64,000 nucleotides of DNA from Daphnia pulex (lineage: Eukaryota > Arthropoda > Branchiopoda > Diplostraca > Daphniidae). Made by a program: the position numbers and the translations under genes. The notes beneath the pieces are model-generated. The model saw nothing but the letters and a program-made list of their open reading frames with translations. It did no database searches and was not told the DNA's origin. The stretch is taken from contig NC_060028.1 of NCBI RefSeq assembly GCF_021134715.1, positions 9,337,482 to 9,401,481 on the forward strand, read 5' to 3'. Within the stretch, counting starts at the first letter, position 1; every line of letters begins with the position of its first letter. Positions 1 through 64,000 of the stretch are shown here, one piece after another.

Positions 1-119
1 CACATTTTTTAGCACTTACATAGAGGTAGAGCAAAATTGCGCCTTTTTCGTTATCGATATAGACGTACTGTACTTTGTAGTTTGTAAAAAGATTTCTACC
101 ATCTATTTCAATCTTACAG

Positions 120-3100
120 TGTTACGATTTCGATAAATTCGAAGGATATCCCACTGAAGAGGAAGCTGTTGCTCGTGGTATCACTTTGTTGAACCAAAAT
201 CAACTATGGGCAGTAATTATATTCGATAGCGCTGACGCTAATGTGACATCGGAAGACGAACTGCCTTTCCACATATCATACAAGATAAGGTTTGATCCTC
301 TGAAAGAAACGCTTATAATCATTTAATTGACTCTTCTTTCTGGTCTGAATAGAATGGACAAATTTGTTATTGATACAACCGAAAGACTTAAGGATTATAT
401 TGAAACACCTTATCCTCGGAATGATCCAAGATATGGGCATATGAAATACTTTACCTCGGGATTCATATTCTTGCAGGATAAGATCGAACAGTCAATCGCA
501 TCCCTTCAGTCTATGACAGAAAATTTGCCGAGCATGTTTATGCAACAGTTTCCGAGTAATTGTTTCGAGTTTGACACGTTTCTATTCGCTATTGGGCCAA
601 GCTACCCGCTTTACATGAATCTGGCATTCGTGTTTTCTTGTGCCATGATCATCAAATCAATCGTTTACGAAAAAGAACGCCGACTCAAGGAAACTATGCG
701 GACAATGGGCCTAGGCAACGGAGTTCATTGGATGGCTTGGTTCATCGACAGCTTATCAATACTGCTCTTTGCCTGTGTCCTTCTACCTATTATTATTTAC
801 GTGAGTACTTTTTTCTGAGTGTCTACCTGTGTTTTGCTTGTCCATTAATAGTATTTTTCGTTCCCGTAGTTTGGAAATATTTTGGAAAAATCGAACCCGT
901 TCGTCATTTCCGTTTTCCTGATAAGTTTTAGCATCGCGACCATTTGCTTTAGTTTCTTGGTTTCCACTTTCTTCAGCCGAGCCAATCTCGCTGCCGCCTC
1001 CGGTGCATTTATTTATTTTCTGACTTACCAACCAGTCAGTCTTCTTGACTTGGGGTTTAGTACCTCGCCTTATGTCACCAATATTTTGTTGGTAAGGGAA
1101 AGATGAATCCTTGAAACCATTATTTATTTATCTAATTTTTTCGTAAATCGCTCCATCAGAGTTTATTTTCCAACGTTGCATTCGGCATAGGAAATGCGTA
1201 TGTGATTGGTCTTGAAGAAACTTCCGGTGGTGCTCAGTGGAGTAACATCGGAACAAGCCCAAGAGAAGGCGATACCTTCTCGCTATTAGAATGCATATTG
1301 ATGTTGTTATTCGATTCCGTCCTTTACTTAGTAATGACGTGGTATATTGAAACCGTCTTTCCAGGTTTGAATAACTAAATGATAATTTAATTTACTTTAC
1401 TTTATAATGAAAGTAAAATTTAATATTTTAAAATAGGACAATATGGTATCCCAAAACCATGGTATTTCATGTTCCAGTCTTCCTACTGGTGTTCAAGTAA
1501 AGGACAGACTGTTCCCATTACCTCCTTCGAACCGCGCGCTGAAGCAGGTGTTAATGTTTTCAACATTTTACGTTTGAACATGCAAATGATAAATTTTTTT
1601 ACCTACATTAGAGAATTCGGAACTAATCGAAGAGGAGTCGAACAGGAATCTGATGGTTGGAGTGAGCATCCACAATCTTGGAAAAACGTATTCAAACGGA
1701 AAAGTCGCCGTCCGTAATCTCAACATAGATTTTTATGAAGATCAAATTACTTCCTTTCTTGGACACAACGGAGCCGGCAAAACAACAACAATGTACGTAA
1801 ATAGCTAATATTTCTTGTCCATATCTTTGTTACATTCAAATTCTAACAATAAATCGTTGTAGCTCTATTCTGACGGGACTATTTCCTCCGTCAAGTGGAA
1901 CCGCAACAATCAATGGGTTCGATATACGTTATCAAATGGATGATGTTCGCCATCAACTTGGGGTTTGTCCACAACATAATGTCCTATTTGATCAGTAAGT
2001 TTCTCCATAGTTTTCTTCGAGAGTTTTTCCAAAGTCATTTGTTTTTCATCAGAATAACAATTACTCAAATTTACAATTACAGATTAACAGTAGAAGAGCA
2101 TTTGCAATTTTTTGCAAATTTAAAAACAGGAGAACAAATCGAATCTAGGAAAGAAATCGACAAGATGATTGAGGATTTAGGGCTGTCGCCTAAAAGGCAC
2201 GACATTTCCGAACACCTTTCCGGTGGAATGAAGAGAAAACTATCTATAGGTGCAGCTTTTATCGGAAATTCGAAGTGAGTTCTATTGTTTTTCTTTGTTC
2301 TTTTTTATTGTACATTCATTTTTATATTAAATGGATCACCCAATTATAGAACAGTAATTCTGGACGAACCAACAGCGGGAGTCGATCCATACTCTCGACG
2401 ATCAATTTGGGACATTCTTCTCAAATATAAAGCAGGTAAAAGCCAAATTCCTCATAATTATTAAGTTATTAATAATAAGTTCTCTCCTGCACTAATAAAA
2501 TTAACATTTTTTCCCCAGGCCGAACCATTATTTTAACTACTCACTTTATGGATGAAGCGGACTTGTTGGGAGATCGTATAGCTATTATTTCCCAAGGGCA
2601 ATTGAAATGTTGTGGCTCTTCCCTTTTTCTAAAGCAGAAACTAGGATCCGGTTATTATCTTACGGTCGTAAGGAAAGACGAGAGTGAGCGCACCGTGAAC
2701 GACGGTCAAGTATGTTAAGTAAAAGTTTTGCTTCGTATTGAAATATTAGTTTGCAAACTGATTATGTCGCAGGCAAATGCAGATCTTGTTTCACGAAGAG
2801 CAAATGAAACAGATGGAATTGTGAATGTGGTGAAACGACACATCGCAAATGGAAGTATTGTAGAAAATGTAGGGTCTGACATCGTATTCTGCCTTCCTGA
2901 ATTTGATGAAGCAGGAATCCGCCAGAGAGACAAGTTTCCCATTCTTTTTGATGAGCTCGACTCAACAATGGAAGAGCTTCGTGTTGATAGCTATGGGGTA
3001 TCGGATACAACATTAGAAGAGATTTTTTTGAGAGTAGCAGATGATCCTTCCGCCGACTCAAATTTTCCTCAAACTAATGTTGCCGACCTTGGTATAACAT

Positions 3101-6100
3101 CCTTTCTAAGTTTTGCTTTCAGTTAAACAGTTAGCAATTTGTTTTCCGAATTTCTAGTTCAAGAAGATGGAAATGCACACACGGAAGAAATCGGAAGTTC
3201 TGATTCGTTTAACCTAGATTCTTCGGAAAAATTAAAAGGGAAGAGATTAGTTGCCCAACAGATGAAAGCACTGTATGTTAAAAGGTTTTGTAACTCCAAA
3301 AGAAATGTAAAAGGATTTTTCTGTGAGGTATAAAAATATTAATGCTTTTAGAGGCTAAGCTGCGGTAGAATTAAAAATGATAATCTATTGATTTTCTAGA
3401 TTGTATTGCCCTGCATCTTAGTTCTCATTGGGGAGTTATTTTCTTTAACTCTCCATCTGGAAGATCCTGTTCCTGCTTTAAAACTTTCGCCCTGGCTTTA
3501 TGGTGATGTCAATGAAGTATTCTACGTAAATCAGCAACCTACTTTAAATTGGACCAACGAGTACATTTCTAACATGCTCAATGAAACTGGACTGGGAGTC
3601 CGTTGTCTGGACGGCGAACCGTTATACGGGTAAATGTTTATCTTTTTTTAGTTTCCACCGTGAACAAATTGTTGTATAGCATTATTGACGTACGACTTTT
3701 TTTTAAAATCTTCTTTCCGGTACAGATTGGATTGTTCCTCCAATGATATTGGACTCCTAAATCCATTGGCTAACCCAGATGATTATCATCTCTATAATTG
3801 CCCATGTACTGACCTTGGTGTTCCTATTTGCCCAGCCAATAGCACTCAGCAAGGAGAACTGTTTCGCTACCGATCTGTCTCTTCTGACGAATTTTACGAT
3901 CTTGCTGAGAAAAACATATCATTGTGGATTCTCCGGACATACGAGGAATTGAAAGACGTCAGGTTTGTTGTTATTTTACAATGAAATTTAATTTATGGCA
4001 TCTTTTCTTTTAAGTTTATTTTCTAACAAATTTGAGCTAGTCGGAAATCCCAATTCTTACTATTTTGTCGTTTGTGTTTAGGATTGGAGGTTTTGAATTT
4101 GGCGTACATAATATAATGAGGTCAATAAACTTGACGCAGCTACAAAGAAACGTTAGCGAAAATATCGTGAGGGTACGTTGCAATCCAATTTATATTCCTT
4201 TCTTTCAATATTTTTCAATTAAATTTTCTCTTCTATTCAGGTTTGGTTTGACAACAAAGCCTGGGCTTCTTCCGTATCCTATTTGAACGCCATTAACAAC
4301 GTCATTTTGCGATCATCATTACCTCCATCCAAAGATCCGTTTCTCTACGGGATAACTGCAATCAATCATCCGATGGAATTTTCATCTAGAGAAGTAGTTA
4401 AAAAGTAAGATCAAATTTACTAGCTCCGCTAAAAGTAGCATATGCCTAAAAATGTATTTTACTTCAGTGAACAAGTCGCGGTTAGCCTTGCGTTCGCGCT
4501 AACTGTCTTATTTGCCTTGAGCTTCGTACCTGCGTCGTTTGTTATCTTTTTGGTAGAAGAACGCACTTCCAAAGCCAAGCATCTTCAGTTTGTCTCTGGA
4601 GTGAAACCTACCACTTTTTGGTTTGCATCTTATACTTGGGATGTGGTATGCAGCGAAACTATTCAAATTACGAAAGTAATTAGAATTAATCAATTTTCTG
4701 TGTTTAGGTGAACTACTTGATTCCCTGTTTCTTGGTAATCCTCATATTTCTTGGATTTGGCCAATGGGAATACGTTGGATCTACAAGCATTGGTGGTTTT
4801 ATTCTCTTGATGGCGCTTTTTGGGTGAGTGAGCCGACTTTTTTTGCATCCCTTAATAAATTCACTTGTGATTTTAAAAATATCCTTTCAGGGTTTCGGCC
4901 ATTCCACTGATGTACCCATCAAGTTTCCTCTTCTCTGTGCCGAGCACGGCCTTTGTCGGACTTGCATGTGCCAATTTATTTATTGGAGTAGTCACTGTCA
5001 TTTCTTCCTACGTACTCCAGCTTTTTGACGATGAGCACTTGATCCAAGTAGGTGAAATCCTCGACCAGGTTTTCCTCATATTTCCTCATTTTTGTCTCGG
5101 AAGAGGACTCATCGATTTAGCTGAAACCTATTTCACGGCTAAGAATTTTGAATTGATCGGTAATACCTTGTACCTTACAACAGTTGAACAAGTAATCGAA
5201 CACTTTCATTGTGTAGGAGTTGTTTATGAGAGAAACATATTTGAATGGAATTACCTTGGCCGTTACTTTGTGTCCTTTATATTGCAAGCCATCATTTTCT
5301 TCGGATTTAACCTGATGTTACACTATCCATTCTTCCCAAAATTGATCGCCCGTTATTATAAGGTAGAGCCCAACTACGTCATTTTTTTTAAGTTTACGCA
5401 TTTTTATTTTGTAATAACTTTCGATTTTTAGTACAAAGCCATACCTCCATTGGGATCTGAAGATGTAGATGTCGCACGCGAACGCGCTAGAGTGGAAAAA
5501 ACTGATGCATTTATGGATGAATTGCTTTTAAAACGATTAACAAAGGTACGAACAACTGGAATGTGAGAAATGTCTATGATTGCAAATAATTGTGCAATTG
5601 TTTGTTGCTGAAAGGTTTACAATGGACAGAAACATCCCGCTACTGATAGGTTATCTTTCGGTCTTAAGAAAGGGGAATGTTTCGGCTTACTTGGAGTCAA
5701 TGGGGCCGGAAAATCTACTACGTTTAAGGTAATCAAACTAATCATCTAGTTTCATATTCCTGTGACCTTAAGCTATTTTATTATCGTATTATTAGATGCT
5801 AACTGGAGATGAGACTGTAACAAGTGGAAACGCTTTCGTTGGAGGATCCTCTGTCATCACAAATTTGAGTGAAGCGCAACAAAACTTGGGTTGGTTCATA
5901 AGTTCTAGTACATTAATAGATTTGAATCCTAAACTAACCAACTTCTTTTAGGTTACTGTCCACAAGAAGACGCCCTTTTACCCCTACTGACAGGTGTCGA
6001 ACATCTACAACTCTTCGCAAGGCTTCGTGGCGTTCCAAGTCGATACATCGATAAGGTTGGAGACATTTTTTCTCTTTTTAAAGTAATTTTTAATCATTCT

Positions 6101-7162
6101 TTTTTTATTGATTTTTTTAGCTTGTCAGCGATAAGTTACGAAAATTAAGCTTGCTCCCCTACAAAGATCGGTGTGCTGGAACTTTTTCGGGAGGCAATAA
6201 ACGAAAGCTATCAACGGCTATTGCCTTAGTCGGCAACCCCGCTGTCGTGTTCCTCGTAAGAATAAATCGACATACAAGAAACCCAAATGAAATATTTTTA
6301 TTATATTTAAAACTTCTTTAGGATGAACCTTCAAGCGGCATGGACCCTAGAGCCAGACGTTCTCTTTGGCAAGCTGTGATTGATGCCGTAAATGACTCGC
6401 GTTCTGTTCTGCTCACTTCGCATTCCATGGAAGAGTGTCAGGTTCTGTGGTAAATATTCAAAATCTTAAAAAATCAAAATTAAATTTGATTGAGTATCCA
6501 AATTTAGTACTCGTCTAGCGATCATGGTCAACGGAACGCTACGCTGTTTAGGCTCGGCTCAACATCTTAAAAACAGGTTGAATTTCGAAACATTCACGCT
6601 TTAATTAATTATTCATTGTTATAACCGTCAGTTTCCAATATCTTTCAAGGTTTGGCGATGGTTACATGATCAACGTTCGTTGCGAAGTGGAGACCATCAG
6701 CGAAGTGTTGCAGTGCGTTGAATCGCTTATACCTGAAGCGAAGTTACGAGAACGACGATCTCGTCAACTGATTTGGCATGTAAAACCGAATCTATTACAG
6801 ATTTCAACCCTATTTCAACGAATGGAAGCCGCTCGAACGACTACCCCAATGGTAAGAAAATTTTGATGTTCCAATTTCTTGCGAGAAAAAAAGTCTTGAT
6901 TTTCATTCAAATGCACAAGGTCGACTATTCCATCACCCAGACCACACTGGATGACGTATTTGTTCGATTTGCACGTTTGCAACGAGAGACGATTGACGAC
7001 AACAGTGAAGGTCATTTGTAATACTAAATGCTTTCACATTTCAATTTCTAACGAGAGATTTTGATGGGCCATGCAGAACCCGAATTTGACGCACTGTCAA
7101 CGCATTCTGGAACACATACCAGTAGCGTTACAACGGACGACGACCTACATACAGCGTTCTAA
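120..7162 (+). CDS. ABCA-family full-length ABC transporter, 5'-truncated by window edge
   Basis: Membrane lipid/sterol exporter of subfamily A (ABCA1/ABCA3-like); exact substrate cannot be told. About 27 coding exons join in frame (120-289, 353-800, 870-1091, 1160-1364, 1437-1547, 1612-1792, 1863-1994, 2083-2274 and so on to 7075-7162). Seen directly: the typical EKERRLKE motif after a membrane helix (about 670); first nucleotide-binding domain with Walker [11 protein letters not shown] (1768-1797), signature [10 protein letters not shown] (about 2217) and Walker [10 protein letters not shown] (2354); a second membrane half (3400-5440) with a large extracellular loop; second domain with Walker [11 protein letters not shown] (5695), signature [10 protein letters not shown] (6185) and Walker B VFLDEPSSG; C-terminal [12 protein letters not shown] motif (6926). 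Both ATP sites look intact. The N-terminal first helix and part of extracellular loop 1 lie upstream of the window. Stop codon ends at 7162. Confidence 0.93.
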
Positions 7163-7688
7163 TGAAACTTTTAGAAACTCGTATTATTTCAGTCTATAGC
7201 TTGAGAGCTCGCGTTTACTTAATTCTGTATGATTCACCGCGTAACAAAATAAGATGAAACTTTTACACCCGTAAACGATCGTTATGTTGTGAAACAGGGT
7301 TCCGCCCTCGTTAAGATTTGTTGACTGTGTTGAATGCTGCCTTGATGGAGTGGAGAGCCATAACCTAAATTCGCGCTGTTGTAATCCAAGGATTGATGCA
7401 GCTCCGTGTAGTTTGAATTCTCCAAATGGTAGTCTGAGCCGTCGTTTTGTCTACTAATGTTTCGTGCCGGTTCACATTCGTGCTAATGTAGCGCGTCGCG
7501 ATGTGTGACACGGACGGATGGATTAGCTAGTCATAGATCTTCAATTACTTTTAGAGTCCGCGCCCTAGATGATCTGGTTTCCTTCTTTCATCCTACCGTT
7601 CGTCATTTCCCTCCCAACCTTATATATCAAAGGCACATCACTTGTCCGGTCACTCTGTTTTCTCATTCAGTTCCCAGAGATCCTTACA
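7163..7688. other. 3' UTR of ABCA gene and upstream region of the GH18-mucin gene
   Basis: No coding exon seen. The stretch must hold the ABCA 3' end and the promoter of the next gene on the same strand. Overlapping reading frames around 7505-7847 are largely upstream of the real start and are not supported. Confidence 0.5.
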
Positions 7689-10600
7689 ATGATACGCCTG
7701 CGACGATTATTCAGCTTCTCGTTGATTCTGTTTATCATTCAAGTCGATGGAGTTCAGATTGGCGCCAAGCCTCCACTTTTGGTTTGCCATGTTCCACTGG
7801 AACTAAAAATTTTCGGTGGGCGTACATTTAAATTAATTAACTTTTAGTATAAAAAAACATGACAATTATTATTATTAGTTGCTTTACGATCACTTTTTTT
7901 TGTCGTTTAATCTGCATTTTAAATCATTTTCAGCTGACTCTTCCTATCAAGCTACGTCTGCTGATTTGAAATCCTGCACCCAAATTACTCTGAGTAGTGT
8001 CAACGCGCTTTTCCTTACCAGCAGCAATGCGTCGTTGACGTCAGTCATGGTTAGTGAGAAACGTAGCCTACAACTGATGAAGCAACAGACTCCGGAAGCC
8101 GCATTTAGCTTCAGTCTTCGTTCATCAAACGTCTTTCCGGCAACAAGACACCTGAAAACCATTTTTAACGGGACGACGTCTGTGGCCCTTTTGATTGAAT
8201 TTCTGAAAGTCAATAAGCTCACAAGTTTTGACATCGCATGGGACTTGATCCAGTCGACACCTGACTACGCGCCAATGCTCAAAACATTGAAGGCATCACT
8301 GGCAAAGGAAGGATTTAATTTGACGACGACGATTGGTAACGAAGTGTACCGCACCGATGCATTTCACGTGAGTAAAATCGCGGCCATCGTTGATCACATA
8401 TTTCTCGTTCCTTCTTACAATCGCCACTACAGCGGAGCGCAGTATCCGTTGGTCGATAAAAATCTGGAACAGGCTTTCGACTCCTTAGAACTAAACGAAG
8501 GAGTCTTCTTGAAACTTTATTCCACGCTGAATTTAAGTTGGACAAAGATCGTTGTTGGATTGTCGTTGCATACGCTTTTGTGGAAATTAAACGCGGGCAC
8601 CACTCTCAAAGGCAGCCAGTTTAACCAAACTCAGGCCGTATTGCAACTTCAGAGCTACTATGAATCCTGTAAAAACGTCAACAGCACATGGCGACTTCAA
8701 CAGCAGCCGAATCCGTTTTACAAGCTGGCTGTAGCTCCAACTAACGACAAGTGGATGATTCACGTCGATCCCTTTACTTTGGGAAGACGCGTGGATCTAC
8801 TGAGACAGTACGGGTTTGGCGGAGTTGCACTCTACGATTATTATCAGGCAGGTTTATTTAATTTTTTAAAATCGTATATTTATAAGTAATCTAACAATTT
8901 AATTTAGGACGATTTTGCCGGTGTTTGTAACGCGAACGCAAAAGTTTATCCCCTTATTCATCAGGCCGGCCTCAGCATGTTTAATAGTAGCACTAAAATT
9001 CCATTTCCTGAAATTGACTCAAACGGCGGACTCTGCATTCCATTTCTTGGACTAACCAATGAGTGCAAAGGAGTCTTCAACTTTGGAACGCCAAAATTAA
9101 ATATCAGCTCCACTGATTTGAAAAGTTCAACAATTTCATCTAGTTTCGCTGTGAAAAAAACCAAGGTTCCCGTTCAGACCGATCCAACAACTACAGGGAT
9201 GACATCGTTAAGTTCTTCTTCAACCACTACACCAACTCCAGTTTCGGATGCTGAGTATTTAGACCAAACTAGGTGGAGTTCAGTTTCATCAGAATCCTTA
9301 AGTACAGAGCATTCTCTTTCCTATGTAAATCTACCTAGACTTGCATCAACTGAAATTAAGCTGGATTTTCCGTCAAGTGAGTATCCTCATTATCTAGATT
9401 ACTCAACTTGCAATAATGCGCATTCTTTTCTACACCATCTAGCGTATAGCAGCGAGATAAAATTACCTGTTGCCGAATCTTTTGTTACGACAAGTGTTTC
9501 TGTAAATGCTGCAACCGGAGGTTTTCTCGGGAAAGATGAGATATGGCGTGACAATCTAACTTACTTGTCTGGCGTTACCAAGGCATCTGCTCTCAGCCAA
9601 AATGATGGCTCATATGTCGCAGCAGCCTTTAATCAGCACATTCAACAGCCCACTTCACCAAACACGGTTTCCGTTATTGATGCTGGTATACATAAACTCA
9701 ATCTAAAAAAGTAAACTTTCATTAAATAATAATACGTTTTCACAAATATTATTGCAGTACCCACTACATCTTTACCAGAAATACGCACCGGGAATAGAAT
9801 CGAATCTCGCTCTGCGTCTGCTACCACAGTGTTGTCAACATTGCCACCCAAACGTAAATATTAATCATAATTTTTTTCACTCGTAAATATTAACACTGAA
9901 ATACTATTTTATTATGTACCTAGTCACCGTTGAAAGTGAAGTTACTGCGGTGGAGCAATTCGCATTACCTACTTCAGAGATTGAGCGGGCGACAGACTTT
10001 ACTATCGTTTCAACCATTCCATCATCTGAAGCGAGTGTCGTCACATTAATCCAAGTAGATACGGAGCCAACATCAACCTATGGTACTCAATGTTAGAGCT
10101 CCAACTTTTCCTACACATTTTTTCAATTTCACTTTTTAAATTCAACAGGATTAAAATTGATAGGTGAAATAACAACAGTTTCATCGAAGTCTGCTTCTGT
10201 TCATGAAACCTTCACCCCTGATACCATACCCCTCGCCTCAACAGAAGGAGATATCCAGAATTTTACAGACGACAAATCATCCGAGAAAGAGGCCTCGGAT
10301 GTCACTAGTTCAGTGACTGAAAATGTTTCTGTTTCAAGTACTGAGCAGTCTTCATTAATTATTGAAAACAATGGTATGACATCACAAAGAGTTTGATTTT
10401 AATTCTGACTTAACTTGAATTTCTTATCACAGAGAATACTTCAGCTCCCGCAGAGACAGACAGCATTGCGACCACCAGGACAGCAGCATTTGGCAATCAA
10501 CAACCTTCGAGTCAATATTCTGGGTCAGTAGGTGATTCAATGGAGGAGACCACCACTGAGCTTCCCAGCTCATCATCTGATACCCAACAAGACTGGACTT

Positions 10601-13600
10601 CTCCGATTCCAAGTTCGGTTGCATTTAAAACTTTGCCTATTGACACCGTGATGGAGTCATTGTATGGAGAATTTGTTCTTACTTCAGAGGAGCCACAAAC
10701 GAACGATGCGTTTTCATCAGAAATGACATCAGCAGGATATCAAGGTACCGTATCCACTGTTCCACCTTCGTCCACTCCTATCGAACAGTTCACGATACGC
10801 AAAATTTCTTCAGAGACTGAAGAAATATCAACGGAAAGCCATATTTTCTCTGACGTATTTCCTTCGACTATCGAAGTGATTCCGCCCCTGATCCTGACTA
10901 CTGCTCAAGACACCACGGGATTACTAACCGAATATGGTAATATTGATTCTGCTAGTTCGATGGCGTCTATTGAGGGAACCCAATTCACCACTGATTTTCA
11001 CCTCTCAACACCAAGTGCTCCTAGTCGTGAGGATGTTAGCAGCACCAACTATAATCCCGTGTCCGTGGCTACGACAGACCCTCCATTGGAAAAATTCCGT
11101 TTAATACCAGTAAAATTGTCAGTACCCAAATCGAGCAGTGTAATTTTGGAACCTGTTGCCCCAACTGAAGATCCAGCTTTTTCGTCCACATTGCAACATG
11201 TATCTGGTTTTGATTCGACCGACGCATTTTTTCCGACCGAACAATTTTCAACTTCGTCTAGGCCATTAGTTTCGAGTACGAATTCTCCACTTTTCAGCGA
11301 ATTTGAAACGGAGTCAGCCGAACAAAACGATGTTTCTACTCTGACACCAATTTTTGAAAATGAGGCACCTGGAGATTCTATGTCAACTCCGGAAGAGTCA
11401 GAAAACGTAATGCCGGGCTATTTAAATGCTACCGACCAACCAGCAACCAGTATCCCGGAAATTGATTCATCTCAAGGGTATTCAAACGAGCATTTCACTA
11501 ACGTCGACACCACGCCAGCTGAAATATCAGACATTGAAAGCAGTGTTGTATCGGATGGGTTATATCCTACTGCAGGGATCCCCAGCATTTTGGAGTCGTC
11601 AACTGAAACTGAATTGCATTTTAGTTCAACTTCTGATAGTTCAGCGGTGTCTACTACAGTTCAACCTGGTGAGCCAACTGAAGACAATTTATCCAGTACG
11701 TTGTCAATGCCCTACAACTTAGAAGCGTCGAACATTCCAACAGAAATTCAAGATTTGTCGCAGTACTCTTCCAGCGATGTCTCTGTAAGCGATTTGTCAT
11801 CTTTTGCTGCAGCAACATCAGGCAGTCTTTCTTCGGATTTATTTTCTCCCACCTTTGAACCAACCACTCCTGTTGATCAAGAATCTTCTTCCACCTTTTC
11901 CATACCCAACGTTATGGATTCGTCAACACAAGAACGGCTTCAAGATTTTAGTTCTCCAAATTCACTAACTTCCACTGAAGAAACAGATAACGACAATAGC
12001 CTTTCAACTACTACTACTCTCCCAATTATGTTAGACGCTAGCACCATGGATACCGATGGAAATAGTATCTTGTTTTCCACGAAAAACTTCTCCTGGGAAA
12101 CATCCCAATCAGAAATAACGTCACCACTACCAGACGAGAGCAAGATTCAACAATCTTTTGATGGCCCATTAAAGCCAACTGAAAATGAATCCGCGTCTCC
12201 ACGGGAACAAGACTTTTTTCCTACTTCGTCCTATGTTCCTAGTCCTTCGATAACGTCTGATTCATCCGTCACTTCATCGTTTCAATCTATCGACACATCA
12301 ACAGAGCCTCACGATGATTCCCCTTCGGTTAGTACAAATTCTCCACAACTCAGCGAATTTGAAATGGGGTCAGGTGACGAATCAATTAATCTTCCAACTT
12401 TGCTACCCATTTTCGAAAATGAGGGATCTGGCGAAGATCCTACAACAACCGTGGAAGAGGCTGAAAACGTTACGCCGGGTTTTTTAAATGCTACCGACCA
12501 ACCAGCAGTAATTCAACCATCTGTGGAAAAGACTAGTCCAGAAAATCAATATCAACTATTCTCGCTTTCCCCTGAAGACTCGTCCAATCATCAAACGGCA
12601 ATCAGCGCATTGCCATCAGAGTTTGCGGAAACATCCCCGGAGGGCAGTGGATTTGAACCCACTCTTCTTCCAAATCAGGTAGATATTGCTTCCACATTTA
12701 TTATTCCGGAAATAATAGAAGCGTCAACCGAGCGCTTATCGAGTTCCCTAACGGGAAATTCAGCTGTGAGTCCGCAAGACGATAATCTGTCAACAGCAGA
12801 TTTGTCTGTGGATGTTAGTGTTGCCGATTCACAATTAGTTAGTAGCGAAATCTATCAGACTACAAGTCCCTCCATTGTGGATCTGCGAATCAAGGAAACG
12901 GCATCCTCATTCATTCCACTCGTCACAGATGAGAACGGCAGTGGTGATAGTACCCCTTTATTCGACACATTAAAGCCAACAGAAAATGAGTCTCCACGGG
13001 AAGAAGACTCTTTTTCTAGTGTGGAAGCTTATTTTTCTACTTTTTCCTATGTTTCCAACGAACAAACCACGACCACTTTACCATCAAGTTCCTCCGTAAC
13101 GGCTGTTTCATCTGCCACTTCATCATTTCAATCCATTGACATTTCAACGGAGCTGCACAGTGCTTCAACTTCATTTAAGCCATCAGTTTCTAGTACAATT
13201 TCTCCACTTTCCAGCGAATTAGAAATGGGGTCAGGCGACGAATCAATTGATGTTCCAACTGAAATACCAATTTTTGAAAACGAGGGATCTGGCGAAGATT
13301 CTACGTCAACTCTAGAAGCTGAGGCTGCTACCGACCAACCCACAATCAATATTTCAAAAATTGATTCAACCATTAATCCGTTTTCTTCCTCATTGGCTGA
13401 TAATGTTTCAGAATCGTCAACAAGGTACACTGTGACTACCACCGTCAGTATTGAATCTACTTCTCCCAGAGCGATGACAGATGCCCTAGAAGAACTCGAA
13501 GCGATTTCATCTACTAAAGTGGCAACAATTATTTCAGAATCTCTTAGTCTTGTAAGTTCATCGCCAGATTCTTCTACTAAAATTCCTTATTTAAGCTCTA

Positions 13601-15918
13601 CACCACCAACTGTCAGCGATACTCCATCTGAACCGTCAACACCTCAATCAACATTTTCTCAAAGTTCAACGTCACTTTCTAGCCAGAGTTTTACCCCCAA
13701 AGTGGATACTGTATCTTCTGTGGCCTTTTCAGATTCTTACACAATTACTAGTTCTACAGCAGCGTGGAGTGGCGCTTCTTCCGAAAGTTCCTTTGGTTCA
13801 AGTAGTGCGTCGACTGAATTGACGTCTTCCTCGTCAACCTCTACAATAAGCATAACTACCTCTAATACTCCTCATAGCAACATCTCAACTGATAAATGGG
13901 TTAAGGCCTCTGACGCAACGACAGAAGTTCTTTCGGCCACTGAACCAACTACTATTTCTTCGTCGAACTTTTCCGCATCATTGTCAGCGTCAACAATTTC
14001 TCATTCTACATCTTCTCTTTCTTCATCCGTGGAGCCAGCATCAACTACTGTGAAGTCTCATTCAACAACCCCTTCCTTCCATACGACGAAATCTTCTCTG
14101 CCTCATTCTGAAATCCCTACTACTACAACTGATCCGTTGTCCAACCTATGGAATTTGTTGATTTCAAAGTTAAACGAAACCATCAGTCTCCCTATTAGCG
14201 GAGAATACTCCTACGTTTCAAGTTTCTTTTGGTCTAATACAACGTCATCCAATCTAACCAGCGAAGACATTCAAGAAATCCCATCACCTTTCATTTCAAG
14301 CCCAATTGAAAATACAGGTAGAAAAATATTGCTGCCTATAACTAACGCTCAGAGTAACAAACACATTTTGTTTTAGGTAACTGGCTTTTCGAAACTCGTC
14401 CTTTTTGGTTGTTGAATCGTCCCAACACGGAGGCACCGTCTTCCTTCTCAACCGACACACTTTCACTTCCAAAAGAAACCAAGCAGACATTATTGCCTGT
14501 TTCTTCCACAACGTCCAACAGCCTTGAAATATCCACGTCGACACCTATCGCAGGTAATTTTATCTCTCAAATGTTATCCTCTTTGAATATTACCTATTCC
14601 TTGTTTCATTGCAGCCTTGTTTGAGACCCGCCCTTTTTGGCTTCAACGTAGTACTCAGCTTACAAAGTCGACGCTTTCTTCCACTCCTAGCATAACAATG
14701 TCCAGAGAATCCTCCAGCACATTAGCGTCGTCAACCAAAGGTAGGAACTTCATTGTTATTCATCCCCGCACGATTTTGACATCCCGTGTATTCTCAGCAC
14801 TGCAAACGTCCGATTCCGAAATGAGCTCAACAACTACAGTAACTCCGCCATCAACGGCTACATCCTTAAGCGCACAACAGTCGACTAGTTTCAATGCACA
14901 TGTTTCTCGAGGGCCTTGCACTGATAACTGCACCGAAGAGTCTACAGGAAATTCTTCCGTCGTTTTTGTTGCAAAAGATGTCGCCAACAATGTCGTCTTA
15001 AATCTAAATGTGGATGCTTACATGGGCGACAAAAGGTTGAATTCTTCTTTTAACTTTGAGAAATGGCTGGAAGATCTTCAGCGATTTCTCAGTTCGCCTT
15101 CAAAGCCTCAAACAGAAGAAATCAAACCGTCGCCTATTTGTGAATTGGCTGGCAATTCAATTCTACTTAAATCTCTTTTCTGTCCAGACGACTCGCTCTC
15201 AACTGCGGACAAAATACGTTTCCCTAATCTAATGAATCTCACTAGACTCTTAGCTCCTGCGATTATTGCCAACTTGACAACATCCATGAATCTGACAGAA
15301 GTTGTGCCTGGCAACGGATCTGAATTTTTTAATCACCAATCCAATATCAGCAGCGAAACTAGTACTGAATCCACCGTTTCCACGTCAACTGAAAGTAGCA
15401 CAAGTATATTCCATTCCCAAAATGTATCGACAACTCTCGTTACTAGCAATCTCTCTGACGTCCCTTTGCCGACAGTATTGAATAGTAGCTTAGAGTCGTT
15501 CATGCTTAACCTAACCGAGCTGTTGAAAGATTCCCAGATGAGTGATTTGATATCGGCCGTGAACAACCTCAATCACTCAGTCCCCGAGGGTTTTCTTGAA
15601 AGTCTTATTCAGAGCAATAATTCTGACGATGACAGGTTTTTCAATAAATCTCCACTTAAAAATGACGTGATGGATGCGGTTACTACCCAAGCACCTTCAT
15701 CGACATTTTCGGCGACGCCGTCTACCACCGTGCAGCACGATATTTTTGCAAAGAACTTTTGGAAAGCAAATAAACGGAATCCGGTCAGAAAGTTACAACG
15801 TGTAGCTGGTCCGGGGCTTGGCATCATTCCGTCTATTCGCTTACCGTTGCGAACAACAGCGAAGCCTGTCTCAAATATTTTCAGTTCCCTTGCCAAACCA
15901 GCGGCTAGTCGTCAATAA
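7689..15918 (+). CDS. Secreted chitinase-like (degenerate GH18) mucin
   Basis: Start 7689 gives a signal peptide (MIRLRRLFSFSLILF). Coding exons: 7689-7815, 7934-8847, 8908-9685, 9758-about 9853, about 9924-10081, about 10149-10374, about 10432-14317, 14377-14553, 14615-15918. Residues from about 30 to 420 follow the GH18 fold order: LLVCHVP at the first strand, an SFDIAWD segment where active chitinases have FDGxDxDWE, and a last-strand block (DKWMIHVDP, FGGVALYDYYQ, DDFAGVC) matching the family's GG(V/A)MxWxxDxDDF. The catalytic acid Glu is absent, so it is probably a carbohydrate-binding pseudoenzyme. The remaining roughly 2,000 residues are Ser/Thr/Pro/Glu-rich with N-glycosylation sequons and acidic Ser-Gly motifs; no transmembrane segment; a basic C-terminal tail. 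Likely extracellular matrix, peritrophic or cuticle-surface protein (inference). Confidence 0.8.
8848..8907 (+). other. GC-AG intron in the GH18-like gene
   Basis: The reading frame can only be joined if CAG at 8847 is followed by a GCAGGT donor and the acceptor TTTAG ends at 8907. This gives YDYYQ followed by DDFAGVC, the GH18 last-strand motif. The nearby GT (8852) would put the next exon out of frame. Confidence 0.75.
11260..13345 (+). repeat. Three degenerate long repeats in the mucin region
   Basis: Three coding blocks about 1.0 and 0.87 kb apart share the same order of short motifs: SSTxSPL, then SExEMGSGDES (second and third copies), PIFENE(G/A)xG, an acidic stretch and ATDQPA. The FENE motif falls near 11350, 12408 and 13270; the first two copies also share LNATDQPA. 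They are diverged, not recent. Confidence 0.75.
14377..14680 (+). repeat. Duplicated exon start, FETRPFWL motif
   Basis: The exon 14377-14553 begins with GNWLFETRPFWLLNR; the next exon (14615 onward) begins with ALFETRPFWLQRS after the same phase-1 acceptor. This suggests local exon duplication within the mucin gene. Confidence 0.7.
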
Positions 15919-16312
15919 TTGGAAGCTTTTCAACTAAATAATAATATATTGGTTAATATTTGGATGAAATTTGACATTCCAGTTTGGCAGTTTACCATTT
16001 CCTCCTTTTTCATAAATTTGTGAAATTCTCAAATTTTGTATTGAACTTTTCCGGTGGATTATAAAATAGTCGTGACGGATGCTACTATGCGCTTTTAACT
16101 AGAGTTATATACGGATTGATACAACTAAAATGCGCATTGTAAAAAATATGTTTATTTGGACAACATGACGACAAATATTTTTTTTCTGTATTTTTTTCCG
16201 GAACCTAGTGGTAGTGTTGTTTTGGCATTTCTTTATCCTTAAGTTTAAGTACTGTACACTGGACAGGGAAACAAAAATTATTCTTGAAAGAAATTGACAA
16301 TCTAATAAAAAG
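15919..16312. other. Intergenic, 3' end of the mucin gene
   Basis: AT-rich, no convincing exon or RNA seen; probably holds the 3' UTR of the upstream gene. Confidence 0.5.
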
Positions 16313-16650
16313 ATGAAAACAAATCTGTCCCGTTGGCCTGTTTTGAGTGACATCGTTATTTTGTCATGCGCACTTTTCTACGGGGTTGTATCCAGTTGCT
16401 TACTGTATACTGTTTTAGCGATTTTTCCTCATTTGCATCCATTGGAATTATCCGTAATCAACAGATTCGTCATCGTCATTCTTTATTTTCAATTCAAAAT
16501 TTTTTACGACTTGTTCAGCGATAGATTAGTTTTTAAAACAGACGAGGTTCTACTTGTACCTCAAGGATAATTTCATTGGAGAAACTGCGAACGGATTAAG
16601 TAAATTAACTTTCGTACCGGTACATCTTTCCTGTTTGCGTTATCCGTCTC
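16313..16650 (+). pseudogene. Frameshifted relic resembling an EamA/SLC35G-type transporter
   Basis: An 85-codon frame starts with a polar segment and two hydrophobic helices in the order seen at the start of drug/metabolite transporters of the SLC35G group (helix, HPLELSVINRFV, helix, then LLVPQG). Directly after its stop, a different frame continues with NFIGETANGLSKLTF, which resembles the family's RGFIGATANxL motif that should follow at exactly this point. I see nothing further downstream, so the copy is both frameshifted and truncated. The family call rests on short motif memory, not an alignment; an ancient unrelated hydrophobic frame is the alternative. Confidence 0.4.
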
Positions 16651-16661
16651 GAGGAAAATTA

Positions 16662-17185
16662 GAATAACGAGGTCAACGGGACAGGAAAGGTGTATCCCAA
16701 ATAAAAGCAAAAGAGCTAGTCTATCAAGCAGTAAAACTTTTCAAAAAAGAATATTAGCTAAGCACGTTTTGAGACAGTAATAAAATTCTTTCTTTCTTTC
16801 GCTGGCGGTAGAATCCGAGATTGTTTTTCCGTATTACCCTAAAATAGCTAACGGTTCATATACTTTTAGTTTGGTTAACTTTAAACATTATCTTTTATTT
16901 TTATTGATTGGATCAGATTTGTTGACTATTGAATAACTGTTGAATAGCTAGCGGCGCAAACGTTTTGCTACCATCGTACCGTTGGCAATTAAGTAGTATT
17001 TTCTACAAATGAGTCGAAGGTAAAAATTGAACACTCACACATTGGCTCCACACCCGGTAAAAAAAAAACAGAAAAACTAACACGTTACTGGCGGATCGGC
17101 CAACCCTTATTATTGCGGTAGCTGTTCGCTTGTAGTGAACGTGTGTGTTCAGGTACTTTCCGACCTCCTGGAGTCTGGCTGCCAA
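16662..17185. other. Intergenic stretch without recognised gene
   Basis: A/T-rich with a short TTTC run near 16787-16801. Nothing coding was recognised. Confidence 0.5.
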
Positions 17186-17224
17186 CTATATAAGAACCAT
17201 GCATGCCCAGTCACCTTTGTCAGT
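17186..17224 (+). promoter_or_regulatory. TATA plus TCAGT initiator, core promoter
   Basis: CTATATAAG at 17186-17194 and TCAGT at 17220-17224 have the spacing expected for an arthropod core promoter (about 33 bases between TATA and initiator). The transcript would begin near 17221. Confidence 0.65.
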
Positions 17225-17366
17225 TCCATCTTGCATTGTCCAGCTAGCGCAACCACTGCTCTTAACTGCACGCATCCAGCAAGACAAAAACAACAATAAA
17301 ACAACATCATCCAATCTTCATCGCCTTTTCAACAACTTGTCAAATTTTCAACTCTATCATCAAAGT
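17221..17366 (+). other. Probable noncoding first exon ending in GTAAGT donor
   Basis: The stretch after the initiator has no ATG and ends with AAA followed by GTAAGT (17367). This looks like a 5' UTR exon. A plausible partner acceptor is the pyrimidine-rich CCTTGTTTTAG ending at 18686, just ahead of the ATG at 18703; this link is an inference. Confidence 0.5.
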
Positions 17367-17367
17367 A

Positions 17368-18552
17368 AGTCCAACTTTGCCTTATTATTATAATTTTTTG
17401 AGATTTCCAGTATGTTTTCTATCGTTTCATGTTTTAGAATATTGCATTGAGAATAAGTGAAACAACAATCTGTTGCTTTCAATTCCTATAGTTCAATTTA
17501 TTGCCTTAAGAAATTGTCAAGCTCGTTACACAGCTCGTTTTTGATAACATTTTGAAACATATTAGTCGGACAGTTTTGTTTTGCGGGATGTACTTCTTGT
17601 TATTCGCGCGCTTTCACCTAAGCTACATTGCGGCTTGTTGTTGTTGCGTCCGTTCTCGCACTGTTTTGAACGGACACTAAGGTCCCCTATTTCTCCCCGT
17701 GCGGTAACACTAGTCATTCATTATCGTCCCTTCGTGACTGGTTCCTTACTAACCATCTGTTGCTGTCGTCGGTCGGGTAGCTTATCACCCTCAAATTGCG
17801 TAAAATACCTCTATAGTTTTCCTTTCGTTTGATTTTTCCTCGCCCTAATGAGACTATTTTTAACCACCCGGGTGGTTAGTAACCACCGGAAGGAAAGTAA
17901 GTTCCGCCGAGAAAAAAAAATTCCGTTCGTTTAAATGCCCATCTTTTTTTTGTTTTGTTTTGTTTTATCTTTCGCTCAAATTATGACCGTCAGGCCACTA
18001 CAATAAAGTAGAATGTATCCTCATCAATAAAAATATTTCGAGCGTTAGGGAAAGACCGTGATGGATTCCACATCAATCTGACAATAAGGAACATCCCAAT
18101 TTTTGTTCGTGAAACCAATTTTACCTCATGTATTCTCGATAATAATGATGCGCGGAAAGTCTTAGACTTTTCTCACTGTAGCTGGATCACCTCCTTCCGT
18201 GTCATAAAGTCGCTTGGTTCTCCGGTTGAATTGCATTGCAATTAGTTGGCCTTCTGATGACTGCACTTTTCCTTCCAATTCTTAGTTAGTTGAAAAAGCC
18301 TGAACCGCGTCGTATAACGGCGACGTTACAGCACAACTCGCAACTGACAGAAACAAGAGCCATTAACGACAGCTGTGGTTATTTTAATTACTTGTAACAA
18401 TGTCGCCCTTTTTCCTGTGTAGCCGGAGATGATTATTGAAACAATGCAACGGTATATTTCTCTTTGCGGGTCATTTACCCGCGGACGACATGCCCTACGT
18501 GTATTGCACTCGTGTGTGTGCACACATATGCTGCCTATAGTCATCACTATTG
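17368..18552. other. Intron or intergenic stretch, contains an 18-bp palindrome
   Basis: No coding exon recognised. Contains TAACCACCC/GGGTGGTTA palindrome at 17861-17878 with a further TAACCACC at 17880-17887, T-runs near 17950, and nothing resembling a structural RNA gene. Confidence 0.5.
17861..17887. repeat. Perfect 18-bp palindrome with a third half-site
   Basis: TAACCACCC followed directly by GGGTGGTTA is a perfect dyad; GGTGGTTA, one spacer base, then TAACCACC forms a second dyad sharing the middle arm. Could be a clustered factor-binding site; no known factor assigned. Confidence 0.6.
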
Positions 18553-18589
18553 CATAAAAAGCCAGGCTTGTTGAAGAACGAGCATCAGT
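18553..18589 (+). promoter_or_regulatory. TATA-like box and TCAGT initiator of first secreted-precursor gene
   Basis: CATAAAAAG at 18553-18561 and TCAGT at 18585-18589, about 32 bases apart, sit 114 bases before the ATG at 18703. Confidence 0.65.
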
Positions 18590-18702
18590 CGACAAGTTGA
18601 TTCCGTACAGTGAATAGACACAGCTAGCAATCGCTTTCGACCTACACGTAGCTTCCAGTTAACTAACAACCAAGTCCTTGTTTTAGCAACTTAGATTGTA
18701 CC

Positions 18703-19935
18703 ATGGCGATTTTTGAAAACGCGGCGATAGCTTTGTTATTGACGGTGTCGATGGTTGCAGCCAATCAACCAGAGTTCCTGTCTCAGAGTCCTCAACCTTA
18801 TCGGTCGTTTACTGACCGTCAGGACAAGTTCAACGGCAACTACAATGAGGCTATGGACAATTTGAACGCTGGCAACACTAAGCGACTCCGCGCTGGGTCG
18901 TCACCGTCTGTCGTGGGCTCTAATAGCGAGAGTTTCTCCACCGGTTATCGTAGTCAGTTTGGTAACAACAACGCCCGTCAACAACCCACGTCTACCAGCC
19001 GACAGTACGAAGTTCCCGATTACGATCAGACCGTCAATCGTAACGGCGATTCCACATATTATAGTGAGACAAATCCTAGCAGTTTCGTTCAATCACCGGC
19101 CAGTAAGTATTGTTGATTCAAAAGAGTTGGGAACAGAATAACTATAACGTCAAGACCAAATAGGTCGCAAAACCTTCGCGGCCGGCAAGTCCAGTAATTT
19201 AGCTATGGTGGTCTCTCCATTGGCCGGTATTGCCTTTGTTGCCGCTGCGGCTGCGGTGGCCATCAGCCCGGTCTACCTGACTTTAACTTCATCCATCCTC
19301 TCCGGTCGTAAGAAGCGCGATCTCTCCTCAATGATTGATCCTTCCATGGCCGACAAAATCACACCCGAAATGATGCAAAAAATTCAAGAGCTTCAGGTAC
19401 CACCCGTTACATTGGATTGCCACTCGGCTATTTGAACAATTTCCAACCATCTTGGGGGAATGAGCTCACATTCTTTATGCGCATTTTTTGTCGGACGTTG
19501 GTCCTGATGTATAGACCCTGGAGAAATTTCTGGCTTCCATTCCGAAAGAGACTGATTACCAGCAACAGATTATGTCCATGTATCTATCTTGCTCCGGCTA
19601 CACGCGGGAAGGCAACGTTTGCCTCGATCGTATTTTCTGCGAGTACGGCAATGCCAATTCAAACATTTCCGATGAGGAACGCGACGTCTTATCCATGTAG
19701 GCTACACCTTTCGAATACTTATATAGAGACAAAAAAAGCATTCGTGTGTCGTCTTATAACGCGTTCTTTATTTGTTTTTTCTCGAATCAGCGTGTTGTAC
19801 AACATCATGTCCAACACATTTATCCCGGTCGAGTACAAGCAACGTCTCAGATCCGCCGCTCGTATTGGCCGCGATTTCCAGCAGTGCAACAGATACGACT
19901 GCCCCGCTCTGAGCGAGTCCTCCTCTAGATTCTAA
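18703..19935 (+). CDS. Secreted precursor with RKKR cleavage site, family copy 1
   Basis: Exons 18703-19102, 19164-19396, 19515-19697 and 19791-19935 join in frame. N-terminus MAIFENAAIALLLTVSMVAA is a signal peptide; residues to about 135 are polar and low complexity; then an Ala/Val-rich hydrophobic stretch (PLAGIAFVAAAAAVAISPV), the SGRKKRDLSS furin-type site, a helical linker (KITPEMMQKIQ) and a tail with six cysteines (YLSCSGYT, VCLDRIFCEYG, QQCNRYDCP) and the motif LYNIMSN. I do not recognise a named family. The downstream neighbour shares exon structure and motifs, so this is a tandem duplicate. Processing at RKKR would release the Cys-containing tail (inference). The hydrophobic stretch could instead anchor the precursor. 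Confidence 0.88.
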
Positions 19936-20244
19936 AAATAGAATATCGGACCTTTTTTTTACAGCTCTTTGTTTTTGGCGATCCCGAATCCCGCAATTTT
20001 CAATAATAATAATTTAAAAGCTAAATCTACTCAAAACGAATCAAACAATTCCACTTTGAACTACTAATTAATTAATTTTTTTTTTCCTTTAATACGTATG
20101 GTGTTCTATCATTTAAGTTTAATACACCCGTTTATTCGTTAATCATTTTTGCAGTTGACTAATTGAATTTTTCAGAACAGCACTTTTTCAACTTTAATTA
20201 ACAGGACTTTTACTGATAATTTTATAGGATCTTGAGATATCACC
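19936..20244. other. Intergenic between family copies 1 and 2
   Basis: A/T-rich. Contains TTTTATAG ending at 20227, a possible splice acceptor 17 bases before the next ATG, so the second gene may have an upstream noncoding exon. Confidence 0.5.
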
Positions 20245-21310
20245 ATGGTTTCCTCGCAGACAATCGTTGTGTTGGCTTTATTGATTGCCACTTTGGTGTC
20301 CGTGGATGCTGAAAACTTCTTTTCTCGACGCCGCAGTCAACCCTTCCAGCGGCTCAATACCAACTCATATTTCCGGCAACGGCTCGGCACTCAAGTAAAT
20401 TGGCTAAATCAAATTTCGATTGGACTTTTATTAATCTCATTTCTTGTTTCTCTATAAAAAATAAAGGGAACCAGTGCCAACAACTATCCTTTGGCAAGTC
20501 CGCTCCTGCAGCCCCAGACAACCGGAGCGAACCTGGCTACTTCCAGCTATGGGGGCGCTACAACTTACGGTATTATTTATACTTACTAATGATTTTGAAC
20601 GAATGATATGAATGTACTAATTAAGCAGATAGTCATGCAAGCGGTTACGGAGTTGGTTACGATAACCGTGAAAGCAGTATCAATCCGCTATCGGCCCTTG
20701 TCGCCCCTTTGGCCGCCCTAGCGCTCTTGGGTGCCGCTGCTGCAGTTGCAAGCAATCCCGTACTGATGACTCTTGCCGTTTTGTCAAGCGGTCGCAAGCG
20801 CCGCGACATCAACATGGAAAAGATTGGAAGAGATGATTTGACTCCTGAGCTGCAATCCAAACTGGAAGAGATGGAGGTAATGACTTCTTTAATAATTGTT
20901 TATGAGATAGTAGCTAATCTGATATTTTTTAAATTTCAGACTTTGGAGAAATACATTGTCCAGATTCCCGAGCAAGAGAAACAACAAAAGAAACTTATGG
21001 CCACTTACCTCTCTTGCTCTGGTTTCACCGAATCCAGCAACTCGTGTTTGGACCGAGTCGTTTGTGACTACTCTATTCGACCTGGCAAAATGACCGAACT
21101 GGAAAAGGACGTCATTTCTATGTAAGTTTTTTATTCAATTTGGCTTCACAAATTTATTATGTAACGATGATTCTTTTTCGTAGCATTTTGTACAACATCA
21201 TGTCCAACGGGTACATTTCTCAAGAATACAAGGAACGTCTGAGGACAGCTGCTCAATACGGTCGCACCCGTGGACAATGCAGTGCCTTCTCATGCGATCA
21301 GCTCAAGTAA
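20245..21310 (+). CDS. Secreted precursor with RKRR cleavage site, family copy 2
   Basis: Exons 20245-20394, 20467-20569, 20629-20876, 20940-21121, 21184-21310. Signal peptide MVSSQTIVVLALLIATLVSV; short polar region with an early RRR; then the family blocks: Ala-rich hydrophobic stretch (LVAPLAALALLGAAAAVASN), SGRKRRDINM, DLTPELQSKLEEME, TLEKYI, YLSCSGF, SCLDRVVCDY and LYNIMSNGYISQEYK, ending CSAFSCDQLK. Last three intron positions and phases match copy 1, confirming tandem duplication. Same uncertain function; the conserved tail rather than the variable N-terminus is the part under constraint. Confidence 0.9.
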
Positions 21311-22079
21311 GCCCCCAACAGCTACCGCTAATAACAATTACATCACTATGAAAAAAGAAAGAATGATCTATTACTAAACATTTAATTTTATCCCTTTCAA
21401 AACTTAAAAAGTATTTAGTTCCTATTAGACTCTAGTGTTTTGTACATGTGTGTATTTATCACTGGATTCCCCCAACCAAATTCGATTCCTCAAGTGTACA
21501 TTTGAATTCTTTTCATTGTAATTCTTTAGAATGCACAACAGGACCTTTATTTATGACCCGACAAAACAATTAACTACTAATTGAATCTTGTTCCTAACAA
21601 TCTCCGCCTTTTGTTTTGTAGTCTTTCATGGGTACTAATACAAGTATGTAGTTTTCACCTAAATTTCTGGAACTTTTAGCACAATACGTCACGAATTAAC
21701 TAAATTATTAGATGCCAAATTCTGACACGATTCGGTGTATAATTAGTCTTATCAACTTCCGTGTTTTATTTTTTGTAAGTTTGGCTTCGGTGATGAATTT
21801 TTGAACGGGACAAAAAAGAAGATGAAAAGGCGTTGAAACGTCACGGCTTAGTTGTTCCGTTTTCTTTCCGGTCATTATAGTAAATCATCGGGTCGTACGT
21901 TCTCAATTTGCCGATTAAAAATGAAGCAGCCGGTTTATACGGAATGGATGAGTGACACAGCATTCGTCCTGACCGCTACAAGCGCTGGACCGAATCCAGT
22001 TCACGCCGTATACTCTAGTTTCTTTAGATTTGGGTGTACTTGACCCAATCAGTTGTCTTTAGCTCTAGAAGGTTAAAAG
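21311..22079. other. Intergenic before third family member
   Basis: No exon seen. Probably holds the 3' UTR of copy 2 and the promoter region of the next gene. Confidence 0.5.
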
Positions 22080-22117
22080 CATATAAATACGTCAGTGTCA
22101 GTGTTAACGCGGTCAGA
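22080..22117 (+). promoter_or_regulatory. TATA box and initiator of the Gly-rich precursor gene
   Basis: CATATAAATAC at 22080-22090 with TCAGA at 22113-22117 at normal spacing; additional TCAGT copies at 22092 and 22098 are too near the TATA box to be the main start. Confidence 0.6.
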
Positions 22118-22139
22118 CCAGCCTCATCTTCAGCACAAG

Positions 22140-23952
22140 ATGGTCATCGAAAAACGGGACGTAAGTTGATTAGACAGAAAATTACTATTATGATTAAAAT
22201 TAAGAGAATAAAACTTGTTTAATTTTAAAAAGGGTTATCGGCGGCGCCAAGGTTTGGTGCTTGGTTTTCTAGTTTTCTACTTTGTGGCTTTACAATGTGA
22301 GAATGCCAACGCTTTCAGATTATCCAGGAATCCATTGTTCAATGGAATGTTAAATCGTAGAAACGCAAGTAATAAAACCATTTCTTAGTTGTTTTGGTGA
22401 GAAAATGAGAGTTCAAACTTTTGTATTGTCCAGTTCCAGCCACGAATATCGCCAACTTGCACCACAACCAGTTGTTTAAAAATAATTTCAATCAACACCA
22501 GTTCTATACTCAGCAACAGCAGCAGCAAGAACCGGCAGTGGCAGCTTCTTCAACATCAGTAGTCACAACAAATAGCTTAAACACCAATCACGGTAAGTCA
22601 CGACATTACAAAAATATTTGACTATTTTGGTCCGTAACATGTCAACGGATTGTACGCGAGCAGTCGATCCTTATGTAAGCGGATCCAACCCCGTTGACAA
22701 GGAAGTTGCCGAAAATCCCGACTTGGACCAGATTGCAGCTGACGCTCAAGTTGAACAAAAGTCAGCCAACTTGGTGGCCGCAGCATCATCCACAAGGTTT
22801 GGAACATCTTTTGTTGGACTTTCGTGTGAATATCTGTTAATTGTTGTTTTGTTTATGTAATTGGAATTCAGCTATAGTTCCACTGTTGGTGGAGCAGGAG
22901 CTTATGGGGCAGGTTCCGGAAGTAGTTCGCTTGGAAGCTATGGAGGAATATCAGCTGGATCGGGCTATGGGGGAATATCAGCTGGATCGGGCTATGGGGG
23001 AATATCAGCTGGATCGGGCTATGGGGGTGGGTCGATCGGAAGCTACGGAGATACCGGAGGAGCTAGTTATGGATCAAGCGGAAGCTATGGAGGAAGTTCC
23101 ATCGGATCAGGTTCAAGTTATGGTGGTTTTAGCGGTGGAAGCAGTTACGGATCGGGATTAGGTGGTAGCAGTTATGGAATTGGCGGCAGTACCGGTCTCA
23201 GCGGAAGCCATTCATCTTACGGAGGCGGAGGAGGGGGATACGGAACGTCAGCTCCATCCTATTCAGTTAATAGACTTGTGTTTTTAATTATCACTTAATT
23301 ATTTAATTTACACATTAATTGTGTTTGATAGATAACCTACCCAGCTCAACAAGGGGCGACAAAAGCGGATACTATTCATCTGCTAAGTTCTCTTGCACCT
23401 TCGCTGCTTCTCAGTTCTTTGTTACTTCCCCTGGCTTTGGCTTTATTAACTAACACCACCAGTTCACTTTATGGAAGAAAGAGGCGTGACCTCAGTGACG
23501 ACTACGATGACGATTTACAGTTTTCACTCAACGGAGACATTTTAGATGGCGACATTACCTTACTAGACACCCATTTCTTTCCAACAATGGATGCTATGCT
23601 AGAGTCTTATTCGCCGGACGATACCGAAAGACTAGCCGAATTTGTACGCCACCGAGGACTACTTAACATTAACAATCCTTGCTTAGAAAAACTGGCATGT
23701 CTGGCTACCGCGACTAAAAGCAAATTTAAACGATACGACAGTCTGAAAAAGTATGCATTTACTAGAAACAAACCACTCATAAATTGATTTTTACTCTTTT
23801 TTCTTGATAGGGCTATAACACTGCTGGAAAAATCCACTGATCCAGACATAAAGAAACGTTTGAAAAAAGGATCTTCTGTTGGTGCAAAAAAAGAACGCAA
23901 CTGCTTGACTAAATTCATTTGCAAGAGTATGAAATCAGCTGTGTCACCTTAA
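22140..23952 (+). CDS. Secreted Gly-rich precursor with RKRR site, divergent family copy 3
   Basis: Exons 22140-22160, about 22233-22369, about 22433-22591, about 22664-22798, 22870-23269, 23331-23749 and 23810-23952 can be joined in frame. The first residues are charged (MVIEKRD, RRRQ) followed by a hydrophobic LVLGFLVFYFVAL, a signal peptide or anchor. A Gln run (about 22514), then a Gly/Ser/Tyr-rich region (GGISAGSGY repeats), a Leu-rich hydrophobic stretch (SLLLSSLLLPLALALL), YGRKRRDLSDD, and a Cys-containing tail (NPCLEKLACLA, NCLTKFICKS). Position of the hydrophobic stretch and dibasic site matches the two upstream genes, but the tail is diverged. Gly/Tyr repeats suggest a matrix or cuticle role (inference). 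The short exon ending at 22798 uses a weak donor, so that boundary is the least certain. Confidence 0.78.
22945..23025 (+). repeat. 27-bp minisatellite, three perfect copies, coding
   Basis: Units at 22945-22971, 22972-22998 and 22999-23025 appear identical and encode GISAGSGYG three times. In-frame length keeps the reading frame when copy number changes. Confidence 0.9.
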
Positions 23953-24521
23953 TCGGAGGTTCTGATTCTCTTCGCAAATATTTATTGATCCCCGCTAATT
24001 CATTGAATTTAATTAAACTTAATTTTGAACATAAACACAATACAATTATTGACTATCAATTTATTTCTGCTTTCGTGATTTTGCTTTCCCCGTTTGAAAG
24101 ACAAATGCGTTTTGATTCGATTTTTCCGCTTCCGATCAGGCGCTGTAATGTTCTGATGCAAGGGTTACTGTTTAGCCTTTTTAAACGATCAAATCTGACA
24201 GCTATTTCTTTCATGTGGGTGTTGTGTTTTAAATGGCCAAGCTAATATAATGTAAAAGCCTATCGTGTGAAATATCGGTTGTATAGGCGAACAAACTTGT
24301 ATTTCTTGATTTGATAGTGTCGTGCAATGAACCTGGTTCTAAATGTATTTGCGAATTAGGTGAGTTATACATCCTTCAATTAACACAGGTCATTTGGTGG
24401 CGTCATGAACGTTTGTTTTATATTTTTCGATTCAGAGGGATCTCTTTCACCCAATGAACATTTTAACAATTGATCTTTTGTCTGGCAGCTTTTTGTGCAA
24501 ATTCAATAGTAAAGTAGTAAG
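23953..24521. other. Intergenic, nothing recognised
   Basis: An open frame at 23919-24245 is A/T-rich without motifs and overlaps the end of the previous gene; I do not support it. Confidence 0.5.
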
Positions 24522-24807
24522 ATGACGCCTTTTGATGATTTTATGTTCCTGATCAATTCAATTCTTCTTGGAGAAGAACCTGTAAGTTTATGATAATATT
24601 ACAACAATTGGGTAATTACCAACTGAAGATTATTTTTTCCAGACCATCGAAGACTTTATACTCTTGGTTGGCACATTTGTGGCATTTGTGGCGTTTGTGC
24701 TATGGTGCTGCTTTCCGATTGCTCCAAAGGAACTTGGAACACCTCCTGGACTGTACGAGAACCGATACACACAATACAGAAGAGCAGATGGCACTGATAC
24801 TGATTAA
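24522..24807 (+). CDS. Small single-pass membrane protein, 74 residues
   Basis: Two exons, 24522-24581 and 24643-24807, joined by a GTAAGT donor and TTTTTTCCAG acceptor, give 74 residues. The sequence starts MTPFDDFMFLINSILLGEEP, then TIEDFILLVGTFVAFVAFVLWCC is one transmembrane helix, followed by a Pro-rich PIAPKELGTPPGLYE and a tyrosine-containing polar end. The short size and good splice signals favour a real gene. I do not recognise the family, and a longer 5' part cannot be excluded. Confidence 0.6.
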
Positions 24808-25605
24808 AGTGACTCAAGAATGAAGTCTGAACCAATTTCACTTCTTCATGTCTCCATTATTTGAAAGACATTTTATGTTTTCAACCACTTTAATGCTCTA
24901 AAACAATCTTTTCCTCATATTGTTCTTGTGCCTTTTTGTCCCATCTGTTTGTGTGTTTTAGGGCTGGTACATAATACCAGCACCATGATACCAGTTGAAG
25001 CTTTTTCACGTCTAGTGTCGGTCATTTAGACTCGAACACCGAAATTCTCAATGTTCACGCGTTTCTGTGTTTTTAAGTATCTCAACTTTTAATCGATCTC
25101 TTTCAGTAACATTTTAGTCCCCATACATGTACTAGTCACTTCTCGTTTGCCGTGTAATTGCCTAGATGTTCTATGTCAAAATTGAAGTGGCGATAAGTAT
25201 GTTTTGATTCTTTTCATCATCTTTGTGGCCGCATCATCATTGAATAAGTCATGTGACTTTCTCCTTTTTATGCAAGTCACGTCCACTGTGTGTACGCACA
25301 TGTCGAGACTTTGTGTTGATTGGGTCATTGCCAAAAACCCTTTTGAGTTTCGAGCATTACATACTCATCCGCTGTGTGTCGCTGAAAGTGAGTTTTTCTA
25401 TTTCTGTCTCGTATAACAGACCTTGTCGTCATTGTCGATTTACATAGTAACGATGGAGCCCACTACAAGTTTGTTTGAAACGGCTCCAACTTTACGTTCT
25501 GGATTGGATAGATGCAAGCCATTCAGTCTTGTTGTTTTGGCGTGATAAGTCCAATTTTTGAAACAGCGAAAAAACCAAGTTAAAAGGAACAAAAGTAACG
25601 CGCAA
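24808..25605. other. Intergenic and upstream region of PFKFB
   Basis: No exon recognised apart from the PFKFB first exon that follows. Short frames at 25204-25447 lack motifs. Confidence 0.5.
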
Positions 25606-25717
25606 ATGCAGAGGCAGCTGAGCACTTCTTTTCACGGAGGATCAGAGGAAGACCGACAGCTGGCGATTCTTTTACCTCGGCATCCGTTAGGATATCGTAT
25701 CATTCATCCAGGAAGAG
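25606..25717 (+). other. PFKFB alternative first coding exon 1A
   Basis: ATG at 25606 opens 37 codons plus one base (MQRQLSTSFHGGSEEDRQ and onward) and stops at a GTATTA donor. Phase 1 matches the shared second exon at 27194, so it would give the short amino-terminus IIHPGRGERANYV. An unrelated exon 1B lies 474 bases downstream. Confidence 0.65.
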
Positions 25718-26191
25718 GTATTAACATGTGATGAGAAATTCACTATGTACCGTTTACCATTAAAATGCATTCCGTTAAAAATATTCATAAAGTGATGGGT
25801 TAACATAACGGTGTGCAAACTGAGTTATGAAGCAATTAACTTTTCGTAAAATTTAAAAATAATTGTTTGCCAATAAAAAAATAAAAAAGTTTTAAGTATC
25901 GATCGAATATTTCAATCGATCTTCAAACTGTAGCGCATGCTTGAGTGCTGACGACATTAGAAATTGAACCCGCCCATTCCGTTCGTCGACCTCCTAGCGG
26001 AGCAAATGAAAGGAGGCCCGCATTTAAGGCTGTGCGGCTGGTGACTAGAGCAGCAACATTTCTGCACCCCTCGGTTACATCACCCGCCTGTTGACAGTTG
26101 TCTCAGTACGCACAGACAGTGTAGTTCAGCAGTCCAACGTACACAGCAGCTCTTAATTTAGTTTGTTAGTTGTAGTCACACGATATATAGT

Positions 26192-29309
<3,118 letters not shown>

Positions 29310-30749
29310 AAAGCTTTCAGAGTTTCAGTTATATATTTTTCAGAATACTAGGCCAATTTCCATTCTAAACAACAACAAATTAATAGGATTTCAGATCTGA
29401 TCGTTGGGTGTGCAACGGAAGCGGATTTGCCATTCATCGCTTTCTCTTCTTGCAAAATGATAATAGTTCTTTCTATTCTAAAGAGTATAGTATCTCACAC
29501 TGTGTGTGGGGACTAGTTGTGACAACTGTTGTAATTTGTCTTAAATCCTTTCAAACCTCGCGGATATATATATTTATATTTTTCGCTTTTAAAAAATACT
29601 CTGAAAAAATTTCTTTCAATGAATTCTTCCGAAAAATTCTTTCGTACTCCCTAAAGACTCACTCAAAAGATTCAGATCTACTAAAGGCAACGGATTTGAG
29701 GAATTGGGTCGTGTTACATTCTCGCATCTCGCGTACATGTACGTTTGTGTTGTGATCTCCTTTTCTTTTTTCTCCTTTGGGTCATGAGCTCCTTCCGGAG
29801 ACGTCGTGTCAAGAGAAATGCCACTTTCTATTATAAATATAAATCATTTGAGACGGCGAAAGAATTGTTAAACGCCCATTTTAAAATTGACATTTCCTCA
29901 ATCCTGCCATACGGTACGTACTGCCGCAAAAGAAACGTGAATACATGACGCAGATTCAAAAAAGCCAGAACAAGGCAAACAAAAACCACTTTGGTAGTTC
30001 AAACAGTTGTTCAAACAGTTGACAGTGCTTATTTTTTGAATCAAAATAGATTCGTAGAAATAGGGGGCGTTACTTCGTATATCAAAGCAGCTTTGGCGTG
30101 CAATTCGGAAACTACGGAAACTGCATTGAATTATTCAAACACACGTATTTCGGCGCCAGCTACAAAAATGAACAATAAAAGCAACACTGCTAAATAAATC
30201 ATTTTCAATAACAATTCAATAACTTTAAAATCAAATTTTTTTTCGATTTTGTTGTGACTTGTTAAAATTTAAAACGATCATAAAGATGTATTTCGGTGGT
30301 GGTCCCGGTTCCCCGTATGTCCGATCCCGCTGAAAGTCACCTTGAAACAGAGGTGACTTGTCTGCTAAAGTAGCAGACAAGTTTATAGATTGGTCACGAC
30401 GACTGTCACATTTGAAACGCGTCATCTGCTTTCGAGAGCAAGCATTGAGCAAAGTTGCCTTTTGCCTATCCTTTCCTGTAGGCTTTCCTGTTTTTGCCGC
30501 TAGGCGAATGAAGTCGCTTCAGTCGCCTGTCTTTCGTTAACGTAGTCAATCTATGGTTGTTTAAAGGCACGGTTTTTTTAGTTCTTAGCCCAGTAACCAA
30601 CAATTTGCCCGCTGCTGGATTGAAGGACTAGTTCTGTGTGAAAGGATCTAGAAAAATACGTGCTCTGCGTGAATTATTTAATTCCAAACCGTTAAAAGCT
30701 GTGAACATAATCAGGTGACGTATCATTCTTGTTCTGTAGACTCTTGAGA
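29310..30749. other. PFKFB 3' UTR and PFK upstream region
   Basis: No supported coding exon. Holds overlapping hairpins at 30334-30381. A TCTGTAG acceptor ends at 30737, 12 bases before the PFK ATG, so PFK must have an upstream noncoding exon that I could not place. Confidence 0.5.
30334..30381. repeat. Two overlapping perfect inverted repeats
   Basis: AAGTCACC (30334-30341) pairs with GGTGACTT (30352-30359), and CTTGTCTGCT (30357-30366) pairs with AGCAGACAAG (30372-30381) over a 5-base loop. The stems share 30357-30359, so they compete. It lies between PFKFB and PFK. Confidence 0.7.
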
Positions 30750-35688
<4,939 letters not shown>

Positions 35689-36856
35689 GAAAATAATTAA
35701 AAGAAGAAAAGATGAAGCAATTTAATGGCTGCCGCGTTAGGAACCTTTAGTTGCAATTAGTAGACCTGCTGTACCAACCTTATGATATTGATGTAGGTTG
35801 TGTTTCCTTGAGTAAACTAGTCGACTTTACGTGTTTGAGACGACGCCAATGCCACATAATGAACCCAGAAATGTCTGAATCCGGGAAATGAGAAAAGTAG
35901 TCGAAAGAAAGATGTGGACTAAAACATTTATTTCGTCGTCTATTTATTGATTTGTTCTCAATGTTCTGTCTTTTAATTCATTTTGTTAAGTATTTTTTAC
36001 TAGACCCTAATAATGTGCTTATCGCGCATCTTTTCGACGTTTCCCACATTTTCTCCTTATTTCGTTTATTGGTTGTGAAAGTGTTCTCTGGCTGCTGTAC
36101 TAAAAACCCTACTACACTGGTTTTCAAGTCTTTTACCTTTCTTCGACTTCAGCAGATAACATTTTGTACTCTGAGTCTGCTATTTCTTGGATTCTCTAAC
36201 TTCATTTCTTGTTTTAAAAGCTGGTTTCTTTCGTCACGGTGATAGTCTTTCACGCTTCAACCAGTCTCATTTATTGTGCTCCATAGTGGCGCAGATAAGG
36301 CCACTATTTGATCGTATAAGAGTTGATGCAACCAGGAAAATATTAGATTTTTTTTTAACCTGGCAACAATATCGAGATTCAGTGCCATCATATATTTCAA
36401 AGATTCCAAGTTAAGTATCAAAAGTATATTCATCCTTGAAAAGTTATTTTGGATATCGTATTAATGGATAGAGAAATACTAATAACGAGGGTCTCGTCGC
36501 AAACATTCCAGCGATCTGAGTATTCAATCTAATCGTAGGAATGTGTTGATAAATACCTTTTGTTTAGAAAAAACGTCCAACCCGATTCCAATAGATAAAC
36601 AGTCAATTGCTTCAATAAAATAATGCATCAACAACTGTACTGCTATGCAGTCGCGTTGCGTACTCGCGTTGTTAAAAGTATTCTGGCCTTGTAAAACTCA
36701 AGGCCAGACACACGTGTGGTTTGGCGATTTTTGTTTCGTGCGTAGTTTACGATTCAGAGTCCTCTGTAGTGGTTTTATAGTACCAGATGATGACTTGGCC
36801 TTTGTAAACATTGTGATAAGAAGTCACAACAGAAAAAGGAAGAGAAGGTCGCCATC
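35689..36856. other. PFK 3' UTR and CRTC upstream region
   Basis: Nothing coding recognised. The frame at 36645-36944 runs into the CRTC first exon in the wrong frame and has no motifs. Confidence 0.5.
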
Positions 36857-39800
36857 ATGTCCAATCCACGAAAATTTTCCGAGAAAATTGCTTTGCACAC
36901 TCAAAAACAGGCAGAAGAGACAGCAGACTTCGAAAAAATCATGAACGAAGTCAGAAACGCCAAGCCTAATCAAATCGTGAGTATTGGTGTTTCCCTCCAA
37001 TTTACAGTTTTTCTACGCCACACGCCTAAGCTGTCTTTGCCTTCAGTTGTTGAATTAACAATGTTCTTTGGTAAACTAAAAACAACTTTTATCTCTTAAT
37101 AGCTACTTTTACTAAACAATGATATTCTTTCATTTGGAAACCCGTTGTGGAAAGATTTCAATCCACATGAAAAGTTTCATGTTTCAACTTTCGTTTAACT
37201 TTTCACCTGTTGCCAAACTATATTTTACTCTTTCAACCTTAGCATTTGCATGTTACTGGCTGCATTATTATTGGTTAAATCTTATTACTTAGTTTATAAA
37301 TTGAAAAAGATGGTATCACAGATCATTCTAACTGGTTTTGCTAAGCTTCATTCTTGTATTTACGTCTACTCTTTTGTGCTTACGGGGTGATTTTCTTCTC
37401 AACAGAATGGTGACTGTAGCCCCTCTCATCTAGTCATCAGCCCTATTTCACCCTTCAGGGCAGGCTCATTGCCCAATGTAAACTCTCCCTCCACCAATTC
37501 CACATCAATTGATCTTCAGGTATCTCATTAAATATTAGGTCTGGCTGTATTGGCATGTTTGGTTTCGGTTTACTTTCGTTATATGAATGTTCTGATGTTT
37601 CTTAACTTGCTTTTTTGTTGCAGTGATTTTTATACTGATTTTTATACTAATTGCTTGTGGTTGATGATCTTGCAGAGTGCTTTGAGTAATCTCGGGGATA
37701 TGCGGGCAGGACGAGAAAGTGGATATCGTGACCGACGATCCGCTGGTCCAGGTGGAGGTGGATACAGTCCTGGATCTAGCCTTGGTTCTGTTCGCCCCTC
37801 CCGCCGTTCCGACCAAACAACCTCGCCTAACCCACACTCGTATCAAATGCATCCGAGTGGAGGTCTAGTTCAAGCACCGCAGATTTCAGGATCTGTGGGA
37901 TCACCCAATCTTTCAGGCAGCACTGGCGCGGGTAGTGGTGGAAATAACGGAGGGTTGTCTACCAACGTCGCCTACCTCTCCCCACCTTTGGATCCCTGTT
38001 GGAGGAGACATTCAGACTCAGCTTTACACCAAGCAGCCATGGTTTCAGGTGACGGTGTAATTGGAAATGCCTCCACAAACTTGTCCAGAAGAGGTATTGT
38101 TAAACTTGCACTCAGATTTGTTGGGTTGTATTGACTTTTATTCGGTTTTAGGACAAGATGGGAACAATTACTTAAACAGTGCGGATCCCGGTAATCCTTC
38201 TCTCCACCTAGGGATTAGTATTCCAAGTGATGGAAGGCCGAAGTCCTGTTGTGACGTTTCACGTGTACCTGGAATCAAGTATTAATTTCGGAAATTTTTC
38301 TGTTCATATATGTTTTGTTGTAACAATTGTATTTGCAGCATTTGCCCTGGCCCGGAACCCAACGGAATTCAAATTCCGATCGGGAATAACACGGGATCGT
38401 TGCCTGATCTGACAAATTTACAGTTTGCCTCACCTTTATCCGACCCAATTGATGAAGACGACAGTTCATTGCAAACGCATTCACTCTATTCTACTGTAAG
38501 TTTGGAAAAAAAGAATTTTACCCATTATTACATTATTGAATCATCTCTACGTATCTCACAGAGTCCCAACGTAGTTAGTCCAAGTTATGGCGGGAATGGT
38601 CTAATTGATCACACTCACCCGCTCAACTCTTTAAATATGGGCTTGAATCCCGGTCCACCGGGTGGCTCCAGTAGGGGGTCCTCTCCTGGTCCGTCACCCA
38701 GCCAGCGGCGGCGCCCTCACCATCAGTTGGTGAATCTGCAACTCCGCTCACCTTCACATGGACATTCGTCCCAGAATCATTCGCAAAACCAGTCCTCCGT
38801 AAGCTTTGTCCTTTTTATAGTATTTCTAGTTATTACATAGTTCATACAAATACGCGATCCTAAGTGGAAGCATGACATTGCGGTAAGTATTACGTAGTTG
38901 TTGGGTATGCCACGTTTGTATTGTATGCTTGTTTTTCATTTTTCATTTTTTATTTCGCTATTTTTTGTTTCATTTTTTATTTGTTTGTATCTTTTGCTTG
39001 CTGTCGTGCGTTGTGCAGAACCTTTTAAACGTGCCCTCAAGCTCCATGAATTCCAGGCTTCTGCATTCCTCAAAGGTACGCAAGATGTGTGCGAAATCTT
39101 GTCCTCAATGAGGCGCAAAATTCTTTTAATAGGCTGCTAGTCAATTCGGGTTTTGTCATTATACGCAGTTCAGTTTATTAATGTAGAGTTTATGTTTTGG
39201 AACGGCGATTTTAGGGAATCGCCTTGGATCCGAGCGGTATGTCGGTGCCTAGTTACCAATCGTATCTCTATCAGAACAGTGGCTGCGGAGCCGACTACGG
39301 CCAGCCTATCAGCCCAGCTCATAGTCCTACTCATATGATGTCACCCTCACAGCCTATTCCGACAGTAAGTTAGCACTTATATGTTCTTTCACCATTCTAG
39401 TTGAACGTCATTTTTTTTATTAATTCAGCGTTTAACAATTATAATTTAACTCTGATTTCCAGCTCGTTAATTGTTATCTGTGCAGCATGAAACAACAGCA
39501 CGCTTGTTCAAATAAGTGTTTTGATTTATAAATATAGTTTCGTATCATTTATTATCTTGTTTGCCCATGCACATGTGATTGATTGATCGTTCTACCTGCA
39601 TGATTCTATTTTGTTTTATTTTGTGTTTATTTTCATCCCTTGTTTTGTGGGGAAATCAACAGCATGGAGGCTTGTTAACGGCATATCGAAATCCCCAACC
39701 GATTCTCAGACCCAGTCCGATCAGTTCACCTACCCTGGTTGTTCCCGTAAGTCTAATAATCTGTCTTGTCAGTCCAAGTGAAGTCAAATTAACTCTTATT

Positions 39801-41121
39801 AACGAACATGACTACTCAAACTTAAATTTAATTCTAGGGTCATATGAATTACCGGAGTAACAGTCCGGGCGATGGTACGAATTGTGCCAGTAGCGCCCCA
39901 CCCAGCCCTGTGTCACAAAGCCTCTCTCCAGCCAGTTCGCCTGGCCTGGCCGCATCACCCGCCTCTCCTTTTACAGACCAGATGACTACCATGAACTGTC
40001 AAAATCAGGTAGTGTCAATCTTTCATAGTTTTCAAGATGCAGTATAATATCTAACAACATTTGGATTGTTTTTAAAGATGGGATCAGGTAGCGGAGGAAA
40101 TCTTAACCAGATGTCATTTTATCCCAACCAATCAAATGTGCTCAACCAATTTGAGCAGTTCAATATGGTAAGCTAATCACGTTTGACGAGGTGTTAAGTG
40201 CAGGGGAGGCGGGCATGCTTCATTTGTCTTTTCTATTTCAATGTGATATTATTTCTAAATTGAAGCATGACTATTGAGTTAAGCTTGAGTTTTTAATTTC
40301 GCATTCCCCTTCAGATGGATTCTAGTTCCGATCAGGCGCATCATAATTACGGAAACTATAAATCGAACCAGTTGGGACAGGTTATACAAATTTTTAGTTT
40401 CAAAATTTTATGTAAACTTAAGTTGATTTTCCTTTATTTTTTCTGTCTTTCTTGAAATTATTTAGTTACTTTCGGTCATGTTTAAGTATATGTTGTGCTC
40501 GTGATTGATTGTTGCAAAGCTAAGCAGTGAAATCCAATACTATTATTAGCTATCTAAAACAAAGAAATGACCTTTTTTGTGAAACATTTAGGCCAACATC
40601 AGCATGGACATATCTTTGGATCCCTTCTACAGCCAGCCGTCACAGTTCATGTTTGGCGGAAGATTAGAACTCAACCAGCAAACTGCACCACAAACTCCAC
40701 AAACACCGTCAAGTATTCCGGATATTGTTCTTCAAGGTATGTGTTCGAGCTACACCACATTTTCCTTCGTAATTACGATGTGCTCACTGATTGGCATTTC
40801 AGATTTCTCTTGTACACCGGAAGAGCTTGCTCGACACAACTCCCATGATCTTAGCTCCGCCATGGGGTCTTCCTTTGAAGGCGTTGATTTCTATCCCACC
40901 GACGATGCTCTTAGAGGTGACAAAACCTTGATATTTTCTCTGTACAGTTCTTCCGTCTGCTTGCTAATTAGCGGTGCTAATATCCTAACCTTTTTTTTTG
41001 GTCAACTTACATTATAGATGGACTCGATCCGATCGATTTTGACGGCTTGCAGATCTTGACAAATTCAACGCTTGTAACTGATCCATCAACTGAAGATCAT
41101 TTCAGATTGGATCGCATGTGA
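36857..41121 (+). CDS. Crtc: CREB-regulated transcription coactivator
   Basis: Coactivator that moves to the nucleus when dephosphorylated and boosts CREB at cAMP-response genes; an integrator of energy and feeding signals. Exons include 36857-36976, 37406-37519, 37676-38092, about 38153-38276, about 38339-38494, 38562-38798, about 39020-39075, about 39215-39364, 39662-39748, about 39838-40008, 40078-40167, 40316-40380, about 40592-40735, about 40802-40915 and 41018-41121. N-terminal CREB-binding coiled coil [36 protein letters not shown] (the conserved SIK/AMPK phosphosite type); [26 protein letters not shown]; long Ser/Pro/Gln-rich middle; C-terminal activation motif [16 protein letters not shown]. 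Exon list in the middle was built from frame continuity, and small alternative exons could be missing. Confidence 0.93.
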
Positions 41122-43128
41122 GGATATGCTCTCCCCGTTTCATCATTGTCACTCTCGTATCGGTTGTTTTATCGTGCTCTCTTCCTCCCGTTCGACCAAC
41201 AAATCCATCAGGTCGTTTTTTTTTCAATCTTATTTTGAGAGCACGAATCACCGTTATGATCTCAGCATTGTCTTGCATTTTTTAAAGTGAAAAACAAAAC
41301 ATCTTTGAGATGGAATGACAGAGCAGAGATTCATAGCTAATTTATTAGTTAATTCAAATATCCTCCTTATCCCTATTTTGTCACTTCCGCTCTTTGATAT
41401 TAAGGTGAGGATTTTTCTGCTCACCTTCCCGACATTTAGGTTTATCCAAAGTCAGAAGCCATTCACTTACAATTCCTTAAATCACATTACATATTCCTCA
41501 TGAATCATAAGTGAAACATTACGTTGTTAAAATTGAACAATGTTCAGGTTTAACGACGTAATTTTGGAGCCACGCACAACCGTTTTTTAGACCTTTTTAA
41601 CCAATTGCTAATGAGGATTCGCAGCTGTTGAAAGTGCGAGAATTGTTGTCCTCTCATGCTACCAGTTATTAAGTTAACCCACTTCTAAATAACAGCTTTA
41701 AGGAAAACAAATTGAAGAAAGTCCAGATTCTTTTTGTTTTAAACATTTTTAATATCTAAAATTTGTTGTTAAGATTTTATCGGAATTTTTATTGGTGGTA
41801 AAGTGGATGAATAATTTCTATCAACTTCTTCGGTTTTGATTTGCGCATTTGTTTTTGGTAAAACTGGAAGCCCGGTCACTAGATGTTTGTGCCATTAAAT
41901 TTCTGATTTTATCTGCCTAGGCCTACGGGCCCTTACGCATTGTTATTGCACTTTTCTTTGCCAAAGTATCTTTCCAGAATTTAATTGGTACTGATTGTTC
42001 CAACTGAGTGTGTTCCTTACGCCTAATCTCCCACTCCCTCACTCACTCCCTACCCATAAAAACCCAGACAATTCTCACCTGATTGTTTCACCTTGTTCTT
42101 CCCGACAAGATCGACATATTGCGCATTATTATCACTTCACTGTCATTATCATGATGGTTTTCATTAATATTGTGGTGGTGTAGTTTGACAAGCAATTTTT
42201 ATGTATGTTGATGAATTTCTTTTTTGGACAGAAGAGTTTTGCGTCAGTGTTATCGTTTTTTCTGAGGTTTGTTTCATTTATCGTGCAATATTACACAATC
42301 AGGCCGTTATTCGCGCTTGTTTAAAAGAAAAACAAAACATTCATTTTGTTTCTTTTTTAAAAATTCTTTTTGAAATGAATTAATACTATTTCTATACATT
42401 TCAGGTAGAATGAGGAGTGGCTCACTCATTAAGGAACTAAAACAGCAACATCTACGCAAAACGAGGTATATTTTGCCAAGAAAAATTGACAAGTACAAGG
42501 GAGGAAAATGCGAGACGAGACTTGAACATACATTCAGGTGAGATTTATTTACAGAAGAGATGATGCACGATGCACCCACAAGTCATTTGAATCGAATAGT
42601 GTTACCCATGTAAAGTGGAGCTACCATTAACATTGATAAGACGTAGGACAGCTATAGGAAAAAAAAAACATGGGACTAGGAAAAAACAAATTGCACATAC
42701 TGATCAACGCGTAGCTACAAGGATTTTTTTCTACACGCACTTGTTTAGCAGGGGATCATTTCATTCCTAAAGTTGCTTGTCAACAACAAGTTCATTACGA
42801 CGTAATCATGGTGATTAAAAATTAAGTAGGTGAGGGAACGGTAAACAATCGTTTCTTTTCTTCAACATTACCAAATTGAGTTCATTAACGTTTCGTAGGT
42901 AATAAAAACCAACTTGCAGGTATGATAGAGCACAAATGGAAGTGGGGAGTAGGTGGCAAAATTTTGAGTAGTGTTGAATCCAAATGGCATATTGCAAGTC
43001 AACAATAGTTCATTATGTAAAACTTTGAACGAAGGTAAGACAAAGTATAACGGGAAGAGTAATAATGAATGGCATTTGGGAGAGCGCATGCATAAGTTGG
43101 CAGCAACTAGAAATTTGTTTTTTTATTA
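41122..43128. other. Convergent 3' regions of CRTC and G9a
   Basis: About 2 kb without convincing exons between two genes that face each other. Frames here are A/T-rich and motif-free, so it is probably two 3' UTRs plus spacer. Confidence 0.5.
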
Positions 43129-46100
43129 CTAACGTTGGGAGTGCTGGTAGCCATTTTCGAGTTCTTGAAGTTGCAGGCTACGCCGATATTCTTCTACTGT
43201 TCGGTGAATCGTCAACTGCGAGTACTTGCATTTCGGCGATTGGCACGAACACGTGAATGACTTATATTTGATAATCCAAAATTTGTCACCATAATCAAAA
43301 GCCAGCTCTTCATTGGCTTCAATATCTCGGACGGCGAAGAATGCGATGCGCGGAAACTTCAAATCCTGGTGGTCGACAAAAACTTTTACCGGAATTAAGT
43401 TAGGTTCACAAGAGTGGTTGATGAAGCGGGCTATATTGCCATAACGGCGGGCGTCGATGCAGTAAGTTTCTCCGTCCTATTAACAAATATTAATAGGTAA
43501 GATCATGCAGCAACTTTCGCTTAAGTACTTTTTCATTCATAAACTTACCTTGTTATCCAGATCGAAAAGATATGAATCATCCTCACGTTGATCAGCTTCA
43601 AAGTCTGTGATGATTTCGCCAATGTATCTACGAGATGAGATAAACAAGGTTATTATCTACGAAAATCACGACAAAGTTCGGGTGCACTTACTCGCAGACG
43701 TAGGATCCCATAGGAATGGGTTGAGCTGTTCGGACGCCCCAACCTTTGTTTTCGATGCGGAAAAGAACTAAACGCGAGGTAATTCCATGTTGAACTAAAC
43801 GGTTGTTGCACGATCCCCGATGACACTGACATGCACGATTGCATTCGAACAACATTGGCGGATCTGTTGCAATAATTCTAAACGTGTTAGTAATTTTTAA
43901 CATAGGCTACTTGTATCCAAGACTTGCCTGCGAAATTAAAGTCGGGCACCAGTTTGCCTTCTTCGTCGTACCAGCAACGAAAGCTGAGACTAGAACAGTT
44001 ACAGTTGGTTGAGCAGTCACCAACACATTCGCAAAACTAGAATTAAATTTTGTTTAACTTATTTTTCTATTTAGTAGTTGTAATTTTAACAATACCGTTA
44101 GCGAGTTGATGGTTCTGTCGACATGTAGTGGACTCGTGAAGCAGTTTTCTGTGATGTAGATAAAGTCGTTAGGCTTAGGCTCATCGTCAAATCCATTTAC
44201 ACACTGAATCGGGTTGGCCTCTTTCCCTTTAGTGATGTCGCTGTAAAACAATTGAAGAATCCGTTGATTTAAGTCTTCTTTGAATATGTCTTGTACTGAA
44301 TACTTGATCTTACTTTGAGAGGAATTTTTCAGAGTCACAATACGGCGTTTGAGTAAATGGCTGAAGTTTCATATTGACCGTCAACAATAAAGCCGAGTCA
44401 CACCGCTTATCAGGACAAACCTCTAAAGCTAATTGATTCTCTTTATTCCTTAGATCGAAACGCCCGCCTCTATGTATCAGGAGCAAGGCGCATTCACAGT
44501 TATCTCGACGACTTGCCGTGTGCCTTTAATTGCACAATGTAACGATAAAGAAATCAACTCATCCTGAAAATGAAACAAAAATCAACTTACAGTGGAGTGT
44601 CGCCATGAACGTTGGCAGCATTCACTTCACATCCTTGGTCAAGTAGAAGGGCAACAATATCAACGGATCCAGAGAAAGCAGCCCAGTGCAAAGCAACGTT
44701 CTGCTCCGCGTCTCGCACATTAGGATTTGCCTTACATTGAAGTAAGTATCTAAAAGAAAAGTTATTTTATGTAGAATTGACCTCAGGTTCAGTAAATGTT
44801 TGATCATTACTTGACTATGTCTACTCGTCGATGTTCACAACCCCAGACTAGTGGTGTCCATCCTCCATCGTCTTGAACGTTGATGAAATTTTTGCCATTT
44901 CCGATTGTCATGATGTAATGGCAAGCTTCTAGATTGCCATTTTTGCATGCTAAGTGAAGCGCAGTCATCCCTCCTTCTCCCTGAAAAACGAAAGTACCCC
45001 CAAAGTTTAGAACAGGAATTAATAACTGTTATTTAATAATGTTTTTAGACCTTGAGCGATGAACAAGACCCAGCCATGGCTAGATATTTGACAGTTTCAT
45101 TGTGACCTTGAATCAAAGCCAAGCTTAAAGGTGTATTTTGCGACTGATCTAACTTGTCAAGTGCCGCTCCGCTTTGCAAAATGATGTGGACCAATGCCAA
45201 ATGACCGCCATAAGCAGCGGCGTGAAGTGCTGTTTGGCCGTCTGCATCCTGGTACGTCATATTCACGTTATGACCTTGCCCTACGGTATCAACAAAAATT
45301 TCATTAATAGCAGATCGTTTTCTTATTTCTTAAACTCCCCCTTACTTAAACACTCAACCACTCGTTCGATATCGCCGGTTTTAGCCGCTACGTAAAGACT
45401 CTTGTTGCTTGACGAACTGGAAAAATCAAACGGCCATTTAAGTGCAAGGATAAAATAATAATTCCAGTGAAATTAACACCTTTTGCCAGAATTTTCGAAT
45501 GACTTTAAAATGCGCTGTAACATCTCATTGTTAAGGGATGGAGGAACACCATTAGAATCGATTACTTTGCCGGACGGTAAGACAAGCTGAGAGGACAGAT
45601 AGCGGGGGCAGGGCATTTCCGAAGTGATACTTGGTACAACACGCGAGGGTAAGCGAGATATCTTTGCAGTGGGTCTAAAAAAAAGAAAAAAATAAGTAAT
45701 TTCATTGATTCTCTCATTAAATGCGAAAAAATAAAATATTTACATTGTTTTTAGCAGTTTCGCATCATTACAGAACACGGGTACTGCACAGGTTTTCATC
45801 TGCAAGCGAATTTCGGTAACAGCTGAATCCCGCTGGCAGTGTAAGCACGCCTTCTTTTGACCAGGTCGTTGGCAGTCGGCATGAAAAAAGTGATTTGAAT
45901 CTTCCGATGCTCTACACTGGAGGAAGGCTCCCTGTGGAAGTAAAATATTGTTAGTGATTTGCTCAGTTTAATCTTTCTAGAATTACTTGCCTGAGTGCAA
46001 AACAGACCACAGCCGGGACAGCAAAAGTGCTTCCGAATGCGATCCCTGTGTGAATCGCAAAGGATCATAAACGGTATCTTCTTGGACGGCCGATAAAAAC

Positions 46101-47490
46101 GTTTTCGATTAGCCACCAAACAGCAGCCGACTAGTTTTCCTCCTACCGAGTCAACAGCTTGGCAATAAAGAGTGGCTGCTGGAGGAACAGTGGCTATTGG
46201 AGGATGACTTTCCACACAAGAACATACATAATTAATTGCTTTTTCAACTAGCAAAGAAATAGTTTCGTTAATTTGCAGTGGATTATGACCATTAGTTACT
46301 GGCTTCACTTGTTCTTCAACAATAGATAATTCAACTTCATTCTCCAGAGAATTAGCGACTAGAACGGATTCATCTGTCAAAGATCCATTGCTGACGGAGA
46401 TCTGACCTGATGTGTCTAGAGCAAGATTGTCACACGAAAATGAGTCATCCAGATTAGAAGAAGTGTGCAATGGTTCTTTTTCAGGAGTAGATATATCTTT
46501 GGTTTCTAACCCGTCAGTTCGCAATTTTTTACTTGCCGGCCGTGATTCTAAACCTAAGAGATTAGTAGGATTCATACAAGAAACTATTTCGGACTGATGA
46601 ACGACAGTTTCTGGGCTTGATTTACTTTGCAGTCCCAGTGAGGCCATATGTTCCACTTTGGAGACATCCTCCACAACAGGTTCTTCCATAGCTTCTACTG
46701 TGATTTTTTCACTCTTGTTTGCTTCGATTAGAACTGTTCCTTTGCAGGGTCTACCACGTTTTCTTGGAAGATCCATAGGTTTAACTAATTCAGATTCTGA
46801 TGGTAACATGGCCTTCTTGATAGGCCGGGTTTCGGAGAGGCCTTTCAGCAGATCTGTAGCAGACGTTCGGCTAATATTGGTTCTTTGAGATCTTCTTGTA
46901 GTTATGATGCCTGTAGCTCCTGCTGCTGAATCACTTCTTTCTGAACCAGCTTCACTGCTAGAGTCCATTTCAATTCTAATAGTCTCAGCATCAATTTTAG
47001 TTGTGTCAGTTGTTGTCTGCTGGAGTTTATCTATTTGTGGTACTCTGGGAGGCCTTCCTCTTCCTCTGGAGTTCTTCGGAGTTTCTGATTTTATGGGTGC
47101 TTCTGTTGAATCTTCTTCATTTTCAAAGTTCTGACGCTTGAACTTTGATTTTGATCGGTGGGGTCCTCTTCTGTTTGATTGCTCACATCCAGCTTCTTCC
47201 TCAGCACTGGTGTTGAACTGAGACTTCATGCCTTCCAAGATCTTTTTTCTGACATCTTTAGGGTTATTACCTTCTGGTATTACAAGCTTACTGCTGTCGT
47301 TATCTCCAGTTTTGGTAGAGGAAATAGATGTTGGAGGTGCAGAATCCTTTGAGGGCACTTGTAAAGTGATGAGAGCATTGGCAGCTTCAGCTAAAGATAT
47401 TCCATTATTGTGCGGCTGCGACACTTCAATTTCGATGAAAACTTCGGAGTCCTCTGCCATTGTAGAAGAAACTTCCTGTTGCGAATCCAT
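43129..47490 (-). CDS. G9a: Histone H3 lysine-9 methyltransferase G9a/EHMT
   Basis: Thirteen exons on the minus strand add up to 1,191 codons plus stop (47490-45991, 45931-45744, 45674-45480, 45416-45346, 45280-45051, 44980-44811, 44749-44591, 44523-44314, 44240-44096, 44036-43928, 43863-43692, 43627-43549, 43476-43129). The N-terminus is acidic and disordered, with two AT-hook-like cores ([19 protein letters not shown]). Next come a Cys-rich motif ([24 protein letters not shown]), about six ankyrin repeats that read H3K9 methyl marks, pre-SET ([14 protein letters not shown]), SET ([44 protein letters not shown]) and post-SET ([11 protein letters not shown]). NHSC and the SET Tyr residues are intact, so it should be active. 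Two introns use GC donors. Divergent from Vps11. Confidence 0.97.
43864..43927 (-). other. GC-AG intron in the pre-SET region of G9a
   Basis: The exon ends CGCAG and the intron starts GCAAGT; acceptor CAACAG. The join gives [13 protein letters not shown], the expected pre-SET sequence, and base counts fit exactly. Confidence 0.85.
45932..45990 (-). other. GC-AG intron 1 of G9a
   Basis: On the minus strand the exon ends CTCAG and the intron starts GCAAGT, the consensus for GC donors. The join gives CTQ-GAFLQC, matching the EHMT Cys-rich block. No in-frame GT alternative fits. Confidence 0.85.
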
Positions 47491-48065
47491 TTTAAACTGA
47501 AGAAATTCAAAAATTTACGATCTCAGCGTTTAAACTTTAAACTCGGAAAACTCTATTGCTTCCACAAAATAGACATGGCAAAAGAAATAAAGAGCAAGAT
47601 TCTTCGAAAGAGATTCCTTTCAAACAAATAAAGCCGTAAAAATAAACCCTAAACTCCTTCAGCCGCAAAAAGCGATGGACAAACACCATCTATGGACGAT
47701 AACTAAATCGAGCAAACTTTTCTTTAAACAAACAAAACGCTCAATTATATTAAAACAGAGAAATTACTAAGCAATACAAAACAATTTCAGAATTTTAAAA
47801 ATAACGTCGCTCTATTACTATAATTGTTACATAAATAATTCATTAGTTTAAAATTTAAAATCTTCTAATTTTCTGACTCTTTATTTCGTTAGGTGGCAGC
47901 ATAATCGATTTCAGCAGAAGTCAATATCAAAATCAGACGAATTTTCAAGTGAGTAATAACAGACTGTTTGACAGTAATTGGCTAATTGCATAAAGATTAA
48001 ATTGGGGTTTTGATTTAATTAACATAAATAGAGCTGATCCATGCAAGCCAAATACATCTGATTAA
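47491..48065. promoter_or_regulatory. Shared divergent promoter region of G9a and Vps11
   Basis: The two ATGs are 575 bases apart on opposite strands. The stretch is A/T-rich, no TATA plus TCAGT pair is obvious, typical of housekeeping promoters. Confidence 0.6.
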
Positions 48066-51000
48066 ATGGCTTTCTTTCAAGTAAGTTGTCTTCTGTCTAG
48101 CTTTAGCTCAAGTGTTGTTGTTTATTAACCACCTTACGTGAACGATATTGGAGCAAATCCTCCCCTTTTTTTCCGTTCTCAGTTGACTAAATTAATTAAA
48201 CGTGTGAAATTTTTATGAATTTTTTGTTGTATTAATGTATCTTTCATGTAACTATCAGTATATTATATTTCTTACTTGTAACTTTATTTGCAGTGGAGAA
48301 GATTCAATTTTTTTGAGCTACTTAAGGAAACAGACAGTGGTAACTTGGAAAGGTCATTCAAGGTAATTTATGATGAACTTAAACAACTAAGTTGTGAAAA
48401 CTTTCTTGAAGTATCCTCCAAAACAATGTGTGGTCAATTTGTTGTTTTAGGATGTGACAATCACCTCTAGTTCCAGTGGAAGAGGACACATCGTTCTTGG
48501 GGATAACTTGGGTCTGGTTCATCTCTTTGACAGGCAATATCAAAGGGAATCCTTTAAAGCTTATAATGTAAATACCAGTCATGTGCTTCAACTGAAACAA
48601 TCACCATTCCTTGGCACAGTTGGTGTAAGTTATTTTCACAAAGAAATCCAATTATGCTTTGTACAATGAATATAAATTGATGTACTGCAGGAAGATGATC
48701 CAGGAATCAATCCAGTAATCAAAATTTGGAATTTGGAAAAGAAAGATATTCATGGTTGCCCAGTATGTGTTCATCTAGTTCGTGCTCTACCGGGCAATCG
48801 ACCAGTTCCAGTCACAGCATTCACGATTGATGAACAAATGCATTTGATGGCAGCTGGTTTTGCGGATGGCTCAGTAGTCCTCTACAGAGGTTATTATTTA
48901 TTTATTTATTTATTTATTTTTTTAATATTTATGTTAAATCCTCTAATTCACAGGAGACTTAAGTCGTGAACGTCACAGCAAACAGAAATTTCTTCAGCCT
49001 GGAACAAGTCTTATAGCTGGACTTTCATTGCGAACTAATCAGAAGTTATCGCACTTGTACGTTGCAACGACAACAGCTGTCCTAACCTACACCATCGCTT
49101 CCAAGGACAAGGAGAAATATGCAGAACTCGATCGTGTGGGCTGTTCCCTAGGATGTGTTGCTTTTGCTGACTCAAAACAAGGGCAACATTTCATGATTGC
49201 TCGAAACGATGTAACGCATTATGTTTAAGCACGCCGTAAAATCATTATTTTATTCTAATTTTCTATCCTTACCAGGCTGTTTACTGTTATTCAGTGGAAG
49301 GAAGAGGGCCCTGTTATGCATTTGAAGGAGAGAAACTTGACCTGCATTGGTTTCGTGGCTATTTGGTCATCGTATCTAAAGTTGTTGGAAAAGGGGATGT
49401 AGACAGCGACAAGACAACTGTTACCATCTTTGACGTCAACAACAAGTTTATTGCATTTACAGCACCTATTGCTAATGCTTATCGAGTCATTTCGGAATGG
49501 GGATCACTGCTTGTTCTTACCAAGGATAAAAAGGTTCACCAGTTAATGGAAAAAGACTTGCACACCAAGTTAGACATTCTGTTCAAAAAGAATCTTTATG
49601 ATGTTGCCATCAGGTAAGCCAGTTTTTTTTTAAGAAAAAGATATGGATAGAAATAGTAAAAATTTATTTTTCGTATAGAGTTGCCAAGAGCCAACAATAT
49701 GATATTGAAGGCCTTGTGGAGATCTTTAAATTATATGGTGATCACTTATACGCCAAGGGGAATCACTCCGGAGCAATGGAACAGTATTTGAAAACGATAG
49801 GTCGCTTGGAGCCATCGTACGTCATTAAAAAGTTCTTGGACGCTCAGCGCATTCATCAGTTGACAGCCTACCTTCAAGAGTTACATAAACAAGGCCTCGC
49901 TAGTGAAGATCACACGACGCTACTTTTAAATTGCTACACAAAGCTGCGGGATACGGAACGATTAAACCAATTCTTGAATGTAATCAGAAATTTACATTTT
50001 CTTTCAAGACTGCTTTTTATAGTCAAATACGATGTGTTTTTCAGACTAAAGATCAACGAAGTGAATTCGACGTCGAAACTGCTATTCGGGTCTGTCGACA
50101 GGCTGGTTATTTCGAACAGGCGTTGCGTCTTTCCCAAGACCGAGAAAAGCACGAGTGGCATCTTAAAATACTATTAGAAGACCTGTCTGATTACCGACAA
50201 GCGCTGGAATACATAAAAAAATTACCACCAGATTTAGTATGTTAGATTATGAATATTGTTTTACCATGACATGAGAAATTATCTGGATTATCTTTCGATT
50301 CTCAGGCCAAAGAAAATCTGCTAGAGTATGGCAATGCACTTCTCGAAGAGCTCCCCGATGACACTACAAAACTATTACTGGAGTTGTGTTGCAATAAGAG
50401 CAGCAACAGCGAAGTAAAACACTAAATACTCTGAACTGTCGAATCATTCGCAGGACTTAACATACTCTTAAATCTGCTCTAGATCTGTGACCCCCAAGAA
50501 TTTTTATTGCTTTTCATCAATCACAACGAAAAATTGGTTGAATTTCTGGAAAACGTACTGCAGGTAGTTCAAAGTTACGCCATCTAATAGTTTGATTTTG
50601 AAAAAGAAAATATTTTTGTTTTATAGGTTCATCCCAATTCACAAAGTTCTCTTCATTTTGCACTCCTCGAACAATACCTTCTAATGTGGACTAAGAATAT
50701 TGCCGACCCGGAATTGGAGAAAAAGATCACACTTCTACTGCAGCACTCTTCTGTTTTGAGTGCGGCAGATCGAGCTCTCTTCCTTTGCCAAACTCACAAG
50801 TTCCGACCAGGGATTCTTTTCATATTTGAAAAAACTAAACTCTATGGAGAAATTCTCCATTTCTACGCAAGCGAAAATAACTTTGAAAATGTTATTGCAA
50901 CCTGTAGAAGGTATTTTTGTCAGCTACGTTTTCCTAAATTTATTTCTGGGAATATTTATTATTGATTATAAAATGCTATAGATTTGGTCAGCAAGAGCCA

Positions 51001-52669
51001 TCATTATGGGTAAAAGCATTTACATTATCAACTTCAAACGACAAAGTCACACCTGGTTGCTTGGCAGAAATTTTGGCATCTATAGGTGAAGACAAATTCA
51101 TTTAGCTACTTAGAATTCGTTTTTAACTTCTGATGGTAAATTACAGAGAAACTTAAACTTCTACCTGCCCTCAGGGTGATTGAAATGCTTTGTCGCTCCC
51201 CTAGCGCTACTTTGGGTCTCGCCCGAGATTACTTGATTCGTACTCTGCAATCGGATCAGTCGAACATTAGTGAAGACGAGAGGCTCATTCAGCAGTATCG
51301 CCAAGAAACTGAAGCTGTGCGTGAAAAAATTAAGGACATAAAAACAAGGTATCTACTATTCCGATTTCTTTACTTAAAATAACTTGTTAACCTATTTTTA
51401 CTATTTATTGTAGCGCTCTAGTGTTTCAAGGTTCTAAATGTAACGTTTGCAATCAGCCATTGGAACTACCTTCGGTCCATTTCCTTTGTTTGCACTCATT
51501 CCATCAGCAGTAAAACAATTTAAAAGTTATTTTTTTTTTGTTTTATTGCAGTTTTGTAATCTTTTTACGATGCTTTATTAGTTGCTTCGATAGTTATGCC
51601 GACAACGAAAACGAATGCCCAGCATGTCACACAGAAAATAAAAGGATTTTGGATATCGTTCGGGCGCAGGTAAGCTTTGAGCAATTGTGAAAGTTTTATT
51701 TTGCATTTCTCATTTTCCTTTACGCTACGAAACAAATAGGAACAAAGCAAAGATCTTCACGAAGCCTTTCATGGGCAATTGGAAAAAGCAGATGACCCTT
51801 TCACCGTACTTGCCGATTACTTTGGTCGTGGGGTCTTCAATAGTTTGCCATCCTGGGAGTCAGCCATTTCCGGTCACCAAGGAGTTCGCAGTGAATTGCC
51901 ATCCGTGTCCTGGGGTCCTCAGAATGCTGGTCCCGGTTCTGAAGCAAAGCTGCGTAAGAATGAAGGAAAGAACACTATAAGTTCTACAGGTGATTATCTA
52001 AGTGGAATTTGTTTATAGATAATTTTTCTTTGTTTCGTTAAGCAGAATACAGTTCTATATTAATCTATGCTATCGTTTCGGTTTTGGTTGATTATACTGC
52101 GATATCAGCATTCCCAGTTTTCACAAAATCCCAAGACTGACTCGTTTTTTTCTTCCTCATTGTTAGGATTCGCAAATGAAGGTCGTATGAGATTGCAGGA
52201 AAGTGCGTCGGTTCGGCCTACTAGAGATGTGACTGAAGGTCGATTGCGAAATGCTGAAGTCATTGGAGCAGCGGAACGAGTTGCATCGAGCGCAGCGGCA
52301 ACCACAACCTCCGAAGCAAGACACCGACTTCAGGAAGGAACCACAAAGAAAAATTATCAAACTGCGTCCGTTGAAATTCCCCGTCAAACGGTGGCTTCGC
52401 AGTCAGCCACGAGTGTACCAAACTATGTAGGAACGAGAGCAGTTCCTGCAGTATCTGACCTCAGTACGTCACTCAGAAAACAGGAGGTTAACAAATTACC
52501 TCCAAGTAAAACTGGCGCGAATAAAATTTCAGTTGGACCGGAAAATCCGTTTAAGGATGATAATTATGACGAAACGAAAAATCCTTTTGCGGATGAGGAA
52601 CCTACCAATCCTTTCGGTGACGACGACCACGACGATTATAATGACAGTCTAAATCCTTTTGCTGAATGA
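48066..52669 (+). CDS. Vps11: Vacuolar protein sorting 11 (HOPS/CORVET core) with NPF-rich tail
   Basis: Subunit of the endosomal/lysosomal tethering complexes. A 15-nt first exon (MAFFQ) joins to WRRFNFFELLKE at 48294, the usual Vps11 start. Then exons 48452-48624, about 48692-48890, about 48953-49209, 49277-49613 and onward encode the beta-propeller, the alpha-solenoid clathrin-repeat region (EIFKLYGDHLYAKGNH, LAKENLLEYGN), coiled coil (RLIQQYRQETEAVREKI) and the RING (CNVCNQPL, CLHSFHQHC, CPAC). After the conserved DYFGRGVFN there is a long extra C-terminus (51840-52669) with NPFKDD, NPFADE, NPFGDD and NPFAE. The last exon (52167-52669) joins in frame after a phase-1 donor at 51990. The tail motifs look like EH-domain ligands. 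Two AATAAA signals at 52833 and 52883. Confidence 0.94.
48892..48920 (+). repeat. TTTA microsatellite in a Vps11 intron
   Basis: About six TTTA units directly after a weak GTTATT donor. Confidence 0.9.
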
Positions 52670-52722
52670 TAGGCTTATATTTTTTTTCAAAAACAAAAAA
52701 ACTACTTCGTATTTGGTTCTTA

Positions 52723-52760
52723 TTTGTTCCCACTTTCCATTACGTTGACGATATGAAATT
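52723..52760 (+). repeat. 38-bp direct repeat, left copy
   Basis: Identical to 53715-53752 over 38 bases, starting TTTGTTCCCAC and ending ATATGAAATT. The left copy lies in the Vps11 3' UTR. Confidence 0.92.
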
Positions 52761-53714
52761 CGGCAACGTGCCAAAGCATGGATCTTTTCAAGCGAGCCGA
52801 AATCGTTTTTCCGGCGGAAACACCCCACAGACAATAAAGAAAAAATTTCATCATTGCCTTATAAAATTTTTCCAAGTTTAATAATAAAAAGTTTCGGACG
52901 GTAAGCAGAGATCGTTGAAAGTTTTCTACCCGCAAAATGTTTTCTTCAGAGTGTTCAAGACAAACGAGAATTAACTTACAGAGAAAGACGATTCCAAGTT
53001 CCATGGATTCCGAATAATCTCCAGGATCTTCAGAATAGCGTCGATAGTCGTCGTCCTGCTGGGATCATTTCCCAAAGTTACCAAGGAAAGCAGTTGAGAG
53101 GATTCTTCTTTTTAGTCGTCGCGTGCCATTCCGTCGAAATCCGACACTATCATAACAAAAGAATAAACAACAAAAGCGAGCAGTTAGAACAAAAGAAGCA
53201 CACGTTAAAATAGAGAGAGAGACTATACTAACAATAACAATGAAACGTTTATTTTTGATTGAAAGATGCGATTAGTTCACACGACCGAAATGTTTTGGGG
53301 GGCTGCTGCTGACGCCGGTTACTCGCCACGGCTGAGTCACGCTACACACTGGGCAACAAGAGTCGTAGTCTGTTAAAAGATATGAGCAGAAAAGAGAAGG
53401 AGGCTTTGGATGGTTTCTCTGCCCAGTATTTTTCTTCTCCTCGGACCACCTGGCGTCGACCAAGGGTAGAGCAACTGTCGTTGGTAGTTACCAAGGCTCT
53501 CTCTACGTAACGTATACACACACACATATAAAAACATAAAATACAGGAGAAAATAATAGACGCGTGACTCGATGCGTGCGCTGTGTCGACTTCCCGTTCA
53601 CGCTCCCCTGACTTTTGGACTATTGCAACATCTACCGAGTCTGGGACTGCGGTGTGGGTGTGTGTGTGTGTACACAGGGACAAATTAGTGATCGTCACTA
53701 ATCGATATTTCACG

Positions 53715-53752
53715 TTTGTTCCCACTTTCCATTACGTTGACGATATGAAATT
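53715..53752 (+). repeat. 38-bp direct repeat, right copy
   Basis: Same strand, 992 bases downstream of the left copy; flanks differ on both sides. Confidence 0.92.
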
Positions 53753-54312
53753 AATGGTCAATAGACAAACAGATAAATAAAAATATCATTAAAAACGTAA
53801 TGGTTTGAATTTAATTTGGGTGAAAATTCAAATTCTTAAGCGTGGAAGGGTAGGCAGCGCCTCCAACGGTGTTTGTCTCTACTCCGTCAGACCGTCACCG
53901 TCAGTTCCCGTCTGCTAATTGTTTCCATCCAAAATTGTGATCTGGTTTCTATTTTCTGAAATTTTTTTATCATTGGCATTCCTACTACTTTTAACGGGTA
54001 AATATAATATTCCCAACATATTTAAGATGAAAATGAAAATACTGAGATGCATTGTAGTTCATTAATGAATGAAGTTCAAGTTCACATGAATCATGTGTGT
54101 GACAAGACAACAGCAAACAGTAGAATAAATACTGAATGATTGACCTGTATGATTTTTTACTAACTACTTGAACACGAGATAATGTTTTAGCAGAATTGTT
54201 GAGTCTAATTTCCAGTTCGACATTTAGTTGAACTTAATAAGGAAATAGTGCCACAGAGTTTGTTTTGCATAGTTTGCAATGAACCATTTCTGTTTTCAGT
54301 AGATTCCTCACA

Positions 54313-54916
54313 ATGGATGATCAAGATGCAACTGAGTTTATGGACGATGATTCCAATGATGCTAATTCACCAGCAGCTGAAAATGATCAAACCACCTATG
54401 AAGACTTAGCTGCTGGTCCTAGTGTGGAGCCTGTTGAAGTTGGTAACACAAGGACATTGGGACAACCTTTGTCGGATTTTCTCATGACTTTAGAGGATTA
54501 CACACCAACTGTAAGTGAATTCAAGCAGTCAATGATCTTTTCATCACTTCTTGTTAATGTAATAAATTTTTTTTCTAGATCCCTGATGCTGTTACTTGCT
54601 CTTACCTTGCCTCATCTGGATTTGAAGCTTCAGACCCGAGAATGTAAGTCAAGTAGAATTTGTTTACTTTATTCTGCTTTTGCTGTCACAACTTCATGTC
54701 TTTTGCAGTGTCCGTCTGGTGTCTATTGCTGCTCAAAAGTTCATTTCTGACATAGTAAATGACGCTCTGCAGCACTGTAAAATGAGGGGAGCTAACACAG
54801 TTCAATCATCGAAAAACAAAATGAAGGATAAAAGATATGTCCTAACGATGGAAGATCTTGCACCAGCACTTGCAGAATATGGAATTCAAATTCGCAAACC
54901 TCCATATTACTCATAA
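54313..54916 (+). CDS. Taf10: TFIID/SAGA subunit TAF10
   Basis: Exons 54313-54510, 54579-54643 and 54709-54916 encode about 156 residues. The N-terminus is acidic (MDDQDATEFMDDDSND), typical of the family, followed by the histone-fold core: LSDFLMTLEDYTPTIPD, YLASSGFEASDPRIVRL, QKFISDIVNDALQHC, and YVLTMEDLAPALAEYGI, ending KPPYYS. It bridges TFIID and SAGA through histone-fold pairing with TAF3/TAF8 or SUPT7L. AATAAA at 54970-54975 lies 54 bases after the stop. No oddities seen. Confidence 0.96.
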
Positions 54917-55828
54917 TTTTTTTTTAAATAATCTTTTCCCTCCACAGCACTCTTTACTTTCTTTTCTTAAATAAATCTTAATCTTTGAAATTAGCTTATC
55001 ACGTCTGTTTATAGACACTTTGAATCGATATTATTTATCACAGATAAAAGGTTTTTATCACGTTTTTGAAAACAGATTTCGTGATATTCCTTGCGCCCAC
55101 GTTGAATTCACAAATGCGTAGTACGTTGATCCTCCTGTCCAAAAAAAAATGAGACAGTAACAAGAAACTAATGCGCATTTCATATTCTTTCATGATAATT
55201 TGATATTTGGTATAATGTTTCATCCCATCCTTGTAGGAGCATCCGGCCCGGATAAACACGGTCTAGTAGTCCGAAATCAAAGGACACTTCTAAGGCAAAA
55301 GGCAACCTTGATGACGATTCCCAATTTCTTATTTTTGTGACCCATTTCCTACAATCTGACAGAAAGCAAATGGCCTTTATTGAGGCTTAAATTTACTTCC
55401 CATAGTTTTTCTGTTGCGGTTCAAGCGGCCTTGCGTCTACTAGCGTCTTGAGAACCTTGAAAATATTAACAATCATTAGCTACAATACCGGAACTCCTAA
55501 AAGATGAACTTCAAGAAGGCTCGACAAGAACAAAAAAAAAAAAACGGTAACTACATGTTATCTGTTTTTAATCATAAAGAAAATTGACGTGTATTTAAAT
55601 AATGTTTCGTGACCTCAAGAATGGAAATGGTTAATTTTTTTATGCGTGGATTTTAGCGTTGATAACTAACCACCCGTTGGCCGCAGGAATCGAAACTTTT
55701 CACTGTTTTCCTCCTCTCACTATTCATCAGATTCCCGCCCCATCCCGAAACTTGTTTACAAGGAAAGTCGGGCAAGATACGACGAGAAAAACACGATCAC
55801 ACGCAGGAAGACGACGTGTAGGGCTTAA
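54917..55828. other. TAF10 3' end and upstream region of the phosphatase-only gene
   Basis: No coding exon recognised; the minus-strand frame 55038-55259 lacks motifs. Confidence 0.5.
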
Positions 55829-55865
55829 TATATAAACAACCCGGCTACAAGTTCTTGGCGTCATT
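55829..55865 (+). promoter_or_regulatory. TATA box and start site of the phosphatase-only gene
   Basis: TATATAAAC at 55829-55837, and TCATT at 55861-55865 about 30 bases on. The predicted noncoding exon 55861-55941 has no ATG and ends at a GTGAGT donor. Confidence 0.65.
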
Positions 55866-56726
55866 CCTGTTTCGTCGGCCAAACAGTATCAAACTCGCAG
55901 CTCATTCTCATCCAGAACATACCATCGGTGACAGTAAACAGGTGAGTTCAGTGAGTTCACGAATCACGAGATATTTCGAAAGATCGGCCTACGTGATTCT
56001 TTAACCGCCTAAAAGACGTGGATAGATGATGACAGATCTCGGCAATTAGCCAAGATTTATTTTAGATCCGTTATAATGTACGTGGTCAGCACATTCAAAA
56101 AGGTCAAATAGGAGCATTGTTGTTGTAAAATCGATTTCACAACTCAAATTCGCTGCAGATTTGATCGTCGCTTGAAGGCAACAAGCTTTCTTACAAGAGT
56201 AATTTTTTGAATTACATGCGGAACTCTGCTGGCAATATTTTACGTTTTATTGATTATATCTTATCTTATGTATTCATCCGCTTTTCCTTCATTACACTCC
56301 TTTATTCGCCCATTTTGTTGACATCGATTCAGTTTCAAGTGGCCGCAAGGCTGCGCGCGCCTCGATCCCAAAATGCGCGTGTTTAGGTACTAAAACCTCC
56401 CGCTATCTACGTACATGCTTCCCCTTCACTCGACCTCAAGTCAGTAGTCTGTAAAGTCGCAAGTGTGTCCATAGCGTCTCTTTCGAGAAAACACACAACA
56501 TCTAGTGACTTTCATCTTTTTTTAATAGATTTCCTTTTTTTATTTTGTAATCAACTTTCTTTTAATTATCGAATGCTTGCCTTGAAGTATGCCCTTGATT
56601 TTGCAAGATTTCCCAGGTTTGATTGGATTGCTTTCTAGTAATGACCACATTGTTTGTTTTTTTGTAGTCAGTAATGATGTGAGATGTAATTGCCCAAACT
56701 GTCTGTTTTAGTTACTCCAGTGATTT

Positions 56727-56836
56727 ATGAAGACTGTCTTACCACTCTGCACAACATTAAAGCTGCACAATGCTTGTCGTTTTGACGGAAAGGCTTGCCC
56801 CAATCTTGGAATGGCTCAAAAGCGTCGCTGGATATA
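56727..56836 (+). promoter_or_regulatory. Upstream ORF overlapping the start of the phosphatase-only gene
   Basis: ATG at 56727 with T at -3 (weak context) opens about 36 codons (MKTVLPLCTT onward) in another frame and meets a TAG formed across the splice junction with 57261. The main ATG at 56770 has A at -3, so leaky scanning is plausible. Confidence 0.5.
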
Positions 56837-58630
56837 GTAAGTCGTAGAAACGTTTGTTTGTTTTGGTTTGGTTTGGTTTGGTCTCTCGTCCAGCCTAGAC
56901 TCTTTTCAGTCTTTTGGCTTTAACAATCATTATTATAACTTAATGCTTGAGACTAGTGTAGGTTGCAATGCATTCACTAGCTATATAGCTCCGAAATTTC
57001 AACCTTGGGGAAGTTGAGAGTAACGGCTTTTGTTTGTTTTTTTGGGAGGGATTTTTCCATCATGTATGCATTCCAAGGAACATATATATCCACCCCTTAT
57101 TTGAAATGAAACTTGGAGCCAACTCAGCCAAGACGAGATTTAACTTAAAACCAGTTTTTAATGATATTTCTCCGCCGAGGGAAATAATCTTTTGGCTTTT
57201 GATTTTCCTAGCTACATTTTTTAAAATTCCTTTTTGTTTTCTTTATTTAATTTTTTACAGGCGTGGTTGAATCGAACTGGAAGGCATTAAACGTTTCTAA
57301 TACACAAAGGAATAAGGATCCATCCCTTATCGACTGCAATCCCCGGATGAATTATTCTGTTCCGTTAGCTACTGGTCACTCGTCATCGCTGTTGGATCTG
57401 TCTACTAATCCAGATGATTGGATTCTACTTGACGGCAGTAAAGTGTCGGTGAGTTTTTTTTATAAATAACCTTGTGAATTGGTTTCCTGTTCCCCAAGTG
57501 AAAACCAAGGTTATTACTAATTCTTTTGTTTTGTCTGCAGTTTATGAGACTTTCTAACCTGTCTTCCAATTCGAAGAAGGATCTATGCCGAAAGTTAGGG
57601 GGTGCCAATGGCCAGCAGGATGTTTATGTGCTGGGTGTTTCCTACAGTGACGCACAATCTCTTTCTGGTTGTCGAGATTATCCTAAGGCCAATTGCCACA
57701 CTTTGCCTCGCTGCCGAAGTTACCGATTGCGAAAAACTCAATTGATGGCCGAGCCGTTCGACACGCTTTCATCAATAACTAGTCGGGCCAATAATGAAAG
57801 CCGCACACTTTACTTCAGTCGGGTACTACTGGCTTGATTATTATTGCTTCCAAGTTGGCGTTTTTCTAAATCAAATTTGTGTCATCTAATTACGTTGATA
57901 GCATGGCGAGAGCGAGTACAACGTTCTCGGAAAAGTTGGAGGCGACGCGGACCTTTCCCCGCGGGGCTATCAGTACGCGGATAGTTTAGCCGAGTACGTC
58001 AACGGTACTTTGGGTAACACTCCGGGATTCAAACTATGGACTTCTTGTTTGAAACGCACCATTCAAACGGCTAAAAACATTGAAGCTCCTCGAGAACATC
58101 TGGATGCGCTTAATGAACTCGATACTGGCGTTTGTGACGGACTCACTTACGAAGAGATTGCTGAACGCTATCCAATCGAGTTTGCTGCTCGCGACGACGA
58201 CAAATTTCATTATCGTTATCCAGAAGGCGAATCTTATTTTGATCTGCTCCTTCGCGTCAAGCCTGTCCTGGACCGGCTGAAGGTCGAAAACAATGTTCTG
58301 GTGATCGCACACCAAGCAGTTCTGCGCTGCCTTTTGGCAGCCTTGCTCAAAAAAGATGAAAAAGAACTGCCCTACATCCATACACCACTCCATACAGTGA
58401 TGCGACTGTCGTTTAAACCTGCCGATGGCGGTTGCCATCTGGACCTTATCCCGCTGAGCATCGAATGTGTCGAAACGCACAGAGCCAAACCCGAGGTAAC
58501 ATTTCTTTCACGGTCTAGTTCTTTTGTTTGAAGACTAATCAATTCGACAAAACCCTTCTATAATATTTAGAATTGCAGTCTCACACGAACGGCTGAGGAG
58601 GCCTGTGTTACAGTTCCTGCCCATTTCTAA
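56770..58630 (+). CDS. Stand-alone fructose-2,6-bisphosphatase derived from PFKFB, kinase lost
   Basis: Exons 56770-56836, 57261-57448, 57541-57822, 57902-58495 and 58571-58630 encode about 396 residues. Residues from about 175 match the PFKFB phosphatase half: SRHGESEYN with the phospho-accepting His, [78 protein letters not shown]. The exon break inside RHGE is the same as in the full-length gene at 28259/28348, showing common origin. The first 175 residues are unrelated (Ser/Asn-rich, with FMRLSNLSSNSKK and a Cys/Arg patch) and contain no Walker A, so it cannot be a 6-phosphofructo-2-kinase. Predicted to lower fructose-2,6-bisphosphate, similar in outcome to TIGAR but of different descent. 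Substrate preference untested. Confidence 0.9.
56860..56882 (+). repeat. TTTGG short tandem repeat
   Basis: About four TTTGG units near the start of intron 2 of the phosphatase-only gene. Confidence 0.85.
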
Positions 58631-59828
58631 TGCAATATGTTTCAGGCATGGAAGGAATTTGTTTTGCACGATTCTCTGGCGCAGATTTGTTTTAATCGAT
58701 GGGGTTTCGCCTGTACGGTCGATTTCTCTCATCCTTGATTATTTTCCATATTATAACCATTTTTTATACATATATATATATCTGTGATTATATTCGCATA
58801 ATGTACTGAGTGCTTCAATAACTTAAAAGTATATTCGGGGATTCTTTTTGTTTCTTTTATAAATATGCAAAAGAGAATACAACTCTGGTTAAATGGCTTT
58901 AAAAATCAGCCCAGAACCTGCCTGTTTCCTTAAAATCTGCCTTTTTAATTGCTGCCGATCTATTAGACTATTTTTAAAACTGGTCCAAGAACAAGGCAAA
59001 ATAAGAAATTCTTTTACCACGTACTCGCCAGTTCCAATTTTATTTTTAAAGACTTGCCGACGACCACGGTTCCGTTCGTAACCAACCCAAATGTCAGGGT
59101 CTTTGAGTTCACTTAGGAATTTGTTTAGAAAAATAATATTGTTGATCTTTTTAAATCATGTGCTCGAGGAATATTTAATTTATTTTAAATACGATACAAT
59201 TATTTCTTTTCATTTCTTAATATTTACAATACTACAAGAGGATGAAATTTTATATGGTTAAATTAATTCGTATTTCAAAAAAAATACAACGAGGTAGTCC
59301 CAAAAACCCAAACCTTTTTAAAGCTTCTTGCAGCCTTAATATTTCAATAACCTTGACTATTAATGACGAAGTTATTTTTGTAATATGGGTCATTTTAGTT
59401 GCATTGACGCATAGATTGGAAATATTCCAAATGGCCTGATGTTGCAGCCAATAATGAAAATAATGACTGAGGGAATCACAAAGAGCTGCAAAGAGTGCTT
59501 ATCTCTTTTTACAATTAAAAAAGTTTAATGTATTTGAAATGTAATTTTTTGCGTTAAATAAAACTTTGGCAGAGACGCAGAGTTTCTTAGTGCCGACTGC
59601 CGAGTGCCGACTGCGGCTTGCGCTTGCCGGCCGCTGCCCGTTGGTGTGTGAGGAAATATTTGAAAGTGTTGCAATGTTGCATGCTTGCAGACGAATATTT
59701 CGTTTGTTATTGCCATTCAGTCATGTGGTTGGTGATTCGCCTCACCTTCAAAAGTCCACGTCCACGATTAAAGTTTAGTATTAAAATTTAAAAGAACATT
59801 AAGTCTCCTGGAAGTTGAACATTGTAAA
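58631..59828. other. Intergenic before NUFIP1
   Basis: A/T-rich with a short GC-rich island (59580-59645) that includes repeated CCGACTGCC-like units. Likely holds the NUFIP1 promoter. No exon seen. Confidence 0.5.
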
Positions 59829-61419
59829 ATGGCTTTACCCAATCCATTTGCTTTTGGAGCAGTTCCCAAACCGAGTTTTACTCACCTTTCTTCACCAAAG
59901 AATCAATCTTTAAATCCTGGGCCTGGATTACCACAAGCACCTCAACCTCAATATAGCAGTGTCAGCGTGACAAGAACGCAACTTAACGATACGAAACACA
60001 CCAATTTTGGTTTCCAAAAGAACGGTTTTCAAAGCTCACAATATCAATCATTCTCATGTGATCGATGTGACCGCTCATTTAGATCTCAAGAACTTTTGGA
60101 TTCTCATATAGCTGAACACATTCCTTGTGGAATAAATGGCTGTCCGTTTGTAGCCCATCCTAAAATCGTGGAGAAGCACATTCAAATGCAGCATGAAACA
60201 GGCCTTGCTGATCAAATTATGAGACTCAACACGCCAGAAGAGATACAAAAGTGGAGGGAGGAAAGAAAGAAGTAGTACTCAATGTTTATTAATTGTGTAA
60301 TGTGATTTTAATGGTTTTTATTTAGTCGATTTCCCTCAACTGCTAATGTTGCACGACGACAGGCTGAACAGAAAGAAAAGTTAGAAAGAGGAGAAGTCCT
60401 TTATGAACCTAAAAAAAGATTTGGTATGGTGTGATAAAATACTTTTATTCTTGAATAAAAATAATTAATAAATCCTTTTTTGTAGCCAAGGGTAGAAATG
60501 AAAGAGGGCAAGGTGAGAAAGGAAAAGGATGGGATGCAAGAAGAAATCAAAACAAGAAAAACAAGAGACAAGAAACAGATGAAACTAGATGTGATACTCA
60601 GCAAGTTATATCAGAATTTTCACAAAAGCTTCTTCTAGCAAATGAAACAAAGTCATTCAACACCACAAAAACTCACGAAGCAACAATGGGTCTGAATTTA
60701 TTTATACTCATAAAAGTTATACTCTCATGAAACTTTTTATTAATTATTTTCTTCTTTAATTTCAATCTCTTTGCTTTTTAGTACAAGTAAAAAAGGAACT
60801 TAGTGATGGCGAATTAGATTCGGATAACGAAGGAGAAAAGGCGAAAGCCGCGGCAATTCCTGGTAGCAATGCCCTAGCTCATTTGATGACCTATGCTTCC
60901 GATTCTGAAGAAGAAGGAGCAGGTAAAAAACACTATGCCATAATATCCATACCCACACTTATATTTTCTGAAGTTTTAGATGCTAAGAAACCAAAATTGG
61001 TTTCAGAAGAAAGTGAAAAGAATGTAAAAAATGTTGAAAAAGAAAAGGCAGAACATTTAACTAAACCATCTAAACAAGCCAAACGTCGAAAGAAGGCGAA
61101 AGCACAAAAAAACATACCAGATGTTCCTGCGATTAAAGAACTCATTCGTCCTAAAAGACTGACACTTTTGCAAAAGGTCTTGTTCTATTTTAAAGTTTAA
61201 TTTAAATTGTTTCCCTAAAAAAATGTATTTTTACAGCTATTGCAAGGGGAAATTTTACATGAACGTAACGTTATCCTCCAATGCGTGCATTACATTGTCC
61301 AACAGAATTTCTTCGGCTTTGATGAAGGAAACATGCCACGTACAATAACAGTTGCGGCGGAAGTGAAAGACACATCTTCCTCTCAAACAAATAATCCGTT
61401 AGTTAAAATTGAGTTGTAA
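59829..61419 (+). CDS. Nufip1: NUFIP1, box C/D snoRNP assembly factor
   Basis: Six or seven exons (59829-60271, 60326-60423, about 60486-60687, about 60782-60921, about 60981-61176, about 61237-61419). A Pro/Gln-rich start, a C2H2 finger (CDRCDRSFRSQELLDSH), a second Cys/His cluster (CGINGCPFVAHPKIVEKH) and the conserved EIQKWREERK; then Arg/Lys-rich and acidic SDSEEE stretches, and the C-terminal RLTLLQKLLQGEILHERNV block ending with NFFGFDE, which is characteristic of NUFIP1. The protein recruits SNU13 and ZNHIT3 during C/D snoRNP assembly, and has been proposed as a ribosome-autophagy receptor in mammals (family knowledge). No loss of key residues seen. The donor following ACAATG at 60687 is weak (GTCTGA), so that boundary is less certain. 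Confidence 0.92.
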
Positions 61420-62284
61420 GTTTGTAGGTTCTCACCGCCTTGAATATATCGAAAGCTGAATGGTGTGTTAAAACTTTTTTTATATTTCTGTTAGAAGAAC
61501 GCATTAGCTTTCGTCGTCTTTTTTATCATGTAAGCTTGTTCTTAGCACGGGCCGGCACTGTTTGGTTTCTTTTTCTATTTGCCATCGGATTGATTGATTG
61601 CAGGAACAAAAATTTTGAGACCACTACCACAGAAGTGCTGGTTAACAAGAGAGGGGGGGGGGCATTGACAACAAGCTTACAGAAATACCAGCCTTGTTTA
61701 TTAGGAATTTCAAACGAACGTTAACGAATAAGTTTCTAAAGAGAAAGAAGAAAATAACGGCTCGATACTATCAAATCAAAGAATGACAAAACCAGAGGAG
61801 AGACGCCGCAAATGTTACTTGTCGTACAAGTCCTGGTGATGGTGTCGCGTTTTGATGTCAGGTGTCGTTAAATTACATTCCGACTTGTAACTACACCGAC
61901 TTCGCAACCAGATTCTTCGCCATTTCCAATTGGAATGATCAGTTTAGGTAAGTCTAAGTTTACTAGACATTTCCATGTAAACTTTCGCCCTACCACAATG
62001 TTGCACTGCCTAATGTCGGATGTTACGTTTGCTTCTGTGTTTGTACTTTTTTTCCAGTTGAGTTTTACAGTGAAAATTTAGCCACGGTTTGATTTTGAAA
62101 AGTGATGAGGTATTTCCACACCATTCGACCAAGCTTAATCGAAAGTGAACAATTCTAAGGCATGTAAGTGAATCGCTGGAGTTTTGACTTTTCGAAATAA
62201 GATCAATTTTTTAATCTACTTCAATTTATTTTGTGAAAGCATGCCGAATATCTTTTGCCTTGCTCCACGTGATCGCTGCCGTGT
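61420..62284. other. Intergenic, includes a 10-base G run
   Basis: A run of about ten G near 61663. No exon supported; frames at 61440-61724 lack motifs. Confidence 0.5.
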
Positions 62285-62609
62285 CCTTCACGCTTGAAGG
62301 TCACGGTGAACATTACGTGTAAAACTGTCAATGCGGTGGTGTAGAGGTTGGGTGAGAAAGGTACGTGTTTCGTCATTATCAAGCAGGTATAATAGCCCCA
62401 AGGCTCAGCCGTTTGGTATTCATTTTGATTTTTGTAGACCCATCCCCAGCAACGCCAACCTAAAAGAAGGAAAGGCCATTTTGCATTTCCTTCGCGCTTG
62501 AAGGTCACGGAGATCATTACATAAAACGTATCATGCGACGGCGGAGAGGTTGGGTGAGAAAGGTACGTGTTTCATCATTATCAAACAGGTACAATACCCG
62601 CAAGGCTTA
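62285..62609 (+). repeat. Two copies of a 120-base promoter block with AGGTCA sites
   Basis: Copy 1 62285-62407 and copy 2 62489-62609 share many blocks, including GGTTGGGTGAGAAAGGTACG, a CATTATCAA stretch and CAAGGCT, with small differences. Each carries TGAAGGTCA, an extended nuclear-receptor half-site (62295-62303 and 62499-62507). Confidence 0.85.
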
Positions 62610-62633
62610 AGAGGTGAGGGTGATCAAAAAATC

Positions 62634-62669
62634 GTATAAAAAGGAGAGAGAAAAGGCCAGAGACATCAG
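62634..62669 (+). promoter_or_regulatory. TATA box and TCAGT initiator of the Tyr-rich gene copy 1
   Basis: GTATAAAAAGG at 62634-62644 and TCAGT at 62665-62669, about 30 bases apart. Confidence 0.75.
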
Positions 62670-62755
62670 TCGAGTGAGCATCTCCGACACGGCAACAACT
62701 GCAGCGCACTATCTGTCACCATCTACCTTCTTCACCGTATTGCCAATTCGCATCC

Positions 62756-63733
62756 ATGGGTAAATATTCTGTCTTTACATGGAGTTTTCTATTAATACCA
62801 ATTATTTTCTGTTTGTTAATGTGTAAATTATTATTGAATATTTATGTTTTAATTTGTTTACTGTCTAGTTAATAAGGCGTCGTATGCTGTTGGGTGTTGT
62901 ATCGTTGATTGGTGGGTCGACCACTGGTTTGCTGATGTCTCCTTGGTATGGCGGATACCAAACCACAACGCCGCCGCCTTACTACCCAAAAGCAACTTAC
63001 GCAACAACCAGTTCCTGCACCGAGGTCTTCAAGTACTACACCATTAAAGCACCGGAGTTTTAAACCACAACTTACGCTGCCCCTGGGCACTACCGGCCAC
63101 TACACTGACGCCCTGAAGTATTACTCTGCCCCGAGTTACTACACCACCAAGGCGACGGAGCATGACTACGCCTGCTGCCCCATCCTACTACACCGAGACT
63201 CCCAAGTATTACTCTGTTCTCAGCTACTTATTGCACCGATTATCCTAAATACTGCTCTGTTCCCAGCTACTACACCGAGGCTCCCGCTGATTACTCCACC
63301 CAAACGGTCGAATACTACACCGAAGCGGTTAAGTACTACTCTGCCGCGATCTACACAACCACAACTGAGGCGGCCATGTATTACGCAGTCCCGACTTCCT
63401 ACACAGAAGCTGCTCTTTCGTACTACGTTGAACAGAAATACTACACTGATGCTCTAGTTTACTACACCACGACCTACGCTACACCGCAGCCCCCAAGTAC
63501 TACACCGAAGAAGCCGCTTTTTACACACCAACGTATGCTGCCTAGTTTACAACACCGATGCTCCTCAGTACTACATCACTAAGGCACCGTAATTCTACAC
63601 GTCTATGTATGCTGCTCCTGCCTACTACACCGAGGCCCCGCATTACTACAACACTGAAACGCTCAAGTACTACACTACAACCTACGCTGCCCCGAGCTAC
63701 TACACCTACGTCCCGAAGTATTACTGTGCGTAA
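62756..63733 (+). pseudogene. Disrupted tyrosine/threonine-rich repeat gene, copy 1
   Basis: A 4-base exon ATGG (62756-62759) joins to 62869 after a 109-base intron, as in the downstream copy. The main exon is a string of TAC-TAC-ACC units encoding YYT-(E/D)-A-P/L-KYY type repeats, but the frame changes repeatedly: stop after KAPEF near 63060, later stops near 63246 and 63544, and frame switches between them. Compared with copy 2 the signal-peptide region is two bases shorter (TTAATAAGGC versus TTATCTATGG). The family looks like secreted cuticle or matrix Tyr-rich proteins. Sequencing error in a repetitive region is the alternative; several independent breaks argue for decay. Confidence 0.65.
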
Positions 63734-63770
63734 AAGGAGTCGTCAAAAAAAAAAAGAAGTCGTGCCCGAA

Positions 63771-64000
63771 CTGCAGTGCCCTATCTGTCACCAACTGCAT
63801 TCCTCAGCGTGTAACCGATTCGCAATTATGGGTAAATATTCTTATTTTTACTTGTTTTGTATTCGTTATATTTTGTATCAATTATATATTTTTTTCTATT
63901 TTTTAATATGCCTGTTAATATTTAATATTAATTTTTAAATTTATTTACTGTTTAGTTATCTATGGTGTCGTGCTCCTGTTGGGTGTTGTATCGTTGTTGG
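63771..64000 (+). CDS. Tyrosine-rich gene copy 2, 5' part only
   Basis: The 5' UTR (from CTGCAGTGCCC at 63771) resembles the copy 1 UTR (62699 onward). ATGG at 63828-63831, a GTAAATATTC donor, and the next exon from 63956 give MVIYGVVLLLGVVSLL, a good signal peptide, before the window ends. Unlike copy 1, the frame is intact here. No separate TATA box was seen between 63690 and 63770, so the promoter may be absent or shared. Confidence 0.6.

Follow-up and report, generated by a model that had tools for sequence, protein, structure and literature searches.

A putative kinase-eroded PFKFB duplicate with a complete fructose-2,6-bisphosphatase half in Daphnia pulex

Genes at the locus

The window analysed is a 64,000-nucleotide stretch of the D. 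pulex genome (assembly GCF_021134715.1, contig NC_060028.1, positions 9,337,482 to 9,401,481 of the forward strand), and coordinates given without another contig are those of the window. Gene A (26192..29309, plus strand) is a bifunctional PFKFB paralogue of 11 exons and 573 aa, with an exon model built by hand. It carries RHGES and a GLPARGKT motif interrupted by an intron, and Pfam finds in it both 6PF2K (1.1e-82) and His_Phos_1. About 1.9 kb after gene A, upstream of gene C and on the same strand as both, starts the gene for PFK-1 (6-phosphofructokinase; 31204..35409, plus strand), recognised by Pfam on two ORFs. It is the sole PFK-1 gene detected in the genome, with all nine PF00365 matches at E 0.01 or better falling at 31204-35409. 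Two similar stretches within it, at about 32150-32260 and 32540-32650, resemble alternative exons that are perhaps mutually exclusive. A TORC/CRTC gene, EHMT-like ORFs and ankyrin ORFs separate PFK-1 from gene C. Elsewhere in the window, a GH18 (chitinase-like) ORF is followed by very long Ser/Thr-rich mucin-like ORFs (7879-15918), and Tyr-rich repeats of the KYYSAPSYYT or YYTEA type are found in overlapping frames at 62936-63582.

Gene C (56770-58630, plus strand) is an intact five-exon gene of 396 aa whose frame is open to the stop and whose four introns are all GT-AG. An in-frame TAA, read by eye, lies at 56758-56760, 5' of the ATG. Exon 1 (56770..56836) holds 22 codons and one nucleotide, ends in phase 1 and has its start codon at the place of the Walker A motif. 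Exon 2 (57261..57448) is the counterpart of the gene A kinase exon that runs from VFNLGEYRR to GGEVG, and exon 3 (57541..57822) is that of gene A exons 5 and 6 together (VFDATNTT to TIYLTR), with 94 residues versus 131 in gene A and with the Arg of RHGE as its last codon. The whole fructose-2,6-bisphosphatase core (198 aa) is contained in the single exon 4 (57902..58495), and exon 5 (58571..58630) encodes the C-terminal tail NCSLTRTAEEACVTVPAHF and then the stop. Upstream of the gene, at 55829-55941, TATATAAA and, about 30 nt further on, a possible untranslated first exon ending in AG/GTGAGT were seen by eye and perhaps mark its promoter (here and below, a slash inside a motif marks an intron).

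The other members of the family were sought in the whole genome (133,188,837 bases in 13 contigs). The protein of exon 4 gave eight matches at E up to 1, namely gene C (one), gene A (four pieces) and gene B (three pieces). Gene B is a second bifunctional PFKFB on the minus strand of contig 6 (L024); its hand-made model is open throughout and contains a 16-nt microexon. The 6PF2K profile gave seven matches at E 0.001: three in gene A, three in gene B and one in a sub-cut-off P-loop ORF of contig 6, at 1981655, which looks PSTK-like by eye. Neither this search nor tblastn of the gene B kinase part over 52-60 kb of the window found a kinase exon near gene C.

A TIGAR gene is also present in the genome (contig 3, L029 1541-2677; best PDB match 3dcy), and gene C would thus be an additional route and not a replacement. 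Taken as a raw ORF, this gene shows YSGET and could pass for a dead TIGAR; that reading was discarded, since RHGET is obtained once an intron is placed within the catalytic His codon, which seems to be split by it. One Gln that this model puts in front of HYG is probably an error, as the splice site appears to be three bases further on.

The phosphatase half

His_Phos_1 (3.4e-37) is the only Pfam family in gene C. The exon 4 protein matches PFKFB1 across its full length (phmmer, E 1.4e-63), and TIGAR (3dcy) is absent from its 22 phmmer matches at E 0.001. In the phosphatase part, gene C is 56% identical to gene A, 55% to gene B and 55% to PFKFB1, and 52-54% to PFKFB4 and PFKFB2; genes A and B share 74%. 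Thirteen positions were compared (258, 264, 270, 307, 310, 327, 338, 352, 356, 367, 392, 393 and 397 in liver numbering), chosen for their roles in the enzyme; all 13 are the same in gene C, human PFKFB1, gene A and gene B. Among them are substrate-binding residues (N264, Y338, R352, K356, Y367, Q393 and R397).

Regarding the wider domain, gene C keeps 88 of the 119 positions that are invariant among PFKFB1, gene A and gene B, and the 31 that are altered include a few next in sequence to checked ones (269, 368). The proportion of differences at codon positions 1, 2 and 3 is 0.366, 0.206 and 0.686 between A and C and 0.335, 0.242 and 0.546 between B and C, a pattern that fits protein-level constraint. 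An AlphaFold model of this half, made with 14 alignment rows, reached a pLDDT of 91.8 and a pTM of 0.87 and resembles 1tip and 1fbt with a TM of 0.88-0.92. In Foldseek, judged on the best 50 of 918 matches, the 28 best are PFKFB, ahead of any other histidine phosphatase, and TIGAR is not the closest solved structure. The tail NCSLTRTAEEACVTVPAHF aligns with the tails of PFKFB1 and PFKFB4, and no comparable tail turned up when 4.9 kb at the end of gene A and 1.8 kb at the end of gene B were searched for the motif.

These data describe a histidine phosphatase domain of the FBPase-2 type with a complete active site, and the gene C phosphatase should work. However, its long branch in the tree below and the 31 changed positions suggest that its activity or specificity may have shifted.

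Introns common to the three genes

Genes A and B have in common the introns NTK/V (phase 1), VG/V or VA/V (phase 0), FNT/G (phase 1) and R/H (phase 0). Those of gene C are GY/S (phase 1), KVS/F (phase 0), R/H (phase 0) and KPE/N (phase 0), the last of which matches KPQ/I of gene A. All four match introns of gene A in position and phase, the first being one residue off, and three of the four match gene B; the R/HGE intron, in phase 0, is thus common to A, B and C. Gene C lacks FNT/G, an intron of both A and B, and also the three introns inside the phosphatase part of gene A, two of which occur in B as well; the flanking introns are kept. The shared introns point to common descent with PFKFB.

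The preliminary description of this DNA had placed a gene at 56770..58630, listed phosphatase motifs in it and taken the exon boundary inside RHGE as a sign of descent from the bifunctional gene. The gene is borne out by five exons, four introns of the GT-AG type and 396 uninterrupted codons; the motifs are present, the 13 compared positions being the same in C, PFKFB1, A and B; and the descent is supported by more introns than that one.

The N-terminal part

Searches without anchors do not recognise a kinase in the N-terminal part of gene C. A Pfam scan up to E 10 found no family in this part and no 6PF2K (PF01591) in gene C, in which the Walker A motif GLPARGKT is also missing; gene A has both domains. 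Unanchored HMMER found no kinase (-1.9 bits). Global alignment with the kinase gave a z of 3.5, with one of 731 shuffles reaching the score. In the PDB, 19 sequences matched to E 10 (best E 0.00077), mostly WD40-type repeat proteins. A WD40 reading was not retained: the six best matches sum many sub-threshold stretches and, as they hold no single passing stretch, they look like repeat artefacts. Likewise dropped was the idea of a TP53INP-like or LC3-interacting segment around DDWILL; Pfam is empty to E 10, and DDWILL coincides with the WL or WI that precedes GGEV in the kinase.

The picture is different when the shared introns are used as anchors, that is, when residues are aligned without gaps to the kinase profile from the shared intron positions. 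At the junction of intron 2, four window sizes gave z 4.39-4.73, with 1, 5, 2 and 3 of 100,000 shuffles reaching the score and with rank 1 among 153-178 kinase offsets. Control windows, taken from 57 other stop-to-stop segments, reached it in 0 of 7,201, 1 of 6,631, 0 of 5,776 and 0 of 6,346 cases. With two window sizes, a profile of five bacterial enzymes gave p 1.5e-4 and 2.5e-4 (rank 1 in both), one of three vertebrate enzymes 7e-4 and 1.6e-3 (ranks 1 and 2) and one of all ten enzymes 3.5e-4 and 2.5e-4 (rank 1 in both); a profile of A and B only was weaker (3.45e-3 and 4.2e-3, rank 2 in both). Bifunctional PFKFB-like ORFs with GLPARGK and RHGES were also seen in bacterial MAG contigs (L034-L038) from Polyangia, a delta proteobacterium, two Proteobacteria and Desulfovibrio.

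In exon 1, LVVLTERLAPILEWL has its best fit at a 15-residue kinase stretch, one residue from the place predicted by the intron. With two residues of slack, p was 5e-5, 1.5e-4 and 2.5e-4 for three profiles, and 4.5e-4 in another test; the choice of these 15 residues is favourable, since for exon 1 in its entirety p is no better than 0.029 with slack (0.71-0.84 without). The end of exon 2 (LLDLSTNPDDWILLDGSKVS) aligns with p 0.0008-0.0018, at rank 1 in four of five window sizes and rank 2 in the other, and the start of exon 2 showed no alignment with the kinase (p 0.35-0.42). In exon 3, the first 20-45 residues alone gave p 0.002-0.04 and rank 3 to 8, and the last 12 residues fit the kinase end with p at most 8e-5. 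All these p-values are optimistic, because an alignment had first drawn attention to the kinase pattern and the tests then used that very sequence; the evidence from the bacterial profile and from the intron phases is more independent.

In the anchored alignment Met1-Leu2 of gene C stands opposite Gly-Lys of Walker A, with Leu in place of Lys, and FMRLSN stands opposite VFDATN of the kinase. By these placements the ATP-binding Lys and the conserved Asp are gone from gene C, and a start codon on the Walker A motif makes kinase activity implausible. The N-terminal part is probably an eroded 6PF-2-kinase half and not an unrelated segment.

Further claims of the preliminary description are to be reconsidered here. 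Its view that the 175 N-terminal residues are unrelated to the kinase is contradicted by introns at kinase positions and by anchored similarity in most stretches tested. Its view that kinase function was lost agrees with the lack of a 6PF2K match up to E 10 and of Walker A. It had also held that orthologues with an N-terminal part aligning to the kinase fold would refute it; the anchored similarity comes close to such a result, but what aligns is a remnant without Walker A. Its idea of an enzyme dedicated to removing fructose-2,6-bisphosphate, TIGAR-like in function but of separate origin, would agree with the active site and the structural model, in a genome that bears a TIGAR gene as well.

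Position of gene C in the family

The phosphatase tree does not place gene C securely, and no placement is rejected at 0.05 in the AU test: p was 0.658 with C outside the animal PFKFBs, 0.525 with A, 0.409 with A and B together, 0.082 with the vertebrates and 0.068 with B. The branch of gene C is long (0.68-0.90). Since its tail was not found in A and B, gene C is probably no late copy of either gene as it is now.

Origin and possible function

We consider it rather likely that gene C is a PFKFB duplicate in which the kinase half decayed and the phosphatase half stayed under selection. The sequence lacks the part in which the regulatory N-terminus and Walker A would lie, translation begins at the former Walker A site, and what is left of the kinase has drifted to near-unrecognisability, with the phosphatase core and C-terminal tail complete. 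Such a protein should be unable to make fructose-2,6-bisphosphate. It could still hydrolyse it to fructose-6-phosphate via a phospho-histidine at His180, by which the PFK-1 activator would fall and flux could tilt from glycolysis to gluconeogenesis or the pentose phosphate path. In PMC6937325, an N-terminal hairpin is described as controlling the phosphatase of PFKFB3; lacking the segment that restrains it there, gene C may encode a constitutively active enzyme governed by how strongly it is expressed. PMC3332096 reports that PFKFB2 lacking its kinase domain is active in islets, where it shifts oscillations the opposite way from a form with the kinase only. By analogy with both, a free-standing phosphatase seems biochemically reasonable.

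The N-terminal part could instead be an unrelated, newly recruited segment joined to the phosphatase exon, the upstream intron matches being coincidental. In its favour, neither Pfam nor HMMER recognises a kinase there, the beginning of exon 2 fails to align and the PDB matches are mostly of WD40 type and not kinases of the PFKFB kind. Nevertheless, two introns besides R/HGE lie at kinase positions with matching phases, the anchored similarity appears on both sides of one intron, in exon 1 and in the last 12 residues before R/HGE, and the six best PDB matches look artefactual, which makes this origin unlikely. A little less probable still is that the phosphatase is active but has come to prefer a substrate other than fructose-2,6-bisphosphate: the long branch and the 31 of 119 changed positions would agree with it, but all the substrate-binding residues among those compared are kept and the 28 best structural matches are PFKFB.

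Decay of the whole gene would account for the eroded kinase half. A pseudogene is nevertheless very improbable here, given a frame open over five exons with canonical splice sites, the codon-position constraint, the full set of checked residues and the presence of the tail. As for the start, the modelled one could be incomplete and a further upstream exon supply a working kinase, as the in-frame TAA before the ATG leaves splicing from upstream into exon 2 possible and tblastn of the gene B kinase part over 52-60 kb gave two matches, at E 0.047 (minus strand) and 0.081 (plus strand, 53426-53593). However, the latter has a stop and no Walker A, neither exceeds what is expected in so permissive a search, the genome-wide 6PF2K matches at E 0.001 are those of A, B and one sub-cut-off P-loop ORF elsewhere, and exons 2 and 3 have no kinase motifs anyway; this scenario deserves hardly any credence.

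Since A, PFK-1 and C lie on the same strand inside 33 kb, they might form a linked control unit for fructose-2,6-bisphosphate, in which the fossil kinase of C still provides a surface for dimerisation with A and the dimer favours hydrolysis; this is an improbable speculation.

A bifunctional PFKFB sets fructose-2,6-bisphosphate through two opposed activities balanced in one chain. An animal gene with the removing half only would separate the two controls. Gene C, read as a kinase-eroded duplicate, would exemplify the dismantling of a bifunctional enzyme, with an exon structure that outlasts the sequence as witness of its origin, and it would allow a direct test of what a true FBPase-2 unlinked from a kinase does in an animal that also bears TIGAR.

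Comparison with known systems

Gene C shares with the bifunctional PFKFBs (A, B and human PFKFB1-4) the phosphatase core, the checked active-site positions and the fold, as well as the R/HGE intron (A and B), the KP[EQ]/ intron (A) and a tail like those of PFKFB1 and PFKFB4. Unlike them, it appears to have no working kinase and no regulatory N-terminus, and 179 residues precede HGE versus 343 in gene A. The structures 1fbt and 1tip, the isolated bisphosphatase domain of rat liver PFKFB, are like gene C without the kinase, but they come from a laboratory construct and not from a gene.

TIGAR, likewise a stand-alone histidine phosphatase, reportedly acts on fructose-2,6-bisphosphate and belongs to another branch of the superfamily than gene C. 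According to PMC6131595, its activity towards this substrate is lower by several orders of magnitude.

Among the matches listed and in the accessible parts of the open-licence literature, no kinase-less animal PFKFB or kinase-eroded arthropod PFKFB was found, and the relevant passages of two papers on Daphnia hypoxia (PMC10409257, PMC9548574) concern fructose-1,6-bisphosphatase. PMC12632388 and PMC12873801 contributed nothing decisive. In fungi, a phosphatase-only PFKFB is already known: PMC9721465 reports phosphatase activity only for the PFKFB homologues FBP26 of yeast and pfk2-a of Myceliophthora, which keep the two-domain structure and lost one activity through substitutions and deletions. 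In gene C, by comparison, the Walker A part is gone. It nevertheless combines the same features as FBP26, namely descent from PFKFB, a kinase disabled as judged by sequence only, and a complete phosphatase.
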